DNA of 64,000 bases, taken from assembly GCA_017463255.1 (NCBI GenBank), contig JAFTPP010000002.1:163712-227711 (forward strand). The letters run 5' to 3'. The DNA comes from Lachnospiraceae bacterium. GTDB lineage: Bacteria; Bacillota; Clostridia; Lachnospirales; Lachnospiraceae. Of the stretch, positions 1-64,000 are shown piece after piece; within the stretch, counting starts at the first letter, position 1; every line of letters starts with the position of its first letter. The translations under genes and the position numbers were made by a program. Below the pieces are notes generated by a model. It was not told the DNA's origin and searched no databases. It saw only the letters and a program-made list of their open reading frames with translations.

Positions 1-298
1 GTTGTTTATAATAAGCATACAATCTTCTTGTTCTTGGATTTTCTATGATAACAATTGGCTCCGGCATAATTGATTTTCTATTTCCACAAATAATTTTATC
101 TATTGGCACCTGAAGAAATTGGCTCAATGCATACAGATTGTCAACAGTAGGCATATTTAGACCGTTAAACCAATTATATACCGTTTGTATACTTCCAATA
201 TTCAAGAATTCTTTTATGTCTTTCGGCGTAATCCCGCGCTTGTCCATGATTCGGCGTAGATTGATGCCGGTTTCTTTAAGGTTAATTGTAGGGAACAT
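1..298 (-). CDS. XRE-family helix-turn-helix regulator, 3' end cut by window edge
   Basis: The reading frame is open from an ATG at 298 to the window edge, 99 codons without a stop, so only the N-terminal part is seen. An AGGAAGGGG ribosome binding site lies just upstream. Residues 8-65 read as a Cro/C1-type helix-turn-helix: INLRRIMDKRGIT, then KEFLNIGSIQTVYNWFNG as the likely recognition region, then LYALSQFLQVPIDKII. This pattern is typical of small phage or mobile-element repressors that bind DNA in the cytoplasm. The next gene (AAA-ATPase-like) ends 22 bp upstream of this start on the same strand, so the two may be co-transcribed. The regulatory target is not known from the sequence. Confidence 0.75.
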   Translation of the reverse strand, partial: MFPTINLKETGINLRRIMDKRGITPKDIKEFLNIGSIQTVYNWFNGLNMPTVDNLYALSQFLQVPIDKIICGNRKSIMPEPIVIIENPRTRRLYAYYKQ

Positions 299-319
299 AG
301 ACCCCTTCCTTTCTGTACA

Positions 320-2179
320 TTATTTTGTCTTTATTACGGCTTTCTTACCCGAAAATGCAATTCCAAGCTTAATAACATTCTCAATTCCCTCTTCCTTAAT
401 CTCCAAGTCATATCGCTTTTCATCAATTTGACTAAGTGCTTCTATCGAGAGTTTTTCAAGGTCAGCCTCTTCCAAGCCACTCTTCCATTTCAGTTCCATA
501 ATAATACCCGGATATTTCTTTTCCCTCGGAATCAAGCTGATATCATATCTGCCATCACCGGATTCTCTGTTAGATTTAATCCTATATTGATTATCTAGCA
601 ATGCAATGAGTCCAAGCGTAAGTCCATGATAAAATCCTTCTGCTCCGGCATCATAAAAGCTTATGGATTTGTCCATATACTCTGAAATTGCTTTTTGCAG
701 TTTTTTAACATCGTTCGCATATAGGCTTTCCGCAATCATATTTGCTGTAGTTCTTGTAATTGCACCAATTTGCATCAGATGTGACAATATCTCGCTCTTA
801 TACACTGCCGCAATCTCTTTATTTGGAATCGAAACCTCACACAAATATGCTCCATCCGCTTGTAATTCCTTTTTAGGCGTCTTGAGGTAACCTGCCACTA
901 ATAAAAGACTATAAATATTTGCAGGGTCTTCAGCCAGTGATCTGTATACCACATTCTGGTCAATCCGCGCGATTACTCGTTCTCCTCGTAACAACGCATA
1001 CAGCCTCTCTGTGATATCGTCTGTAGCAATAGTAAGTACATCCTCCAGCACTTCATTTTTTCCGGTATTAACCCAGTATGCCTGTGGAATACAACCTCTA
1101 GAAATATAGTTAATCACAGACCACGGATTGTAAATCTCTCTACTGCCAAACAGGTAACCATCGTACCAATCCTTAAGCTCATCCTCTTTATCTGCGACAC
1201 CATAATATTCAAGCATTTTTCTCACTTCCGAAGAAGTAAAACCGAAGAACTCATCATATTCATCGTCCATCACAGAATTTACTGTCAGATTATTTAATCC
1301 ACTGAAAATACTCTCCTGAGCAATACGTAGTATTCCCGTAAGAAATCCATAGGTGATATTCTTGTTATCCTTAAAAGCTCCCGAGAAGAAGTTTCTCATA
1401 AAGCCAATGATTTCATCATAGAAATCCTTTGAGTATCCTTCCTGTATTGGTGTATCGTATTCATCGATAATAATAATCGGAGCCTTGCCGTAATGTGCCG
1501 CAAGCATTTGCGACAATTTTTCAAGTGCCTCTGACATTTCTACTGCAGATGCTTCTCCATTCAACACTTTAGAAAAATATGCTTTCTCATATTCTGCCAA
1601 CTCGCTACTGCTTAACAGTTCCTGATGTCTTCCGAACTCGCTCTGTAAAAGTCCACGAATCTTTGCCATCGTAGATTCCCAGGAATCATATTTCACATCC
1701 TTGAAAGTCAAAAAGATAACCGGATATTTTCCCTGGTGTTTACGATACTCTTCCCCACATTTCCAGATTGCTTTGTCTACAAAGTATTTGCTCGTATCCT
1801 CTTCAGAAATCTCAAAGAATACACGGAGCATATCCATATTCAATGTCTTTCCAAAACGTCTTGGTCTTGTAAATAAAGAAACCAATGGCTTCTGATCTAG
1901 AAATTCCTTAATCAACAAGGTCTTATCTACATAATAATACTCGCCCTGCGCGCGAACATAATCTGAAATACCAATTGGCAAAGGTCTTTGTTTGTCATCC
2001 TTTTTCTTAGAATACTTTCCTGAGAATACACGCCCATCAATTGGTTTCTCCGCATTATCCGGAATCTGCCATTGTCTGCCAACCTTTATCGCACCTAAAA
2101 TTCTTCCTTTGCTGCACAAATCGTTAATTGTTCTTTTAGACATTCCCCATTCAATTGCAACCTGATCACTAGACTTCAT
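320..2179 (-). CDS. AAA-ATPase-like / PD-(D/E)XK protein with N-terminal HTH domain
   Basis: A 619-residue protein from the ATG at 2179, chosen because AGGAGATGATTTT precedes it; an 18-residue longer frame exists but has no ribosome binding site. Residues 1-45 resemble an excisionase/MerR-like helix-turn-helix (VAIEWGMSKRTINDLCSKGR). Residues about 65-350 match the AAA-ATPase-like family (PF09820 type): YYVDKTLLIKEFL, a P-loop variant RPRRFGKT near residue 105, and IIIIDEYDTP near 236 as Walker B. The C-terminus has a PD-(D/E)XK arrangement, RYDISLIP near 543 and IIMELKWK near 561. The family is widely expanded in gut anaerobes and its role is not established; defence or mobile-element functions have been suggested. 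The helix-turn-helix fusion is less usual and may allow autoregulation through the palindromes at 2234-2275. Confidence 0.85.
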   Translation of the reverse strand: MKSSDQVAIEWGMSKRTINDLCSKGRILGAIKVGRQWQIPDNAEKPIDGRVFSGKYSKKKDDKQRPLPIGISDYVRAQGEYYYVDKTLLIKEFLDQKPLVSLFTRPRRFGKTLNMDMLRVFFEISEEDTSKYFVDKAIWKCGEEYRKHQGKYPVIFLTFKDVKYDSWESTMAKIRGLLQSEFGRHQELLSSSELAEYEKAYFSKVLNGEASAVEMSEALEKLSQMLAAHYGKAPIIIIDEYDTPIQEGYSKDFYDEIIGFMRNFFSGAFKDNKNITYGFLTGILRIAQESIFSGLNNLTVNSVMDDEYDEFFGFTSSEVRKMLEYYGVADKEDELKDWYDGYLFGSREIYNPWSVINYISRGCIPQAYWVNTGKNEVLEDVLTIATDDITERLYALLRGERVIARIDQNVVYRSLAEDPANIYSLLLVAGYLKTPKKELQADGAYLCEVSIPNKEIAAVYKSEILSHLMQIGAITRTTANMIAESLYANDVKKLQKAISEYMDKSISFYDAGAEGFYHGLTLGLIALLDNQYRIKSNRESGDGRYDISLIPREKKYPGIIMELKWKSGLEEADLEKLSIEALSQIDEKRYDLEIKEEGIENVIKLGIAFSGKKAVIKTK

Positions 2180-2233
2180 AAAATCATCTCCTTTGAGATT
2201 AGTGTCTCTCATCTTGCTTAAAGCATACAACAA

Positions 2234-2275
2234 TTCGAGCGAAATATCAATTTGTTTTTTGACATTTCGCCCGAA
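2234..2275 (-). promoter_or_regulatory. pair of TTCGNNCGAA palindromes upstream of the AAA-ATPase gene
   Basis: Two copies of a ten-base palindrome TTCGNNCGAA lie at 2234-2243 (TTCGAGCGAA) and 2266-2275 (TTCGCCCGAA), with centres 32 bp apart, about three helical turns. They sit 55-96 bp upstream of the start codon at 2179. The shape suggests a dimer-binding operator with two sites on one DNA face. The binder is inferred, not shown; the HTH part of the downstream protein or the XRE regulator at 1-298 are candidates. Confidence 0.4.
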
Positions 2276-2359
2276 ACGTTATTTATCGCTCAATTAAAAT
2301 TGTATTCTATCAGCACCCTATATCCCGGAAACTGAAGTTCAAAATAAATCACCTTTTCA

Positions 2360-2488
2360 TTACACTTCACAATCCGCTAAAAATATCTTTTCCAATCCAT
2401 GGAGTGAATCTTCTCCAGTCAAATTCATCTCTTTTGCGAACAAAAGATATCGTGACACTACTTTAGATATATCATCATCATCTCCCAT
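2360..2488 (-). other. 42-codon orphan ORF or gene remnant
   Basis: In the gene gap 2276-2553, one minus-strand frame reads 42 codons from ATG at 2488 to TAA at 2360-2362. The peptide starts MGDDDDISKVVSRYLLFAKE and looks protein-like (amphipathic helices, no low complexity). No convincing ribosome binding site lies upstream and an in-frame stop occurs shortly before the ATG. It could be a small gene or the tail of a decayed one. I do not recognise the family. Confidence 0.25.
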
Positions 2489-2553
2489 CGAAGCTATAAA
2501 TGAAGTGTTCTATAAATACTACAGAAAATAATCCTTTAAATTTCTTCACACAC

Positions 2554-2582
2554 TAAAATGAGCGCACATTTCGTGCGCTCAT
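2554..2582 (-). terminator. Rho-independent terminator
   Basis: An inverted repeat with arms 2558-2567 and 2573-2582 (ATGAGCGCAC / GTGCGCTCAT) and a 5-base loop is followed on the minus strand by TTTT. It lies 32 bp beyond the stop of the 81-residue gene (2614-2859), which it probably terminates. Confidence 0.7.
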
Positions 2583-2613
2583 GCCTATTCTGTAACCCTT
2601 TCTGTTCTCCCCC

Positions 2614-2859
2614 CTACCTCATAAACGCATCAAGCACTCTGATTCCCGCAGCCATCTCCTTAAGCTTTGGCAGCTCTCTTTGCATATATGCCTCTAACTG
2701 TTCTACTTCTTCTGCACTAAATCCCGTATTGGAAATAATCTTACAATCCGGTATTTTCCCCTCCGCGTTTCGCTTTCCGTCCACAAAAGACACAAATGCA
2801 TATTTCTTACCGTCCTTGGAACAAATTGGTGATACTGACATATTAACTCCATCGCTCAT
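2614..2859 (-). CDS. conserved hypothetical protein, 81 residues
   Basis: The ATG at 2859 is preceded by AAAGGGGATTCTCTT, a good ribosome binding site; longer upstream starts would overlap the previous gene. The protein starts MSDGVNMSVSPICSKDGKKY, continues with a beta-rich stretch (AFVSFVDGKRNAEGKIPDC) and ends with a helical tail rich in Glu and Leu. No signal peptide or membrane segment is present, so it is probably cytoplasmic. It follows the 396-residue coiled-coil protein by 52 bp on the same strand and ends at a terminator, so the two likely form an operon. I do not recognise a family with known function. Confidence 0.7.
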   Translation of the reverse strand: MSDGVNMSVSPICSKDGKKYAFVSFVDGKRNAEGKIPDCKIISNTGFSAEEVEQLEAYMQRELPKLKEMAAGIRVLDAFMR

Positions 2860-2911
2860 AAGAGAATCCCCTTTCATCACGTTTTCATATATTGTATCAC
2901 AAATGCAAGGT

Positions 2912-4102
2912 CTACGCTCCCATAATATCTCCGATTCCTTCTTCACAATCCTTCATGGCTTCTGCCATTGCCTTGCAATCAAACCGGTCAATAAAAAGAT
3001 AAAGACACGCCAACTCCTTCTGCTTCCCGTTTTTCTGATTGCGTAATTCTTTCAGGTGTTTTAATACTTTATATCCCTGTGCCACATTGTAATTTGCATT
3101 GTCCACTTCGGTCAATATATTCTCTATCTCCTGTTCCATATCTCTGATATCTGCCTGAAGATTCATAGTATACTGTTCAATATTGGCATAAAACTCTGTC
3201 TGTTGTTTCATAAACTGTTGCCAATCATTTTCCTGTCCGTCAAACACGGTCTGCCTTCTTGTGTATTCCATAATTTCACCTTTCTGTGTCTCTGCTAACC
3301 CCAAAGCTTCTGTTGCCTGCATCGTATCCTTAGCTAACCCCAAAGCCTCTGCATCATATTCATTAACACACTGTTCTTCTCTGTCATATGCCCGCAACGC
3401 ATCCATACAAGTACTTCCGCTCAATGTTACCATCAGCTTATCTTCCCTTACTGTCTTTTCCGGGCAATTTTCAAACAGCTCGTCTAACTTTCTGGGACGG
3501 TATCCTCTCGTATCTAACTTTTTTATCTGTTTAAGCCCATCTTTTGCTTTTGCCACGTTAGACATCGTTCCTATGGAATCTTGAAAACTCTCTATTCGAA
3601 CCATCTCATCCTTAATATCCCGACGCTGTTCCCTACATTCTTTTAACAAGGTTACCAACCGGTAACAATCTTCACTTTGCATGTCGTAAAGCTCAATGTA
3701 ATGCATGATGTCACATATTTGTAAATCAATCTCGGATAATGCCTGCTTGAGTTCCTCCTGATATTTGGGAAGTCCCGAGACCATCTTGCAGAATCCGTTA
3801 AGATAACCGGACCAATCAACTTTCGCCAGTTCAGGAATCTTATTCATTTTGCTTTCATCAACATATCCGGCAACACTTTCCTCTTTTACATAGCTCACAT
3901 TTTCTTCTTCCACAGGAATTGCCGAATAAAAATGGGCTTTCTTGCCACCGCCGATTCTCTGGTTAGCTTCCGTATAACTGAATATCCCTGCGTTTTGCCT
4001 TCCGTCAGCTACTACCAACTGGTTATTTCCGTTAATCCTATAGTAATTACCGCTTCCGTCTACGATAAAATGCATGCTGCTCATTACATCCATACTGTCC
4101 AT
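2912..4102 (-). CDS. hypothetical coiled-coil protein, 396 residues
   Basis: The ATG at 4102 follows GGGAGGTATATTT. Residues 10-55 contain a short beta-type segment (FIVDGSGNYYRINGNNQL). The rest is mostly alpha-helical and charged, with likely coiled coils around residues 105-190 and 285-375 (runs such as LKECREQRRDIKDEMVRIE). EALGLA occurs twice, 12 residues apart, a small internal repeat near the middle. There is no signal peptide or transmembrane helix. Its partner downstream is the 81-residue protein. A structural or secretion-accessory role is possible but nothing in the sequence decides it; I do not recognise a characterised family. Confidence 0.7.
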   Translation of the reverse strand: MDSMDVMSSMHFIVDGSGNYYRINGNNQLVVADGRQNAGIFSYTEANQRIGGGKKAHFYSAIPVEEENVSYVKEESVAGYVDESKMNKIPELAKVDWSGYLNGFCKMVSGLPKYQEELKQALSEIDLQICDIMHYIELYDMQSEDCYRLVTLLKECREQRRDIKDEMVRIESFQDSIGTMSNVAKAKDGLKQIKKLDTRGYRPRKLDELFENCPEKTVREDKLMVTLSGSTCMDALRAYDREEQCVNEYDAEALGLAKDTMQATEALGLAETQKGEIMEYTRRQTVFDGQENDWQQFMKQQTEFYANIEQYTMNLQADIRDMEQEIENILTEVDNANYNVAQGYKVLKHLKELRNQKNGKQKELACLYLFIDRFDCKAMAEAMKDCEEGIGDIMGA

Positions 4103-4216
4103 AAATATACCTCCCGGACTCTATCTGTTTTTTATTTACAACCACATCCTACACCCTGACCCGTCCCAATTATTGTACTTTCAACGGAAACAAACGTTCT
4201 TTTTCGTTCTTTTTAC

Positions 4217-4242
4217 AAAAAAGGCACCGGTTTCCCGATGCC
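4217..4242 (-). terminator. Rho-independent terminator
   Basis: Arms 4223-4230 and 4235-4242 (GGCACCGG / CCGATGCC, one wobble pair) with a 4-base loop are followed on the minus strand by six T. It lies downstream of the 442-residue membrane protein gene (4389-5717). Nothing else clear is seen in the gap 4103-4388. Confidence 0.75.
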
Positions 4243-4388
4243 AATCTCCTTATTAGTCAGTATAATCAGTATCTCTTTAGAGTCACTTTGAATATAGTAT
4301 CTCCCCAGAGTTACCTCGTCAATTTTTCTCTTCACAAATTAAAAAGAGTGATGAACAAAAAAATGTCACCACCCTTTTATCAAAACCC

Positions 4389-5717
4389 CTATTTACCTTT
4401 TCTAATCACGTTCCCAAGTCCGAACCTCCACGTACAATACAATAGGGCAATGACCGTTACCATCTGCGCCCGATAAGTAAAGAAATAATGGATAAACGCA
4501 TGGTTTTGTAACAGTAAAAACCTGCCATAAGGTATTACGGCAAGTATGGCACACAAGCCTAACATCTTGCCCGATAAGTTCTTACTGCGGAACATATATA
4601 CCAAAAAGCTGCAGATGAAAAGTACTGCAAAGAAACTGGCAAATCCCGCAAAATCCGTCATATTGTCCTTATAAGGAAACAGCATTCCCTGATTACGGAA
4701 TAAGGCACCGAAAAAGCGTTCCAAAGGAGTAGCAAGCGGATGCAAAGTCGTATTTCCCATATGCACCGCACCCGTAAAACGCTCCCCTGCGGATGATAAA
4801 GCAAGCATGAATGCTTCCTTACCCGCAAACATTGCCACCAATATCCACTTAAAGACAAACATCAGGGCATATCCCATACCCCAGATTACCACGTAGGATA
4901 TCAGTTGTTTTAACTCTTTTTTCCACTCTGACAGTTCCCCTGCTTCATAACGCAGAATCAAAAGAACCAATAACGGCACCGTTAATGACAAAGTCTCCGC
5001 CGTCAAAAAATCAATAAAGCAGGTGCACACGCCGGATACCGCCATTAGAAGTGCAGGGTCTTTTCTTTTTCTAAAAAGACATATACCTGCAAGTGTTATG
5101 GCATTCATCATAAAGAACATGGTGCTGTACTGAATACAGGTTGCACAAACCCATGCCTGCATCACAATATGAGCCGCAAAATAACAGATTGCCAAAGCCT
5201 TTGCGCCCTGTTTCCACATAAGCCACATATTGAGCAGCATAAGCACAATCCATATTGCAGCAAAAACAATACGTGCTCCTTCAATATCCGTAACCAAAAA
5301 CAGCGGCCTTAAAAAGCTCAATGTTCCGTGCCAATAACGGGAATAATCAACATTAGGTTCTTTTTCCTCCTGTAAGCTTTCCCACAGTCCGGTGTTTACA
5401 TTTCCATGCTTTGGCTGATAATAAGATGCTTTGACCGAGGATTTTACCGGCTCATCATCGGATATATGATACATAATATCCACCAAAATACAATCGGAAT
5501 AATTATCCTGCCTGGTATTAAACTGATTCTCAATAAGATATGGGAATAACTCATGGTCATTAAAATACCGGGCACTCTCCACACAGGATTCCTTAATGGC
5601 ACTTTGTGGAATAAGAGCGGTAAGAAACAAAAGAAGCATACAGCTCACTCCTGTAAGAACAATCACGCTCAATATTTTCCCTATCCCGGTTATGTTCATT
5701 TTGCTTCTTTCTTTCAT
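4389..5717 (-). CDS. polytopic membrane protein, function unknown
   Basis: A 442-residue protein with an N-terminal hydrophobic helix (residues about 12-34), a soluble extracellular loop of about 110 residues, then some eight further membrane helices. The layout, with one helix, a large loop and many helices, resembles GT-C-type glycosyltransferases or polymer-handling membrane proteins, but no catalytic motif is certain. The conserved-looking tail (NHAFIHYFFTYRAQM) precedes the last helix. The start at 5717 has AAAGG about 12 bases upstream; a second ATG at 5699 is possible. It begins 34 bp after the stop of the third secreted-protein gene and shares its strand and terminator, so it may belong to that operon and act in export or modification of those proteins (inference). 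Confidence 0.7.
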   Translation of the reverse strand: MKERSKMNITGIGKILSVIVLTGVSCMLLLFLTALIPQSAIKESCVESARYFNDHELFPYLIENQFNTRQDNYSDCILVDIMYHISDDEPVKSSVKASYYQPKHGNVNTGLWESLQEEKEPNVDYSRYWHGTLSFLRPLFLVTDIEGARIVFAAIWIVLMLLNMWLMWKQGAKALAICYFAAHIVMQAWVCATCIQYSTMFFMMNAITLAGICLFRKRKDPALLMAVSGVCTCFIDFLTAETLSLTVPLLVLLILRYEAGELSEWKKELKQLISYVVIWGMGYALMFVFKWILVAMFAGKEAFMLALSSAGERFTGAVHMGNTTLHPLATPLERFFGALFRNQGMLFPYKDNMTDFAGFASFFAVLFICSFLVYMFRSKNLSGKMLGLCAILAVIPYGRFLLLQNHAFIHYFFTYRAQMVTVIALLYCTWRFGLGNVIRKGK

Positions 5718-5751
5718 TTCAAGTTCACACCTTTATAGTATTCCTAATCCC

Positions 5752-6792
5752 TTATTCACTGGCTATTGCGTCTAATTCGCTCTTCTCAATCATGGTTCTT
5801 CCAAACATGGCGTTTAACTTAAGCGGACCGTACCAATCAATGCCTTCTTCCAGTTTTGCTCCTTGAGGAACATCCACATAGAAACATTCGCCGCCATAAT
5901 TATAATAAAATGTATAGCCGACCCCTTCCTTACTAATCAACTCTTTCAATACATTCGCGCTAAAAGAATGCCATACGGTTGCATCAACTTTCAGTGTATC
6001 TCCCGGTTTTGCCTCTGATGCTTGTTTTAATAAGTCATTTGTATAATCCATTTGTTCCATAAAAGCACGTTCTGCATTAGCACTGGCATTGCCTGATGCA
6101 CCGGTTCCTCCCACGGACGCAAGCGTAATGGTAGCCCAAGCCTCATCACTATTTCTTATTTCAGATGCTACCCCCGTTACCGTAACATCCTTATCAAAGG
6201 TATACGTGTAAGGATTGTTTCCACTCCACTCGCTAGAATCTACTGTTACTCCGTCAATCACAAGGGAAACATCATACAGTGCGCCGGAGTACACTTCATC
6301 AGATATATACTTGATACTATCTCCCTCATATATCATATCTCCCACTGAAATCCCGTTTACTTTATTTTCCGAAGTAGAATACCTTAAATTTCTCGTTACA
6401 GGCACATCCGCTTCCAGATATAAATTATAAGTTTCACTTCCATCGTCAAATCCGGCATCTACAATTTCAGCTACTGTATACACAATGCTTTCCGCCCCTG
6501 ATAATGTAACATACTTATAATCATACCCGTTATCCCACGTTGATGATGCTTGAGCACCTTTTACATACACATTTATAACCACACCGCCCGTATCTTCACG
6601 CCACATTATTTTATCGCCGCCGTGATACGTGGTTCCGACCGTTATTCCGTTCACATCGTTTTGATTATCAAATCGATACTCTGCTGCAAATACCGACATG
6701 CTGCTTCCTACAAGCATCATGACAGTCATCATCAGGGCTAACCATCCCTTAAATCTTTTCTTTAATTCTGTTTGCTTAATTGATTGTTCCAT
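5752..6792 (-). CDS. secreted protein A with conserved C-terminal domain (346 aa)
   Basis: Signal peptide at residues 1-37 (WLALMMTVMMLVGSSMSVFA, cleavage near AEYRF), so exported. Residues 38-215 contain two similar beta-rich units, each starting with an NG-[IV]-x-V-G motif (VNGITVGTTYHGGD and VNGISVGDMIYEGD). Residues about 255-340 are the conserved domain shared with the next two genes upstream, from AKPGDTLKVDATVWHSF to WYGPLKLNAMFGRTMI. No LPXTG or other anchor is visible. The ATG at 6792 overlaps the end of the preceding gene by 17 bp and its AAGGAGGAATTTTT lies inside that gene, so translation is probably coupled. It is the third gene of a likely LytTR-controlled operon starting near 9560. 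Confidence 0.85.
   Translation of the reverse strand: MEQSIKQTELKKRFKGWLALMMTVMMLVGSSMSVFAAEYRFDNQNDVNGITVGTTYHGGDKIMWREDTGGVVINVYVKGAQASSTWDNGYDYKYVTLSGAESIVYTVAEIVDAGFDDGSETYNLYLEADVPVTRNLRYSTSENKVNGISVGDMIYEGDSIKYISDEVYSGALYDVSLVIDGVTVDSSEWSGNNPYTYTFDKDVTVTGVASEIRNSDEAWATITLASVGGTGASGNASANAERAFMEQMDYTNDLLKQASEAKPGDTLKVDATVWHSFSANVLKELISKEGVGYTFYYNYGGECFYVDVPQGAKLEEGIDWYGPLKLNAMFGRTMIEKSELDAIASE
5788..6020 (-). repeat. C-terminal-domain DNA repeat, copy 3
   Basis: About 230 bp nearly identical in DNA sequence to 6812-7042 and 7820-8050. It encodes the conserved 78-residue tail of secreted protein A. Differences between copies are scattered single bases, many at third codon positions, which points to fairly recent duplication or gene conversion. 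Confidence 0.85.
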
Positions 6793-7723
6793 TTAAAAAT
6801 TCCTCCTTATCAATCATGGTTCTTCCAAACATGGCATTTAACTTAAGCGGTCCATACCAATCAATGCCTTCTTCCAGTTCTGCTCCTTGAGGAACATCTA
6901 CATAGAAGCATTCGCCGCCATAGTTATAATAAAAGGTGTAATTCACCCCTTCCTTACTAAACAACTCTTTCAATACATTCGCGCTAAAAGAATGCCATAC
7001 GGTTGCATCAACTTTCAATGTGTCTCCCGGCTTTGCAGCTGATGCACGCGTTAACAATTCCCTGTAAAAAATATGTGCTGCACTTTCTTTTGGTGCCGGT
7101 TCTTCTCTCGAAGAAGCAACCCACTCTCCGTTATTTAATGTATAGATACCCGGTTCACTTACAACCTCTTCATAATCTCCATTCCTATACTCATAGATTT
7201 TTGCTCCTTCTGCAAGAATCACTTCATTGACAATGCCGTATTGGTACCCAAGCGCTCCGGTAATTGTCGCTCCGTCAATGGTTCCTTCTCCCATATTAAC
7301 TTCACCGAATGTACCACCATTGATGGTTCCTCCTTCCATCATAACAAAACCGAATGTACCACCACTGATAGCCCCTGAACTATAATTCCAAACATAATCA
7401 ATACATCCATCGGTGGATATAATCGTTCCCCTATTCCACAATGGCTTCGCATACTCAAACGGAATACTACTTACATTCACCAATGCAACAGAATAGCCAC
7501 TATAAACATTCACCCCACCGGAATTCCAAGAGCACACACAATTCCCCGATTCGATCGCTCCATCTCTATAATTTCCTGCACCATCACACCACGAGAAGCC
7601 GTTCACAAATTGGTCAAAATCAACCGTAATTACATCTGCTGCCTCTGCATTCATGGGTAAAGCACAACAAAGCATACATACCAGCATAAATGATATGAAT
7701 TTTCTTAAAAATCTTTTCTTCAT
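6776..7723 (-). CDS. secreted protein B with conserved C-terminal domain (315 aa)
   Basis: Start ATG at 7723 follows CGGAGGAATTCAAA. Signal peptide residues 1-28 (ISFMLVCMLCCALPMNAEA). Residues 30-200 form a Gly-rich beta-repeat region with runs such as GGTFGFVMMEGGTINGG, the look of a short right-handed beta-helix with rungs of about 17-18 residues. Residues about 222-305 are the shared C-terminal domain (AKPGDTLKVDATVWHSF to NAMFGRTMID). It is the middle gene of three tandem paralogues, and its end overlaps the start of secreted protein A by 17 bp. It is probably released or held at the cell wall through the C-terminal domain; the actual function is unknown. Confidence 0.85.
   Translation of the reverse strand: MKKRFLRKFISFMLVCMLCCALPMNAEAADVITVDFDQFVNGFSWCDGAGNYRDGAIESGNCVCSWNSGGVNVYSGYSVALVNVSSIPFEYAKPLWNRGTIISTDGCIDYVWNYSSGAISGGTFGFVMMEGGTINGGTFGEVNMGEGTIDGATITGALGYQYGIVNEVILAEGAKIYEYRNGDYEEVVSEPGIYTLNNGEWVASSREEPAPKESAAHIFYRELLTRASAAKPGDTLKVDATVWHSFSANVLKELFSKEGVNYTFYYNYGGECFYVDVPQGAELEEGIDWYGPLKLNAMFGRTMIDKEEFLNGTIN
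6812..7042 (-). repeat. C-terminal-domain DNA repeat, copy 2
   Basis: Near-identical partner of 5788-6020 and 7820-8050, encoding the C-terminal domain of secreted protein B. The similarity stops sharply at the domain borders, while the upstream halves of the three genes are unrelated. Confidence 0.85.
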
Positions 7724-7782
7724 TTTGAATTCCTCCGTTTTATTCGTATGTATTTTATTAACCTTATTTTCCCCGGTTACAC

Positions 7783-9516
7783 CTACTTAAATAACGTTGC
7801 GTCAAATTCGCTCTTTTGAATCATCGTTCTTCCAAACATAGCATTTAACTTAAGCGGACCGTACCATTCAATGCCTTCTTCCGGTTCCGCTCCTTGAGGA
7901 ACATCTACATAGAAGCATTCGCCGCCATAGTTATAGTAAAAGGTATAATTTACCCCTTCCTTACTAAACAACTCTTTCAATACATTTGCGCTAAAGGAAT
8001 GCCATACGGTTGCATCAATTTTAAGTGTATCACCCGGTTTTGCTGCTGCTGCTCTTTTTAGTAACTCTTCAGTGAAAGCCCGTGCAGCTTTGGCCGAACT
8101 TGAAATTACACTGCCCGAACCTATCTTCTCACCACAACCAAGACAATATGTATCTCCCGTATATCCGTCCGTTGTTGATGTGGCAGGGAAAGCATCCCGT
8201 ATCTGTGTTCCGCCGTCATGTTTATTCGGGTTCATTTCCCCGTTTGTTCCACTGCAATCCGTACAAGTCGGTGGGGCAATACATGTAGCGTCAGCGTATA
8301 CGCAATCTCCATCCAGTGTGGCACCACAACAGCATGTTCTTGTATGCGTATCATCTCCGTTTGGTATACAAGTTCCATAAATATGGTGTGAATTGCAAAT
8401 TACGGTACCATTATTCATAATTGTTCCTGTTCCTTCAATTGTTCCGTTATTTGTTAATGTCTTTCCGGCAGGTACAATTAATGTAGATCCTTCCGGAATA
8501 ACCAAGTTCTCTCCGGAACCAATCACTAAGTCTTCTTCTAAGGTGTAATCCCCATAAACCATTCCCTTACCATTTATGATTAAAACACAATTATCGCAAC
8601 TAAATCGTTCCATATCAGTCGTTATGGTCTCTGTTATTTTAAGAAGTCCTCCTGATATATTAGTAGTCTGTATGGTTCCTATTCCCCTAGGAGCAGTTGT
8701 TGTCACCGTTCCTCCATTAATATACAGAAAGCGATTAGACCTATCCTCATCGTTCGCACTTGCCAATCCAAGCTGAAGCCCTATACCTCTACCTCCCGCG
8801 GCGTATGCTGTAATACTTCCTGCGTTTATCGTTATATCACCATTCGATGTAGCAATGCCACTTGGATATCCTGTATTGTCATTGGCTATTCCTGTCAGAC
8901 TGCCGCCATTTACCACAATATTCTGATTAACTTTTATGGCAACAGACATGGCTGGCGCACTCCCACAAGTGGCCTCTATTTCCCCATCATTAACAGTCAG
9001 GCTACCGGCCATAACCAAAAAAGTTCCCACATTCGCATTTGTATCAGGAGCTGTAATTGTAAAAGTTCCGTTTCCTTCTACTTGTATGTTTCCATCTTCA
9101 ATATAAACGGCATAGCTACTGTGCCCACTGGGTGTCTTTCCCACATTCAATGTATTATTGCCTTCCAGTATAAGCTTAAGATTGTCGCTATCTGTAACAT
9201 ATATACCCATCGCATGATCAGAGGTTCTCGCATAATAACCACCATCCAAAGAAAAATCATGCAATGTAAGTGTTATAGGATTCGCATTTACGTTTAGATA
9301 AGCATATCCTCCTGATGGTTCATCTGCCACTGCCGTTTGGGATGCCACGTCATAATAGGGTGTATCAGCAGATAATAATACTCCCGTTCCTTCCTCATTT
9401 CCTATTGTCACTTGAATTCCTGCGGCATATGCAGACATATCAACACCTAATCCGACAAGTATTAGTGTCATTACCACCGTGACCACTGTTAAAGCTTGCC
9501 ACATTCTCTTTTTCAT
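7783..9516 (-). CDS. secreted protein C with beta-helix, Cys-rich repeats and conserved C-terminal domain (577 aa)
   Basis: The ATG at 9516 is used because GGAGGAATATGGT lies in front of it; a TTG five codons earlier falls on the ribosome binding site itself. Signal peptide residues 1-32 (TVVTVVMTLILVGLGVDMSAYA). Residues 60-370 are beta-helix-like, with hydrophobic/Gly rungs (ITLTLHDFSLDGG, LILEGNNTLNVG, INGGTVTTTAPRG) as in DUF4353-type carbohydrate-binding surface proteins. Residues about 375-470 hold Cys-rich CxxC segments (CCCGATLDGDC, CTDCSG, YCLGCGEKIGSG), a repeat type common in Firmicute surface proteins. Residues 490-570 are the shared C-terminal domain. First gene of the operon; adhesion to a glycan surface is plausible but inferred. 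Confidence 0.85.
   Translation of the reverse strand: MKKRMWQALTVVTVVMTLILVGLGVDMSAYAAGIQVTIGNEEGTGVLLSADTPYYDVASQTAVADEPSGGYAYLNVNANPITLTLHDFSLDGGYYARTSDHAMGIYVTDSDNLKLILEGNNTLNVGKTPSGHSSYAVYIEDGNIQVEGNGTFTITAPDTNANVGTFLVMAGSLTVNDGEIEATCGSAPAMSVAIKVNQNIVVNGGSLTGIANDNTGYPSGIATSNGDITINAGSITAYAAGGRGIGLQLGLASANDEDRSNRFLYINGGTVTTTAPRGIGTIQTTNISGGLLKITETITTDMERFSCDNCVLIINGKGMVYGDYTLEEDLVIGSGENLVIPEGSTLIVPAGKTLTNNGTIEGTGTIMNNGTVICNSHHIYGTCIPNGDDTHTRTCCCGATLDGDCVYADATCIAPPTCTDCSGTNGEMNPNKHDGGTQIRDAFPATSTTDGYTGDTYCLGCGEKIGSGSVISSSAKAARAFTEELLKRAAAAKPGDTLKIDATVWHSFSANVLKELFSKEGVNYTFYYNYGGECFYVDVPQGAEPEEGIEWYGPLKLNAMFGRTMIQKSEFDATLFK
7820..8050 (-). repeat. C-terminal-domain DNA repeat, copy 1
   Basis: Third near-identical block, encoding the C-terminal domain of secreted protein C. 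It shares long identical tracts with the copies at 5788-6020 and 6812-7042. Confidence 0.85.
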
Positions 9517-9569
9517 ACCATATTCCTCCAAAACGATAAAGTGTTAAATAGCTTGAAAATGCTCATATT

Positions 9570-9597
9570 ATTTTACTAAATCCCCTTTTATTTTCAA
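9570..9597 (-). promoter_or_regulatory. promoter of the secreted-protein operon
   Basis: On the minus strand TTGAAA (9592-9597) and TAAAAT (9570-9575) are separated by 16 bp. This is a sigma-A-type promoter 54 bp upstream of the ATG of secreted protein C. The direct repeat at 9607-9637 lies 9 bp upstream of the -35 box, where a LytTR activator would be expected. Confidence 0.6.
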
Positions 9598-9606
9598 CAT
9601 TTCCTG

Positions 9607-9637
9607 CACAATGCGCAGATTTTTGACATAATCCGCA
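9607..9637 (-). promoter_or_regulatory. candidate LytTR-regulator binding site (direct repeat)
   Basis: On the minus strand the 11-mers TGCGGATTATG (9627-9637) and TGCGCATTGTG (9607-9617) match at 9 of 11 positions with a 20-bp period. LytTR-domain regulators typically bind two imperfect direct repeats about two helical turns apart. The site lies between the divergent response-regulator gene and the secreted-protein operon, 9 bp upstream of the operon -35 box. Binding by the product of 9746-10456 is inferred. Confidence 0.55.
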
Positions 9638-9745
9638 ATTTTTTATTAAAAAATATGCCCTATAATGAAATCCTAATCTCTTTCATAATGGATTTTATGT
9701 TACAATATGATTAACTTTGAATGCCACCGTTTATGGAGGAGTTTT

Positions 9746-10456
9746 ATGAACATCGCAATTATTGAAGACCTTGATAAAGACCGTGAACAGGTTTCATCTT
9801 ACTTAAACCGATATATGACAGAGCTTGGTCTTACTTATCATTTATACACATATGAAAGTGCAGAAGAATTCGTAGAGGCGTTAAATACCCTTCGGTTTCA
9901 AATTGTTTTTATGGATATTTATCTGAAAGGTATGACAGGAATGGAAGCCGCCATGTGTTTACGGCGTCTTGACAGAGACTGTAAGTTAATTTTTCTTACG
10001 GTATCCACAGAGCATTGTCTGGATGGCTTTAGAGTCAATGCCAGCCACTATCTTGTAAAACCGTTTACAGACCATGATTTTACAGAAGCCATGGAACGTT
10101 GCAATTTGCAGCCGGCATATGATGTTCCGTATCTGGATGTGGTATACGAAGGCAGCAATCTTAAACTGAATACCGAATCGATTTTATACATACAGGCACA
10201 AAAACGTAATGTCCTGATTCAGACGCTGAATCAGACTCTGATTGCAAATGGTCCCTTCCATTCTCTTACCAAACCACTTTTGGATGACAAGCGGTTTTTA
10301 CTATGCATTCAAGGGGTTTTAGTAAATATGGATCATATAAACAGTCAGGAAGATACCGTCTTTATTGTAAAAAATGGAAACAGGCTTCCCATTAACATAC
10401 GTAACAAAAGACAGATATTGCAGCACTACCGCAATTACATTTTTGATAACATGTGA
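9746..10456 (+). CDS. LytTR-type response regulator
   Basis: A 236-residue regulator starting at the ATG at 9746 after GGAGGAGTTTT; a 13-residue longer frame lacks a ribosome binding site. Residues 1-120 form a receiver domain: acidic pair E7/D8 (IIEDLDKD), phosphoacceptor D57 in IVFMDIYLKGMTG, and K105 in LVKPF. Residues about 130-235 form a LytTR DNA-binding domain (LNTESILYIQAQKRNVLIQT and FLLCIQGVLVNMDHI). It overlaps or nearly abuts the kinase gene (stop 10456, kinase ATG 10465), a matched pair. A TACAAT at 9701-9706 may be its -10 box, but I find no good -35. The likely target is the divergent secreted-protein operon through the repeat at 9607-9637. Confidence 0.9.
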   Translation: MNIAIIEDLDKDREQVSSYLNRYMTELGLTYHLYTYESAEEFVEALNTLRFQIVFMDIYLKGMTGMEAAMCLRRLDRDCKLIFLTVSTEHCLDGFRVNASHYLVKPFTDHDFTEAMERCNLQPAYDVPYLDVVYEGSNLKLNTESILYIQAQKRNVLIQTLNQTLIANGPFHSLTKPLLDDKRFLLCIQGVLVNMDHINSQEDTVFIVKNGNRLPINIRNKRQILQHYRNYIFDNM

Positions 10457-10464
10457 GTTTACTT

Positions 10465-13400
10465 ATGAAACGTACCAAAAAAGCATTCCAATTACTGAAA
10501 ACAACTGCATATGGCAAGTCTCTCATACCGGCCTTTATCATTTTCCTTTTGATGGCCGTACTCTCCTTGCCCGTATACGCCGATGAAACACAGGAAGGTG
10601 AGTCGGATTCTGCCGTTTTTTATACTGTAACCGGAATAGAAAACAGTGAACAACTGGCCAATCTTTTGCCTTTTGAAATGGTACGGCGCTCTTCTCAAAA
10701 TACAGAACCCCTATTTTACCACGTCTACAATAATGGTTTATTAACTGTGAATGCTACCATAAAAGACAGTGAAGGTAATATTACTAACCAAACATTGCCG
10801 GTCTCATGGAGCTGCTGGGATAACAGCACCACCATTACAAATACCACTGTCTGCGGAGAATATATAGAAACCGGAACCATTCAACTTCCGGATGCTTCCT
10901 ATACGTGGGGTGATGGTGTTTTATCAGAATTAAGCCTTCTTGTCAGGGTATATGATCCCACAGAACCGGTTGAGATTGTTGCATTAGAAGAGGTATGGAA
11001 CGAATTCAGTACTGCATTTTCCTTGGAACAAAACAGTAGTATGGATGACCTTCTTGCAAGTTCTCCTCTTCAGACAACATGGCCATGCTATGACGCTATG
11101 GGTAATGAGTATCTCTGTCCTGTAATCTATAACACAGATGCTGTTATAGAGGATACTGTTGGTATATATGAAATTACCGCTACTTTTGAAGCACCGCTTA
11201 ATTGCCGGTTTTCTGATAGTCTCACAGTACCATCCTACTCTATGCCGGTAACTGTGCAGGCTTTAGGGCAACCCCGTTTAGATTTATCTTATATAAGTCC
11301 CAATTATGAATATATCCTTTTTCCATGGATTACATCCGGCATCAACCTTGACACCATAGAGGTATGGTTATCTGAAAATGATGGAGAATGGCGGATGTTA
11401 GAACCGGATGATGAAGTGTTTATACATTCCACCGTGCTCGACCTTTACGCGTGGTATCTGAATGAAGGAAGTACTTACCGGATTCAGGTTGACTACGAGG
11501 GTGGTCAAACCGGTATTGCCTCATTTACCTATGGTTGGGACATTCTGTCTGACAAAGAATATATTGAAGGTGACAGAGATGGTGGAGATACAAACGGTAA
11601 TGCACCCATAACTCCGCCGGAGTCTTCTGAACCTACAGCACCGGAACCTTCAGTACCGGAGGTTAACGTACCTACCGTACCGGAACCTACTGTACCTGAG
11701 GTTAACGTGCCTACCGTACCGGAACCTACTGTACCTGAGGTCACTGTACCTACAGAGCCGGAAGTTACTGAGCCTGAACCCACTGTACCTACAGAGCCGG
11801 CGTCTACAGAGCCCGAACCCGCTGTGCCTACAGAGCCGGAGGTTACTGAGCCCGAACCCACTGTACCTACAGAGCCGGAAGTTACTGAGCCCGAACCCAC
11901 TGTTCCTACAGAGCCGGAGTCTACAGAACCCGAGGTTGCTGAGCCGGAGTCTACAGAACCCGCTGTGCCTACAGAACCCGAGCCTACCGAGCCTGAAACT
12001 TCAGAGCCTTATCTTCTTGGCAGTGAAATGAATACCATGTTGGAAACGTCGGACACAGCCCTTTTTTCTAACGGGTCTATCAGTCTTAATATACCTGCGG
12101 ACAGCATTGCATCCCTTGACCTAAGCAGCACTGACCGCATACTTGTAACAATACTTCCTCATGGGAATAATGGTTTTTCCGTTAGCATTTTCAAAAATGA
12201 TGTTGCTGTGACAAAAGTATCCACCATGCAGATTTCTTTGCCCTATGAACCTGCCAAAAACACCGTGCCGGTTTTATTTAGTGAAAATGGCAATAAAATA
12301 GCATCCGGAGATTATGTAACGGAGACAGGACTTGTTACTTTTACCATTCATGAAACAGGTACTTTTTACATACAGGACGAGGCTGTTCCATTACAGGCTG
12401 CTATTGCGGACAATACTTCACCGTCCATGCTGATAGCTCTTGTGGTGACAGCAATCATCTTCTTTGCTATTATTGCAATACTTCTTATTACAAACAAAAG
12501 AAAATATATTCCATATCTGCTTACACTACTGGCCGCTTCCGGTTTATGTGTCAGCTTATATCTATGGAATAATAAATATACACACGATGGCATTCAGCCA
12601 AGTCAGGGACAATTATCTGTTACGGAGGCTAACTTGGAAAAAACCTCTTTCCTGATTCGTGACTGGGAATTTTATCCTGACCAACTGCTGACCCCCGATA
12701 CTTATCCGGGCGAGCGCATGGTTTACACTGCCATCGGTGACCGTACCCGGTTTGACGGATTGGGAACACGTACCTCTCCTCATGGTTATGGCAGTTACGC
12801 GCTACATATAAATCTTCCTAAGGATACCCAAACCTATGCTTTAGAGTTACCGGAGATTTATTCTGCGTACCGCTTATACATAAATGGTAAATTAATAACA
12901 TCCGTAGGAAATCCCCTGCCGGATTCCTATACCCCTGCAACTCAGGCTAAGATAGTGACCTTTGAAGCCGGTGGGCAAGCAGATATCCTGCTAGCAGTCA
13001 GTGACTACTCCCATTTTTATAGCGGAATGGTATACCCGCCTGCTTTCGGGACATTTTCAGAAGTGAACTCTCTGCATAATATGCGCCTTGCGGTTACACT
13101 GATTGCCTGTACCATTGGATTGCTGTTTTCTCTGTTTTATATTTATTTTGGCATAAACATGAAGCAAAAGGCTCCTTTCCTATTTGCTGCCCTATGCTTT
13201 ATTATGTTTTTAACACCCCTGTTTCCAATCATTCACAGTTTATGGGAATTACCTGTTTTCCCGTGGTATGCTTTGGAACTCATATGTATCTACCTGATTA
13301 TGTTTTTCGTAATCCTGTTACATAACAGGCTATGTGATACCGGATACTACTGCCGCCGTATTTCTACTGCCATATCTGCCGGCTTCTGCCTTGTTGCAGG

Positions 13401-14439
13401 TTGCTATGGCCTCTTCTCGGCGTATTTGACCGTACCGGTCATGCAGTTGTATTCCCGTTGTTTGTTTATTTATAAGCTGGCTTTTGCCGCTTATCTATTG
13501 ATTAGTGCAGGTTTATCATTAAAGAGACTGAATCAGATTGCAAAACCTCTGTTTTTTGCAGAAATAGCGTATGCTGTTGTATTTATCTGGGACCGTATTC
13601 TTCCTACATTTGAGCCCATCTTCTTTGGTTGGTTTATGGACTGGGGAAGTCTGATGATTGTATGTGCCATTGGCTATACCCTCTGGCGCGACTTAACAAG
13701 TGCCTATATGAATAAGCTGGCCTTTGAGGAAGAAAATCATCAATACAAAAAACAGCTTGCCATGCAGGAAGTATATCAGAAAGAACTGAACGGACAATTA
13801 GAAGAACGCAGAAGGATGACCCATGACTTCAGGCAGCAAATATATACCATATCCGGTTTTGTAGAGCAGTTAAAGAATTCTTCATCGAAAGAAACATCCT
13901 TAACACAGTTAGAGAAATACCTTAATTCCCTTACTGCCCATACAACCACTCATTCTAATATGATAACCGGTGCTTTTTCTCAAAACACCGCCGTGGATGT
14001 ATTGCTGCAATATTATTATTTCTGTGCCAAAGAACATAATATTCATATGGATATCCGTTTTTGCCTGCCCCAAAGTCCAATCCTATCCGATGTGGAGTTG
14101 TGCACGGTCTTGGGAAATCTATTGGAAAATGCAGTGGATGCCTGCAACCGGATGCCGGATTTAGCGGAATCCGATTCACAAAAAAGAATATCCCTCAGTT
14201 CCCGTGAAACTGAAGGACAATGGTTTGTCTTCGTAGAAAATACTTATGACGGCATAGTGCAAAAAAAGAATAACCGGTTCCTTTCACGCAAGGATGCCAA
14301 TTCCAAACGTTTCGGCATCGGTTTAGAATCCGTAGAAGACATCGCCAAAAAACATAACGGCATTCTTGATATCTACCCCAAAGAAACTGTATTTGGTGTT
14401 GGAATTACATTTAACAAAAAAACCGCTTCCCACGCATAG
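10465..14439 (+). CDS. giant 7TM sensor histidine kinase with surface-protein-like ectodomain
   Basis: A 1324-residue protein (ATG 10465; a GTG at 10453 is possible). Order: N-terminal signal/anchor helix (residues 20-40, PAFIIFLLMAVLSLPVYA); beta-rich Ig-like ectodomain (45-380); a Pro/Thr/Glu-rich stalk of about 130 residues (385-515) built of PTEPEVTEPE-type repeats; another beta domain (520-640); two helices (650-700); a 7TMR-DISM-like domain (710-860, ending in VYPPAFGTF); about seven helices (870-1075); a kinase dimerisation helix with H1120 in MTHDFRQQI; and a GHKL ATPase with N box LLENAVDACN near 1218 and G box FGIGLESVEDI near 1283. The class matches LytS/AgrC-like kinases that pair with LytTR regulators. 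The fusion of a wall-spanning surface protein to a 7TM kinase is unusual; 1324 residues is well over twice a normal kinase. Confidence 0.85.
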   Translation: MKRTKKAFQLLKTTAYGKSLIPAFIIFLLMAVLSLPVYADETQEGESDSAVFYTVTGIENSEQLANLLPFEMVRRSSQNTEPLFYHVYNNGLLTVNATIKDSEGNITNQTLPVSWSCWDNSTTITNTTVCGEYIETGTIQLPDASYTWGDGVLSELSLLVRVYDPTEPVEIVALEEVWNEFSTAFSLEQNSSMDDLLASSPLQTTWPCYDAMGNEYLCPVIYNTDAVIEDTVGIYEITATFEAPLNCRFSDSLTVPSYSMPVTVQALGQPRLDLSYISPNYEYILFPWITSGINLDTIEVWLSENDGEWRMLEPDDEVFIHSTVLDLYAWYLNEGSTYRIQVDYEGGQTGIASFTYGWDILSDKEYIEGDRDGGDTNGNAPITPPESSEPTAPEPSVPEVNVPTVPEPTVPEVNVPTVPEPTVPEVTVPTEPEVTEPEPTVPTEPASTEPEPAVPTEPEVTEPEPTVPTEPEVTEPEPTVPTEPESTEPEVAEPESTEPAVPTEPEPTEPETSEPYLLGSEMNTMLETSDTALFSNGSISLNIPADSIASLDLSSTDRILVTILPHGNNGFSVSIFKNDVAVTKVSTMQISLPYEPAKNTVPVLFSENGNKIASGDYVTETGLVTFTIHETGTFYIQDEAVPLQAAIADNTSPSMLIALVVTAIIFFAIIAILLITNKRKYIPYLLTLLAASGLCVSLYLWNNKYTHDGIQPSQGQLSVTEANLEKTSFLIRDWEFYPDQLLTPDTYPGERMVYTAIGDRTRFDGLGTRTSPHGYGSYALHINLPKDTQTYALELPEIYSAYRLYINGKLITSVGNPLPDSYTPATQAKIVTFEAGGQADILLAVSDYSHFYSGMVYPPAFGTFSEVNSLHNMRLAVTLIACTIGLLFSLFYIYFGINMKQKAPFLFAALCFIMFLTPLFPIIHSLWELPVFPWYALELICIYLIMFFVILLHNRLCDTGYYCRRISTAISAGFCLVAGCYGLFSAYLTVPVMQLYSRCLFIYKLAFAAYLLISAGLSLKRLNQIAKPLFFAEIAYAVVFIWDRILPTFEPIFFGWFMDWGSLMIVCAIGYTLWRDLTSAYMNKLAFEEENHQYKKQLAMQEVYQKELNGQLEERRRMTHDFRQQIYTISGFVEQLKNSSSKETSLTQLEKYLNSLTAHTTTHSNMITGAFSQNTAVDVLLQYYYFCAKEHNIHMDIRFCLPQSPILSDVELCTVLGNLLENAVDACNRMPDLAESDSQKRISLSSRETEGQWFVFVENTYDGIVQKKNNRFLSRKDANSKRFGIGLESVEDIAKKHNGILDIYPKETVFGVGITFNKKTASHA
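11620..12010 (+). repeat. Pro/Thr/Glu-coding tandem repeat region inside the kinase gene
   Basis: Imperfect repeats encode units such as VPEVNVPTVPEPT and EVTEPEPTVPTEP over about 130 codons. Such stalks commonly span the Gram-positive cell wall. The repeats can change length by slippage, so kinase ectodomain reach may vary between strains (inference). Confidence 0.85.
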
Positions 14440-14449
14440 GGAAGCGGTT
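14421..14449. terminator. bidirectional terminator between the kinase and Na/Pi genes
   Basis: Perfect 11-bp arms AACCGCTTCCC (14421-14431) and GGGAAGCGGTT (14439-14449) with a 7-base loop, an A tract before and TTTT after. It serves the kinase gene on the plus strand and the Na/Pi gene on the minus strand. The kinase stop codon TAG (14437-14439) lies at the loop/stem border. Confidence 0.85.
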
Positions 14450-14465
14450 TTCTATCGTACATTCA

Positions 14466-16265
14466 TTATTTTAAATTCTTAATTGGTGTCAGATACTGTG
14501 CTCTTCTGTTATCCTGCTCAGCTAAATAAGACTGATCTGAAGAAGTATGAAGCTCCTGCATATACAGATGATGATTCTGGGAAATCGCATCATTGTTCTT
14601 ACCTAATAACAACATTGCAATACTTGAACACTGGTCTGCGGTACGTTCTAAATAGGTCAATACATCCATAAAGATAAGTCCGCCGTTGATAGAACAGATT
14701 CCATCGCACAAACGGTCTGTATGGCGGTTCTTTAAAAGAAGTACCATATCATCAATAACTTCTTCTAACGGTTCAATACGTCTTGCCACATAATCATTTT
14801 CATCTTTCATTGATTCTATGGTAAGTCGTAAAATCTCTAAAACAGCATCATTAATAAGTTCAAATTCCTTCTTGGCAATCTTAGAGAACTTAACTTCTTT
14901 TTCTGCTTTTTTCTTCGCAAGTTCATCAAAGTTTGTAGCGTAGTCACCGATTCTTTCAATATCACGGATGCACTGCATAAGCATATTATGCTGACGCTTA
15001 TCGCCCTCTGTTTTAATATGGCTTGATAATTCAATGAGGTAATGATCCGCTCTGTCTGTAAAGTAATCTAATTTTTCTTCAGAATCATTAATAAGTGTTG
15101 AAACTTCACCATTATATTCTTTAAACTGTTTTAAACTAAGCTCTACATTGTCTCTTGCAATTTGTGCCATTTCTAAAGCAAGTTTGTTTACTTCTGAAAG
15201 TGCAAGAGGCGGTGTCATCATAAGCTTGGAATCAAGCACTGCAAGCTCCGGATACTGAACGGCTTCCGGTTCTTCATCCTCTTTGATAATAGCACAGGCA
15301 ATCTTAACAAGTATCCCTGTAAACGGAAGCAGCACGATAGCAGTCACCAGATTGAATATGGTCTGGAAATTAGCAATGCCTCCACTGTTTACTACATCCT
15401 CCCACAAGTTTGGCATAAAGCCCGCTTGTCGTAAAACGGTCATGGCAATCATAAATAAAATGGTACCCACTGTATTAAAGACAATATGTACGATACCTGT
15501 ACGCTTTGCATCCTTAGAAGATCCGATAGAACATACAATGGCAGTTGTTACACAGGTTCCTAAGTTAATACCCATAATTATTGGATATATAAGTTCAAAA
15601 GTCATAGCTCCCGTTACGGACAAGGCCTGCAAAATACCTACCATTGCGGAAGAACTCTGTACAATAACCGTACATACAAGTCCCACTCCAATTCCAAGTA
15701 CCGGCATCTCAGAAAAACGCTGTAATACATCTGCGAATGCTTTTGAGCTTGATAATGGTTCAACCGCATCCGTCATTCCTAAAAGTCCCATGAATAAAAT
15801 ACCGAATCCCAATGCAATCATACCGATATTCTTGCTTGCTTCTTTTTTAATAAACATGACGCAGATAATACCGATAATCAGTGCAATTGGTGCAAGAGTG
15901 TCCGGTTTAAAAAATACTAAAATACTGTCTCCTGATGAATCAACATCCATAAGACGGATAATCTGAGCCGTTACAGTTGTTCCGATATTCGCACCAAGTA
16001 CAATGCTGACTGCCTGACGTAAGTTTAATACTCCGGCACCGATTAATCCTACGGTCAACACGATGGTTGCTGTAGAACTCTGAATGACTGCAGTAACAAG
16101 CGCACCTGTTACAACACCTAAAAATGCATTATGTGTTAATTTCCCAAGCACATTCTTAAGCGCATTACCTGAGCCCTGTTTTAAGCCGTCACCCATGACC
16201 TCCATACCATATAAAAACATGGCAAGACCGCCAAGGAGTTTTAAAATCATAAAAAATGTGTCCAT
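14466..16265 (-). CDS. Na/Pi cotransporter family protein with C-terminal PhoU domain
   Basis: A 599-residue membrane protein. Residues 1-320 carry two inverted Na/Pi repeats with the signature QSST (near 62, AVIQSSTATIVLT) and QSSS (near 203, IVQSSSAMVGIL), and GANIGTTVTA between. About eight to nine membrane helices are seen. Residues about 345-580 are a helical PhoU-like domain (RDIERIGDYATNFDEL and YLERTADQCSSIAM, with E/D-rich metal-binding motifs). The family moves phosphate with sodium across the plasma membrane; the PhoU part probably regulates it. The ATG at 16265 follows AAGAGGACTATT. It is a single gene ending at the shared terminator 14421-14449. Confidence 0.9.
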   Translation of the reverse strand: MDTFFMILKLLGGLAMFLYGMEVMGDGLKQGSGNALKNVLGKLTHNAFLGVVTGALVTAVIQSSTATIVLTVGLIGAGVLNLRQAVSIVLGANIGTTVTAQIIRLMDVDSSGDSILVFFKPDTLAPIALIIGIICVMFIKKEASKNIGMIALGFGILFMGLLGMTDAVEPLSSSKAFADVLQRFSEMPVLGIGVGLVCTVIVQSSSAMVGILQALSVTGAMTFELIYPIIMGINLGTCVTTAIVCSIGSSKDAKRTGIVHIVFNTVGTILFMIAMTVLRQAGFMPNLWEDVVNSGGIANFQTIFNLVTAIVLLPFTGILVKIACAIIKEDEEPEAVQYPELAVLDSKLMMTPPLALSEVNKLALEMAQIARDNVELSLKQFKEYNGEVSTLINDSEEKLDYFTDRADHYLIELSSHIKTEGDKRQHNMLMQCIRDIERIGDYATNFDELAKKKAEKEVKFSKIAKKEFELINDAVLEILRLTIESMKDENDYVARRIEPLEEVIDDMVLLLKNRHTDRLCDGICSINGGLIFMDVLTYLERTADQCSSIAMLLLGKNNDAISQNHHLYMQELHTSSDQSYLAEQDNRRAQYLTPIKNLK

Positions 16266-16361
16266 AATAGTCCTCTTAAATATAATATTGTTCTTTAAAT
16301 CCTACCCTATAATCCTACTTTATTTTACGAAAAGTAACAAGTATAGATTTCAAAAAAACAC

Positions 16362-16401
16362 AAAAAAACTCCGGAAATGTTCTTATCTGCCATTTCCGGA
16401 G
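16362..16401 (-). terminator. terminator of the aspS-gatA-gatB operon
   Basis: Arms CTCCGGAAATG (16369-16379) and CATTTCCGGAG (16391-16401), loop of 11 bases, followed on the minus strand by seven T. It lies 21 bp beyond the gatB stop codon. Confidence 0.85.
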
Positions 16402-16421
16402 CCATATTATTGATTCTTTTT

Positions 16422-17846
16422 CTATACAGTCTTTAATTTATTCTCAAGAATTTCTTTGATTACGGCTGTATCTGCTGTGTTTTTAAGCTCTCTCATACAA
16501 GCACCAAAGAGTGCCTGTTTTGCCTTTTCCTTACCATTCTTATAATCTGCAATGGCCTGGGCATTTTCTGCAAATACTCTGTCCATAATAGCTTCAATGG
16601 TAGAAGTATCTACTTTGGCATCAAGTCCGTTTTCTTTGCAGTAAGCAACCGGTTCAACACCCTCTTCCAATACTGCGGTAAGAATCTTTCTGCCGCTCAT
16701 ACGGTTTACTTCCCCGCTATCTACCATCTTAATAATAGCTGTAAGGTCTTTTGCAGTAATCTCTAAATCACCGAGAAGCTTACCGTTCTTACGTAAAATA
16801 CCCACACAGTCGGTAAGAATCCAACCTGCAACGTTCTTCGCGTCACAACCTGCTGCAACAACATCATCCAACAACTTACTTACGTTATGGTTATGGATAA
16901 GCATATCGATTTCTTTTTCAGAAATACCTGCTGCTCTGTAGCTTTCTGCTTTTTCATCGATTTCCACAGGTTTTGCTGCTTTGATTTTTTCTAACCATTC
17001 ATCATCAATAATGATAGGCATAAGGTTTGCATCCGGGAAATAGCGGTAATCCGCTTCTGTTTCCTTATTACGCATCGCAAAGGTCTTGCCGCTTACATCA
17101 TCGAAACGTCTGGTTTCCTGTACAAGCTCTTCTGTTTCAAATTCGATGGCATCCATATGACGCTGGGATTCGTAACGGATTGCTCTTTCAATTGCTTCAA
17201 AAGAAGCCATGTTCTTAATCTCTGTACGTACACCGAATTCTTCGCTTCCTTCCGGACGTACTGAAATGTTAACGTCACAACGCATAGCGCCTTCTTCACA
17301 TTCAGAAATACCGCCTGAACGGAACATGGATTTTAATTTGTTAAGGTATACTAATACTTCTTCCGCACTTCTAAAATCAGGCTGGGTTACAATTTCAATC
17401 AAAGGAACGCTGGTACGGTTAAAGTCTACTAAGGATGCTTTTCCTACGTGAACTAACTTACCTGCATCTTCTTCCATATGAATCTGCTTAATTCTGATAT
17501 CTCTTGTACCTTCTGATGTCTTTAAGGTCACAAGACCGTTGGTACAAATCGGATGATTCAGCTGTGTAATCTGGTAAGCACAAGGAAGGTCAGGATAGTA
17601 ATAGTTCTTCTTGTCAAAAGTGGTATATCTGCTGATGTCACAATTAAGCATAAGTCCTGCTGTAACAGCAAGTTCCACTACACGCTTATTCATAACAGGA
17701 AGCATACCCGGCATACCGCTGCAGGCAGGGCATACACAATCATTTGGTTCCTTAGAAGCAGAATGTCCGCCGCAGGAACAGAAAATTTTTGATTCGGTAC
17801 TAAGTTCAACATGCGTTTCAAGTCCGATGACAAGTTCATATTTCAT
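16422..17846 (-). CDS. gatB: Asp-tRNA(Asn)/Glu-tRNA(Gln) amidotransferase subunit B
   Basis: A 474-residue GatB of normal length. It opens with YELVIGLETHVELSTESKIF, has the Cys motifs FCSCGG and CVCPACSGMPG, the kinase-like core IHMEEDAGKLVH and DFNRTSVPLIEIVTQPD, EGAMRCDVNISVRP and RTEIKNMASF, and the C-terminal GatB/Yqey tRNA-binding helices. It phosphorylates the misacylated Asp or Glu on the tRNA before amide transfer in the cytoplasm. Its start lies 2 bp after the stop of the gatA-like gene, so translation is coupled. All key parts look intact, in contrast to the GatA partner next to it. Confidence 0.95.
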   Translation of the reverse strand: MKYELVIGLETHVELSTESKIFCSCGGHSASKEPNDCVCPACSGMPGMLPVMNKRVVELAVTAGLMLNCDISRYTTFDKKNYYYPDLPCAYQITQLNHPICTNGLVTLKTSEGTRDIRIKQIHMEEDAGKLVHVGKASLVDFNRTSVPLIEIVTQPDFRSAEEVLVYLNKLKSMFRSGGISECEEGAMRCDVNISVRPEGSEEFGVRTEIKNMASFEAIERAIRYESQRHMDAIEFETEELVQETRRFDDVSGKTFAMRNKETEADYRYFPDANLMPIIIDDEWLEKIKAAKPVEIDEKAESYRAAGISEKEIDMLIHNHNVSKLLDDVVAAGCDAKNVAGWILTDCVGILRKNGKLLGDLEITAKDLTAIIKMVDSGEVNRMSGRKILTAVLEEGVEPVAYCKENGLDAKVDTSTIEAIMDRVFAENAQAIADYKNGKEKAKQALFGACMRELKNTADTAVIKEILENKLKTV

Positions 17847-17848
17847 AA

Positions 17849-19033
17849 TTATTCACCTACCCTTTCCACACTTCCGGCAAGGCTAAGAAGTACATTTTCG
17901 CTAAATGCTTTTCCCAATAACTGTACACCACCGCTTACAAGGGCAGGTGTACCAATCAGATTTGCAACTGAAGTAAATACGCTTTCCTCAAATACAGTCT
18001 TAAAGGCATCTTTGATGTCATATGCTGTATACGCTTCCTTACTGCATACAGGAGTAAGAACGGCATCATACTGTTCCATAAGGGCATTAAATCTGTCTGC
18101 AATGACACGACGTACTTTAAGTGCCTTTCCGTAGCAGTCTGCATAGCGGTCCTTGGATAATACATCTGAACCATAGAGAATCACTGCTTTGGTAAGGAAG
18201 TTAAAGCCTTCTGTTCTGGTATTTACATATAATTCATCAATATTTTTATATTCTGCTGCACGATGACCGAACTTTACACCGTCATAACGGGAAACGTTAT
18301 TACAGGTTTCTGCGGTCATAAGAATCTGCCATGTGGTATTTGCAATGTCAAAAAAGTCAAGTGACACTTCTTCTACCACAACACCCAAAGCACGAAGCTT
18401 ATCTGCATATTCTTTTACACGTGCGGCTGTTTTGGCATCTGCCTTTTCAAGCAATTCCTTTACAACACAAACCTTCTTGCCGCTAACAGCCTCGTCTGTG
18501 TTATAGTTATAGCTTGTTTCTTTCAAAGAAGTACCGTCTTTTTCGTCATGGCCTGCAATCACATCCATGATTTCCTTGATTCCTTCTGCTTTTTTTGCAT
18601 AAACACCTAACTGCTCACCGCTTGCAGCACAGGAAATGATTCCGTAACGGGAAACAGTTCCGTAAGTTGGTTTTAAGAAGTCTACCTTAGAAAGAGCTGC
18701 TGCTCTACGGGTAGCACCATTCATGTCAACACCAAGTGCTGCTTTTACAGTACCGCTTGCAACAAGACTTGCTGCAGCACCTTTTAAGTTTTCTTCTTTT
18801 TCTGAGTAGTAGGAAAACTCACCTACTAAGTCAAGACCAAACTCACCCACCTGAGTTTTTCCTGCCATTACATATCCTGCATTTTCAAGACGTGTTACTG
18901 CTTCGGCACTAAACAAAGGTTTAAATCCTTCTAAGATACGGGAGCCTGCTGCACTCTGTGCATCTTTTACGAGAATGGTATCGTCAACTGCAATGTTTCC
19001 ATTCTCAGCTAATTTTACAATATATTCACTCAT
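17849..19033 (-). CDS. GatA-like protein lacking amidase catalytic serines (probable pseudoenzyme)
   Basis: A 394-residue homologue of GatA, which is normally about 485 residues. About 60 N-terminal residues are missing. The catalytic Lys region survives as ILVKDAQSAAGSRILEGF. The nucleotide-spanning GGSSGGSAA serine loop is replaced by KGAAASLVAS, and the usual GSDTGGSIRQPA reads GVDMNGATRRAAA, so both the cis-Ser and the nucleophile Ser are gone. The flanking family motif LKPTYGTVSRYG and the C-terminal half (NVSRYDGVKFGHR, EGFNFLTKAVILYG) are clear. The frame is intact and the ribosome binding site GAAAGGGG is good, so it is expressed rather than decayed. It sits between aspS-gatC and gatB, 13 bp and 2 bp away. 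It may be a structural subunit fed with ammonia from elsewhere. Confidence 0.85.
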   Translation of the reverse strand: MSEYIVKLAENGNIAVDDTILVKDAQSAAGSRILEGFKPLFSAEAVTRLENAGYVMAGKTQVGEFGLDLVGEFSYYSEKEENLKGAAASLVASGTVKAALGVDMNGATRRAAALSKVDFLKPTYGTVSRYGIISCAASGEQLGVYAKKAEGIKEIMDVIAGHDEKDGTSLKETSYNYNTDEAVSGKKVCVVKELLEKADAKTAARVKEYADKLRALGVVVEEVSLDFFDIANTTWQILMTAETCNNVSRYDGVKFGHRAAEYKNIDELYVNTRTEGFNFLTKAVILYGSDVLSKDRYADCYGKALKVRRVIADRFNALMEQYDAVLTPVCSKEAYTAYDIKDAFKTVFEESVFTSVANLIGTPALVSGGVQLLGKAFSENVLLSLAGSVERVGE

Positions 19034-19046
19034 CTTTTGCCCCTTT

Positions 19047-21122
19047 CTACTTTACAAGTCTTGGCACCTGCCAACTGTCTTCGCTACATTCAGGAGCCCC
19101 TTCTAAAAGGCTCTCCCGTGAGAATTTCTGTTCTCTTACGTCCTCACGTAAAACGTTGGTCATAGGCATAACGTGTACCATTTCTTCCACATTTTCAGTG
19201 TCAATGTTCTTAAGGGCTTCTTCGTATTCTTTCATTCCCTTAAAAATTTCCTGCATATCACTTTCTTCTTTTTCAGATAAAGATAACTGATTTAACTGCT
19301 GGTCATTTGAGAATGTAGAACGTTTTTCACTACGCGACTTCGCACTTCCTGTAGTAAGTCCTCTTGCGGCCAGTGCATTGGTATTTCCCAAAAGGTGTAC
19401 GTCCTCAAGCTGCTGGTTTGTAACCTCGCTTGGTGCTCCTAACAAGAGGTCCTGCGCATTACCGTTAAGCGGGAATGCAATAACTTCGAGAATCTTTTCT
19501 TCGTCTGTTAAAAGCATTACTGTACGGTCAATACCCGGTGCCATACCTGCATGTGGCGGTGCACCGTACTGGAATGCGGTATAAAGTGCGTTGAATCTGC
19601 TCTTTAATTCATCTTCAGAATATCCTGCAATTTCAAATGCCTTTTTCATAATGTCGATATCGTGGTTACGTACTGCGCCGGAAGCCAATTCAATACCGTT
19701 ACATACAAGGTCATACTGGTATGCTAAGATTTCTGTAGGGTCATCTCCCATAAGTGCTTCCATTCCGCCCTGAGGCATTGAGAACGGGTTATGGGTAAAA
19801 ATAGTATCTCCTGTTTCTTCATCGATTTCGTACATTGGGAAATCAACGATGAAGCAGAATTCAAAAGCATCATCACGGATTAAGTCAAGCTGGTCTTTTC
19901 TTGCAAGATAAGAACGGATGTGACCTGCTTTCTTTTCTGTATCATTCTTTTTATCATCACAGATGAAGAAAAGTGTTTCTCCTTCCTTCACTCCTGTTAA
20001 TTCGATAATCTCTGCTTTTTTAGCATCAGATAAGAACTTTGCAATAGGACCTGCGAATACGCCTTCTTTTAAGGTAATATATCCAAGACCGCCAAGTCCT
20101 ACTTCCGGTGAAGTTGCAAACTTTAAGGAATCTTCGAAGAACTTCTTAGACTTTCCTGTACAGTCAGCCACAATACCTCTAACCGGTTTTCCCTTAAATG
20201 CAGGGAAATCAACATCTGCAAAGAAATCGGTAAGGTCACAGATAATAAGCGGGTTACGAAGGTCCGGTTTATCAGAACCGTATTTCATCATTGCATCTGC
20301 ATAAGTGATACGGCGGAATGGCTTTGGCGTTACTTTTTTATCTGAGAATTCTTTAAAAGTATCGTAAATGACATCTTCACATACCTCAAGGACATCTTCC
20401 TGGGTTGCAAAAGCCATCTCGAAGTCAAGCTGGTAGAATTCACCCGGTGAACGGTCTGCTCTGGCATCCTCATCTCTAAAACAAGGTGCTACCTGGAAGT
20501 ATCTGTCAAATCCTGATACCATAAGGAGCTGTTTAAACTGCTGTGGGGCCTGGGGAAGTGCATAGAACTTACCCGGATGTTTACGGCTTGGTACGAGGAA
20601 ATCACGTGCGCCTTCCGGAGAAGATGCAGTTAAAATCGGTGTCTGCATATCAAGGAAGTTCTTTTCTTCCATTTTGTTACGCATATAACGGATAATCTGG
20701 CTTCTCTTTACAATATTGTCATGGTTCTTCGGGTTACGAAGATCCAGATAACGGAATTTAAGACGAAGCTCATCCTTACTAAGGTGAGAGTTTCTGACTT
20801 CAAAAGGAAGCATGTTATGGCTCTTACCTAACACTTCCAAAGTATCTGCCACAAGCTCTACATAACCGGTATCAATCTTGGTATTTACGGTTTCTTCATC
20901 TCTTTTATTTACGATACCGCTAACAGAAATAACTGTTTCGCGGTTAACATTCTTAAGTAATGCCTCATCATGGACAACGACCTGGGTTACACCTGTGTAA
21001 TCACGCAAGTCGATAAAAATAACACCGCCGTGGTCACGTACAACATCAACCCAACCTGCCAGTTGGACTGTTTTGCCTACATGCTCGTCGCGTATGTCGT
21101 TACAGAATAGTGTTCTATACAT
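19047..21122 (-). CDS. aspS: aspartyl-tRNA synthetase fused to GatC
   Basis: A 691-residue protein, about 100 longer than usual bacterial AspRS. Residues 1-100 are the anticodon-binding OB fold with WVDVVRDHGGVIFIDLRD; the RDHGG loop is the form seen in non-discriminating bacterial AspRS. Class II motifs follow: FRYLDLR, FRDEDARADRSPGEFYQLD, a GAD domain (residues about 300-405) and GMAPGIDRTVML. Residues about 597-691 are a GatC: SLSEKEESDMQEIFKGMKEY, then MPMTNVLREDVR and WQVPRLV. The fusion puts Asp-tRNA charging and transamidation subunits in one chain. ATG at 21122 follows TAGGAGGTTTTGTT. A T-box leader lies in front. Confidence 0.93.
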   Translation of the reverse strand: MYRTLFCNDIRDEHVGKTVQLAGWVDVVRDHGGVIFIDLRDYTGVTQVVVHDEALLKNVNRETVISVSGIVNKRDEETVNTKIDTGYVELVADTLEVLGKSHNMLPFEVRNSHLSKDELRLKFRYLDLRNPKNHDNIVKRSQIIRYMRNKMEEKNFLDMQTPILTASSPEGARDFLVPSRKHPGKFYALPQAPQQFKQLLMVSGFDRYFQVAPCFRDEDARADRSPGEFYQLDFEMAFATQEDVLEVCEDVIYDTFKEFSDKKVTPKPFRRITYADAMMKYGSDKPDLRNPLIICDLTDFFADVDFPAFKGKPVRGIVADCTGKSKKFFEDSLKFATSPEVGLGGLGYITLKEGVFAGPIAKFLSDAKKAEIIELTGVKEGETLFFICDDKKNDTEKKAGHIRSYLARKDQLDLIRDDAFEFCFIVDFPMYEIDEETGDTIFTHNPFSMPQGGMEALMGDDPTEILAYQYDLVCNGIELASGAVRNHDIDIMKKAFEIAGYSEDELKSRFNALYTAFQYGAPPHAGMAPGIDRTVMLLTDEEKILEVIAFPLNGNAQDLLLGAPSEVTNQQLEDVHLLGNTNALAARGLTTGSAKSRSEKRSTFSNDQQLNQLSLSEKEESDMQEIFKGMKEYEEALKNIDTENVEEMVHVMPMTNVLREDVREQKFSRESLLEGAPECSEDSWQVPRLVK

Positions 21123-21137
21123 AACAAAACCTCCTAT

Positions 21138-21180
21138 AAAAAATAATAAGTCCCGGGAATATTCATCATATTCCCGGGAC
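21138..21180 (-). terminator. T-box attenuator terminator in the aspS leader
   Basis: Perfect 13-bp arms GTCCCGGGAATAT (21150-21162) and ATATTCCCGGGAC (21168-21180) with a 5-base loop, followed on the minus strand by a T/A-rich run ending in six T. It lies between the T-box sequence and the aspS ribosome binding site, as expected for transcription attenuation. Confidence 0.85.
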
Positions 21181-21353
21181 GAGTAAACTAAGTTCTACCC
21201 GCGGTGCCACCCGCATTGATACCTGTGGTATCCTCTTTTCATATCTAATTGTAATAAAACCGAAGTGTTCCCAAGCTTACTACTCATCTCAAACGCGCTT
21301 TCAGTCGGTGACGCATTCTCCCTGACAGACTTTCCACAAAAGCCGAGTCTTCG
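21138..21353 (-). ncRNA. T-box riboswitch (tRNA-sensing leader) of aspS-gatA-gatB
   Basis: The minus strand at 21198-21217 reads AATGCGGGTGGCACCGCGGG, which contains the conserved T-box core GGGTGGNACCGCG that pairs with the uncharged tRNA acceptor end. The upstream leader to about 21353 can form a Stem I region, and downstream is the terminator 21138-21180. Uncharged tRNA should favour the antiterminator and switch on the operon. A GAC triplet in the leader could be an Asp specifier codon, but I cannot place the specifier loop with certainty; an Asn codon would also make sense for an indirect Asn-tRNA pathway. Confidence 0.9.
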
Positions 21354-21359
21354 TTTCAA

Positions 21360-21388
21360 ATAATAGCAAACCAAAAAACATTTGTCAA
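21360..21388 (-). promoter_or_regulatory. promoter of the aspS operon
   Basis: On the minus strand TTGACA (21383-21388) and TATTAT (21360-21365) with a 17-bp spacer: a near-consensus sigma-A promoter. It starts the T-box leader about 230 bases before the aspS start codon and lies 20 bp after the stop of the symporter gene. Confidence 0.85.
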
Positions 21389-21408
21389 CAAAGTCTTGTT
21401 TGCATTTT

Positions 21409-22809
21409 TTAACATTTTTCTTCTTTTTTCTTCGCAAAATACTCTTTCACTAATCTTGCCACCGTACCTGATAACAGGAATACACCGATTAAGTTAGGAA
21501 TCGCCATTAAGCCGTTGCAGGTATCGGAAATGCCCCATACAAGGCCTAAATCCATAGTTGCTCCTACAATTGCCACAAGGGAGTACACTACCATAAATGG
21601 CTTTACAACCTTAGACGAGAACAAGAATTCAATACAACGTGCTCCGTAAAGTCCCCATCCGATAATAGTTGAAAAAGCAAAGCAACACATAGCCACTGCG
21701 GTAAAAATAGAAACCCAGTTTCCATATGTGGAAGTAAATCCAAGAATAGTTAATTCTGCACCTGCTGCCTCACCAAAGGTAACGGGCACGCCACTGCAAA
21801 GAATAACAAGTGCTGTTAATGTACAAATAATAATCGTATCTGCAAACACTTCAAAGATTCCGAAGAATCCCTGTTTGACAGGTTCATTGGTATCAGCACA
21901 TGCATGGGCAATGGAGCCTGTACCAAGGCCTGCTTCATTCGAAAAGATTCCTCTTGATACTCCTTTTGTCATACTGGTAAAAAAGCTGCCTACCACACCG
22001 CCGGTTACTGCTGACGGATTAAATGCTCCGTGGATAATATTTTTAAATACGCCCGGCACATGATCTGCATTTAAGACTACTACTCCAATTGCCAGAATAA
22101 TATATAAAACTGCCATAAAAGGAACCAGCTTTTCTGAAACCTTCCCGATTCTCTTCACACCACCAAGTAATACACATCCCACCAATAACATAATGATAAT
22201 ACCGATTACGATATTACTGGTAGATACACTTGATTCCGGAATAATATTATAATTGGTAAGTGCAGAATTAATAGCTGCCGTAATGGTATTCACCTGGGTT
22301 GCATTACCGGTACCGAATACGGTAAACACGCCGAATATTGCAAATAACACTGCAAGAAAACGCCATTTCTTACTAAGTCCGTTTTTTATATAGTACATAG
22401 GACCGCCCACTAACTCGCCGTCCTTGTTACGTTCTCTAAAGTGTACCGCAAGAATTACTTCCGAAAACTTGGTACACATACCAAGAAACGCTGAAATCCA
22501 CATCCAGAAAACCGCTCCCGGTCCGCCGATTGCAATAGCACCGGCAACACCGGCAATATTTCCGGTTCCTACTGTAGCTGAAAGTGCTGTACAAACTGCC
22601 TGAAACGGTGTAAGTGCTCCTGCTTTTGCTTCTTTTTTCTCAAAAACCTTTCCAACGGTCTGCTTCATTGCCGTAGGAAACTTTCTAAACTGAATGAATT
22701 TTGTTCTGATACTTAAGAATAATCCCACTCCAATAATACATATCATTGCGGGAACACCCCAGATAAAATTGTTAATTACGGTATTCACCGATTCTACTGT
22801 TTGTAACAT
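21409..22809 (-). CDS. alanine/glycine:cation symporter family protein
   Basis: A 466-residue transporter with about ten or eleven membrane helices. Family signatures are RKFPTAMKQTVG near the start, SATVGTGNIAGVAGAIAIGG, GPGAVFWMWISAFLGMCTKF and the later SNEAGLGTGSIAHA. It is expected to import alanine or glycine with sodium across the plasma membrane. The ATG at 22809 follows AGGAGAAAAGT and starts 9 bp after the sensor kinase stop codon, so it is probably the last gene of the GH43-kinase-symporter operon. No terminator is visible before the aspS promoter. Confidence 0.9.
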   Translation of the reverse strand: MLQTVESVNTVINNFIWGVPAMICIIGVGLFLSIRTKFIQFRKFPTAMKQTVGKVFEKKEAKAGALTPFQAVCTALSATVGTGNIAGVAGAIAIGGPGAVFWMWISAFLGMCTKFSEVILAVHFRERNKDGELVGGPMYYIKNGLSKKWRFLAVLFAIFGVFTVFGTGNATQVNTITAAINSALTNYNIIPESSVSTSNIVIGIIIMLLVGCVLLGGVKRIGKVSEKLVPFMAVLYIILAIGVVVLNADHVPGVFKNIIHGAFNPSAVTGGVVGSFFTSMTKGVSRGIFSNEAGLGTGSIAHACADTNEPVKQGFFGIFEVFADTIIICTLTALVILCSGVPVTFGEAAGAELTILGFTSTYGNWVSIFTAVAMCCFAFSTIIGWGLYGARCIEFLFSSKVVKPFMVVYSLVAIVGATMDLGLVWGISDTCNGLMAIPNLIGVFLLSGTVARLVKEYFAKKKEEKC

Positions 22810-22818
22810 ACTTTTCTC

Positions 22819-25551
22819 CTAGTCTTTTTCTATGGCATTTAAAACTTCCTCATACGCCTTAACAAAGCTTTCTTTGGATGCCATAAGTATTTTTACGTTT
22901 TCTTCTTTGGCAGCGGTTTCAATTTCCTTGGCTGCTTCAGACATTTCCGTAGCACCTATCATAAGGGAAGTACTCTTAATGGCATGTGCTATAATCTGCA
23001 GATTCTTCCAATCCCCTGTTTCGAAGCATTCCTGAATCTGCAATATGTAAGGTCTTCCCTGCTTTTCATATATTTTAAGCATTTCCTTATACATGTCTTC
23101 ATTATGATTACAATAAGCAAGTCCTGCTGCCCAGTCGATTGCAGGCGCAATCACTTCGTTCCCTGCTGTAAAAGACAACTCCATCTGGGTTGACACTTCC
23201 ATTTTTTCCTTTGGAAGATGTTTATAAAGAACTTTCTCTAAGACCTCTGCCACAATTGGTTTTGACACATAATCAGCAAACCCTTCGGCAAGATATTTTT
23301 CCTGCATACCGGCAAGTGCATTGGCGGTAAGGACAATAATCTTAACTTCCCTGTTTTTACTTTCTGTATCTTTTCTTAAAAGATGCATGGTCTCAATTCC
23401 ATCCGGGTCAGGCATCATATGATCCATAAGAATCAAATCATATTTCTTTTTCCTGCATAATTCAAGGCATTCTTTGCCTCCGCCGGCTGTATCAATCCTG
23501 ATACCCGTACGTTTTAACAAAGCCTTAATCACTTCTAAATTCATGTGGTTATCATCCACAACAAGAATTTCTGCTTCTTGGGCAAACAAGCCCATCTTTT
23601 CAGCCTGTATCTTTTCCTTATCCCGTTTATACGCATCCCGGATGTTACCAATTGGAGTCTCATCAATCACTTGTTGGGGAATCACTACGGTAAAATCAGA
23701 ACCTTTTCCGTATTCACTCTGAACCTGAATGGTTCCACCCATTAATTCCACCAACTGTCTGGTAATATTTAATCCAAGACCTGTTCCTTCTATGTAACGG
23801 TTTTTCTTTTCCTCTAACCGTGTAAAACTTCCGAATAACCTGTCAATATCCGTTTTTCGGATTCCGATTCCCGTATCCGACACAGACATTTTTAATGCAA
23901 AGCCTTCTTCTGAACGGATTCCCCTTACGGATAACATAACCGTTCCCTCAAGAGTATATTTCACTGCATTCGACAACAGGTTGTTTAATATCTGACGGAT
24001 TCTGATTTCGTCTCCCTTTAATACAGACGGAAGGGATTCCTCAATCATCACCTTCATTTTCAGATTCTTACTTTCTGCCTTAAGCCTGATTCCCTGTGCT
24101 ACATCAGAAAGAAGGGTTGACACATGATACTCATTTTCCAAAATATCCATTCTGCCTGCTTCTATCTTGGAAAAGTCCAAAACATCATTAATCAGTCCTA
24201 ACAACAACTTGCTGGCATCTTCTACATTTTGGGCATATTCTTTGATAGCATCGTCCCTATTTTCCCGTAAAATCATCTCATTCATACCAATAATGGTATT
24301 AATGGGTGTTCTGATTTCATGAGACATATTGGCAAGAAATCTGGTTTTGGATACACCTGCAAGAATGGCCTCCTGCTTTTCCTGCTCGAGGGCAATCATA
24401 TCCCGTCCTGTTTTAAATGCCGCCATAAATAACAGAATAATAAGTCCGATACTTAATGCCACACCACCATTCTGTCCCATACCCGGCATAAAGGTGAGAC
24501 AGGTTTCCCAGATAGCCACTACCATCATGGCAATTAATCCTATGATGATTTCCTTATACTCCCGTACCTTACCGCTCTTAACATCAATCCCGATTGTAAC
24601 TGCAACAACGACTACCATCAGCACAATAAGACCATAGGCAATCACCATGGTGTCAATAAAATCTTTCACATTTAACACCTGTAAAGCCACAGAAACAACA
24701 TAATTTATGAGAATACATACTTCTACGGCGAAGTAAACTTTTTCATAGCGCTTTTTTTGCAGTCTGTCCATATAAGCCAAAAAAGGATACGGCACTAACA
24801 TGGTTAATAGTAAACCTACGATAGCTGCAACTGTTTGGCTTGGTAAAAAGAACTGTCTTACCCGGGACTCCGAAATCATGGCAAGGGAAATTAACATGGT
24901 TCCCAAACCCAGATAAGAAATGTCCACATGCTTTTTGTATACAATACGTAAGATTTGTCCTGCTACCACGATAACAAAGCTTACAACCAGCATAAACATA
25001 GACACAAACAATACAAGGGAGCATTCTCTGAAAAATCCTCTCCAGATATCGTGTTTATCGCCGGTATATACTTCATTCACCAGTCCGCCGTAAGTAGAGT
25101 CGCTGACAAGCTCAACAGCCAGAGTTTTTCCTGCATCCGTATCATAAATTCTAAAAAATACGTATGCGCTGGCACTGGTTTTCCCAAAAGGTCTGATACC
25201 TTCTGTGCTGTATTCGGTTCTAAGCTCACCATCCACATATACTTTCATATCTTCCTGTGAACTTCGCATACAAAACCATGTGTCCGACTGACTGGTGGGA
25301 AGAGTTGTCTCAATTCTTACTACTTCCCCTATAGCCACATCACATTTTCCCGGAACCGTAACAGCTTCTCTTGTACCATCTGCAAAAACTCTTTCCCACA
25401 AGCCTTCATATAAGGTACTTTCACCATCTAAAGCCGGATCTTTTTCTCTAAAAAATAATTCCCCGCAAAGAAAAAACAATATGACAGATAAGAAAATAAC
25501 CCCCAAAATTCCCCGAATGGGTTTCATTCTCTCTTTTTCTTTTATATTCAC
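22819..25551 (-). CDS. hybrid sensor histidine kinase (7TM sensor, kinase, receiver, Hpt)
   Basis: About 910 residues from GTG at 25551, which has GGGGG 8 bases upstream; ATG at 25527 is an alternative, and a longer TTG start abuts the previous stop. Order: N-terminal helix, extracellular domain of about 150 residues (WERVFADGTREAVTVPGKC onward, resembling 7TMR-DISMED), about seven helices (residues 180-390), dimerisation domain with H near 410 in NMSHEIRTPINTIIGM, HATPase (DTGIGIRK, GTGLGLNI), receiver domain with VVDDNHMNLEV, acceptor D near 709 in LILMDHMMPDPDG and YVSKPI, and an Hpt domain with H near 855 in IAHAIKSTSLMIG. It is a complete phosphorelay without a local output regulator. 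The GH43 lipoprotein gene lies directly upstream. Confidence 0.9.
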   Translation of the reverse strand: MNIKEKERMKPIRGILGVIFLSVILFFLCGELFFREKDPALDGESTLYEGLWERVFADGTREAVTVPGKCDVAIGEVVRIETTLPTSQSDTWFCMRSSQEDMKVYVDGELRTEYSTEGIRPFGKTSASAYVFFRIYDTDAGKTLAVELVSDSTYGGLVNEVYTGDKHDIWRGFFRECSLVLFVSMFMLVVSFVIVVAGQILRIVYKKHVDISYLGLGTMLISLAMISESRVRQFFLPSQTVAAIVGLLLTMLVPYPFLAYMDRLQKKRYEKVYFAVEVCILINYVVSVALQVLNVKDFIDTMVIAYGLIVLMVVVVAVTIGIDVKSGKVREYKEIIIGLIAMMVVAIWETCLTFMPGMGQNGGVALSIGLIILLFMAAFKTGRDMIALEQEKQEAILAGVSKTRFLANMSHEIRTPINTIIGMNEMILRENRDDAIKEYAQNVEDASKLLLGLINDVLDFSKIEAGRMDILENEYHVSTLLSDVAQGIRLKAESKNLKMKVMIEESLPSVLKGDEIRIRQILNNLLSNAVKYTLEGTVMLSVRGIRSEEGFALKMSVSDTGIGIRKTDIDRLFGSFTRLEEKKNRYIEGTGLGLNITRQLVELMGGTIQVQSEYGKGSDFTVVIPQQVIDETPIGNIRDAYKRDKEKIQAEKMGLFAQEAEILVVDDNHMNLEVIKALLKRTGIRIDTAGGGKECLELCRKKKYDLILMDHMMPDPDGIETMHLLRKDTESKNREVKIIVLTANALAGMQEKYLAEGFADYVSKPIVAEVLEKVLYKHLPKEKMEVSTQMELSFTAGNEVIAPAIDWAAGLAYCNHNEDMYKEMLKIYEKQGRPYILQIQECFETGDWKNLQIIAHAIKSTSLMIGATEMSEAAKEIETAAKEENVKILMASKESFVKAYEEVLNAIEKD

Positions 25552-25596
25552 CTTTTTATCCCCCGTTACAATTAATTCCCCTTTAATGTAAACCAA

Positions 25597-27144
25597 TTAC
25601 TCTATATTAAATGAACAAGCATTTACATCCGTTCCGTCAGTTAAAGAAGCCACGCCACCGGACAATGTAAGATACTGTCCTTCAAAACCGACTGCTTCAA
25701 AAGAAATTCCGCTTCCTGCAAGACCTGTTACAGTCTTAAAGGTCTGAATCTCTGCCATTTTCCCCGTTGAATCCTGGGTAAGCCCTACTGCTCCTTCATA
25801 AGCCGTAATATAAAGTCCCGGCTTGTTATAAGATTCAATAGAAACATAATATGTATTGGCTGCGTCAGCCTTCCCCTGTACAATTTCCCACAAAGTATCT
25901 GCTTCACTTGTATTCTTTAAATTACTGCCAAGTTCCACATTCTTGTACGGATATTTATCATCCCCCGGCGCATTATTAAACTTCTTATGTGCCAACACCT
26001 CGCCGTTTAATGCCGTCAAGGTACTTGTGTTTCCACTGATTCCGGTTGCCGTTTCCTGAATATAGTTAACGGTTCCGTCTGCATCAAATACTACCTCTTC
26101 CACACAGGCGACACGTCTGAAACCACTACCCTTTGGCAAAGAACCGTTATGGTAGATAAAATAAGTCTTTCCTAAGAAATCCACTACTGCAGGATGATTG
26201 GTATTGGATGTAACGGATGGTTCCATAATAATGTCACCATACATCCAGTCGCCTCCCATCAAATCATCCGTTGTTGCATATGCCATCTGTTCTCTCCATC
26301 CATAGGCATAGAACAGATAGTAGTCTCCGTAATAATCCCCGTTTTCATCCTGTCTTCTGTAAATCCATGGTGCTTCCGTAAAGGAAGGTGGATTCTTGTG
26401 ACTGACAACATCTTTACCAAATAAGATCTGTCCGTCGCCGTCATAATCTTTTACCGATACCATGTCTTCATTTAACTCACACATATATAATTTAGAGTTA
26501 CCCCAGCAAAGGTATCTGTGCTCCACACCCTTTTCATCTGTTTCAATCCACACCGTAGGGTCAATATCATTCCATGCGGAAGTCTCATCTGTGGTAAAAG
26601 AACCTTTGACAATGGCGTCACCTACATTTACAAAAGGACCTGTAGGGCTTTCCGATACTGCCACACCGATGGACTGTTTTCCGCTGTCCGTTTTATCCCA
26701 TGAGCAAAAGTAAAAATAGTACATATCTTTACCGGAGACTTCGTCATAATGCATTGCCACCTGGCCTGCCCATGCTGCGTTCTTATCTGCCCACTTTACG
26801 TCCGACATGGATAACACAACGCCTTCGTACGTCCAGTTCACCATATCCTTCGTTGAATAACACAGATACTCAGGAATGACATAGGATTCTCCTCCTGCCG
26901 TATCATGTCCCGTATAAAGATATAAGGTATCTCCCACAACAAGAGCTGACGGGTCACCGCCGTAGGTAAGTGTTCCTTCACCGTCAAAACCACCGATTGG
27001 ATTGCCGTATCCGCTCTTTGCAATTTCTATTGGTTCTCCCGGCTTACTGCCTGTATCCGTATCTGCTGAATCCTTATTTGAACATGCAGTCACAGAAAGC
27101 GCCATTAGGCCAGCTAATAATATACTGATGATTCTTTTTTTCAT
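25597..27144 (-). CDS. GH43-type glycoside hydrolase lipoprotein
   Basis: A 515-residue protein from ATG at 27144 after AAGAGGTAAAC. A lipobox LSVTAC anchors it at the cell surface. The five-bladed propeller of family GH43 is suggested by YGGDPSALVVGDTLYLYTGH (catalytic Asp in GGDP), AWNDIDPTVWIE (the second conserved Asp in DIDP), and SFTEAPWIYRR (proton-donor Glu in TEAP). Residues about 385-515 look like an added beta-sandwich for carbohydrate binding. Likely substrates are arabinose- or xylose-containing plant polysaccharides. It is the first gene of an operon with the hybrid kinase. Its ribosome binding site comes immediately after a strong hairpin, so no promoter fits between them. Confidence 0.85.
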   Translation of the reverse strand: MKKRIISILLAGLMALSVTACSNKDSADTDTGSKPGEPIEIAKSGYGNPIGGFDGEGTLTYGGDPSALVVGDTLYLYTGHDTAGGESYVIPEYLCYSTKDMVNWTYEGVVLSMSDVKWADKNAAWAGQVAMHYDEVSGKDMYYFYFCSWDKTDSGKQSIGVAVSESPTGPFVNVGDAIVKGSFTTDETSAWNDIDPTVWIETDEKGVEHRYLCWGNSKLYMCELNEDMVSVKDYDGDGQILFGKDVVSHKNPPSFTEAPWIYRRQDENGDYYGDYYLFYAYGWREQMAYATTDDLMGGDWMYGDIIMEPSVTSNTNHPAVVDFLGKTYFIYHNGSLPKGSGFRRVACVEEVVFDADGTVNYIQETATGISGNTSTLTALNGEVLAHKKFNNAPGDDKYPYKNVELGSNLKNTSEADTLWEIVQGKADAANTYYVSIESYNKPGLYITAYEGAVGLTQDSTGKMAEIQTFKTVTGLAGSGISFEAVGFEGQYLTLSGGVASLTDGTDVNACSFNIE

Positions 27145-27161
27145 GTTTACCTCTTGAATCC

Positions 27162-27196
27162 AAAAAATTTGTCGCGGTGCATGCACACACCGCGAC
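27162..27196 (-). terminator. terminator or attenuator hairpin before the GH43 gene
   Basis: Perfect 9-bp arms GTCGCGGTG (27171-27179) and CACCGCGAC (27188-27196), 8-base loop, followed on the minus strand by AAATTTTTT. It ends the 279-residue transglutaminase-like gene upstream. The GH43 ribosome binding site begins about 10 bp later, so GH43 transcripts must pass through it or begin just before it. Confidence 0.85.
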
Positions 27197-27241
27197 ATAC
27201 CATTTCAGTATACTATAACTTCATTCTTTTTTCCATTGTTT

Positions 27242-28081
27242 TTACCACACATTTAACACAATTGCTGATTTTCCTTCGTAGTCTTTTGGAACCTGTCCGA
27301 TTCCCCATCCTGTATTGGTGGCTTCTACATAATAATATGCATCTCCTGCGTACTCGTAGTAAACGCCTTCCCTGCTTTTATCTGCCTTAATTCCTACTGC
27401 CATATGATCACTGTACAGCAACAATACACTTCCGTATCCCATTTCCTTAAAAATAGCTGCCATAAGCATTGATACGTCTTCGCAGTCCCCGGTTCCTTTG
27501 TATAAAGTTTCAATAATGTACTGTGGATAATTACCGTTACTGTCTGTTTTATATGTTATACAGCTCTGCACAAAATTCATAGCTTCTAATACAAGTTCAT
27601 AATCAGAATAACCGGCCTGAATCTGAATATCTTTCAATGCTCCCACTACCTGCTTAGCGTAAGCCTTACTGTATGCATCTTTTACATAATTAGGATATTC
27701 TTGTTCCAAATAGTATCTGTCCAAACCGCCATAATACTTGTATACGTTGTAATCAATATTTAAAATCATGTACGCCTCTCTGTTATCATGAGTGATCCAT
27801 GTATATTTTACTTCACGGTAATCTGTTTCGGTTCCCTGATAATCCGGCACCCTTGTATCTACCACTTGCTTTGTCTGAGTCTTAGTTGCAGTGGTCTTTG
27901 CAGCATTATTTTTTGTATATCTGTTTTTGGTAGCGTAGGTAGTGCTTGTCTTTGTTGTGGTTATATTATTGTATCCATAGTTGTATCGGGGTTGATAACC
28001 GCTATCCTGCATATCTTCAATAAAAACAAAAAGAAGAATTGCTGTAACTGCGATGAATAAGAATTTTACTAATTTTTTCAT
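27242..28081 (-). CDS. exported transglutaminase-like protein
   Basis: A 279-residue protein from ATG at 28081 after GCGGAGGAAATACCTT. Residues 1-22 form a membrane anchor or signal (KLVKFLFIAVTAILLFVF). Residues about 30-80 are a Thr/Lys/Asn/Tyr-rich linker. Residues 130-279 show a transglutaminase-like fold: catalytic Cys in GTGDCEDVSMLMAAIFKEMG, His in LYSDHMAVGI and an acidic residue in YYVEATN. Proteins of this kind act outside the cell as proteases, crosslinkers or peptide-binding proteins. It is transcribed alone, divergent from trkA, and ends at the hairpin 27162-27196. Confidence 0.8.
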   Translation of the reverse strand: MKKLVKFLFIAVTAILLFVFIEDMQDSGYQPRYNYGYNNITTTKTSTTYATKNRYTKNNAAKTTATKTQTKQVVDTRVPDYQGTETDYREVKYTWITHDNREAYMILNIDYNVYKYYGGLDRYYLEQEYPNYVKDAYSKAYAKQVVGALKDIQIQAGYSDYELVLEAMNFVQSCITYKTDSNGNYPQYIIETLYKGTGDCEDVSMLMAAIFKEMGYGSVLLLYSDHMAVGIKADKSREGVYYEYAGDAYYYVEATNTGWGIGQVPKDYEGKSAIVLNVW

Positions 28082-28257
28082 AAGGTATTTCCTCCGCTTT
28101 ATCTGTTGTTCTGATGGATAGATGCACTTTGCTTTCATTAGGTTTTATTTTTTTTAAATTTTTTCAAAAAATTTTTAATACTTTATTTATCAGCTCATAA
28201 GTGGTATATTGATAAAGACTTAATTTCATTTTTTCATATAGTAAAAAGAGGTAAGAA

Positions 28258-29649
28258 ATGTTTGGAGAATCACAAAATAAAAAAGAAAAACTGAACATCA
28301 TCATCGTAGGCTCCGGACGAGTAGGCGCGACCCTCGTAGAACAGTTAGGTAAAGAAGGCAATGACATTACCATCATTGACAAAGACGCAAGCAAAATCCA
28401 GTCCATTACCAATTTGTATGACGTTATGGGTGTAGTTGGTAATGGTGCCAGCTACAGTGTCCTGATGGAAGCCGGAATCGAAAACACCGACCTGTTCATT
28501 GCCGTAACAGAATCCGATGAATTAAATCTTTTATGCTGTACCGTTGCCAAACGTGTCAGCGACTGTTCTGCCATTGCAAGAGTACGTACCCCTGACTACA
28601 GCAAGGAAGTAGGTTACTTAAGAGAAAAATTAGGACTCGCCATGATTATTAACCCGGCTTTAGAATCAGCCAAGGAAGTAGCCCGTATTCTCTATATGCC
28701 AACTGCCCTTGAGGTCAACTCCTTTGCTCACGGTCAGGCAGAGTTAATTAAATTTAAAATTCCAAAGGGAAATGTTTTGTGCGATTTGGCAATTGCAGAA
28801 ATTGCAAAGAAGCTGTCCCATAATGTGCTGATATGTGCAACCGAACGTGATGGCGAAGTATATATTCCTTCCGGTAATTTCGTATTAAAAGAAGATGACA
28901 TAATTTCTTTTGTTTCTACCAGAAAAAGTGCCAAACGCTTCTTTGACGCTATCGGCTTTAAGACTAACCACGTACGCGACACCATGATTATTGGAGGCGG
29001 TACCACCTCTTATTATCTGGCAGACCAGTTAATTCATGCGGGAATCGATGTTAAGATTATAGAACGTGACAGGGAACGTTGCGAGGAACTCAGTGTTCTG
29101 CTTCCCAAAGCCATTATTATTAACGGCGACGGAACCGATGAAGAATTGTTAAAAGAAGAAGGTATTCATACAGTTGAATCTTTTGTTCCGCTTACAGGAA
29201 TTGATGAAGAAAACATCATGCTGACTCTTTTTGCAAGGCAGGTGTCCAATACAAAAGTAATTACAAAAATTAATCATATTACCTTTAAGGATGTAATCAA
29301 TAATTTGGATTTGGGAAGCGTTATCTATCCCAGATACATTACTTCGGAAGCAATTATCGCCTATGCACGTGCGAAAAAGGATTCCCTTGGAAGTAATATT
29401 GAAACGCTCTACCACTTATTTGATTCCAGAGTGGAAGCAATTGAGTTTTTGGTACGTAACGACTCAGAAATCACCAACATACCATTGATGAATCTTTCCT
29501 TAAAGAAAAATTTATTGATATCTTTCATTAACCGTAACGGCTCTATCATCATACCAAGTGGTCAGGACTGCATTAAGGCAGGGGATACCGTTATGATTGT
29601 AACAACCCACACGGGATTTGATGATATTTTGGATATTTTAGAGCAGTAG
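28258..29649 (+). CDS. trkA: Trk potassium uptake regulatory subunit TrkA
   Basis: A 463-residue cytoplasmic protein with two RCK units. The first NAD-binding motif is IIIVGSGRVGATLVEQLG near residue 15 and the second is MIIGGGTTSYYLADQL near 243; a TrkA-C domain follows each half (VLCDLAIAEI and IPLMNLSLKKN). It gates TrkH through nucleotide binding. The ATG at 28258 follows AGAGGTAAGAA. The trkH gene starts 9 bp after its stop, so the pair is an operon. Confidence 0.95.
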   Translation: MFGESQNKKEKLNIIIVGSGRVGATLVEQLGKEGNDITIIDKDASKIQSITNLYDVMGVVGNGASYSVLMEAGIENTDLFIAVTESDELNLLCCTVAKRVSDCSAIARVRTPDYSKEVGYLREKLGLAMIINPALESAKEVARILYMPTALEVNSFAHGQAELIKFKIPKGNVLCDLAIAEIAKKLSHNVLICATERDGEVYIPSGNFVLKEDDIISFVSTRKSAKRFFDAIGFKTNHVRDTMIIGGGTTSYYLADQLIHAGIDVKIIERDRERCEELSVLLPKAIIINGDGTDEELLKEEGIHTVESFVPLTGIDEENIMLTLFARQVSNTKVITKINHITFKDVINNLDLGSVIYPRYITSEAIIAYARAKKDSLGSNIETLYHLFDSRVEAIEFLVRNDSEITNIPLMNLSLKKNLLISFINRNGSIIIPSGQDCIKAGDTVMIVTTHTGFDDILDILEQ

Positions 29650-29658
29650 GAGGATACT

Positions 29659-31137
29659 ATGAATTTTTCCATGATTCGTTACATCCTCGGATGTGTACTA
29701 AAAATTGAAGCTGCATTTATGCTGATTCCATGTCTCACCGCTCTTATTTACAGGGAGAAAGACGGATTCATCTATCTTGCAGTAGCCATTGGCAGTGCTT
29801 TCATCGGACAGATAATGTCCCTAAGAAAGCCCAAGCATAATGTGTTTTACTTAAAAGAGGGTTGTGTTGCCACCTCATTAAGCTGGATTATTATGAGTCT
29901 TTTTGGTTCCCTCCCTTTTATTTTTACAGGTGCTATCCCATCCTTTACGGATGCAATGTTTGAAACAGTATCCGGCTTTACCACAACGGGTGCCAGCATT
30001 TTACCTGAGGTAGAGTCCCTTTCCCACTGTAATATAATGTGGCGAAGCTTTACCCATTGGATTGGAGGTATGGGAGTTTTAGTATTTTTACTTGCCATCA
30101 TCCCTATGAGTGGTGGCTCCCACATTAATCTTATGCGTGCAGAAAGCCCGGGACCTTCTGTGGGAAAACTGGTTCCAAAAATCAAGCACACTGCCAGAAT
30201 TCTTTATTTGATTTATCTTGGCATGACAATTTTACAGGCAATTCTTCTGATAATAGGAAAAATGCCGGTATTTGAAGCTATTAACACAGCCGTAGCCACT
30301 GCCGGAACCGGTGGCTTTGGTATCAAAAACGATAGTTTTGCAAGTTACTCACCATACTTACAATGGGTAACTACCATTTTTATGATTTTGTTCGGTGTGA
30401 ACTTTAATGTATACTATTTAATATTGTTACGTAAGTTCAAAAAGGCTTTCTTTGTAGAAGAAGTACGATACTATTTTATAATGATTTTTGCAGCAACCGG
30501 AATCATAACCCTTAATCTGATTGAAACTTCAACAAATGCTTTTAAAGCATTAACAGATGCTTCTTTCCAGGTAGCATCCCTGGTATCCTCCACAGGATTT
30601 GCTTCCGCAGACTTTGACCAATGGAGTGGCACCTGCCGCACTGTTTTGATGCTTATAATGTTTGTGGGAGCCTGTGCCGGAAGTACCGGTGGCGGTATTA
30701 AAGTGTCCCGTTTCGTGGTTATGATTAAAACAGTAATTAAGGAATTACATTCCTACATTCATCCAAAAAGTGTTAAAAAAATAAAATTGGAAGGAAAGGA
30801 AGTAGAACATGAAGTAGTTCGTTCCATCAACGTTTACTTTATGACTTTCTTTATCCTGTTTGCTTTGTCCGTCTTTTTACTTTCTTTTGACGGGCACGAT
30901 TTAGTCACCAATTTTACCGCTACACTGGCGACGATAAATAACATTGGTCCCGGACTTGAACTGGTAGGGCCCACACAGAACTTTTCGTTCTTCTCGGATT
31001 TTTCCAAATACGTCCTCATATTTAACATGCTCGCCGGACGTTTGGAATTATTCCCCCTTCTTCTTCTGTTCCATCCCGGAACCTGGAAGGGAATTCTTCG
31101 CAGAAGAACACGCAGTATTACGGATAAGCATTCCTAG
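29659..31137 (+). CDS. trkH: Trk potassium uptake channel subunit TrkH
   Basis: A 492-residue membrane protein with four membrane-pore-membrane repeats. Selectivity filter segments are visible as TTTGASIL, TAGTGGFGIKN, SSTGFASAD and NIGPGLELVG, and GSTGGGIKVSR is the conserved post-pore motif. It imports K+ across the plasma membrane and is gated by TrkA encoded just upstream. The ATG at 29659 follows AGGAGGATACT. It ends at a large bidirectional terminator. Confidence 0.95.
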   Translation: MNFSMIRYILGCVLKIEAAFMLIPCLTALIYREKDGFIYLAVAIGSAFIGQIMSLRKPKHNVFYLKEGCVATSLSWIIMSLFGSLPFIFTGAIPSFTDAMFETVSGFTTTGASILPEVESLSHCNIMWRSFTHWIGGMGVLVFLLAIIPMSGGSHINLMRAESPGPSVGKLVPKIKHTARILYLIYLGMTILQAILLIIGKMPVFEAINTAVATAGTGGFGIKNDSFASYSPYLQWVTTIFMILFGVNFNVYYLILLRKFKKAFFVEEVRYYFIMIFAATGIITLNLIETSTNAFKALTDASFQVASLVSSTGFASADFDQWSGTCRTVLMLIMFVGACAGSTGGGIKVSRFVVMIKTVIKELHSYIHPKSVKKIKLEGKEVEHEVVRSINVYFMTFFILFALSVFLLSFDGHDLVTNFTATLATINNIGPGLELVGPTQNFSFFSDFSKYVLIFNMLAGRLELFPLLLLFHPGTWKGILRRRTRSITDKHS

Positions 31138-31145
31138 GTAAACAA

Positions 31146-31208
31146 AAAAAGTCCCCAAGGTTGATATGTACCCAGAATTCTGGGTACATATCAGGTTTGG
31201 GGACTTTT
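31146..31208. terminator. long bidirectional terminator with 32-bp perfect palindrome
   Basis: Outer arms AAAAGTCCCCAA and TTGGGGACTTTTT flank a zero-loop perfect palindrome at 31162-31193 (left half TGATATGTACCCAGAA). Convergent genes trkH (+) and the 798-residue transglutaminase gene (-) end on either side. The hairpin is far longer than usual for a terminator. Confidence 0.85.
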
Positions 31209-31210
31209 TA

Positions 31211-33607
31211 TTATACTTTCATCGTGTTTTTACAGTAAAGATATACGATCCATCTTTGTTTTTTTAGCAATTGAAGCAACTTCCTTCTATCCTCTAAAGC
31301 AATCTGAAGTATGCCTTCGTTTACTTCTTTATTGCCGTAAAGTATTTCTTCGTATGGAGTTAACGAAACAAGCTCTAATTTGTCTGCCTGTATACGCCCT
31401 TTTAATTCGGTCAATGTTTCATTATCCTTATGACTCACTCCGAGATAATGAAGCAACTGCAAATTTTGACGCATAGCAATTGATATTTTTTCCGCAATGC
31501 TTCTCTTATCACGCTTTTTCTTGTTAAGTATGGTAGTTATCAAGATCCCTGCTGTTGTAACAACAATAATGATACCTGCCACAAGCACTGTCTTAAATGC
31601 TTCCGATTCCGGTTTTATACCGGTATCTTCTTTTGCTGCGTCATTAGTAAGCACATCCGCCGAATCATCCGGTACATTTTCCGGTTCTTCCATTGGTTCT
31701 TCTTTTGTTTCCTCTATTAGTTCCTCTTTTCGTTCCTCGTCCTCTTCATCCCATCTGTCGTCTTGGGTTTCCCAAGAGGTATAGCGCATTCCGCCATAGC
31801 CCGGAGTTGGTTCAAAGGGTATCCATCCGATTCCTTCAATATATGCTTCCGGCCATCCGTGTGCCATACCGGAATATATTGTCTTCTTTCCTGCTCCGTT
31901 TACCGGCAGACAATACCCTTCCACATAGCGTGTAGGGATTCCCTCTGCTCTGGCTAACATAACAAAAGCGGTTGCAAAATAACTGCAGTAGCCTTTTTGA
32001 TTCTCAAACAGGAAATATTCTAAAAACTCAGATTCTGAGTCAATACTTTTCGGGTAATCTCCCAGCAAAAGAGTGTATTCCAAATCATTTAACGCATTCT
32101 CTATAGCACGCAGCTTTTCAATATCCGTTTCAGCTTCCCCGGTAATCTTCTCAAGATACGTTTGCACTTTAGGAGATAATTCCGGTGCTTTTCCGTACAC
32201 TTTATAAATATTCTCCCGGTGTTTGTTAAGATCTTCTAAAGAAAAACGCGTTTCACTATTATCTGCAAAATACATTTTCTGCATTTTTTTCCAAGTTTGC
32301 TCATCATAAGTAAACTCTGAGCTTATAAACTCATCAAACTTTGGATGATTGAGATTCATTTGGGCAAAGTATACCTGATATCTGGTTCCATAGCCTTTCT
32401 CTTCTTCAAAGAACATATTTCCATTCTTGATAACATACGGAATCGTATTATCTACTTTTTGAAACAGATAGTCAGGCTCAATCTTATCCTTATCAGTTTT
32501 CTCAACAATCCAAGTCTTTAATGGTGTGTAGACCATATCAGTCAACGTATATTCAAATCCTATTTCTATCGAAGTCATTAACAGATAATCCGATATGTTC
32601 ACATCATCATATAACCGGGAGGCACATAGGGATTCCATAGCATCCAGCACTCTGTCGTTTTCATTACTCTCATTATTAACTGTCCATTGTTTACCGTCAA
32701 AAGAATCATATACACTTCCAATCAGATATAGATTACTGGGAATTTTGTATTCCATTTTAACGTAAAGTACTTCTTCTTTTTCTTTGCTGATGTTGCCTAA
32801 TAGCTTTCCGGCATCAGAAATTCCTGCCGAAAAGAGTTCTTCCGGCTCACTGTCTGTTTCAAACATCTTTTCCAGATACAAATACATATTTACAAATTTT
32901 TGATATATGTTTTTGGCAAACTGCCAATCAAATGGCTTATCTGACATTGGCATCAATGTCATTAAAACAAAGTACACAAGCATAAACGGCATGAACCAAA
33001 CCATGTGACACTTTTTCTTACCGCTGCGGGTTTTGTGCCACCGTTTCTGGACCCATTCCATCACTGTCATAATAACAAACATAAAAATGCACACTGCTGT
33101 CATATGACGAAAAGATGTACCTGCATACAAATCCCAAACCGCCGCTATCAGCAAGGCCACTGCCGAAGCACTTCTAATAATAAGCACCTTTTCCATCAGT
33201 AACCATACAAAATAGCAACCGGTTGTCACCAAAAAAATTTGAACCCGTTCGTGCCATGCACTCCATGCAAACATTTCCGGTCTTTTCCCAATCATACCGT
33301 AATAGTATGTCTGTCCAAATTCAATGATTCCTTCCTTTCCTGCATTCCCAACGGCAAGTACGATAACTGCTGCCAGTACACCAAGCAGTACATATCGTAT
33401 TCTTTTTTCAAACTTTGTAAAAAAAGCAAACAAAATAAGCAGGAAAAGTGCAAACAGCCAGTCCGTAACATCCATACCGGCCTTGCTGTACTTATTATAA
33501 AACTCTGTTTTCGAATGTGTCCCTATTCCAAGCGCATTGCCAAACCAGTATAAACATAGTAACGTCAGCAAAAAACTATTCCAAAGGCGGGATATTCTCT
33601 TTTCCAT
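31211..33607 (-). CDS. TgpA-like membrane transglutaminase-domain protein
   Basis: A 798-residue protein with five to six N-terminal helices (residues 10-225), an extracellular part, a transglutaminase core, and one more helix near residue 690 before a cytoplasmic tail. The catalytic Cys is in NQKGYCSYFATAFVMLAR, followed by GIPTRYVEGY, with His in MAHGWPEAYIEG and Asp/Glu in IPFEPTPGY. An acidic low-complexity stretch (EEDEERKEELIEETKEEP) precedes the last helix. The start at 33607 shares one base with the stop of the DUF58 gene (TAATG), with GGAGGG inside that gene. The trio MoxR, DUF58 and transglutaminase is a common operon thought to assemble or modify envelope proteins. Confidence 0.9.
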   Translation of the reverse strand: MEKRISRLWNSFLLTLLCLYWFGNALGIGTHSKTEFYNKYSKAGMDVTDWLFALFLLILFAFFTKFEKRIRYVLLGVLAAVIVLAVGNAGKEGIIEFGQTYYYGMIGKRPEMFAWSAWHERVQIFLVTTGCYFVWLLMEKVLIIRSASAVALLIAAVWDLYAGTSFRHMTAVCIFMFVIMTVMEWVQKRWHKTRSGKKKCHMVWFMPFMLVYFVLMTLMPMSDKPFDWQFAKNIYQKFVNMYLYLEKMFETDSEPEELFSAGISDAGKLLGNISKEKEEVLYVKMEYKIPSNLYLIGSVYDSFDGKQWTVNNESNENDRVLDAMESLCASRLYDDVNISDYLLMTSIEIGFEYTLTDMVYTPLKTWIVEKTDKDKIEPDYLFQKVDNTIPYVIKNGNMFFEEEKGYGTRYQVYFAQMNLNHPKFDEFISSEFTYDEQTWKKMQKMYFADNSETRFSLEDLNKHRENIYKVYGKAPELSPKVQTYLEKITGEAETDIEKLRAIENALNDLEYTLLLGDYPKSIDSESEFLEYFLFENQKGYCSYFATAFVMLARAEGIPTRYVEGYCLPVNGAGKKTIYSGMAHGWPEAYIEGIGWIPFEPTPGYGGMRYTSWETQDDRWDEEDEERKEELIEETKEEPMEEPENVPDDSADVLTNDAAKEDTGIKPESEAFKTVLVAGIIIVVTTAGILITTILNKKKRDKRSIAEKISIAMRQNLQLLHYLGVSHKDNETLTELKGRIQADKLELVSLTPYEEILYGNKEVNEGILQIALEDRRKLLQLLKKQRWIVYLYCKNTMKV

Positions 33608-34770
33608 TACAATCCCTCCTGTTGAAGATCAGTCTTGGTTGTCAGACCAATAATCTTAATATTAGCAGATTCATAAACCGAATACTGACTTATATCTTCA
33701 TCCGTTACCACATATAAGACCACCTGCATCTCCATGGATGCTAATTGTTCTGCAACACCTATAATGCTTTCATTCAGTTCATGACAAATTCCTAAGAACA
33801 CTTTAGATTCCGATAAAATACCTGATTCAAACAATTCCTGTAACCGTACAGAGAAACTTTCCTGTGGTAAAAATCCTATTTCTTCTGTCTTATTATAAAA
33901 ATTCTCAAAGTCCTGCAAAGAACTGATCAAAGAATTCTCTTTTCCAAAAAAAACGGAAACAGGCATGTGACGGGTCGTAAAATAATACCCTAACGATACA
34001 AGTACTTCCAACATTTTATTTTCTAAAGGTAAATATACAGCCCGTTCCTTACTATAGGATGTGATATCAAGCAAAATGCTGATACCTTTTTTTACCTCTC
34101 CTATATCCGTTCTGGTTTTAAGTTCACCCGTTTTTGCAGAGGCTTTCCAATGGACTTTTTTTATCGAATCTCCACGTACATAGTCCCTTACCACAGCATC
34201 GGGTTCTGTTTTTTCTGCTGCATTTTCACTTTGCAGGGTTATGATTTCAGATATAGCTTTAATTTCATTAAGGTTCACTATTTTAGGGCGCACTTTAACC
34301 CTGAGAATTCTTCCAATCGTTTTTTCCTTGCAAAACAGACGTAACAAATCTGTTGCAACAATCTTTCGGATTCCCAGTTCATATTCTCCGCGATATTTGC
34401 AACTGAGCATGGTTGTAAATACAAACTCATCCTCAGGCATCAATTCATACTCTTCCCGTTTTGGTGACTCTCTCCAATCCACATATTCATCATACATTTC
34501 AAAACGGACTGAGGTAATTCCCAAACGCCCTTCGTTTTTTATCCGGTAACTGTACGGCACTTCCTGTCCGCCCACAAGTTCCAGCGCATCAAGGCTTTGC
34601 TGCACTTTAAGCACCAAGTGGGCATAAAGCAAATATATCAAAGAAGTAATCGGAAGCAAGGTCATCGCAAAGAAAAAACCATAACTTACTGCGCCTCCAA
34701 AAAAGCTGATAACCACAAGGGACAATAGCCATATAGCACCAAAAATCAGTTTTCTTCTTTTCATAATCAT
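33607..34770 (-). CDS. DUF58 protein, MoxR partner
   Basis: A 387-residue protein with two N-terminal membrane helices (residues 8-50), a beta-rich middle and the DUF58 core DAVVRDYVRGDSIKKVHWKA near residues 190-210, followed by a vWA-like C-terminal part (KGISILLDITSYSKE). Proteins of this family are expected to cooperate with MoxR ATPases. The ATG at 34770 directly follows the stop codon of the moxR gene. Middle gene of the three-gene operon. Confidence 0.88.
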   Translation of the reverse strand: MIMKRRKLIFGAIWLLSLVVISFFGGAVSYGFFFAMTLLPITSLIYLLYAHLVLKVQQSLDALELVGGQEVPYSYRIKNEGRLGITSVRFEMYDEYVDWRESPKREEYELMPEDEFVFTTMLSCKYRGEYELGIRKIVATDLLRLFCKEKTIGRILRVKVRPKIVNLNEIKAISEIITLQSENAAEKTEPDAVVRDYVRGDSIKKVHWKASAKTGELKTRTDIGEVKKGISILLDITSYSKERAVYLPLENKMLEVLVSLGYYFTTRHMPVSVFFGKENSLISSLQDFENFYNKTEEIGFLPQESFSVRLQELFESGILSESKVFLGICHELNESIIGVAEQLASMEMQVVLYVVTDEDISQYSVYESANIKIIGLTTKTDLQQEGL

Positions 34771-35706
34771 CTACTCAATCGGAACCTTCACTTCAAGAAT
34801 CAGGCTTTTTAAGATATTTTCCGGGCTTTCTTTGCGTACCTTTGCTTCTGCATTTAAAGCAATTCTATGTAACAACACTTGTTTTGCAACACTTTTAACA
34901 TCATCCGGTTTCACATAATCTCTGCCGGACATATATGCTTTTGCCTGAGAAGCCCGAATAAGCGCCAGCATAGCCCTGGGGCTTACGCCTAATTTGAATC
35001 GTGGTTCCGTTCTTGTCTTTAGCACAATTTCTTCAATATAGTTAAGTAGCTTTTCAGTAACAGTTACCCCTGCAACTTCTTCTTTTGCACCTAAGATATC
35101 TTCTGCATTACAAACCGGTTTTACAGTGTTTGGGGTAATTCCGTTAAGATACTGCATCGCCATCTTAATTTCCTGTTCTTTATCGGGATAGCCCACGCTA
35201 AGGCACATCATAAAACGGTCCATCTGCGCTTCCGGCAAAGGATATGTTCCCACAAATTCAATCGGATTCTGTGTTGCAATTACCATAAAAGGGGCGGGTA
35301 GCTTTAATTGCTTGCCATCCACTGTTATCTGTTCCTCAGCCATAGCTTCTAACAAACTTGATTGTGTCTTTGGTGAAGTTCTGTTGATTTCATCAGCTAA
35401 AATAATCTGGTTCATAACCACACCCGGTGCGTATTCAAACTCACCCGTTTTTGCATTATATATGGAAATCCCCACTACATCCCCCGGCAATGTATCCGGC
35501 GTAAACTGGATACGCCCCAAAGAACAATTGATGCTTTTAGCCAATGTGGTAGCAAGAGTTGTCTTTCCTACCCCGGGAACATCCTCTAACAGTATATGTC
35601 CGCCTGCCAAAAGACAAACCAATACATCTCCCACTACTTCTTCTTTTCCGACAAATACAGAATTTATATTAGACTCCAGATTTTTTATCATCTCATAAAA
35701 TTTCAC
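34771..35706 (-). CDS. MoxR-family AAA+ ATPase
   Basis: A 311-residue AAA+ protein with Walker A LLEDVPGVGKTTLA, Walker B ILADEINRTSPKTQ, sensor 1 VIATQNPIEFVGTYPLPEAQ and the C-terminal sensor 2 region SPRAMLALIRASQAKA. Start is a GTG at 35706 with AAAGGGGAA 5 bases upstream; the next ATG is five codons in. MoxR proteins act as chaperone-like ATPases for vWA or DUF58 partners. First gene of the operon, with a gap of 180 bp to the divergent AraC-type gene. Confidence 0.92.
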   Translation of the reverse strand: MKFYEMIKNLESNINSVFVGKEEVVGDVLVCLLAGGHILLEDVPGVGKTTLATTLAKSINCSLGRIQFTPDTLPGDVVGISIYNAKTGEFEYAPGVVMNQIILADEINRTSPKTQSSLLEAMAEEQITVDGKQLKLPAPFMVIATQNPIEFVGTYPLPEAQMDRFMMCLSVGYPDKEQEIKMAMQYLNGITPNTVKPVCNAEDILGAKEEVAGVTVTEKLLNYIEEIVLKTRTEPRFKLGVSPRAMLALIRASQAKAYMSGRDYVKPDDVKSVAKQVLLHRIALNAEAKVRKESPENILKSLILEVKVPIE

Positions 35707-35888
35707 AATACTTCCCCTTTCACTCTTTCTTCACATTAGTTTCTGCTGCTCCCTGTACTTTTACATTTTTCGTACATTCATATAATACCACGCTTTTCCC
35801 AAGAATGCCACAAAATCTCTTGATACCTTCCCCTTAATTATGATACTCTTATATTAGTTACTGATAATCACTCTATAGGAATATGACT

Positions 35889-36869
35889 ATGAACAAAAAA
35901 GCGGAAAACAGTAATAATTACAACATAAGCGATGAGTTGTTGCGTGAGAAAAAAGAACATGGTAATCTTGAGTACCCCATTGCTGTATATACTTTAAATT
36001 TGCATAAAATGATTTCAGGCTTTGTCAGATGGCACTGGCATGAGGAGATGGAATTATCCCTTGTCATAAAGGGCAGTGCACAGTACAAAGTGGGAAACGA
36101 TACTTTTTTATTAAAAGAAAATGATGCTATCCTAATTAATCAAAATGTGCTTCACTCCGTTTATCCGGTTCCGGGAGAACCTTGTTCTCTTCAGGTTCTG
36201 GTATTTCACCCTGCCTACTTATTTGGTTATGGTGAAACCTATATGTGTACCAAATATCTCACTCCTGTAGTGGGCAATAATTCTTTAAAATCATTATTAC
36301 TAAATGACAACAGTACATTCAGTTTCGGTGTACGTCATTATGCTTCGTTGATTTTGGAGTGTAACTTAAGACGTGAATACGGATACGAACTTGCTACCAA
36401 AGGATATTTATGCAGCTTATGGATGCATATTTTAGAATACATTAAGGCTCTGCCGGACGCTTTGCCTGTAGCATCCTTAACTTCTGATGAAGCACGTGCC
36501 AAGCAGGCAATGCTATATATTCAAGAGCACTATACGGAAAATCTCACTCTTGATGAAATAGCCGAGGCAATTCACCTCAGTAAAAGTGAATGTTGCCGTT
36601 GTATGAAGCGTACTTTACAGCTTACGCCTTTTGAATATCTGATTAAATTCAGAATATTTGCAGCAACATTAATGATTATGCAGCAAAAACCCGCAGCAGA
36701 ATCCATTTCAGCATTAGCCCACGCAGTCGGCTTTAACTCGGCAAGTTATTTTAATAAATGTTTTAAAAATCTCTTGTTCTGTACACCAACAGAATACAAA
36801 AAAAATCTGAAGGAGAATGGATATCTCACTTCAGATTTAGAACACTACATCAATAACAATATTTCATAA
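35889..36869 (+). CDS. AraC-family transcriptional regulator
   Basis: A 326-residue regulator. The ATG at 35889 is favoured since AGGA lies 9 bases upstream; the ATG at 35883 is only 3 bases from it. The N-terminal half is a cupin-type sensor (HWHEEMELSLVIKGSAQYKVG). Residues 210-310 carry two AraC helix-turn-helices (NLTLDEIAEAIHLSKSECCR and ALAHAVGFNSASYFNKCFKN). Such proteins usually sense a sugar or other small ligand. Its target is not clear; no sugar gene lies adjacent. It converges on the GGDEF gene with only 16 bp between stop codons. Confidence 0.88.
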   Translation: MNKKAENSNNYNISDELLREKKEHGNLEYPIAVYTLNLHKMISGFVRWHWHEEMELSLVIKGSAQYKVGNDTFLLKENDAILINQNVLHSVYPVPGEPCSLQVLVFHPAYLFGYGETYMCTKYLTPVVGNNSLKSLLLNDNSTFSFGVRHYASLILECNLRREYGYELATKGYLCSLWMHILEYIKALPDALPVASLTSDEARAKQAMLYIQEHYTENLTLDEIAEAIHLSKSECCRCMKRTLQLTPFEYLIKFRIFAATLMIMQQKPAAESISALAHAVGFNSASYFNKCFKNLLFCTPTEYKKNLKENGYLTSDLEHYINNNIS

Positions 36870-36885
36870 ATGGTTTCTTACGACA

Positions 36886-38217
36886 TCAGAAATCCTGACA
36901 GAAAACGCTTTGGTCTTTTCCAAGGCGTTTTGCTTCGTAAAGACAAGCATCCGCATTGGTAAAGAGTGTCGTATAATCTGCGCCGTCTTTTGAATAAAGA
37001 GCCACACCGATACTGCAACTAATAGTAATGCTGATTCCGTCTTTTTCAAAAGTCTTTCTCATAGCTTCATTCAAAGCATCTGCTCTGTTCATGGCAACTT
37101 CCTTTGTGGCATTTTTCATAAACACCATAAATTCATCGCCGCCGATTCTTCCCACATAATCACTATCTCTGAAAATATCACGGATTGTCTTAGCCACAAA
37201 ACGGATTACTTCATCTCCGTACATATGACCGAGGTTATCATTAATTGCTTTAAAATTATCTGCATCAATTAAAAACAACGCATGTGTCTCTGTTGGCATG
37301 GATGATAAAATAAACTCATTCACCATGCTTTCCATTGTTGTCTTATTATATAAACCGGTCATGGAGTCCTGTTTTAACCGGCTATTCATTTCTTCTTCCG
37401 CCAGCTTCTCTTCCATGATGTTTTTGGCACTTCCTACAATTCTCACAATTCGTCCGGTCTTATCCTGGAAACTTACAAAATGAATCCTATACCACTCATA
37501 GGGTTTATCATTTTCTAAATGAAGCTTACACTCAAAGCTTCCTTTTTTCATAGTCATAAGAGCCGCATCCCATACCTGCACCACCTGGTCTACCGTATCC
37601 GGCGAGAAAACATTCTTATACCGGTAATCTCTGCGGAAATCATCAATAACAACTCTGGCACCGCCATTCTTTTTTAATGAAATCTCTACAGAATCAAGCA
37701 AGGCATTGTAATCAAAAGGAATATCATCAACAGCTTCCATTAAGAGTTTGTATCTCTGGGTTTCCATGTACAAAGTCTCATTCATCCGCTGAAGTTCCTG
37801 TTGCACCAACATTCTCTCACTTACATCACTTAAAATGGCATAAACCAGTTGTACACCATTTTTATCCGTTACAAGTTTTCCTTTGAAATCAAGAAATTTT
37901 CTTTCTCCCATCAAGTCTCTTGCACGGAATGTTACCTCAATCGTGGTCAAAAATGCCATCTGTTGCTCAATAAGATCTTTAATTCGCGGTCTGTCACTCT
38001 TATAAATCATTAAGTCAAAGCAATTGTAATAATGCTCCCTAAATGCTTTTTCAGTGCATCCGAACATATCCAAAAGGCTCTTACTCACTTCAAGAATCTT
38101 TCCGGTCTTTGCTTCATAAATGATAACACCGCCCGGCATGTTTTCCATCAATATATCAAGTTTTTTCTTGGCCTCTGCCAGTTCTTCACGCAATGTGATT
38201 TCGTTCTGATTATCCAT
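36886..38217 (-). CDS. PAS-domain diguanylate cyclase
   Basis: A 443-residue cytoplasmic protein from ATG at 38217 after AGAGGGATAAT; the longer frame to 38289 lacks a ribosome binding site. A short coiled coil precedes a PAS domain (residues 15-130), a second PAS-like domain (150-270) and a GGDEF domain (275-440). The active-site loop reads GRIGGDEFMVFM, intact, and RDSD five residues before it is a product-inhibition I-site, so c-di-GMP synthesis under feedback control is expected. No EAL or membrane segment is present. Confidence 0.92.
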   Translation of the reverse strand: MDNQNEITLREELAEAKKKLDILMENMPGGVIIYEAKTGKILEVSKSLLDMFGCTEKAFREHYYNCFDLMIYKSDRPRIKDLIEQQMAFLTTIEVTFRARDLMGERKFLDFKGKLVTDKNGVQLVYAILSDVSERMLVQQELQRMNETLYMETQRYKLLMEAVDDIPFDYNALLDSVEISLKKNGGARVVIDDFRRDYRYKNVFSPDTVDQVVQVWDAALMTMKKGSFECKLHLENDKPYEWYRIHFVSFQDKTGRIVRIVGSAKNIMEEKLAEEEMNSRLKQDSMTGLYNKTTMESMVNEFILSSMPTETHALFLIDADNFKAINDNLGHMYGDEVIRFVAKTIRDIFRDSDYVGRIGGDEFMVFMKNATKEVAMNRADALNEAMRKTFEKDGISITISCSIGVALYSKDGADYTTLFTNADACLYEAKRLGKDQSVFCQDF

Positions 38218-38388
38218 ATTATCCCTCTTATACTGCAAATCTATGCAGTTTTGCACTTCTATAGTACTATACACCTCAAAAAAATTCAATGTGAATTTGC
38301 AGTATGCATTGCTATTCCTTCTGCCTTTTCTGTGTTTCCCATGGCTCTTTCGTTTATCTTTTTCGTGTCCCTCATCACTCTCTCTATT

Positions 38389-39192
38389 TTATTCTTCGCC
38401 AAACAGTTTTCTTAGCATCCCATCAAGTGCCCTTGTATTAAGTGGTTTTTTACCTGTTTCATATGTCACAAACAGTTTTACCCCTAAGTATATTCCGTTT
38501 CTTTCATATGTATTAAGTTTAAACATCACACCATCCACATAATTCATATCATCCATCATCCCAAGATGTTCCAAATATACTTCCTCTCTGGATGGCATCC
38601 GCAAAATCGTAAAATCCGGATACATTGTAATATTTCCTTCCAGTGTAACAGGACACTCATAACGATACGGAATTCCCAATGCATATAATTTGTCGGCTAT
38701 TATTTTTTCTGCTTTTGACCGTACCAACTCTCCTTTTTCCGTTATAATCTCAGGGGCACCCTCCGGATGGGGTTTTCCCACATATTGAACAGCTTCCCAT
38801 CTTCTTACATATTCATCATCCGGGAGGATTAAGTTGTTTATTAGATTTCTTCTGTAAGGGCTGAGTTTTTGGTATATGGTGCTTAAATCCGTTTCATCAT
38901 ACATTTTCAAAAACTGTTTGATTCTTCTTATCCTTTCTTCCGCTCTTACTAACAACCTGGCATTGTAATCTTTCTGTGCAAGCTCTTGTGCCAAGTGTTC
39001 CTCTTGTTTTCTAATATACATTCCATTTTGGTGACCTTGTCTATCATCCTTCAAATAATACTCTACTCCCTTTTTCTTTTTTGAAATACGTAATGTGCCC
39101 TTAGGCGCTTTCTTCATCCTTTCTTGCAAATTTCTTACTAGTTTTTCTAATTGCATAAGCTCTTTTTTTAATAAAACGGTTATTTCTTGCAT
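38389..39192 (-). CDS. putative PD-(D/E)XK-like nuclease-fold protein
   Basis: A 267-residue protein. ATG at 39192 is chosen because GGAGGATTAT lies just before it; the ATG four codons earlier overlaps that site. Residues 1-110 are a Lys/Arg-rich helical, probably coiled-coil region. Residues 150-230 hold RSKAEKIIADKL, then YECPVTL, ITMYPDFTIL, EVYLEHLGM, an E...PDF...EHLG arrangement like several PD-(D/E)XK folds. No helicase or methylase lies beside it. It is the first gene after the 53-bp repeat array and may be read from comEC through that array. Nucleolytic activity is inferred from motif shape only. Confidence 0.6.
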   Translation of the reverse strand: MQEITVLLKKELMQLEKLVRNLQERMKKAPKGTLRISKKKKGVEYYLKDDRQGHQNGMYIRKQEEHLAQELAQKDYNARLLVRAEERIRRIKQFLKMYDETDLSTIYQKLSPYRRNLINNLILPDDEYVRRWEAVQYVGKPHPEGAPEIITEKGELVRSKAEKIIADKLYALGIPYRYECPVTLEGNITMYPDFTILRMPSREEVYLEHLGMMDDMNYVDGVMFKLNTYERNGIYLGVKLFVTYETGKKPLNTRALDGMLRKLFGEE

Positions 39193-39250
39193 ATAATCCT
39201 CCATTCATGTGTAATACGCTATTCTTACTCTGAGCCTTACTCTGATTTTG

Positions 39251-39674
39251 CCCGACTGATTTGTTCTTTCTTCCTTTTCAGTCGGGCTTTCCCTTCTCTT
39301 TTAGCCGACTGATTTACACTTTTCCTCATTTCAGTCGGGTTTTCCCTCCTCTTTTGCCCGACTGATTTACACTTTTCCTCTTTTCAGTCGGACTTTCCCT
39401 CCTCTTTTGCCCGACTGATTTACACTTTTCCTCATTTCAGTCGGACTTTCCCTCCTCTTTTGCCCGACTGATTTACACTTTTCCTCTTTTTAGTCGGACT
39501 TTCCCTTCTCTTTTACCCGACTGATTTACACTTTTCCTCTTTTCAGTCGGACTTTCCCTCCCCTTTTGCCCGACTGATTTACACTTTTCCTCATTTCAGT
39601 CGGACTTTCCCTCCTCTTTTGCCCGACTGACTTACACTTTTCCTCATTTCAGTCGGACTTTCCCCACCTTCGCA
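39251..39674 (-). repeat. eight exact-period 53-bp tandem repeats, each with a hairpin
   Basis: Units start at 39251, 39304, 39357, 39410, 39463, 39516, 39569 and 39622, an unvarying 53-bp period. Each holds inverted arms CCGACTGA and TCAGTCGG around an 18-base loop, then a 19-base spacer. On the minus strand the loop reads like ATGAGGAAAAGTGTAAA and the spacer holds AGAGGAGGGAAAG, a perfect Shine-Dalgarno-like string. The stop codon of comEC (39649-39651) lies inside the last unit. Unit 1 is the most diverged. The plus strand is pyrimidine-rich and G-poor. Function unknown; see findings. Confidence 0.95.
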
Positions 39675-42063
39675 CCCACACTTCATCCCCAACTTCAATT
39701 ACAATTGCTCCCTTTCCCGCTGTAGTCATCACCTTACTTCCCACAGTCGCCAACCTGTACAATGTTTCTTCATGCGGGTGTCCATAAACATTCCTCTCCC
39801 CGCAGGAAATAATACTAAGCGTAGGTTGTATGACTTCCAAAAAAGCTTCCGGTGTCGAATCTTTTGAACCATGATGAGCAACCTTTAACACCTCTATCTC
39901 ATTTGCTTTACCCTCCCATTGCTCCAGCATGTATGCGGCCACTTCGGTACTCCCGGCTTTCTCGATGTCACCCATAAGAAGCACATCATATGATTCAAAT
40001 GATAAGTAGAGTCCCAGAGAAGCATCATTAATATTCTCATATGCATAATCTTTCCTCGGATGTACACACAAAATCTCCAAACCGCCACCATTCGAAACAC
40101 CGCGGCTCGCCATCATTCCGTCCCCAGCCAAACACTCAAAACCCGCCAATGCTTCTTCCCCAGCCAAACACTCAAAACCCGCCAATGCTTCTTCCCCTGC
40201 TAAAACATCCCCCTGCCCAAGCCATGCAACTCTTGTTCCTGCTGCCTGCGCCAATTCACAGATTTCTCTCACCTTTTCTTCATTACGCAAAGCATAGGGC
40301 AGGATTAGATTTTGAATTTTGATTTCGGCAGACTTCCCCTTTTCTAAAATCTCCACAATGCCGCTATAATGATCCTTATCCGGATGAGTAATAATACTAT
40401 AATCAATTTCCCTGACCCCGTAATACTTAAGCGCCGGAAGCAACACATTCTCAGCCAGATTCCGTTGGGATGTACTTCCCCCGTCCACCAAAATGCAATT
40501 GTCCGATTCAGTCAATATGCAAATCCCATCTCCTTGTCCCACATCAAAAAAGATAATCCTGTTTTCCCTCTTCCCCGGTATAATCAAAAACAAAAAACAT
40601 ACCATACACCCAAGTAAATAGGCTGTTTTCAATACTTTTTTCTTCGCACTTCTACTAGTATAACGATACTTCTTAGCCGCTTTAAAAATCACTACTGACA
40701 GAAATGTCATAAGCGCAAAATATATCATCAGCCGCACTTCGCCGGGTTTTCCTGTAATATAAACAGCCCCCGGAATCTCAGACACTAGGGAACAAACCTT
40801 TTCATACAAACCCATGATGATTTCTGCCGGCCATATGAGCCACTCCCCCAATGTTACATGAAACACTCCGACGCACATCCCCAAAAGGCCTGATACTAAC
40901 ACCACTGCCATAAACGGTAACACCAACATATTTATTACAAGGGAATAAACAGATATTTCGTAGAAAAAATACATTTGAACAGGAATTGTAAATAACTGAA
41001 TGGAAAACGGAATAATGAGTGAAGATATGATTTTTTCTTTTATGTATGCCTTTTTGCTGCTGTATAAAAAACGCCTGTTTACAGCTAAAAACAGCCTTCT
41101 GAACGTAGGTGCTAAGATTGCAGTTCCAAGGACTGCACAAAAAGATAATAAAAATCCGCTTTGATATAGGTATAAAGGATTTTCAAGTAAAATAACCATT
41201 GCCGAAATAGAAAGTGCAATCAAAGAATCATATGTTTTTTTCAACATTTCTGCCGTTAATGCTAACGAAAACATAATCACTGCCCGATATGCCGAGTGGC
41301 TCATCCCCGTCATTTGACCATACAGAATCATAATCAAAATACTGATGCCCCCGCACACCTTAACAGGAATCCCCACTCTTTTTAATATCCCGTAGATTCC
41401 CCTGCCAATGGTGGAAATATGCAACCCGGAAATCGCCAGAATATGCCCTATTCCCGTGGCATAAAACAACGTTTTTACCTCTGTATTCATCTCACTTTTC
41501 ATTCCCAAAAGCATTGCTTTTAAGATTCCGGAATACCGCTCTTTCACACAATCCGTAAGAGAATCTGCAAATTTTTGCCTGATTATAAACATCTCCTCCT
41601 GCAGATGATTTTTTTCACCATTCCGCGCCTTCAATGACGCATCCGTGATTTTCCCAAATATCCCCTCGCTATAATAGTAAAAAGAAGCATCGAAACCTCC
41701 GGGATTCTTTGAACTCCCGTAAGATTTAAAAGTACCCGAAAACTGTACCACCTCTCCGATATAAGGGATTTCACCCCTTAGGTCTTTTGTCCGGTATTCC
41801 ACATATATTTTATTAATATCTATTGGGAGTTCTTCCGGTTCTGAATCCCGTGTTTTCTTATCTCGCATAACCTTAGCGCTGTCCACTTCCAACAAAAAAG
41901 AAAACACCTCGCCCTTTCTTTCTTTTTCTAAAACTCTCCCTGTGACCGTCATTTCTTTTCCATCCCAGACTTCCACATTAGGAGCCTTCGCCGGATTTAT
42001 CCGGTAAAAAATAAGAATGGTCAGCACAAAAACCATGCATATTACACTAATCGGTCTTTGCAT
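39649..42063 (-). CDS. comEC: ComEC/Rec2 DNA-uptake channel protein
   Basis: An 804-residue membrane protein. Residues 10-190 are the DUF4131 OB-like region; 195-480 the competence channel helices (GIGHILAISGLHISTIG and GMSHSAYRAVIMF); 510-800 a metallo-beta-lactamase domain with FDVGQGDGICIL, ITHPDKDHYSG, LMGDIEKAG and LKVAHHGSKDSTPE. It moves single-stranded DNA across the membrane. ATG at 42063 follows AAGGAGGATTAC, 15 bp after the comEA stop. A duplicated LAGEEALAGFEC stretch sits in the lactamase domain (repeat at 40124-40195). The C-terminus KSD ends within the 53-bp array. Confidence 0.93.
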   Translation of the reverse strand: MQRPISVICMVFVLTILIFYRINPAKAPNVEVWDGKEMTVTGRVLEKERKGEVFSFLLEVDSAKVMRDKKTRDSEPEELPIDINKIYVEYRTKDLRGEIPYIGEVVQFSGTFKSYGSSKNPGGFDASFYYYSEGIFGKITDASLKARNGEKNHLQEEMFIIRQKFADSLTDCVKERYSGILKAMLLGMKSEMNTEVKTLFYATGIGHILAISGLHISTIGRGIYGILKRVGIPVKVCGGISILIMILYGQMTGMSHSAYRAVIMFSLALTAEMLKKTYDSLIALSISAMVILLENPLYLYQSGFLLSFCAVLGTAILAPTFRRLFLAVNRRFLYSSKKAYIKEKIISSLIIPFSIQLFTIPVQMYFFYEISVYSLVINMLVLPFMAVVLVSGLLGMCVGVFHVTLGEWLIWPAEIIMGLYEKVCSLVSEIPGAVYITGKPGEVRLMIYFALMTFLSVVIFKAAKKYRYTSRSAKKKVLKTAYLLGCMVCFLFLIIPGKRENRIIFFDVGQGDGICILTESDNCILVDGGSTSQRNLAENVLLPALKYYGVREIDYSIITHPDKDHYSGIVEILEKGKSAEIKIQNLILPYALRNEEKVREICELAQAAGTRVAWLGQGDVLAGEEALAGFECLAGEEALAGFECLAGDGMMASRGVSNGGGLEILCVHPRKDYAYENINDASLGLYLSFESYDVLLMGDIEKAGSTEVAAYMLEQWEGKANEIEVLKVAHHGSKDSTPEAFLEVIQPTLSIISCGERNVYGHPHEETLYRLATVGSKVMTTAGKGAIVIEVGDEVWVRRWGKSD
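40124..40195 (-). repeat. 36-bp tandem duplication inside comEC
   Basis: Two identical 36-bp copies (40124-40159, 40160-40195) encode LAGEEALAGFEC twice, in frame, in a loop of the metallo-beta-lactamase domain. A partial third copy of the motif (VLAGEEALAGF) starts the run. An in-frame slippage expansion. Confidence 0.85.
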
Positions 42064-42078
42064 GTAATCCTCCTTGCT

Positions 42079-42870
42079 TTATACAGTTATATAATCCTTG
42101 ATTTTTTCGTAGATTCCGGTTTTGATACCGGACACGTTTTGAATTTCTTCGATTGACCGAAACGGTCCATATTGATTTCGATAAGATATGATATCATTTG
42201 CGCGGCTTTCACCAATTCCGGAAAGCGTCATCAATTCTTCCCTGGTAGCACTATTAATATTAACAAGCTTACCATCTTCTGAGACTCCGCCAGCTCCTAC
42301 TCCTACAACTCCGCCAGCTCCTACTCCTACAACTCCGCCAGTTCCTGCTCCTACAACTCCACCGTCGCCTTGCCCTTCTTTTACTTCCTCCTCCGTTGGA
42401 ACATAAATCTGTTCCCCGTCAACAATCTCGCGTGCCAAATTATTATACCCTATAGCCGCCTCTTGGGATAATCCGCCTGCAAGGGATACCAGTTCATATA
42501 AACGTGCGCCTTTTTGAATTTCATATACCCCGGGCTTTTTTACCGCGCCGTAAATAAAGACATACATTCCTTCTTCGCCAGTAACTTGAGTGGCAGCACC
42601 GGACGTACTCCTGCCGTCACCGCCACCTGTGCAAGCCGAACCCGCGGCACCTGTGCCATCCGAACCCACGGCACCTGTGCCAGCCGAACCCGCGACGCTT
42701 GCATCATCGGCTACCGCGACGCCCAAAGCCTCATCGACCGTATGCAGTTCCTCCCCGCTGGAATCTTCCACAGTCACTAACTTAAGTTCCTTTTTGCCAC
42801 ACGACAATAAAAGCATCATGCCAAACACCATGATACAAAATACACATATATTTAGTTTTTTATCTTTCAT
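42079..42870 (-). CDS. comEA: ComEA-like DNA-binding lipoprotein
   Basis: A 263-residue protein. Lipobox LLLSC (Cys24) anchors it outside the cell. Residues about 50-95 are a low-complexity Gly/Ala/Thr stretch (GTGAVGSDGTGAAG); 97-158 an SLBB domain (VFIYGAVKKPGVYEIQKGAR to GEQIYVPT); 165-197 a second Gly/Val repeat (GVVGVGAGGVVGVGAGG); 200-262 a helix-hairpin-helix pair (LVNINSATREELMTLSGIG and YGPFRSIEEIQNVSGI). It binds incoming double-stranded DNA for ComEC. ATG at 42870 follows AAGGAGTTAACCAA. Lipidation and the two flexible repeats differ from the usual short ComEA. Confidence 0.9.
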   Translation of the reverse strand: MKDKKLNICVFCIMVFGMMLLLSCGKKELKLVTVEDSSGEELHTVDEALGVAVADDASVAGSAGTGAVGSDGTGAAGSACTGGGDGRSTSGAATQVTGEEGMYVFIYGAVKKPGVYEIQKGARLYELVSLAGGLSQEAAIGYNNLAREIVDGEQIYVPTEEEVKEGQGDGGVVGAGTGGVVGVGAGGVVGVGAGGVSEDGKLVNINSATREELMTLSGIGESRANDIISYRNQYGPFRSIEEIQNVSGIKTGIYEKIKDYITV

Positions 42871-42977
42871 TTGGTTAACTCCTTATTTCAATTATTTGCC
42901 ACCTTTGAAATAAGTCCCCCTATAACCATATTCATTGTAATTCACTCTTCTGTACATTTCAATTCAACAAAAGTGCC

Positions 42978-43014
42978 AAAAAAAGAAGTGGTATTTTCTA
43001 ACAATACCACTTCT
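42978..43014 (-). terminator. terminator after the arginine operon and solute-binding gene
   Basis: Perfect 12-bp arms AGAAGTGGTATT (42984-42995) and AATACCACTTCT (43003-43014), 7-base loop, followed on the minus strand by seven T. Confidence 0.85.
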
Positions 43015-43021
43015 AATCTTT

Positions 43022-44518
43022 TTACTGCTCAATAATCTCATCGCCTGCATCAAGAATTTCTTCGTCTCCTTTTTCAGGCATCACAATGTAAGTTTCTTCC
43101 ACTGCAGTTCCTGTTATCTGTCCTTTCATTTTTTCTGAAAGTGCCTTTAATAACAGATTCACATCCTCACCTACCCAAGCCTTCGTAAAACAAAGCTCCA
43201 TTTCAACCCAATAGTTTCCTGTCTCTGGAAGCTTTGGCATGGAAATAGACTGGGCGTACTCTGCAAGAACAATTTCCATTGCTTCGTATGGATGATTCAC
43301 ATTCATTTTAGCAGGAGCCTTTCCGGTTCTTGTATATAACGATTCCACACTGTCAAAGGTTAAGAGTTTTGCAAACTCATTGGCAATATCCTGTTTTTCC
43401 GAATAACTGTTAATTGCCACTACATGCGTTGTGGAAAGACTTCTGGTTTTGATTTCATCATTAATATCCGGAATCTTTAACACACCGTATTCCTGCGTAA
43501 ACTCACCGGCAGAAATAGCCTGTTCAATCTTGGCAATGGCATCTGTTGTAGCCACTGTAAAAATTAATTTTCCTTCAATAAATTCCTGAATCACTGATTC
43601 ATAACTTACTGTATCGGCTTCAATATAGAAGAATTCATTTAACTGTTGGTACACTTCCAGACACTGAATTGCCGATTCATTATAAATATCGATTAACGAC
43701 GGATCATCTCCGGTATCTCCGCCTACATTAGCATAAGCACCTACAAAGAAATAATTATAGAAAATATCCGATACGTCCCATTTAAAAATAGCCTCAACCC
43801 CTTCCGGAGCATCGTATTCATTGGCATAGTTCATGATATCTTCAATCGAACGAGGAACCATGGTCTGATACTTTTCATCAATGAGTGCTTGTATCTCAGG
43901 TGTTATTTCAACCTCAGTAGTATCTTCAGGCTCCATGCCCTCCATATACTCAATATCTTCTTCCTCTGAGCCTCCGGTTGCTTCTTTGATTTCATCTAAC
44001 ACAACCTGTTTGGCAATCTGCATCAGATAGGATTTATTAAACAATAAATAACTTGTCTCACAATAAAACGGATACGCAACATACTTATCATGGAAGGTTA
44101 CCGCATCCAAAGCAGCCTTTGAATAATTAGAGCTGTTTACAATCGCAACATCATCACCAATCTGGGTTGCAAGCCCTGACATATATGCCTTACCCAGATA
44201 ATCATTACCGATAATATATAAATCCGGCATCTCTGACCCTGTCAAAGTTTCCTTGTTAATAGCCTCTAAATACTCCGTTCCTGCCACTAACTTGGTCTCA
44301 ACACGGACATCCTTCGTATCATAAAAAGTTAAAGCCGCACTGTTAATATAATCCGTCAAAGCCGCATCTGCATACCAAATACGGATTGTCTCTTTTTTTG
44401 CCTCTTTTACCGCTTCTTTCTCTGCTTCTCTTTCCTTGCCGGTCATGGCAATATATATCATCAATATCAAAAATAAGAGAGAAAAAATAATAGATATCAG
44501 TCTATTTTTCAGACTCAT
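43022..44518 (-). CDS. membrane-anchored extracellular solute-binding protein
   Basis: A 498-residue protein. Residues 8-26 (ISIIFSLLFLILMIYIAMTG) form an uncleaved anchor or signal without a lipobox Cys. A Lys/Glu helix follows, then a family 1 solute-binding fold starting IRIWYADAALTDYI, with MPDLYIIGNDYLGKAYMSG and VATTDAIAKIEQAI. An acidic insert (GGSEEEDIEYMEGMEPEDTT) lies near residues 180-200. No permease or ATPase genes are adjacent. ATG at 44518 follows TTAGGAGATACTAA, 24 bp after the argD stop codon, and the terminator comes after this gene, so it is probably the last gene of the arginine operon. Ligand unknown. Confidence 0.82.
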   Translation of the reverse strand: MSLKNRLISIIFSLLFLILMIYIAMTGKEREAEKEAVKEAKKETIRIWYADAALTDYINSAALTFYDTKDVRVETKLVAGTEYLEAINKETLTGSEMPDLYIIGNDYLGKAYMSGLATQIGDDVAIVNSSNYSKAALDAVTFHDKYVAYPFYCETSYLLFNKSYLMQIAKQVVLDEIKEATGGSEEEDIEYMEGMEPEDTTEVEITPEIQALIDEKYQTMVPRSIEDIMNYANEYDAPEGVEAIFKWDVSDIFYNYFFVGAYANVGGDTGDDPSLIDIYNESAIQCLEVYQQLNEFFYIEADTVSYESVIQEFIEGKLIFTVATTDAIAKIEQAISAGEFTQEYGVLKIPDINDEIKTRSLSTTHVVAINSYSEKQDIANEFAKLLTFDSVESLYTRTGKAPAKMNVNHPYEAMEIVLAEYAQSISMPKLPETGNYWVEMELCFTKAWVGEDVNLLLKALSEKMKGQITGTAVEETYIVMPEKGDEEILDAGDEIIEQ

Positions 44519-44542
44519 TTAGTATCTCCTAATTCTAAAGAC

Positions 44543-45733
44543 TTACAGACAGGTTCTTAAAATGCCGATCATCTCATCCACATTATCTTTTGAAATAACT
44601 AAAGATGGCACAAAACGTATAATATTCGTTCCTGCATTAATTAAAATCAAACCTTTATCCAAAGCCTTATTAATAATATCTGCAACCGGTGCTTTAAACA
44701 CCAGTCCCTGCATTAAGCCCACACCTCTTCTTGTTTCAATACAATCGAATTCTTTTGCAAGTAATTCTAACTGTTCTTCAAGATAAGCGCCTACAATCTG
44801 CACATTTTCTATTATATTGTTCTGCTCAAATAAATCAAGCACTTTGTTAATGGCAGCGGCTGCCAAAGGATTACCGCCATATGTTGTTCCGTGGTCTCCG
44901 CTTGTAAGAGACTGCTTTGCAACCTCTTCCGTCATTAAAAAAGCGCCGACAGGTACACCACATCCCAAAGCTTTGGCTGTCGTCATAATGTCAGGTTTCA
45001 CACCGTATCTTTGCCAAGCAAACATAGAACCGGTACGTCCCATACCACACTGGATTTCATCTAAGATAAGAAGGATACCCTTTTCATCGCATAATGCACG
45101 TACACCTTCCATAAATTCCTTAGTTGCAGGATAGATTCCGCCTTCGCCCTGTACTGTTTCAAAAAGAATGGCGCAGGTTTTTTCATTCACGCATGCCTTA
45201 ACACTATCCAAATCATTCATATTTGCAAAACGGATATTTCCAATCATCGGCTCAAAAGCTTCACGATATTTTGGATTTCCCGTAACAGACAAAGCTCCCA
45301 TGGTTCTTCCGTGGAAAGAATGCTCCATGGCAATAATTTCATGGTCTGTAGTGCCATCCTTTAAATAGGCATATTTTCTTGCCGCTTTAATGGCACCCTC
45401 GATTGCTTCCGCTCCGCTGTTGGTAAAAAATACACGGTCTAATCCGGATACTTTTTTTAATTTCTTGGCAGCTTCAATCGCCGGCACATTATAGTAATAA
45501 TTGGAAGTATGTATTAATTTGTCAATCTGAGCCTTTAAAGCGTCATTATACTCTTTGTTATTATATCCTAAGGCAAAAACTGCAATTCCCGACACAAAAT
45601 CAAGATATTTTTTGCCGTCCATATCATACAGATACACCCCGTCCCCTTTATCAAGAACTACCTGGTATCTGTTATATGTATGAAGAAGTGCTTGTTCTGC
45701 CTCATCAATATATTGTTTCATCATTTCACTCAT
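44543..45733 (-). CDS. argD: acetylornithine aminotransferase
   Basis: A 396-residue PLP enzyme of class III. Motifs: FTNSGAEAIEGAIKAARKYA, SFHGRTMGALSVTG, the Asp of LLILDEIQCGMGRTG and the PLP-binding Lys in TTAKALGCGVPVGAF. It converts N-acetylglutamate semialdehyde to N-acetylornithine in the cytoplasm. Fifth gene of argC-GNAT-argJ-argB-argD, 32 bp after argB. Confidence 0.95.
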   Translation of the reverse strand: MSEMMKQYIDEAEQALLHTYNRYQVVLDKGDGVYLYDMDGKKYLDFVSGIAVFALGYNNKEYNDALKAQIDKLIHTSNYYYNVPAIEAAKKLKKVSGLDRVFFTNSGAEAIEGAIKAARKYAYLKDGTTDHEIIAMEHSFHGRTMGALSVTGNPKYREAFEPMIGNIRFANMNDLDSVKACVNEKTCAILFETVQGEGGIYPATKEFMEGVRALCDEKGILLILDEIQCGMGRTGSMFAWQRYGVKPDIMTTAKALGCGVPVGAFLMTEEVAKQSLTSGDHGTTYGGNPLAAAAINKVLDLFEQNNIIENVQIVGAYLEEQLELLAKEFDCIETRRGVGLMQGLVFKAPVADIINKALDKGLILINAGTNIIRFVPSLVISKDNVDEMIGILRTCL

Positions 45734-45765
45734 GATTAGCCTCCACTCTGAAGTATTTTCAGATC

Positions 45766-46653
45766 TTACTCATGCATTTCATGGTCCGGGATAATCGCCG
45801 TACCGATACCGTGATTTGTAAAGATTTCCAAAAGCAGACTATGACGGATTCTTCCATCCAAAATATGCACTCTGTTAACGCCGTTTTTAATGGCATTGGT
45901 ACAGTTGTTAAGCTTTGGAAGCATTCCGCCGCCGATAAATCCGGAATGAATCAACATATCCGCTTCTGATGCTGTTAATCTGGAAATAAAGGTAGACTTA
46001 TCATTAATATCTTTGTACAAACCTTCAATATCCGTTAAAAATGCAAGTTTTTCCGCATGAACCGCAGTTGCAATTGCGCATGCAGCATCATCCGCATTTA
46101 CATTATATGTTTCATAATCATCCCCTACACCAAGAGGTGCCACGATAGGAAGATAGTCTTTTTCCAATAAATCAAATAATAAAGTCGGGTCAACCTTTTT
46201 AATATCTCCTACAAATCCAATATCCTTACCGTCAACCAATTTTTTATCAACATTTAAAAGATTACCGTCTTTACCGCTGATACCTACTGCCTTAACACCC
46301 AGCTCACGTACCATGGTAACAAGACGCTTGTTTACTTTATTAAGAACCATTTCTGCAATTTCCATGGTCTCTTCATCCGTAACACGAAGTCCGTTTACAA
46401 ACTGTGCTTCTTTTCCCACTTTAGAAACCCAACGGCTGATTTCTTTACCGCCGCCATGTACAATGATTGGCTTAAAACCTACTAATTTTAACAAAGTAAC
46501 ATCCTTAATAACGTTACGCTGTAATTCCTCATCCGCCATAGCACTTCCGCCGTATTTTACAACAACGATTTTACGGTTAAATTTCTGTATGTATGGTAAC
46601 GCCTCGATTAAGACATTTGCTTTTTCCATTACCTGATTCATTTCATTATTCAT
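45766..46653 (-). CDS. argB: acetylglutamate kinase
   Basis: A 295-residue amino-acid kinase. [12 protein letters not shown] binds ATP phosphates, [12 protein letters not shown] is the glycine loop, and [11 protein letters not shown] the nucleotide site. The N-terminal helix of about 20 residues ([15 protein letters not shown]) is found in arginine-inhibited hexameric forms, suggesting feedback inhibition. It phosphorylates N-acetylglutamate. Start ATG at 46653 has AAAGGA 9 bases upstream; gap of 59 bp to argJ. Confidence 0.95.
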
Positions 46654-46712
46654 GATTATTAATCCTTTCCATTAACAAACGGTCTTTCCGCTTTCTTTCC
46701 GACAACTCACCT

Positions 46713-47939
46713 TTATGAACGATAATCTGCATTTATCTTAACATAATCATAAGTTAAATCACAACCCCAGGCAGTTGCCTCCTCATTGCCTTCATGCATG
46801 TCCACAAAAATGGTAACTTCCGGTGCACCTAAAATCTTGGTTGCCTTTTCTTCATCAAATACAATCGGAGTTCCCTTATCAAATACCTGTAATCTGCCCT
46901 CGCTGCTTTCAAAAAACAGTTCTACGTCGTTTTGGTCAAACTGGGCACCTGAATATCCCATGGCGCAAAGGAAACGTCCAAAGTTAGCATCACATCCATA
47001 AATTGCTGCCTTAGATAAGTTGCTTGCTACAATTGCTCTGGACAATGTTCTTGCGTCCTCTTTGGTCTTTGCATTCACTACCTTTGCCTCAAAAAGCTTG
47101 GTAGCGCCTTCTCCGTCTCCTGCCATTTTCTTAGCAAGATACTCGCATACATAATACAATGCTTCCACAAAATCCTGATAATCTTCGTTCTTTTCTGTGA
47201 TGGTTTCATTCTCTGCAAGTCCGTTTGCCATGATTAAAAGAGTATCGTTTGTAGATGTATCGCCATCCACAGTAATCATGTTAAAAGTATCTTTTACGAT
47301 ATTACTTAAAGCTTCCTGTAACAGACTCTTTTCAATGGAAACATCTGTAGTAATAAAGCCTAACATAGTACACATATTAGGATGAATCATTCCGGAGCCT
47401 TTACACATACCGCCAATGGTAACCGGTTTTCCTCCGATTTCTACATTTACCGCAACCTGTTTTGAAACAGTATCTGTGGTCATAATAGCCTCTGCTGCAA
47501 GAGTTCCTGCTGCAAGTCCCGGCGCCTTTGCTGCCACAAGCTTATGCACACCTTCAACCATTTTATCAATGGGAAGCTGCATTCCGATGACGCCTGTTGA
47601 AGCTACAAGAACGCTGCTTTCAGAAATCTTTAAATCCTTTGCAACGGCCTGTGCTGTTTTTAAGCAATATTCATATCCCTGTTTTCCCGTACATGCATTG
47701 GCAATTCCTGAATTTACTACGATTGCTCTTGCATTGGCTGAATTCTCAACCACTTCCTTATCCCAAAGCACAGGTGCAGCCTTCACCACGTTAGTGGTAA
47801 ATGTTCCTGCACACACACAAGGAACTACGCTATATACCATAGCCATATCTTTTCTGTTTTTATATTTAATGCCGGCTTCTACGGCTGATGCTTCATATCC
47901 CTTTGCTGCGGTTACTCCGCCTTCAATTACTGTATACAT
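46713..47939 (-). CDS. argJ: bifunctional ornithine acetyltransferase / N-acetylglutamate synthase
   Basis: A 408-residue protein that recycles the acetyl group from N-acetylornithine to glutamate. Family sequences: AGTFTTNVVKAAPV, VVNSGIANACTG, STGVIG and the self-cleavage site GSGMIHPNMCTMLGF. Cleavage occurs before the Thr; here the residue before it is Cys where Ala is more usual. The C-terminal half ends with GCDLTYDYVKINADYRS. ATG at 47939 follows GGGAGGAAAAAT, 11 bp after the GNAT gene. Confidence 0.95.
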   Translation of the reverse strand: MYTVIEGGVTAAKGYEASAVEAGIKYKNRKDMAMVYSVVPCVCAGTFTTNVVKAAPVLWDKEVVENSANARAIVVNSGIANACTGKQGYEYCLKTAQAVAKDLKISESSVLVASTGVIGMQLPIDKMVEGVHKLVAAKAPGLAAGTLAAEAIMTTDTVSKQVAVNVEIGGKPVTIGGMCKGSGMIHPNMCTMLGFITTDVSIEKSLLQEALSNIVKDTFNMITVDGDTSTNDTLLIMANGLAENETITEKNEDYQDFVEALYYVCEYLAKKMAGDGEGATKLFEAKVVNAKTKEDARTLSRAIVASNLSKAAIYGCDANFGRFLCAMGYSGAQFDQNDVELFFESSEGRLQVFDKGTPIVFDEEKATKILGAPEVTIFVDMHEGNEEATAWGCDLTYDYVKINADYRS

Positions 47940-47950
47940 ATTTTTCCTCC

Positions 47951-48394
47951 CTACTGGTTGAATCTAATTATATTTTCTTCATTCAAAGTAAAATCATAAT
48001 AATTCAAATCTTCACGTTTCGTCCATCCGATACGGTTCCAAAAAGCATTTCCGATATCATTTTTTGTAAAAGCAATAAGACTTACCTTGCTGATATGCTC
48101 TGCTTTTAACTGTTGCATGGCAAACACCACCATTGCTTTGCCGATTCCCTGTAAACGATAATCCGGATCCACACACACATGATACATACAGCCCCGTCTT
48201 CCGTCATGTCCGCACAAAATGGTTCCCACTATTTTCCCATCCTCCTCGCATACCACACTGGTGGTAGGATTACGTCTTAAGAAAATAGCCACGCCTTCTT
48301 CACTGTCGTCTATGCTTCTTATTGCAAATCCTTTGATTTTCATCCACAAGTCATGTACCTGGGGATAATCTTCAATCGTCATAATCCGTATCAT
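47951..48394 (-). CDS. GNAT acetyltransferase in the arginine operon
   Basis: A 147-residue single-domain GNAT. The acetyl-CoA loop reads VCVDPDYRLQGIGKAMV (R-x-x-G-I-G), preceded by VGTILCGHDGRRG and followed by SLIAFTKNDIGNAFWNRIGW. It lies between argC and argJ with good ribosome binding sites (CGGAGTTATAC), so a role in arginine synthesis, such as an extra N-acetylglutamate synthase for priming the cycle, is possible. Its substrate is not shown by sequence; other GNATs acetylate proteins or amines. Confidence 0.85.
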   Translation of the reverse strand: MIRIMTIEDYPQVHDLWMKIKGFAIRSIDDSEEGVAIFLRRNPTTSVVCEEDGKIVGTILCGHDGRRGCMYHVCVDPDYRLQGIGKAMVVFAMQQLKAEHISKVSLIAFTKNDIGNAFWNRIGWTKREDLNYYDFTLNEENIIRFNQ

Positions 48395-48465
48395 GTATAA
48401 CTCCGTTTCTGTATCTCATTCATGCAAAACTCACATTCTTCTTATCATTTTGCATTATGAACTTA

Positions 48466-49416
48466 TTATAATACAAGTCCTTTATTTTCTTCACAGCCCA
48501 TTAAGATGTTAAGACACTGTACTGCCGCTCCGGAAGCACCCTTGCCCAAATTATCAAACTGTGCCGAAAGAACAACTCTGTCTTCATTACCCGTTATGTA
48601 TATTTTTAATCCGTCCCATCCGCTTAAGGTATTGCCGGCAAGCATTCCGCCATACAAATCTTCGTTACCGTTTTCTACCACACGAACAAACTTTTCACCC
48701 TTATAATATTCAGCAAAATACTCTGTCAGTTCTTGCGGATTTTTATGACTGGTTAAAAACTCCGTATAAATAGGAACAGATACCACCATTCCGCTGTAAT
48801 AATCTGCTACGATAGGGGAAAATAAGGGTTCACGCTTAAGTCCTGTGATTGCCTTCATTTCCTTTAAATGCTTATGCTGCTGGGTAAGGGCATATTCTCT
48901 TGGCGCATCAATGTCGCTATTTCTGTTTTCTTCCTCATACTCTGCGATCATCTTTTTACCGCCGCCGCTGTAACCTGTCAAAGAAAATGCGCTGACAGGG
49001 TAATCCTTCGGGAGAATTCCTCCTGCAACAAGGGGATACACCACTGACATAAAACCGGTTGCATGGCATCCCGGTACTGCAATTCTCTTTCCGTTCTTAA
49101 TGGCTTCCCTATGGTCTTTTGACAATTCCGGAAATCCGTAAGCCCAGCCTTCTTCAGTACGATGTGCTGTAGATGTATCAATAATTCTTACATTCTCATT
49201 TTCCACAAGACTTACCGATTCTCTTGCCGCCCCGTCCGGAAGGCATAAAAAAGTAATATCTGATTCATTGATTAATCTTTTTCTTTCATTAATATCTTTT
49301 CTTAATTCACTTGAAATACGAAGAAGTTCAATATCATCTCTTCCTTCAAATCTCTCATATATTCTCAATCCGGTTGTTCCTTCGCTACCATCAATAAATA
49401 TCTTTGTTTTCATCAT
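48466..49416 (-). CDS. argC: N-acetyl-gamma-glutamyl-phosphate reductase, short type
   Basis: A 316-residue ArgC of the second (short) type. NAD(P) binding at FIDGSEGTTGLRIYE, catalytic Cys in IAVPGCHATGFM, and SLTGYSGGGKKMIAEYE. It reduces N-acetylglutamyl phosphate to the semialdehyde. ATG at 49416 (or 49413) follows GGAGGTTGTAA. First gene of the arginine operon, divergent from argG across 285 bp with candidate ArgR sites. Confidence 0.93.
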   Translation of the reverse strand: MMKTKIFIDGSEGTTGLRIYERFEGRDDIELLRISSELRKDINERKRLINESDITFLCLPDGAARESVSLVENENVRIIDTSTAHRTEEGWAYGFPELSKDHREAIKNGKRIAVPGCHATGFMSVVYPLVAGGILPKDYPVSAFSLTGYSGGGKKMIAEYEEENRNSDIDAPREYALTQQHKHLKEMKAITGLKREPLFSPIVADYYSGMVVSVPIYTEFLTSHKNPQELTEYFAEYYKGEKFVRVVENGNEDLYGGMLAGNTLSGWDGLKIYITGNEDRVVLSAQFDNLGKGASGAAVQCLNILMGCEENKGLVL

Positions 49417-49470
49417 TTACAACCTCCATTTCCGAAACCATCATTTGATTATCGCACCAATCTTATCAGT

Positions 49471-49497
49471 AATCAAGTCAATTCTTATTACTTGATT
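49471..49497. promoter_or_regulatory. inverted repeat in the argC leader
   Basis: Perfect 8-bp arms AATCAAGT (49471-49478) and ACTTGATT (49490-49497), loop of 11 bases, 55 bp upstream of the argC start. It could be an operator or an RNA hairpin. No U tract follows. Confidence 0.3.
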
Positions 49498-49549
49498 CTT
49501 TCCTTATAAAATGTATTCTTTTTCATTTATGCATGATTATACATTTGTT

Positions 49550-49618
49550 TTGCATATTATGCAAGTCTATTTTTATGTTTATTCATTATTTTTAATATTT
49601 TTTGCATATTTTTGCATA
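49550..49618. promoter_or_regulatory. candidate ArgR operator cluster between argC and argG
   Basis: A perfect 15-base palindrome TTGCATATTATGCAA lies at 49550-49564, and two direct TTTGCATA copies at 49601-49608 and 49611-49618 are 10 bp apart. A further ATGCAT lies near 49530. AT-rich TGCATA/TATGCA half-sites resemble arginine-repressor boxes, and the location between two divergent arginine units supports this. ArgR itself is not in the window. Confidence 0.5.
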
Positions 49619-49627
49619 AAATAGGTG

Positions 49628-49656
49628 TTGCAATTCATAAATAAATGATGTATATT
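49628..49656 (+). promoter_or_regulatory. argG promoter with overlapping operator-like sequence
   Basis: TTGCAA (49628-49633), 17-bp spacer, TATATT (49651-49656). The spacer itself is TTCATAAATAAATGATG, an imperfect dyad ATTCAT/ATGAT like half-sites of arginine boxes, so repression by promoter occlusion is plausible. The argG start is 45 bp downstream. Confidence 0.65.
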
Positions 49657-49701
49657 AAGTGCAGACAAAAAAATCAACATTCATAAAGGAGATTTATAGA
49701 T

Positions 49702-50919
49702 ATGAAAGAAAAAGTAATTCTTGCTTACTCAGGTGGTCTTGACACCACAGCTATTATTCCTTGGTTAAAGGAAAACTTTGATTACGAAGTTGTCTGCGTA
49801 TGTATCGACTGCGGACAGGAAGAAGAACTTAACGGTCTTCACGAAAGAGCTAAATATTCAGGCGCCGAAAAATTATACATTGAAGACGTTATTGATGAAT
49901 TCTGTGACGAATATATTGTTCCTTGTGTTCAGGCTCACGCTGTATATGAGAACAAATATCTCTTAGGAACATCTATGGCAAGACCTGTTATCGCAAAACG
50001 TCTTGTTGAAATCGCAAGAAAAGAAGGAGCTACTGCTATTTGCCACGGTGCCACAGGTAAAGGTAACGACCAGATCCGTTTCGAACTTGGTATCAAAGCA
50101 CTTGCTCCTGACTTAAAGATTATTGCTGCTTGGAGAAATGAAAAGTGGACAATGGATTCCCGTGAATCAGAAATTGAATACTGTAAAGCACACGGTATTG
50201 AATTACCATTCTCTGCTGATTCAAGCTACAGCCGTGACCGTAACATCTGGCACATCAGCCATGAAGGTCTTGAACTGGAAGATCCTGCAAATGAACCTAA
50301 CTACGATCACCTTCTTGTACTTGGTACAACTCCTGAAAAAGCTCCGGATGAAGGCGAATATGTAAGCATTTCTTTTGAAGCAGGTGTTCCGACTGCTGTA
50401 AACGGTAAAAAGATGAAAGTATCTGACATCATCCGTGAATTAAACAAACTCGGCGGAAAACATGGTGTTGGTATTGTTGATATCGTTGAAAACCGTGTTG
50501 TTGGCATGAAATCCCGTGGTGTATACGAAACTCCGGGCGGAACAATTCTCTATGAAGCTCACCAGCAGTTAGAAGAATTAATCCTTGACCGTGATACATA
50601 TCGTGAAAAGAAAGAAATGGGTGACAAGCTTGCTCAGATCGTATACGAAGGAAAATGGTTTACACCACTTCGTGAAGCAGCACAGGCATTCATCGAATCT
50701 ACACAGAAATATGTAACAGGTGAAGTAAAATTCAAGCTTTACAAAGGCAACATTATTAAAGCAGGAACTACTTCTCCATACTCACTTTACAATGAATCAA
50801 TTGCATCCTTTACAACAGGTGATTTATATGACCACCATGATGCAGAAGGTTTCATTAACCTCTTTGGTCTTTCAACCAAGGTTCGTGCAATGAAGATGCA
50901 GGAAGTTGAAGGTAAATAA
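49702..50919 (+). CDS. argG: argininosuccinate synthase
   Basis: A 405-residue cytoplasmic enzyme that joins citrulline and aspartate with ATP. Pyrophosphatase loop [17 protein letters not shown] at the N-terminus, [32 protein letters not shown] and [13 protein letters not shown] are all present. ATG at 49702 follows AAAGGAGATTTATAGAT. No argH lies beside it in this window. Codon use is strongly biased, consistent with high expression. Confidence 0.96.
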
Positions 50920-50926
50920 GGTTTAT

Positions 50927-51208
50927 ATGGATTTTATTGAAAAAATAATCATTGTCTATTTGGTTATCATGAATATTGCAGGATGCTTAAGCATGTTCAT
51001 AGATAAGAAAAAAGCAATCAAACATGCCTACCGTATTCCGGAAGCCACTCTTTTTACCATTGCCCTAATGGGCGGAAGTATTGGCTCCATTATCGGAATG
51101 CAGTGGTTTCGTCATAAGACCAAGCACTGGTATTTCGTAATCGGTATGCCTGCAATTCTGATTGTACAGGTAATACTTGCCTTAGCACTAACCGGCGTAT
51201 TATTCTAA
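50927..51208 (+). CDS. DUF1294 small membrane protein
   Basis: A 93-residue protein from ATG at 50927 (AAGG 6 bases upstream, inside or just after the argG stop). Three membrane helices. Family features are FIDKKKAIKHAYRIPEATLF, MGGSIGSIIGMQWFRHKTKH. It starts 7 bp after argG and shares its terminator, so it is co-transcribed. Function unknown. Confidence 0.88.
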   Translation: MDFIEKIIIVYLVIMNIAGCLSMFIDKKKAIKHAYRIPEATLFTIALMGGSIGSIIGMQWFRHKTKHWYFVIGMPAILIVQVILALALTGVLF

Positions 51209-51235
51209 ATATCATAAATTAACCAGATATCATGT

Positions 51236-51268
51236 AAAAAAGAGGCAGTTGAACACTGTCTCTTTTTT
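51236..51268 (+). terminator. terminator after argG and DUF1294
   Basis: Arms AGAGGCAGT (51241-51249) and ACTGTCTCT (51255-51263), one wobble pair, with A tract before and six T after. Confidence 0.85.
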
Positions 51269-51321
51269 GATTACAATGTATATATACCATATCTGGCAAA
51301 AATAAAACCGGGGTTAAAAAT

Positions 51322-52062
51322 ATGCATATAGCTATTTGTGATGACAACATTGCCGACCGTAAACACACGGAACGTTTACTGGGCAGAGAAGCTGATAAAA
51401 GAAGAAATGATGTGAGCGCTTTGTATATTGACTCTTTCGGTCATGTAGATGCATTGTTACGTGCTCCCATGATTTATGACGTTTTTTTCATTGATTATCA
51501 TTCCGATGAATTAAGCGGCATTAAGCTTGCGGAAAAATTACGCCACGCCGGTGTTATGGCACCTATTTACATCTGTGCCCACACACAGGATGGCGAATCC
51601 AATCCTGCCATAACGCCGATTAAGGTAGAAACAGACCACGCTTCATGGGGAATGGAATTATATGAAATATTTAAGCCATTACAGCCTTCTTCCCTATGCA
51701 AAGCATTAGATCATGCCGCTTCACTGATAGGAACCAGAGAGACACCTTTAGAAATACGTTCTAAGGATGCTACTCATTATCTTACGAAAGATGAACTTTG
51801 CTACATAGATACCAGAAAAACAGATATGGTGCTTTATCGTACCGATGGAAGTACCACCCACTTAATCAATACCTTCAGAGAGCTCTGGCACACTTTTGAG
51901 AATCATTCCGAATTCATATGTATCGGTCACTCCTACATAGTGAATACCATGCACATCAAACAGGTAACCCTGACTAAGATAATCTTTGTGGGAGGTAGCA
52001 ATTTAAGAATCCCCCTCTCCCAATCCGGCAAAATAAGAAAAGCAATTAGGAAAGCAAAATAA
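51322..52062 (+). CDS. orphan LytTR-type response regulator
   Basis: A 246-residue regulator. Receiver domain residues 1-135: CDDNIADRK acidic pair, probable acceptor Asp in VFFIDYHSDELSG, Thr in ICAHTQDG, Lys in EIFKPLQ. An extra loop of about 20 residues (SNPAITPIKVETDHASWG) separates the last two motifs, longer than usual. LytTR domain residues 140-246 (LTKDELCYIDTRKTDMVLYR, FICIGHSYIVNTMHIKQV). No kinase gene is adjacent. Ribosome binding site is weak (GGGGTTAAAAAT). Its partner could be the kinase at 10465-14439 or one elsewhere. Confidence 0.87.
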   Translation: MHIAICDDNIADRKHTERLLGREADKRRNDVSALYIDSFGHVDALLRAPMIYDVFFIDYHSDELSGIKLAEKLRHAGVMAPIYICAHTQDGESNPAITPIKVETDHASWGMELYEIFKPLQPSSLCKALDHAASLIGTRETPLEIRSKDATHYLTKDELCYIDTRKTDMVLYRTDGSTTHLINTFRELWHTFENHSEFICIGHSYIVNTMHIKQVTLTKIIFVGGSNLRIPLSQSGKIRKAIRKAK

Positions 52063-52065
52063 GAA

Positions 52066-52094
52066 GACGGAATTCAGTATAACTGAATTCCGTC
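52066..52094. terminator. perfect hairpin between convergent genes
   Basis: Perfect 13-bp arms GACGGAATTCAGT (52066-52078) and ACTGAATTCCGTC (52082-52094), 3-base loop. It starts 3 bp beyond the orphan regulator stop and lies 57 bp past the degV stop. On the minus strand it is followed by TTCTTATTTTG; on the plus strand by CCCCTTC, so the terminator is best for degV. Confidence 0.65.
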
Positions 52095-52151
52095 CCCTTC
52101 TAGATAATTCTATCCAATTCTGCCCTTTATATATAAATGCCCGCTATACAT

Positions 52152-52988
52152 TTATACCGTTACAATAATTCCACCATCATTGGCATACATGGTACTGATA
52201 CCTCTTGTATCCATGATGAGAATTTCTAAAAACTGTGCCTTTTCCATAAGCATTTCCTTAACTCGCTCTGCTCTTTCCATTGCATTAACATGAGTTATGA
52301 TAACTCTCTTTTTCATGGAATCAACACATTCTTCAATCAAAAGCTCTACTAACTTCTTCAAGCCCTTCTTAATTCCGATTGTTTGGCTTCTCTGAATAAT
52401 ATTCCCTTTTTCAGCACCCATAACCGGCTTAATATTTAAGGTGGAAGCTACCAATGCTTTCACGCCCGTTAATCTTCCGTTTTTACGAAGCGTTTCTAAG
52501 TTGTCCAAAATGAAATAAGTATTCATATTGTCTCTGTACGCATTCAGTCTATCACAAATCGTTTCAAAAGGCAAGCCTTGTTCACTTAATTCCATGGCAA
52601 GAAGCCCTATCTGCGTCTCGCCTCCGGAAGCAGACTCCGAATCTACCACATGAATATTCTTATGTCCGTATTGTTCTATATACAGATTCTTGGCTAGCAC
52701 TGCGCTATTATAGCTACCGCTTAACTGTCCTGACAAAGTCACCACAAAAATATTATCCACATCTGCCTTATATGCTTCACAATATCTTTCAGGCGATGGG
52801 CAGGACGATTTCGGACATTCCGGACAGGCTGACAATTTCTTCAAAAACTCTGCCTGATTAAAAGTCTCATCATCCTGGATATGCTCATTTCCTACCTGGA
52901 TGGAAAGTGGCACTGATTCAAAACGCGAATCATGTTTATACTGTTCCGGTAATTCCCCACAACTATCAAGTATAATCTTGTAACTCAT
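52152..52988 (-). CDS. DegV family fatty-acid-binding protein
   Basis: A 278-residue protein of the DegV fold: YKIILDSCGELP, CPKSSCPSPERYCEAY at the ligand-binding loop, VVTLSGQLSGSYNSAV, VVDSESASGGETQIG, LETLRKNGRLTG and a C-terminal VIITHVNAMERA. Family members bind fatty acids and can pass them to fatty-acid kinase. The Cys-rich loop CPECPKSSC is less usual. A single gene, start at 52988. Confidence 0.9.
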   Translation of the reverse strand: MSYKIILDSCGELPEQYKHDSRFESVPLSIQVGNEHIQDDETFNQAEFLKKLSACPECPKSSCPSPERYCEAYKADVDNIFVVTLSGQLSGSYNSAVLAKNLYIEQYGHKNIHVVDSESASGGETQIGLLAMELSEQGLPFETICDRLNAYRDNMNTYFILDNLETLRKNGRLTGVKALVASTLNIKPVMGAEKGNIIQRSQTIGIKKGLKKLVELLIEECVDSMKKRVIITHVNAMERAERVKEMLMEKAQFLEILIMDTRGISTMYANDGGIIVTV

Positions 52989-53156
52989 ATGCCATCCTCC
53001 GATTCACTCTTCAATATCTAGTATTGAATACTATGTTATCGTATCATATACACTATTTGTTGTAAAGTGCCATATTCTATTTTTTTCCAAATATAGGGAT
53101 GCACAATGCTTAAATATCCGCTATAATACTACTTATTAACAGAAAGTGAGAAAAAT

Positions 53157-53633
53157 ATGAATTCTTTTGAAATAAAAGAGAACAAGTTATTTATGAAAGC
53201 CCTTCTTGCCACAAATATGTTTGATGCATTTTTTATGGAAGAAGCAAGCATTACTACATACAATCATTTTACCATCGACGGACACCTGATTCCTGAATTT
53301 TACACCAAAGAAGAACAGGATGAACTTGCTGCCTTTTCCAAATGGGAACAGATGCGCCCCATTTGCTTTGAATTAATCAAAGGAAAAAGAACACCGGTAC
53401 AGTTTAAAATCGTTCTTCACGCGCCCCAAAACGTGGCGAAAGAGCTCATCTCCAAAGAGGAATGCACCATAGACCATAGTCTGGTCCGCGCCCTAGTATG
53501 CACCATACGTTTTGACGGAATTAACACCACATGTATTAGCGCCACCTCCTTATCCACCTTTGTTCCGGATAAGAGTTTGGATAAGCTGTGGGATGAGTGG
53601 GTATCTGTTTTTTTAAGTGAAATGACTGTATAA
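53157..53633 (+). CDS. DUF5721 family protein
   Basis: A 158-residue cytoplasmic protein: NSFEIKENKLFMKALLATNM at the start, then ITTYNHFTIDGHLIPEFY, a segment of MRPICFELIKGKRTPVQFKI and KLWDEWVSVFL at the end. Recognised as a small family common in Lachnospiraceae and without known function. ATG at 53157 follows AAGTGAG. DUF1846 gene starts 79 bp downstream on the same strand. Confidence 0.75.
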   Translation: MNSFEIKENKLFMKALLATNMFDAFFMEEASITTYNHFTIDGHLIPEFYTKEEQDELAAFSKWEQMRPICFELIKGKRTPVQFKIVLHAPQNVAKELISKEECTIDHSLVRALVCTIRFDGINTTCISATSLSTFVPDKSLDKLWDEWVSVFLSEMTV

Positions 53634-53712
53634 CCAACTTGTCTGAACCCCAAAGATAGTGTATAATCATAGAGTTAAAGTGATACTCTAATGAGAAGAG
53701 GTAATACTAATT

Positions 53713-55197
53713 ATGAAAATAGGATTTGATAATGATAAATACTTAAAAATCCAGTCAGAACATATCAAGGAACGCATTTCCCAATTTGATAATAAGTTAT
53801 ATCTTGAATTTGGTGGCAAATTATTTGATGACTACCATGCTTCCCGTGTACTTCCGGGTTTCGAACCGGACAGTAAGCTTAAGATGCTTCTCCAGCTAAA
53901 GGAACAGGCAGAAGTCGTGATTGTTATCAGCGCCGGCTCCATTGCCAGCAACAAAATGCGAAGCGATTTAGGCATCACTTATGATGCCGATGTATTAAGA
54001 TTGATTGATTCATTTAAAAGTGTGGGCATGATGGTTGGCAGTGTTGTCATTACACAATATTCCGGACAGGCAGCTGCAGATCACTTCAGACAACGTTTAA
54101 AAGACTTAAATATCAAATCATATCTCCACTATGTTATTGAAGGCTATCCAAGCAATGTAGAGCACATTGTCAGTGACGCGGGATATGGTAAGAATGATTA
54201 TATTGAAACTACCCGTCCTTTGGTTGTGGTAACTGCACCGGGACCGGGAAGCGGTAAGATGGCAACCTGTCTTTCCCAGCTCTACCATGAGCACAAACAC
54301 GGAATCAAAGCCGGTTATGCCAAGTTTGAAACCTTCCCTATTTGGAACATTCCTTTGAAACATCCTGTTAACATTGCATACGAATCTGCTACTGCAGACT
54401 TAAACGATGTTAATATGATTGATCCTTTTCATTTGGAAGCTTACGGTGTAACAACCGTTAACTATAACAGGGATATTGAGATTTTCCCTGTATTGGATGC
54501 TACATTTAAGAAGATTATCGGTTACAACCCATACAAATCTCCTACCGACATGGGTGTTAATATGGTAGGTAACTGTATTGTGGATGATGCAGTCTGCTGT
54601 GAAGCATCTTACCAGGAAATTATCAGACGTTACTACCAATGCGTGTGCGATTTAAAACGCGGACGCGGTTCTAAGGAATCCTTATATAAGTTGCAATTAT
54701 TATTAAATCAGGCAGGACTTTCTTTGGAAGACCGTGCAGTAGTAACACCGGCGCTTAATAAGGAACTTGAAACCGGTTATCCCGCAGTTGCCATTGAATT
54801 AGCAGACGGACGGATTATTACAGGTAAGACCACTTCTTTATTGGGCCCGTCTTCTGCCGCACTCTTAAATGCACTTAAGGCACTTGCCGGAATTGATCAC
54901 GAAAAGCATATTATCAAACCGGAAGCCTTAAAACCAATTCAGGAATTAAAGATTCAGTATCTTGGTAGCAAGAATCCACGTCTTCATACAGACGAAACCT
55001 TGCTTGCACTTTCTTTAAGTGCTGCCTCAGACCCTGATGCCGGAAGAGCTTTGGAAAAGCTTCCTGAACTTAAAAATTGCGAAGTACACTCTTCCGTATT
55101 ACTGGCAAGTGTGGACGAACGCATCTTCAAGAAATTAGGTCTCCGCCTTACAAGCGAACCAAAATACGAAACTGAAAAGAATTTCCACGGAAATTAA
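53713..55197 (+). CDS. DUF1846 (UPF0371) protein
   Basis: A 494-residue protein of the UPF0371 family: IGFDNDKYLKIQSEHIKERI at the start, YLEFGGKLFDDYHASRVLPG, VVTAPGPGSGKMATCLSQLYH (a P-loop-like glycine stretch) and NYNRDIEIFPVL. The family is conserved across Firmicutes, is soluble and has a solved structure but no settled role; the GPGSGKMATCLS stretch suggests nucleotide binding. ATG at 53713 follows AGAGGTAATACTAATT. Ends at a strong terminator. Confidence 0.9.
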   Translation: MKIGFDNDKYLKIQSEHIKERISQFDNKLYLEFGGKLFDDYHASRVLPGFEPDSKLKMLLQLKEQAEVVIVISAGSIASNKMRSDLGITYDADVLRLIDSFKSVGMMVGSVVITQYSGQAAADHFRQRLKDLNIKSYLHYVIEGYPSNVEHIVSDAGYGKNDYIETTRPLVVVTAPGPGSGKMATCLSQLYHEHKHGIKAGYAKFETFPIWNIPLKHPVNIAYESATADLNDVNMIDPFHLEAYGVTTVNYNRDIEIFPVLDATFKKIIGYNPYKSPTDMGVNMVGNCIVDDAVCCEASYQEIIRRYYQCVCDLKRGRGSKESLYKLQLLLNQAGLSLEDRAVVTPALNKELETGYPAVAIELADGRIITGKTTSLLGPSSAALLNALKALAGIDHEKHIIKPEALKPIQELKIQYLGSKNPRLHTDETLLALSLSAASDPDAGRALEKLPELKNCEVHSSVLLASVDERIFKKLGLRLTSEPKYETEKNFHGN

Positions 55198-55200
55198 ACG

Positions 55201-55236
55201 AATCCCCTTGTATGATTCACATACAAGGGGATTTTT
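55201..55236 (+). terminator. terminator after DUF1846
   Basis: Perfect 14-bp arms AATCCCCTTGTATG (55201-55214) and CATACAAGGGGATT (55220-55233), 5-base loop, followed by T. It may also act on the convergent cysteine-cluster gene. Confidence 0.88.
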
Positions 55237-55242
55237 ATGGGA

Positions 55243-55905
55243 CTACTTAATTTCTGCCCGCATAAGTTCCATTCTTTTTTTACATTCTTCATAAAAATCC
55301 GAAGGCTCTGTAAAAGGAGTCAAAAAGAATGCATTCAATATCATCATGCTGATTTGTTTAGCATACTCTTGTGAAGCTCCTGCACGTATTCTGTCCTGAT
55401 ATTCCTTTAAAAAGAAATGCCATTCTGCCACGTACTTCTGATTTTCACGTAAATTAGGCGTATCTATCCACTTACTCACCTTACATTTGGTGCGGTTTGC
55501 CTTTTTACACTCATTCACCTGTAAAAAATAGCTGAAAGCTCCATCTTCATATATTCTTCCCAAAGGAAAAATCCTGCAAATAGACGGGCGTGCCGGATGA
55601 ATACTGCATCTGCCTTCCTCATTCAAAAAGACGCAAGCCTCATCTTGTCCACTCATCTTAAGGTTAGGAAGTATAATCCCATCCACCACATTTAATTCTA
55701 AATGATTCACCAAAAGTTCCTCAAAGGACAAGTCCAATGCCTCTCCTATACGCATGGCATCCAAAGGATCTAACACAATGGACGAACCCATTCCTTTGCA
55801 ACATGCCGAGCATCCTTTACAGTCATCACACCCTACCTTTGCCATGTCATTAAGACTATATTTTTTACCATCTGAAATCTCGTTTAAGTCACATTCCCTT
55901 AGCAT
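55243..55905 (-). CDS. YkgJ-type cysteine cluster protein
   Basis: A 220-residue cytoplasmic protein with the Cys cluster CDDCKGCSACCKGMG (residues 26-40), then CVFLNEEGRCSIHPARPSICRIFPLGR. The spacing matches the YkgJ/UPF0153 family, thought to bind a metal or Fe-S cluster. Later residues are helical and lack further motifs. Start at 55905 (AAGGA 12 bases upstream). Function not established. Confidence 0.85.
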   Translation of the reverse strand: MLRECDLNEISDGKKYSLNDMAKVGCDDCKGCSACCKGMGSSIVLDPLDAMRIGEALDLSFEELLVNHLELNVVDGIILPNLKMSGQDEACVFLNEEGRCSIHPARPSICRIFPLGRIYEDGAFSYFLQVNECKKANRTKCKVSKWIDTPNLRENQKYVAEWHFFLKEYQDRIRAGASQEYAKQISMMILNAFFLTPFTEPSDFYEECKKRMELMRAEIK

Positions 55906-56090
55906 ATTGCTTCATTCCTTTTCTTTTCCTGCCCATAACGGGCTGTTTTTTAATATAGCATTATACTACTAACAATATTATATTTTTTATTGTGAACAAT
56001 CAATGTTTTTGTTAATATTTATGTGATACGCGGCATTGGCGTTGTATCACTCTTTACATATACCAGTAGCAGTAACAAGGAGAGCAAAAA

Positions 56091-57818
56091 ATGAAAATGC
56101 TATGGAAATTAACTAAAGAAGCAACCAGGTATAAAGGTTTATATGTGATTGCCATTCTGTCTACCCTTAGCTTAACCGCCATAAATCTTACAGCTCCCAA
56201 AATACTTTCTTCCATGACCGGTATTGTGGAAAAGGGGCTGACGGATGCTTCTTATAAAACCATTACAAGATTGGCTCTTATTCTGTTAGCCTTATATTTG
56301 CTACGAATCCTGTTTCGTTTTTTAAGCAACTATCTGGCTCACAAAGCAGCATGGAATCTGGTTGGGGATTTAAGAAACAGAATGTATGATAAATTGCAAA
56401 GTCTGGATTTGGGATTTTTTCACGATAAACAGACCGGTGATTTGATGAGCCGTGTTGTTAATGATACGAGAGACTTTGAATTACTCTACGCCCATATGAT
56501 TCCGGATATTATCACCAACCTTATGACCTTTGTGGGTGTCCTTGTCATTCTTCTTACCATAAACTTAAAGCTGGCCCTGATTACCTGCTGCCCCATTCCT
56601 TTGATTCTGCTATCAGGCGTCATTTTTGCCAAAAAAGTACGGCCCTTTTTTAAGGCAAGTCAAAAATGCATGGGTGACTTAAATGCACAGTTACAGGATA
56701 ATCTGTCAGGACTTCATGAAATCCAGTCCTTTGGCCAGGAAGCTTATGAAAGCGGACGCATAAAAGAGCAAAACGAAAAACAGGTAACCGCAATGCTTCG
56801 GGCACTGCGCGCCAGTGCAGCCTTCCACCCAAGCGTGGAATTTCTATCCTCATTAGGAACCGTACTGGTTGTATTCTTCGGCGGATACCTTGCTTATAAA
56901 AACAGCCTTTCCGTAGAAGATATTGTTGCATTCGTATTATATCTTTCCATGTTTTACGCACCGGTTTCAGGACTTGCCAACCTGTTGGAAAATCTCCAGC
57001 AAGCCTTGGCGGGAGCAGAAAGAGTAACCTTGATATTGGATACACCTTCGGCCATTCAAAATGACGATAATGCCACTGATATGGGAAACGCAAGTGGCGC
57101 CATTGCCTTTGAAAATGTGAGCTTTCATTACAGTAATGAAATTCCCGTTCTTAAGAATATCAGTTTCGAATGCAAACCCGGAATGATGGTAGCCCTTGTA
57201 GGACCTACAGGCGTTGGAAAAACAACCATGACGCAATTACTGTCAAGATTCTATGATCCCATTGACGGCAGAATCCTCATTGACGGAAAAGATATAAAAA
57301 CAGTAACCTTAGAAAGTCTCAGACATAATATTTCACCGGTACTACAGGATACTTTCCTTTTTAACGGTACCATAGCAGAAAACATCGGATACGCCAAACC
57401 CGATGCAACCAAAGAACAAATTGAAGAAGCTGCAATGGCAGCCAATATTCATGAAGATATCTTACATATGCCTGACGGATATGATACTAAAGTAGGCGAA
57501 CGGGGACTTCGCTTATCAGGCGGACAAAAACAACGTGTAGCTATTGCAAGAGCTATCCTTCGCCAGTCTCCTATTATTATTCTTGATGAAGCAACAGCTT
57601 CCGTAGATGTTAAAACAGAGCGCCAGATTCAAAAAGCCATTAAAAACATCGCCGGAAAGCGTACTATTGTGGCTATTGCCCACCGCCTATCAACCATCCG
57701 GGATGCTGATTTAATTCTGGTCATCCATGAAGGTGAAATCGTGGAACGCGGAACACATGAAGAATTATTAGAGAAAAAAGGGTTATATTATACATTACAA
57801 CAAGCACAGGAGATGTAA
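56091..57818 (+). CDS. ABC exporter, fused membrane and ATPase domains
   Basis: A 575-residue half-transporter. Six membrane helices in residues 15-310 with coupling motif DRMYDKLQSLDLGFF-like (RMYDKLQSLDLGFFHDKQTG). The ATPase: Walker A GPTGVGKTT near 370, Q-loop SPVLQDTFLF, signature LRLSGGQKQRVAI, Walker B IIILDEATASVD, switch IAHRLST. It would dimerise with itself or another half-transporter to export a drug, lipid or peptide. ATG at 56091 follows AAGGAGAGCAAAAA. The DUF1622 gene follows 18 bp downstream. Confidence 0.93.
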   Translation: MKMLWKLTKEATRYKGLYVIAILSTLSLTAINLTAPKILSSMTGIVEKGLTDASYKTITRLALILLALYLLRILFRFLSNYLAHKAAWNLVGDLRNRMYDKLQSLDLGFFHDKQTGDLMSRVVNDTRDFELLYAHMIPDIITNLMTFVGVLVILLTINLKLALITCCPIPLILLSGVIFAKKVRPFFKASQKCMGDLNAQLQDNLSGLHEIQSFGQEAYESGRIKEQNEKQVTAMLRALRASAAFHPSVEFLSSLGTVLVVFFGGYLAYKNSLSVEDIVAFVLYLSMFYAPVSGLANLLENLQQALAGAERVTLILDTPSAIQNDDNATDMGNASGAIAFENVSFHYSNEIPVLKNISFECKPGMMVALVGPTGVGKTTMTQLLSRFYDPIDGRILIDGKDIKTVTLESLRHNISPVLQDTFLFNGTIAENIGYAKPDATKEQIEEAAMAANIHEDILHMPDGYDTKVGERGLRLSGGQKQRVAIARAILRQSPIIILDEATASVDVKTERQIQKAIKNIAGKRTIVAIAHRLSTIRDADLILVIHEGEIVERGTHEELLEKKGLYYTLQQAQEM

Positions 57819-57836
57819 CTTAAGGAGTTGTAATGT

Positions 57837-58169
57837 ATGGACCAAGTTCTTACCATATCGGAAAATATATTAATCCTAGTTGTAAAAATAAGCACAATGC
57901 TTCTGGAATTATTCGGAATCACTGTGCTTATTCTTTCTGCCATCAAATGTTTTATCCAATGGATCAGACATGACTTAAACTTACGTCTAAACCTGGCTAA
58001 AGGCATTGCCCTGTCTTTAGAATTCAAAATGGGAAGTGAAGTACTCCGTACCGTCATAGTACGGGACTGGTCTGAGTTTGGAATCTTAGGTGCTGTCATT
58101 CTCTTACGAGGATTATTAACATTTTTGATTTATTGGGAAATCGCACATGAAAAAGAAGAACAGGCGTAA
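57837..58169 (+). CDS. DUF1622 membrane protein
   Basis: A 110-residue protein with helices at residues 10-42 and 75-100. GKGIALSLEF-type text (AKGIALSLEFKMGSEVLRTV) matches DUF1622. ATG at 57837 follows AAGGAGTTGTAATGT. It is encoded with the ABC exporter but its role is unknown. The stop codon lies in the loop of the terminator. Confidence 0.85.
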   Translation: MDQVLTISENILILVVKISTMLLELFGITVLILSAIKCFIQWIRHDLNLRLNLAKGIALSLEFKMGSEVLRTVIVRDWSEFGILGAVILLRGLLTFLIYWEIAHEKEEQA

Positions 58170-58192
58170 TCTAATGACTACGCCTGCTTTTT
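58161..58192. terminator. bidirectional terminator between DUF1622 and the metalloprotease gene
   Basis: Arms CAGGCGTA (58161-58168) and TACGCCTG (58179-58186), 10-base loop, CTTTTT after on the plus strand and T-rich on the minus strand. Confidence 0.8.
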
Positions 58193-58198
58193 CATATC

Positions 58199-61100
58199 TT
58201 ACTCTGCTGTTACACGAATCGTTGCTGTCGGTAAGCCGTTTGCATCCTCACCTACGCTAATTATTTCTACCGTATAACCAAACTCTCTTCCGTCATCCAT
58301 AAGTCCTTCATAGAAGAATTCATCATATTCTTCCACGCTAAACTTATCTCCCGCATAGAATAAATCCTTCTTACTAAGACCGTTTTCATATTCCCCGACC
58401 GTTGTAAAAGTATTCTTTTTACCGGATTGGATAACTTCAATATTGTATTGTCCCATTCCATCTTTTTTATAATTATTGGCAAAATGAATTGTACCAATAT
58501 CATAGACGCTACTTTCGCCCGGATGGGTGATAGAATCAACTTCCATGGTACGTTTTTCCATATTGGCATTTACATGGCTGATTCTCACTCCGTTAACATC
58601 TTTCAAATCAAACGGCCCCATATTTGCATCGTACTCATTCACACCATCTGCAGTTAATAAATCAATCATGACATATTCACAGAATGGTCCGTCATACGTA
58701 GCTCCTGCAGCAGGGATTACGATAACATCTCCCGTAAGAGCAGAAGAGCCAATGGTATACTCTACCCATTCTCCGCTTTCAAGTCCTGAAACTACCAGTG
58801 GCTCAGTCCATCCTACAGCCATCTTAGAATACATATTCCAGTCACCTTCATTATTGGATTGCATATCAAATCCGCCAACTGCATTAATTCCGGAATCAGT
58901 AACATCATAATAATCAATCAGACCTAAATTATGAGAAAACTCATGAATCAACACTTTTGCACCTTCCCCGTCAAAGAAGTGATCATTAAGATTCACATAT
59001 GAAATTGTGTTTGGATTCTCCGGTGTTCCTGCATATTCACCGTAATAGGTACTGAACTGCTGAAGGGCACCTGCATAACTAGACCGAGAATACCCATCCA
59101 TTGATAATTCTCCTGCATTTATTAAAATCATAGAATCCACATATCCATTGGCATCCTGATCAAAGCGGCTCCAGTCAATATCAGGATAGGTTTCTTTGAC
59201 CCATTCTAAGATTTCCTGGGCAAATGTCACATCTGTCCCCATCCTTTCGCACTCTGCAAACGACCTGTCACTATAATACCATTCAGTCATAAATGAACTG
59301 ACAGAAAACTTTCCATAAGAAGCTTTGTCAAAATATTCGCTTAACGCATATTCTGTATCATCATAATCCGTATAATCAGTAACATTTCCGTTTATATCCT
59401 GTACACGGCCTAAATACTCACAATATTCTTCATACTTTTCCTGTGTAGCATTCTCTTTCTGGTCTGACCATGCTATCGGCACCACAAGAACATTGTATTC
59501 GCCCAATGCCTCCGGAAAATTATAAGGAATCAAATCATTCATTGTTTGCGCTCCCTCATAACGCTCCACAAAGACAAGCGGCGCCGTTAACGAATAATCG
59601 CCTACCGTTACATCTATCGTAGTTCCCTCAGTTACAATGGCATTCTTTTTATCTAAAACATTACCTTCCGCGTCGCGCAAGTCTCCCACGTCATAGAATT
59701 CCTTCGGGACAAAATAAATTGAACCGGCTGAGTCTTCCATATATGAGGTTGGTGTATCCGGACGTAAAACCAAATAAAATAAAAAATCATTAGTTTCGAT
59801 GGATGCGCTCTCTTCGATTTGATAGAGGTATCGTTCTCCGGTCATATATGTATGCGTCATGGTAAAGTCAAATCCTGCCTCACAAATATCCGTAGTTTTT
59901 TCTGACGGATTGTAGGCAACGATAAGTTTTGAAAGCAAAAATTCTTCTGTAGCATAAGAATTTCCCGAAACATTAATATAATTCGGTTGGAGGTTAAAAA
60001 CACTTGCCCAATGTTCTCCATCCAGAACGGTTACCCACTGAACGGTAGCTGCATAAGTGTGAATCTCTTTCGCACTATCCACACTGGTTAAATCCTTAGA
60101 ATATGTATAACCAAATCCACAAACTAAAGACGTATCAATACTATATTCAGTCTGGGTGCAATCCGCCACATAACCGTTATATCCATATATCTTTCCTATT
60201 GCATCAAGCGAAATAATACTACTGGTTGAACAAATACGGATTCCCTGCTCGGTAAGCTCAATATCTTTTGCCTCAAAACGTACTACAGTTCCATCACTCA
60301 TAGTAGAGTTAAAATAAACAGTATTTCCCACAGTATTCACGGTTGACATATCAATTCCTGCTATAATGTCACTCTGTAATGTTTCAGGCTGTGTTAACAA
60401 ATATTCTAAATATGTATATTCATCCGCAACCGGCCTTAATGTCATCGGTTCATCCCACCTGATATGTCCTGTTTCACGGATTCTGTAATCCTCAGAATCT
60501 TTGTCCATTTGAGAATAAGGTACATGAGGAGAATCCGGAATATATTTTACCAATATCCCATCTATCTTCACACATTCAAAATTGTTGGACGGATTCATCA
60601 ATCCGAAAAATCCGCTTTCAAAAGCCTCAAGAGAAGTCCCTTGGTCATCACAATATTCTATTTCACCACATCTGTAAACTTTCAGTTGTTGCATAGAATC
60701 TACGCCGGTTTTATCGGAATAAACAACAGGAACATTTGCTCTCATATTTTCCTGTTCACTTTTTACACCAACTCTTACTATTTTCCCCATATAATCAAGA
60801 GAAAACAGTTTTGCATTTGGTTGCAAAATAAATTCGTCTTTAGAAACGTTAACTCCCATTCCCTGAAAACGTATTGTCTTTCCGTTCTTATCCACTACAT
60901 TAAAATTAGTAAAAACTCCGTCCTGTACAACACTGGAATAATCGATGTACTCGAGAATATCCATTACTTCTCCGTCACCACATTCCCATACATTCACATC
61001 CTCAGGGATATCACCGGGTTCAGAAACATCTACATGTTCTGCATTACCTGCAAATCCGTCACCTTCCCAATCAACCGGGTACAAAGCAAACAAGGACATC

Positions 61101-61696
61101 TCAGGTGCATCACTATTTAATTCAGAATATAATACCTGCTTTTCTTTTCCACTGTATGATATGGTTAACTCGGATATTACCAAATCTTCATTTCCGGTAT
61201 TATCGATTTCCAATGCAGCAAACCCACATTGTGGTTCATACAGTTGCAACTCCTTATCACCGGCCATGACCACACACATTAATAACGGATAAAGATCCTG
61301 CATTTTTTCAACACTGTCCCTATCCGCATAAACAGGGCCGCTCAAAAGATTTCCTGTTCCTGTGGCCTGAAAGCGGTATTGTGAAACGCCGCCCAGATAA
61401 TCCAGAGAAAAGAGTAACGCATCCTTTTTTATGACAAGCCCCTCTGAAGAAACTTCAATTCCTCTTCCTTGAAACCTGATAGCCTCTCCATTACCATTAT
61501 CAACATTAAAGTTTACTACATCTCCATCGTAAACAATGGAAGAAGTATCCATGTTTTTGATAACATCGATAGTTTTCTGATTCTGATTCTGATTCTTATC
61601 CTTGTCCTCTCCTCCACATGCCATTAATGAAAGTAACAGCATGGATATCATTAACATGATAAGACAATTTTTAGTCCCTTTTTTTCTAAGGTTCAT
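58199..61696 (-). CDS. M6-type metalloprotease lipoprotein with triplicated N-terminal module
   Basis: A 1165-residue protein. Lipobox LLSLMAC with Cys27 and an acidic/Gln linker. Three similar modules at about residues 49-112, 249-315 and 445-505 share [IV]-D-x-S-x-V, a NF/YFN segment, [IV]-RF-x-[AG] and SLD-x-[IM]-GK. The protease region has VLIHEFSHNLGLIDYYDV near residue 915 (zinc HExxH plus Asp) and GGFDMQSNNEGDWNMYSKMAVGW, characteristic of M6/immune-inhibitor-A peptidases. It is anchored at the cell surface and likely degrades external proteins. ATG at 61696 follows AAAGGAGGTTTTTGT. Single gene. Confidence 0.88.
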   Translation of the reverse strand: MNLRKKGTKNCLIMLMISMLLLSLMACGGEDKDKNQNQNQKTIDVIKNMDTSSIVYDGDVVNFNVDNGNGEAIRFQGRGIEVSSEGLVIKKDALLFSLDYLGGVSQYRFQATGTGNLLSGPVYADRDSVEKMQDLYPLLMCVVMAGDKELQLYEPQCGFAALEIDNTGNEDLVISELTISYSGKEKQVLYSELNSDAPEMSLFALYPVDWEGDGFAGNAEHVDVSEPGDIPEDVNVWECGDGEVMDILEYIDYSSVVQDGVFTNFNVVDKNGKTIRFQGMGVNVSKDEFILQPNAKLFSLDYMGKIVRVGVKSEQENMRANVPVVYSDKTGVDSMQQLKVYRCGEIEYCDDQGTSLEAFESGFFGLMNPSNNFECVKIDGILVKYIPDSPHVPYSQMDKDSEDYRIRETGHIRWDEPMTLRPVADEYTYLEYLLTQPETLQSDIIAGIDMSTVNTVGNTVYFNSTMSDGTVVRFEAKDIELTEQGIRICSTSSIISLDAIGKIYGYNGYVADCTQTEYSIDTSLVCGFGYTYSKDLTSVDSAKEIHTYAATVQWVTVLDGEHWASVFNLQPNYINVSGNSYATEEFLLSKLIVAYNPSEKTTDICEAGFDFTMTHTYMTGERYLYQIEESASIETNDFLFYLVLRPDTPTSYMEDSAGSIYFVPKEFYDVGDLRDAEGNVLDKKNAIVTEGTTIDVTVGDYSLTAPLVFVERYEGAQTMNDLIPYNFPEALGEYNVLVVPIAWSDQKENATQEKYEEYCEYLGRVQDINGNVTDYTDYDDTEYALSEYFDKASYGKFSVSSFMTEWYYSDRSFAECERMGTDVTFAQEILEWVKETYPDIDWSRFDQDANGYVDSMILINAGELSMDGYSRSSYAGALQQFSTYYGEYAGTPENPNTISYVNLNDHFFDGEGAKVLIHEFSHNLGLIDYYDVTDSGINAVGGFDMQSNNEGDWNMYSKMAVGWTEPLVVSGLESGEWVEYTIGSSALTGDVIVIPAAGATYDGPFCEYVMIDLLTADGVNEYDANMGPFDLKDVNGVRISHVNANMEKRTMEVDSITHPGESSVYDIGTIHFANNYKKDGMGQYNIEVIQSGKKNTFTTVGEYENGLSKKDLFYAGDKFSVEEYDEFFYEGLMDDGREFGYTVEIISVGEDANGLPTATIRVTAE

Positions 61697-61874
61697 ACAA
61701 AAACCTCCTTTGTATTTATATAGTCACATTTTATCCGATATTCCCCATTGTTTCAACAATTATTACGATTATGATAACATTTTTATCCCCCAGTATATAA
61801 GCCCCGGTATCCGGTCTCTCCATGCTAACAAAGAGTAAAAAAATAAATTGCAATTTGAATTCTAATGTAATATT

Positions 61875-62771
61875 TTATTTATTATTTTTCGCATCATCAA
61901 GAAGTTCTGGCGTCGTTGCGTTCGAACTAGAAATAATCGTTCTTCCCAACTTCGCTTCAAGTTCTTTTCTGGCATTACCCGCAATTTCTCCACCCGATAT
62001 TGTTACTTCTTTGGTTTCATCATATCCACTCGGTCTTTGCATACGAGATAATTCTGTGGTAGATACCTCCGCAAGAAGATTTAAGGCAAGTTCTGTATTT
62101 GTCATATTGTCCCTTAAATTCTCTTTTTTCAAACCTTTCAACTCTTTATATGCTTGAACAGATTTTCCAGACCACGCCATAGTCAGAATATTTGTAAGCA
62201 TTGCATATTCTTTAGGATTATTAATTCCTGCATTTTGCCACTCATCTGTCAATTCTTTACGAATTTCAATAGAACGTAATCTCTGCGAAATCCATTTGTC
62301 TGAGTATCCTTTTGCCTTATATGTAGCAACTGCCCTTTCCATGGCTTTCTCTGGATCAGCAATTTCATCTAATCTTTCCGCTCCAACTTTTGCCAACCAT
62401 GCTTTAAAAGGCTCTGCTTTTGGTGATTTAATGGATTGAATAATTCTTAAAATTCCTTCGATATTAGCGGCTTGCGCCTTTCTCATCTTTCCATCTGGTG
62501 CAAGCATTTGAAGTGGGGTACAAATTGTACCCCACTTGGAATCCAATTCCTTGTCACGGGCACGCATTTTCTTTATATATTGTTTAGGGTCACTACTATC
62601 TGTCAATACTTTTACAACATCAAAAATCGATAGGTACCATTCCTCTAATTCTGAGTGCCACACTTTTCGAATACTATTATCTGTCCATATTTCTTTTTCC
62701 TCAATTTCGCCATTATCTAATAAAACTAGTTCGGTCTTCTGTTTAAGGGCATTATATACATATATGTTCAT
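61875..62771 (-). CDS. BRO-N / DinD-like antirepressor-type protein
   Basis: A 298-residue protein. Residues 20-100 form a BRO-N-like fold (IRKVWHSELEEWYLSIFDVVKVL, QYIKKMRARDKELDSKWGT), followed by a helical region (AFKAWLAKVGAERLDEIADP) and RLRSIEIRKELTDEW seen in DinD-like proteins. BRO-N proteins bind DNA and are common in phages and mobile islands. Start codon overlaps the stop of the XRE gene by one base (TAATG), so the two are made together. Role unclear; a regulator or toxin-like partner is possible. Confidence 0.8.
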   Translation of the reverse strand: MNIYVYNALKQKTELVLLDNGEIEEKEIWTDNSIRKVWHSELEEWYLSIFDVVKVLTDSSDPKQYIKKMRARDKELDSKWGTICTPLQMLAPDGKMRKAQAANIEGILRIIQSIKSPKAEPFKAWLAKVGAERLDEIADPEKAMERAVATYKAKGYSDKWISQRLRSIEIRKELTDEWQNAGINNPKEYAMLTNILTMAWSGKSVQAYKELKGLKKENLRDNMTNTELALNLLAEVSTTELSRMQRPSGYDETKEVTISGGEIAGNARKELEAKLGRTIISSSNATTPELLDDAKNNK

Positions 62772-62968
62772 TACACATCCTCCCTTCTTATCAATTCCTC
62801 ATACTTTAACATATATCCCAACAACCTGGGCACATACTCTGGTGGAGTACGTCTTCCGGCTTCCCAATCTTCAAGTGTACGGATCGGAATTCCCGTATAC
62901 TCTGAAAATTGTCTTCTATTCATTCCAATGCTTTCTCTAAGTTCCTTAATTCTATTTGCTGTATCCAT
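62771..62968 (-). CDS. small XRE-family regulator paired with BRO-N protein
   Basis: A 65-residue helix-turn-helix protein from ATG at 62968, which has TTGGAGTAAATTT before it; the longer frame lacks a ribosome binding site. ANRIKELRESIGMNRRQFSE and TGIPIRTLEDWEAGRRTP match Cro/C1-type helices. It probably represses its own operon through the palindrome over the promoter at 63020-63030. Confidence 0.82.
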   Translation of the reverse strand: MDTANRIKELRESIGMNRRQFSEYTGIPIRTLEDWEAGRRTPPEYVPRLLGYMLKYEELIRREDV

Positions 62969-62996
62969 AAATTTACTCCAATTTATCATTTTCATA

Positions 62997-63030
62997 ATTG
63001 TAACATACTAATAAATATTACGCAATGCGT
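62997..63030 (-). promoter_or_regulatory. promoter of the XRE/BRO-N pair with overlapping palindrome
   Basis: On the minus strand TTGCGT (63020-63025), spacer 17, TACAAT (62997-63002). The palindrome ACGCA-A-TGCGT (63020-63030) covers the -35 box, where a repressor would block RNA polymerase. Confidence 0.6.
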
Positions 63031-63071
63031 GGTGCTTGTTTTTTTAATACAAAAGAGACTCTTAACTGGTA

Positions 63072-63112
63072 CAAAAATGCCGGAACCCGCTATTATTAAG
63101 CGTTTTCCGACA
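63072..63112 (-). terminator. Rho-independent terminator
   Basis: Arms TGCCGGAA (63078-63085) and TTCCGACA (63105-63112) with an inner CGC/GCG pair (63088-63090/63100-63102), followed on the minus strand by TTTTTG. It is the first terminator after carB and the dapF remnant. Between 63113 and 63259 I see no gene. Confidence 0.65.
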
Positions 63113-63259
63113 CCCTATTCTTACATTATAAATTATGTTCCATTACATCACCTGAAACACTTATATTGCCCAGTCCAAACACCTGACCTTCCCATTCTGT
63201 CAAGTATGGTATAAAAATATATATCTTCAGCAAACTGAAAGTTTCTTCTTTATTAAATT

Positions 63260-63376
63260 TCAATCGTAATGTGACGTCTTAAAATCTGCAATACTTGATG
63301 GACTAATCGTAATGATTCCATCTGAGCCTATCCCGAAATGTCTATCCGATAATTTGATAGACGCATCTTTATCATC
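63260..63376 (-). pseudogene. dapF: diaminopimelate epimerase remnant (about 38 codons)
   Basis: Directly after the carB stop codon, one minus-strand frame reads DKDASIKLSDRHFGIGSDG, the conserved early part of DapF, and continues to ADFKTSHYD before TGA at 63260-63262. Genuine DapF is about 270-280 residues and this region lies near residues 35-70. There is no start codon in this frame and no further DapF sequence up to 63113. It is a broken leftover of a gene that once followed carB. Confidence 0.7.
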
Positions 63377-63378
63377 TC

Positions 63379-64000
63379 CTATTCTGTTATTGTCGAAACT
63401 CCAATTGTTATTTCTTCCAAAACATCAAGCAATACCCTGACAGTATCCAATGAAGTGAACATGGTTACATTATTCTCTATCGCTGTTCTTCTAATAGCCA
63501 AACCATCTTCATAATGGATACCCGATAAAATCGCACGGGTGTTAATTACATAGCTTACATATCCGGCACGTATGGCTTCCAGAATTTCGGTACTGTTTTC
63601 GCTCAGTTTTCTGCGAATACGTGTACGAATACCATGTGCCTTTAAAAACTCACCGGTTCCCACAGTTGCTTCGATGTTAAAGCCCATATCATAAAATCTT
63701 TTTATCAGAGGAAGCGCTTCCTCTTTATCCTCATCTGCCAGTGTAACTACTACCGTTCCGTAATTCTGCATCTTAACGCCGGAAGCAATCAACGCTTTAT
63801 ACATGGCACGCGGAAGCTTATCATCGTAACCGATTGCTTCACCGGTGGACTTCATTTCCGGGGACAGATATGCATCCATTCCGTTTAGCTTTGCAAATGA
63901 AAAAGCAGGAGCTTTTACATACCATCTCTTTTTCTCTTTCGGATAAATCATATCAATTCCCTGTTCTTTCAAACTTTTACCAAGAATTACTTTCGTTGCA
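63379..64000 (-). CDS. carB: carbamoyl-phosphate synthase large chain, 3' part (cut by window edge)
   Basis: The frame is open to the window edge at 64000; only the last 206 or so codons are seen. ATKVILGKSLKEQGID and PAFSFAKLNGMDAYLSPEMK, then GEAIGYD match the end of the second ATP-grasp half of CarB; the rest is the MGS-like allosteric domain (MGFNIEATVGTGEFLKAHGI, YVINTR). It makes carbamoyl phosphate for arginine and pyrimidine synthesis, linking it to the arg genes at 44.5-51 kb. The next thing downstream is the dapF remnant. Confidence 0.93.
   Translation of the reverse strand, partial: ATKVILGKSLKEQGIDMIYPKEKKRWYVKAPAFSFAKLNGMDAYLSPEMKSTGEAIGYDDKLPRAMYKALIASGVKMQNYGTVVVTLADEDKEEALPLIKRFYDMGFNIEATVGTGEFLKAHGIRTRIRRKLSENSTEILEAIRAGYVSYVINTRAILSGIHYEDGLAIRRTAIENNVTMFTSLDTVRVLLDVLEEITIGVSTITE

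Follow-up and report, generated by a model that had tools for sequence, protein, structure and literature searches.

The locus described here raises two questions: whether a LytTR response regulator and a fused sensor kinase control the operon that they face, and what a polytopic membrane protein encoded in this operon does to the three exported-type proteins encoded with it. The reading that we favour, at a probability of roughly 0.5, is that regulator and kinase switch on the facing operon and that the membrane protein, a predicted GT-C enzyme, decorates the three exported proteins outside the membrane.

Layout of the locus

Within the window (the whole stretch of 64,000 nucleotides that was analysed) the locus consists of two divergent units, a four-gene unit on the minus strand and a regulator and kinase pair on the plus strand. 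Named close protein relatives (P0002) make it likely that the bacterium belongs to the gut family Lachnospiraceae. All the parts that an earlier note had recognised, i.e. the regulator, the kinase, the three exported-type ORFs and the polytopic protein, are indeed found where it had put them:

4242-4223, minus strand: terminator-like stem of 8 pairs with a T6 tail, after the membrane protein gene
4389-5717, minus strand: polytopic membrane protein with a predicted GT-C fold, a predicted polyprenyl-phosphate-sugar-dependent glycosyltransferase
5752-6792, minus strand: exported-type protein 1, 346 aa, with a KKRFKGW-type signal peptide and the C-terminal domain
5773-6042, minus strand: C-terminal domain of protein 1 (domain search; contig C19 169484-169753)
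6776-7723, minus strand: exported-type protein 2, 315 aa, with a strand-rich, possibly beta-helix-like middle and the C-terminal domain
6779-7078, minus strand: C-terminal domain of protein 2 (domain search and model)
7783-9516, minus strand: exported-type protein 3, 577 aa from ATG or 582 aa from TTG at 9531, with a signal-type N-terminus and the C-terminal domain
7804-8082, minus strand: C-terminal domain of protein 3 (domain search; contig C19 171515-171793)
9707-10456, plus strand: LytTR response regulator, with receiver and LytTR domains
10453-14439, plus strand: fused sensor kinase, with signal peptide, ectodomain, P/E/T-rich linker, TM helix and multi-TM GHKL kinase

The minus-strand genes run from exported-type protein 3 through 2 and 1 to the membrane protein, their spacing being 59, -17 and 34 bp; with the terminator-like stem after the last of them, the arrangement fits a single operon. 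The terminator scan gave 9 sites overall vs 7.7 in shuffles, and the stem is therefore a consensus match only. Neither the exported-type proteins nor the membrane protein matched any Pfam or NCBIfam family above cut-off. Just downstream of the operon lie two minus-strand ORFs (2614-4102) whose only matches, one YwqH-like (E 0.19) and others to coiled-coil families, are very weak; they are possibly type VII-related small proteins.

The C-terminal domain of the exported-type proteins

All three exported-type ORFs begin with a signal-type N-terminus, as judged by reading the sequence and by a hydropathy rule. Identity among them is 85-90% over the last ~91 residues (E 7e-61 to 7e-64), and because the best mutual BLASTP match of the N-terminal parts is no better than E 0.35, the earlier statement that these proteins have only a C-terminal domain in common is correct. 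At the DNA level the shared part is 90-92% identical over the 210 bp compared, with 12-13 synonymous vs 3-6 amino-acid-changing codon differences per pair, so it has probably been duplicated or homogenised recently and kept under constraint at the protein level. A model of protein 2 gives the domain a mixed alpha/beta structure, and from residue 221 onwards its pLDDT blocks lie at 75-93.

Of 45 ORFs with the domain, 42 have no more than 25 residues beyond it, which fits the earlier idea of a retention tag; recognition of the domain by LytTR kinases is not supported. Broad occurrence of the domain away from such kinases had been named in the earlier note as a refutation, and for the link between domain and kinase this is what was seen: of 38 other loci, only 2 have both a LytTR regulator and a GHKL kinase nearby (at one of the two as partial genes at contig ends), vs 2.35 LytTR genes expected near 38 domain loci from the LytTR density in this genome. 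Nor did any ORF in 17 related kinase loci receive the domain as a label (E <= 1e-3). Both counts argue against a kinase dedicated to sensing the exported proteins or their C-terminal domain, an explanation suggested by their adjacency in the window and by the long extracellular half of the kinase, and one that we consider improbable.

Elsewhere in the same genome, two more exported-type or truncated proteins with the domain, 45-46% identical, are encoded at the start of contig C28 (locus L016, 189-1325), where the next 11 kb contain no LytTR regulator or GT-C gene and a hybrid kinase lies at 7972. Another protein of this genome (locus L017, 7931-8857 and 8959-11421) has two tandem diverged copies of the domain; beside it are a hybrid histidine kinase and a receiver protein, the latter with no full-length match of LytTR type.

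The membrane protein and its relatives

The membrane protein had been supposed to process or export the secreted proteins. Its model, however, aligns with GT-C glycosyltransferases over residues 43-442 and has the predicted GT-C fold by which that superfamily is recognised, so a role as processor or exporter is unsupported. Acidic residues in the first extracellular loop and the use of a lipid-phosphate-sugar donor are marks of GT-C enzymes; in this protein D71, Y73 and D75, after the first TM helix, are invariant, and the donor is putative. Searched at E up to 1, the protein matched no PMT, GT39 or Pgf profile of Pfam or NCBIfam.

A sorting peptidase or exporter that uses the C-terminal domain as its tag would account for a polytopic protein with invariant Asp, His and Arg whose exported partners have common C-terminal tags, a combination that we take to resemble exosortase-type pairs. 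Given the alignment with GT-C glycosyltransferases, and GT2 genes at 11 of the 23 loci of close GT-C relatives, we regard this as very improbable.

Around these relatives the consistent neighbours are exported-type genes, and the sequences leave the association of the two clear; surface protein gene, GT2 and GT-C are seen together in some of them, including L191. The window has no GT2 beside its GT-C gene, and elsewhere in the genome there is one weak GT2 match. At L162 the GT2 matches NCBIfam PgfS weakly (2e-10, 40 bits, cut-off 500). The C-terminal ends of the exported partners vary, being this domain, LPXTG-like tails (read by eye) or a WxVxGD tag, and a sortase-B-type match was recognised at one locus, L174.

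Instead of proteins, the enzyme might decorate a cell-wall or teichoic-type polymer to which the exported proteins bind through their C-terminal domain, i.e. a matched set of glycan and glycan-binding proteins. This would agree with the solved GT-C relatives among the matches, which include lipid A, arabinan and GPI enzymes beside protein glycosyltransferases, and with the variable ends and the single sortase-B-type match. On the other hand, C-terminal ends that differ across loci while the GT-C remains constant fit the decoration of diverse proteins, and the consistent neighbours are exported-type genes, joined by GT2 at nearly half of the loci, although polymer genes are possible among the remaining neighbours. 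We see a polymer substrate as possible but rather unlikely, and prefer decoration of the exported proteins. Genes of the close GT-C subfamily and the exported-type genes next to them supply candidate enzyme-substrate pairs from 23 loci in 22 other genera.

Other features were seen around GT-C genes. A second, unrelated C-terminal tag of ~45-60 residues (YxLGxGxWxVxGDxTxYxGxxxFYVxxxGxYxF) occurs on exported-type proteins at L168, L171, L175, L182, L184 and L186; it was found in 11 of 299 family genomes, seven of which have the close GT-C subfamily, five of those having given seeds. Signal peptides near GT-C genes (L170-L187; window 5752-6792) often contain K/R-K/R-F followed by A, G or L (KKRFLAF, KKRFWAL, KKRFKGL), at 9/24 vs 7/151 elsewhere, for a motif that was defined after looking. 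At L190 (2482-5071, genome G105) the GT-C gene is present in two tandem copies, with a GT2.

A kinase fused to its ectodomain

The kinase is 1328 aa long from GTG, or 1324 aa from ATG at 10465, and has the following parts:

10543-12507, plus strand: ectodomain half, spanning about residues 31-685; relatives have it as a gene of its own
11569-11589, plus strand: GDRDGGD motif (residues 373-379), conserved in the ectodomain family
12520-14436, plus strand: kinase half, about residues 690-1328, with a multi-TM region, H1124 in HDFRQQ and the GHKL ATPase

The H-box histidine is a criterion for HPK10-type kinases, and with H1124 in HDFRQQ and a GHKL ATPase (PF14501, 4.1e-14, 52.8 bits, cut-off 22) the protein is a GHKL kinase of this type. 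A signal peptide at ~18 is followed by TM helices at ~651 and ~686 and a TM block from ~874; the helix at ~651 corresponds to the last TM of the separate ectodomain gene and that at ~686 to the first of the kinase gene. Judged by its sequence, the window kinase is clearly an exported-type ectodomain protein fused to a multi-TM GHKL kinase, a fact that the earlier note, written without database searches, could not have brought out. An assembly error is unlikely, since protein P0212, 91% identical over the ectodomain, is also fused. The kinase linker has Pro/Glu/Thr/Val-rich repeats (11529-11900), possibly a length-variable stalk, long enough to explain a 123-aa antisense ORF.

A search of 299 family genomes with the kinase gave matches in 13, its own included, and all 17 other kinase loci were fetched. 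In genome G245 the query is divided between two neighbouring genes, and an ectodomain homologue adjoins the kinase at 14 of the 17 loci (10 genomes); these separate proteins have a signal peptide and most a C-terminal TM. An iterated HMM seeded with the ectodomain sequences of the window and of G245 found no further ORF in the searched set beyond these 14 loci and the window. The GDRDGGD-type motif was found by pattern in 10/14 ectodomains, window included, and at 12/17 loci the kinase also adjoins a regulator alignable over nearly its whole length with that of the window. The window thus holds what we define here as an ectodomain-kinase module, an ectodomain beside or fused to a GHKL kinase together with a LytTR-type regulator. 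Because the window joins both in one ORF, the fusion works as a Rosetta stone, marking the separate anchored protein beside the kinase (14 loci) as its predicted sensing partner.

At ten related kinase loci a neighbouring gene, picked mostly by size, was scanned for domains, with these results:

L144: SLH, choline-binding
L146: SLH
L151: SLH, LysM
L155: GLUG, choline-binding
L150: LRR and Ig-like; cut by the edge of the fetched stretch
L157: LRR; choline-binding repeats below cut-off
L148: solute-binding protein
L153: propeller/HD sensor
L147 and L149: no domain match

A large modular surface protein thus lies beside the kinase at six of the ten, and in four of those six, wall-attachment domains of the SLH, LysM or choline-binding kind pass the Pfam cut-off, L157 being the fifth with its repeats below it.

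Does the regulator control the facing operon?

Both domains of the regulator exceed their Pfam cut-offs (receiver PF00072, 2.5e-14, 53.8 bits vs 30.2; LytTR PF04397, 3.4e-7, 30.8 bits vs 22.6), which makes it a LytTR response regulator; its start is likelier the in-frame ATG at 9746 behind GGAGG, and its gene overlaps that of the kinase by 4 bp. Upstream of the operon are:

9597-9570, minus strand: best promoter-like site, TTGAAA-16-TAAAAT, 10/12, a consensus match only
9607-9645, no strand assigned: candidate LytTR site, a direct repeat of period 20 with 14/19 positions alike

The intergenic repeat units, CACAATGCGCAGATTTTTG at 9607 and CATAATCCGCAATTTTTTA at 9627, stop on the minus strand ~10 bp upstream of the promoter-like site. 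A repeat as good was found in 24/1000 dinucleotide shuffles at length 19, and in 108, 157 and 27 of 1000 at lengths 9, 11 and 15; promoter-like sites number 39 in the whole region vs 28.2 in shuffles. LytTR sites are described in the part of PMC4847170 that deals with them as two 9-11 nt repeats 11-13 nt apart. The arrangement is suggestive of a LytTR site beside the promoter-like site of the operon.

In a tree of the regulators, that of the window pairs with the G245 regulator (support 99/91), and both belong to an eight-row clade (89/94, drawn open). The other rows of this clade are five regulators from ectodomain modules and that of L162, the last of which faces an operon of GT-C, GT2 and exported-protein genes (rows L142, L032 and L031 are the regulators of L144, L149 and L162). 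Across the whole tree the ectodomain-module label shows no clustering (3 changes, matched or undercut in 500/500 shuffles), because further such regulators sit elsewhere. A second regulator of the window (51322-52062) has a LytTR match just below the Pfam cut-off (21.7 vs 22.6 bits).

The two divergent units could also be unrelated neighbours, the kinase module serving other targets and the operon of exported-protein and GT-C genes being constitutive. LytTR genes occur at chance level near close GT-C relatives, as near the domain, by our count a regulator adjoins GT-C elsewhere (L162, L183, L192) no more often than by chance, and the direct repeat is weakly supported. Against this stand the position of the repeat next to the operon's best promoter-like site, the modular surface proteins beside related modules and the L162 operon facing a regulator of the same clade. 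We therefore hold unrelated neighbours to be a tentative explanation, on balance unlikely, and retain control of the operon by the regulator. The earlier proposal of such control is plausible and finds support in part, from the repeat and the six modular surface proteins; the other four scanned loci have no such protein.

Comparison with known systems

LytTR/GHKL regulatory systems include AgrCA, VirSR and bacteriocin regulators. Like these, the window has a LytTR regulator, a GHKL kinase and a candidate direct-repeat site beside a promoter-like site; unlike them, its kinase has a fused ectodomain of ~650 residues, for which relatives encode a separate anchored protein. The order of extracellular domain, TM helix block and signalling output also recalls the 7TMR-DISM receptors (PF07695), but the window kinase has no match to PF07695 at E up to 1 and is not counted among them; one of five related kinases (L146) matched it below cut-off (2.1e-4, 21.7 bits, cut-off 29).

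The closest described arrangement is cnm-pgfS-pgfM1-pgfE of S. mutans, in which, according to the portions of PMC5856776 that describe it, an adhesin, a GT2 and a PMT-2-type membrane protein (PgfM1, 16 putative TM domains) are co-transcribed and the pgf genes are required for normal adhesin modification. As far as those portions go, both have a surface protein gene beside a polytopic protein of the PMT/GT-C kind (with a GT2 in S. mutans), whereas the GT-C protein of the window, 442 residues long, matches no Pfam/NCBIfam model for PMT or Pgf, lacks an adjacent GT2 or epimerase, and is accompanied by three cargo proteins with a common C-terminal domain and a facing LytTR system. Protein O-glycosylation of the GT39/PMT type is also found in Gram-positives. 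In Caldicellulosiruptor bescii, as excerpts of PMC6151902 relate, a GT39/PMT-type glycosyltransferase gene lies near exported-protein genes and its deletion abolishes protein glycosylation; the predicted glycosyltransferase gene of the window is placed similarly and, unlike that family 39 enzyme, has no GT39 match and a putative protein substrate. In the open-licence literature we found no description of the ectodomain-kinase module or of the GT-C subfamily, and none of such a regulated surface-glycosylation system in this bacterial group. LytTR regulation and GT-C decoration of surface proteins are known kinds, and the unusual part is the fused sensor.

A possible mechanism and its meaning

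Under the preferred reading, the ectodomain would read a state outside the cell or in its wall, the membrane block would pass the signal on to the GHKL ATPase, and the phosphorylated regulator would bind the 9607-9645 repeat and activate the promoter at 9597-9570. The three proteins would leave by Sec, as their signal peptides suggest, and their C-terminal domain would hold them at the surface, for which its terminal position and the SLH, LysM or choline-binding neighbours at some related loci speak. The GT-C protein, from its predicted fold, would then move a sugar from a polyprenyl-phosphate donor onto them, donor and acceptor both being putative.

A bolder and unlikely extension is that in Lachnospiraceae-type bacteria a LytTR regulator, an anchored GDRDGGD ectodomain and a multi-TM GHKL kinase form a three-part system that monitors the cell's own glycosylated coat, and that in the window's lineage sensor and kinase have become fused and wired to a switchable glycoprotein-coat cassette. 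If so, variable beta-helix-like surface proteins would be made together with their own dedicated GT-C enzyme, as a self-contained system. Likely, the locus makes and decorates surface proteins on demand and, if this is right, it would give gut-type anaerobes a regulated way to display and glycosylate their surface proteins.
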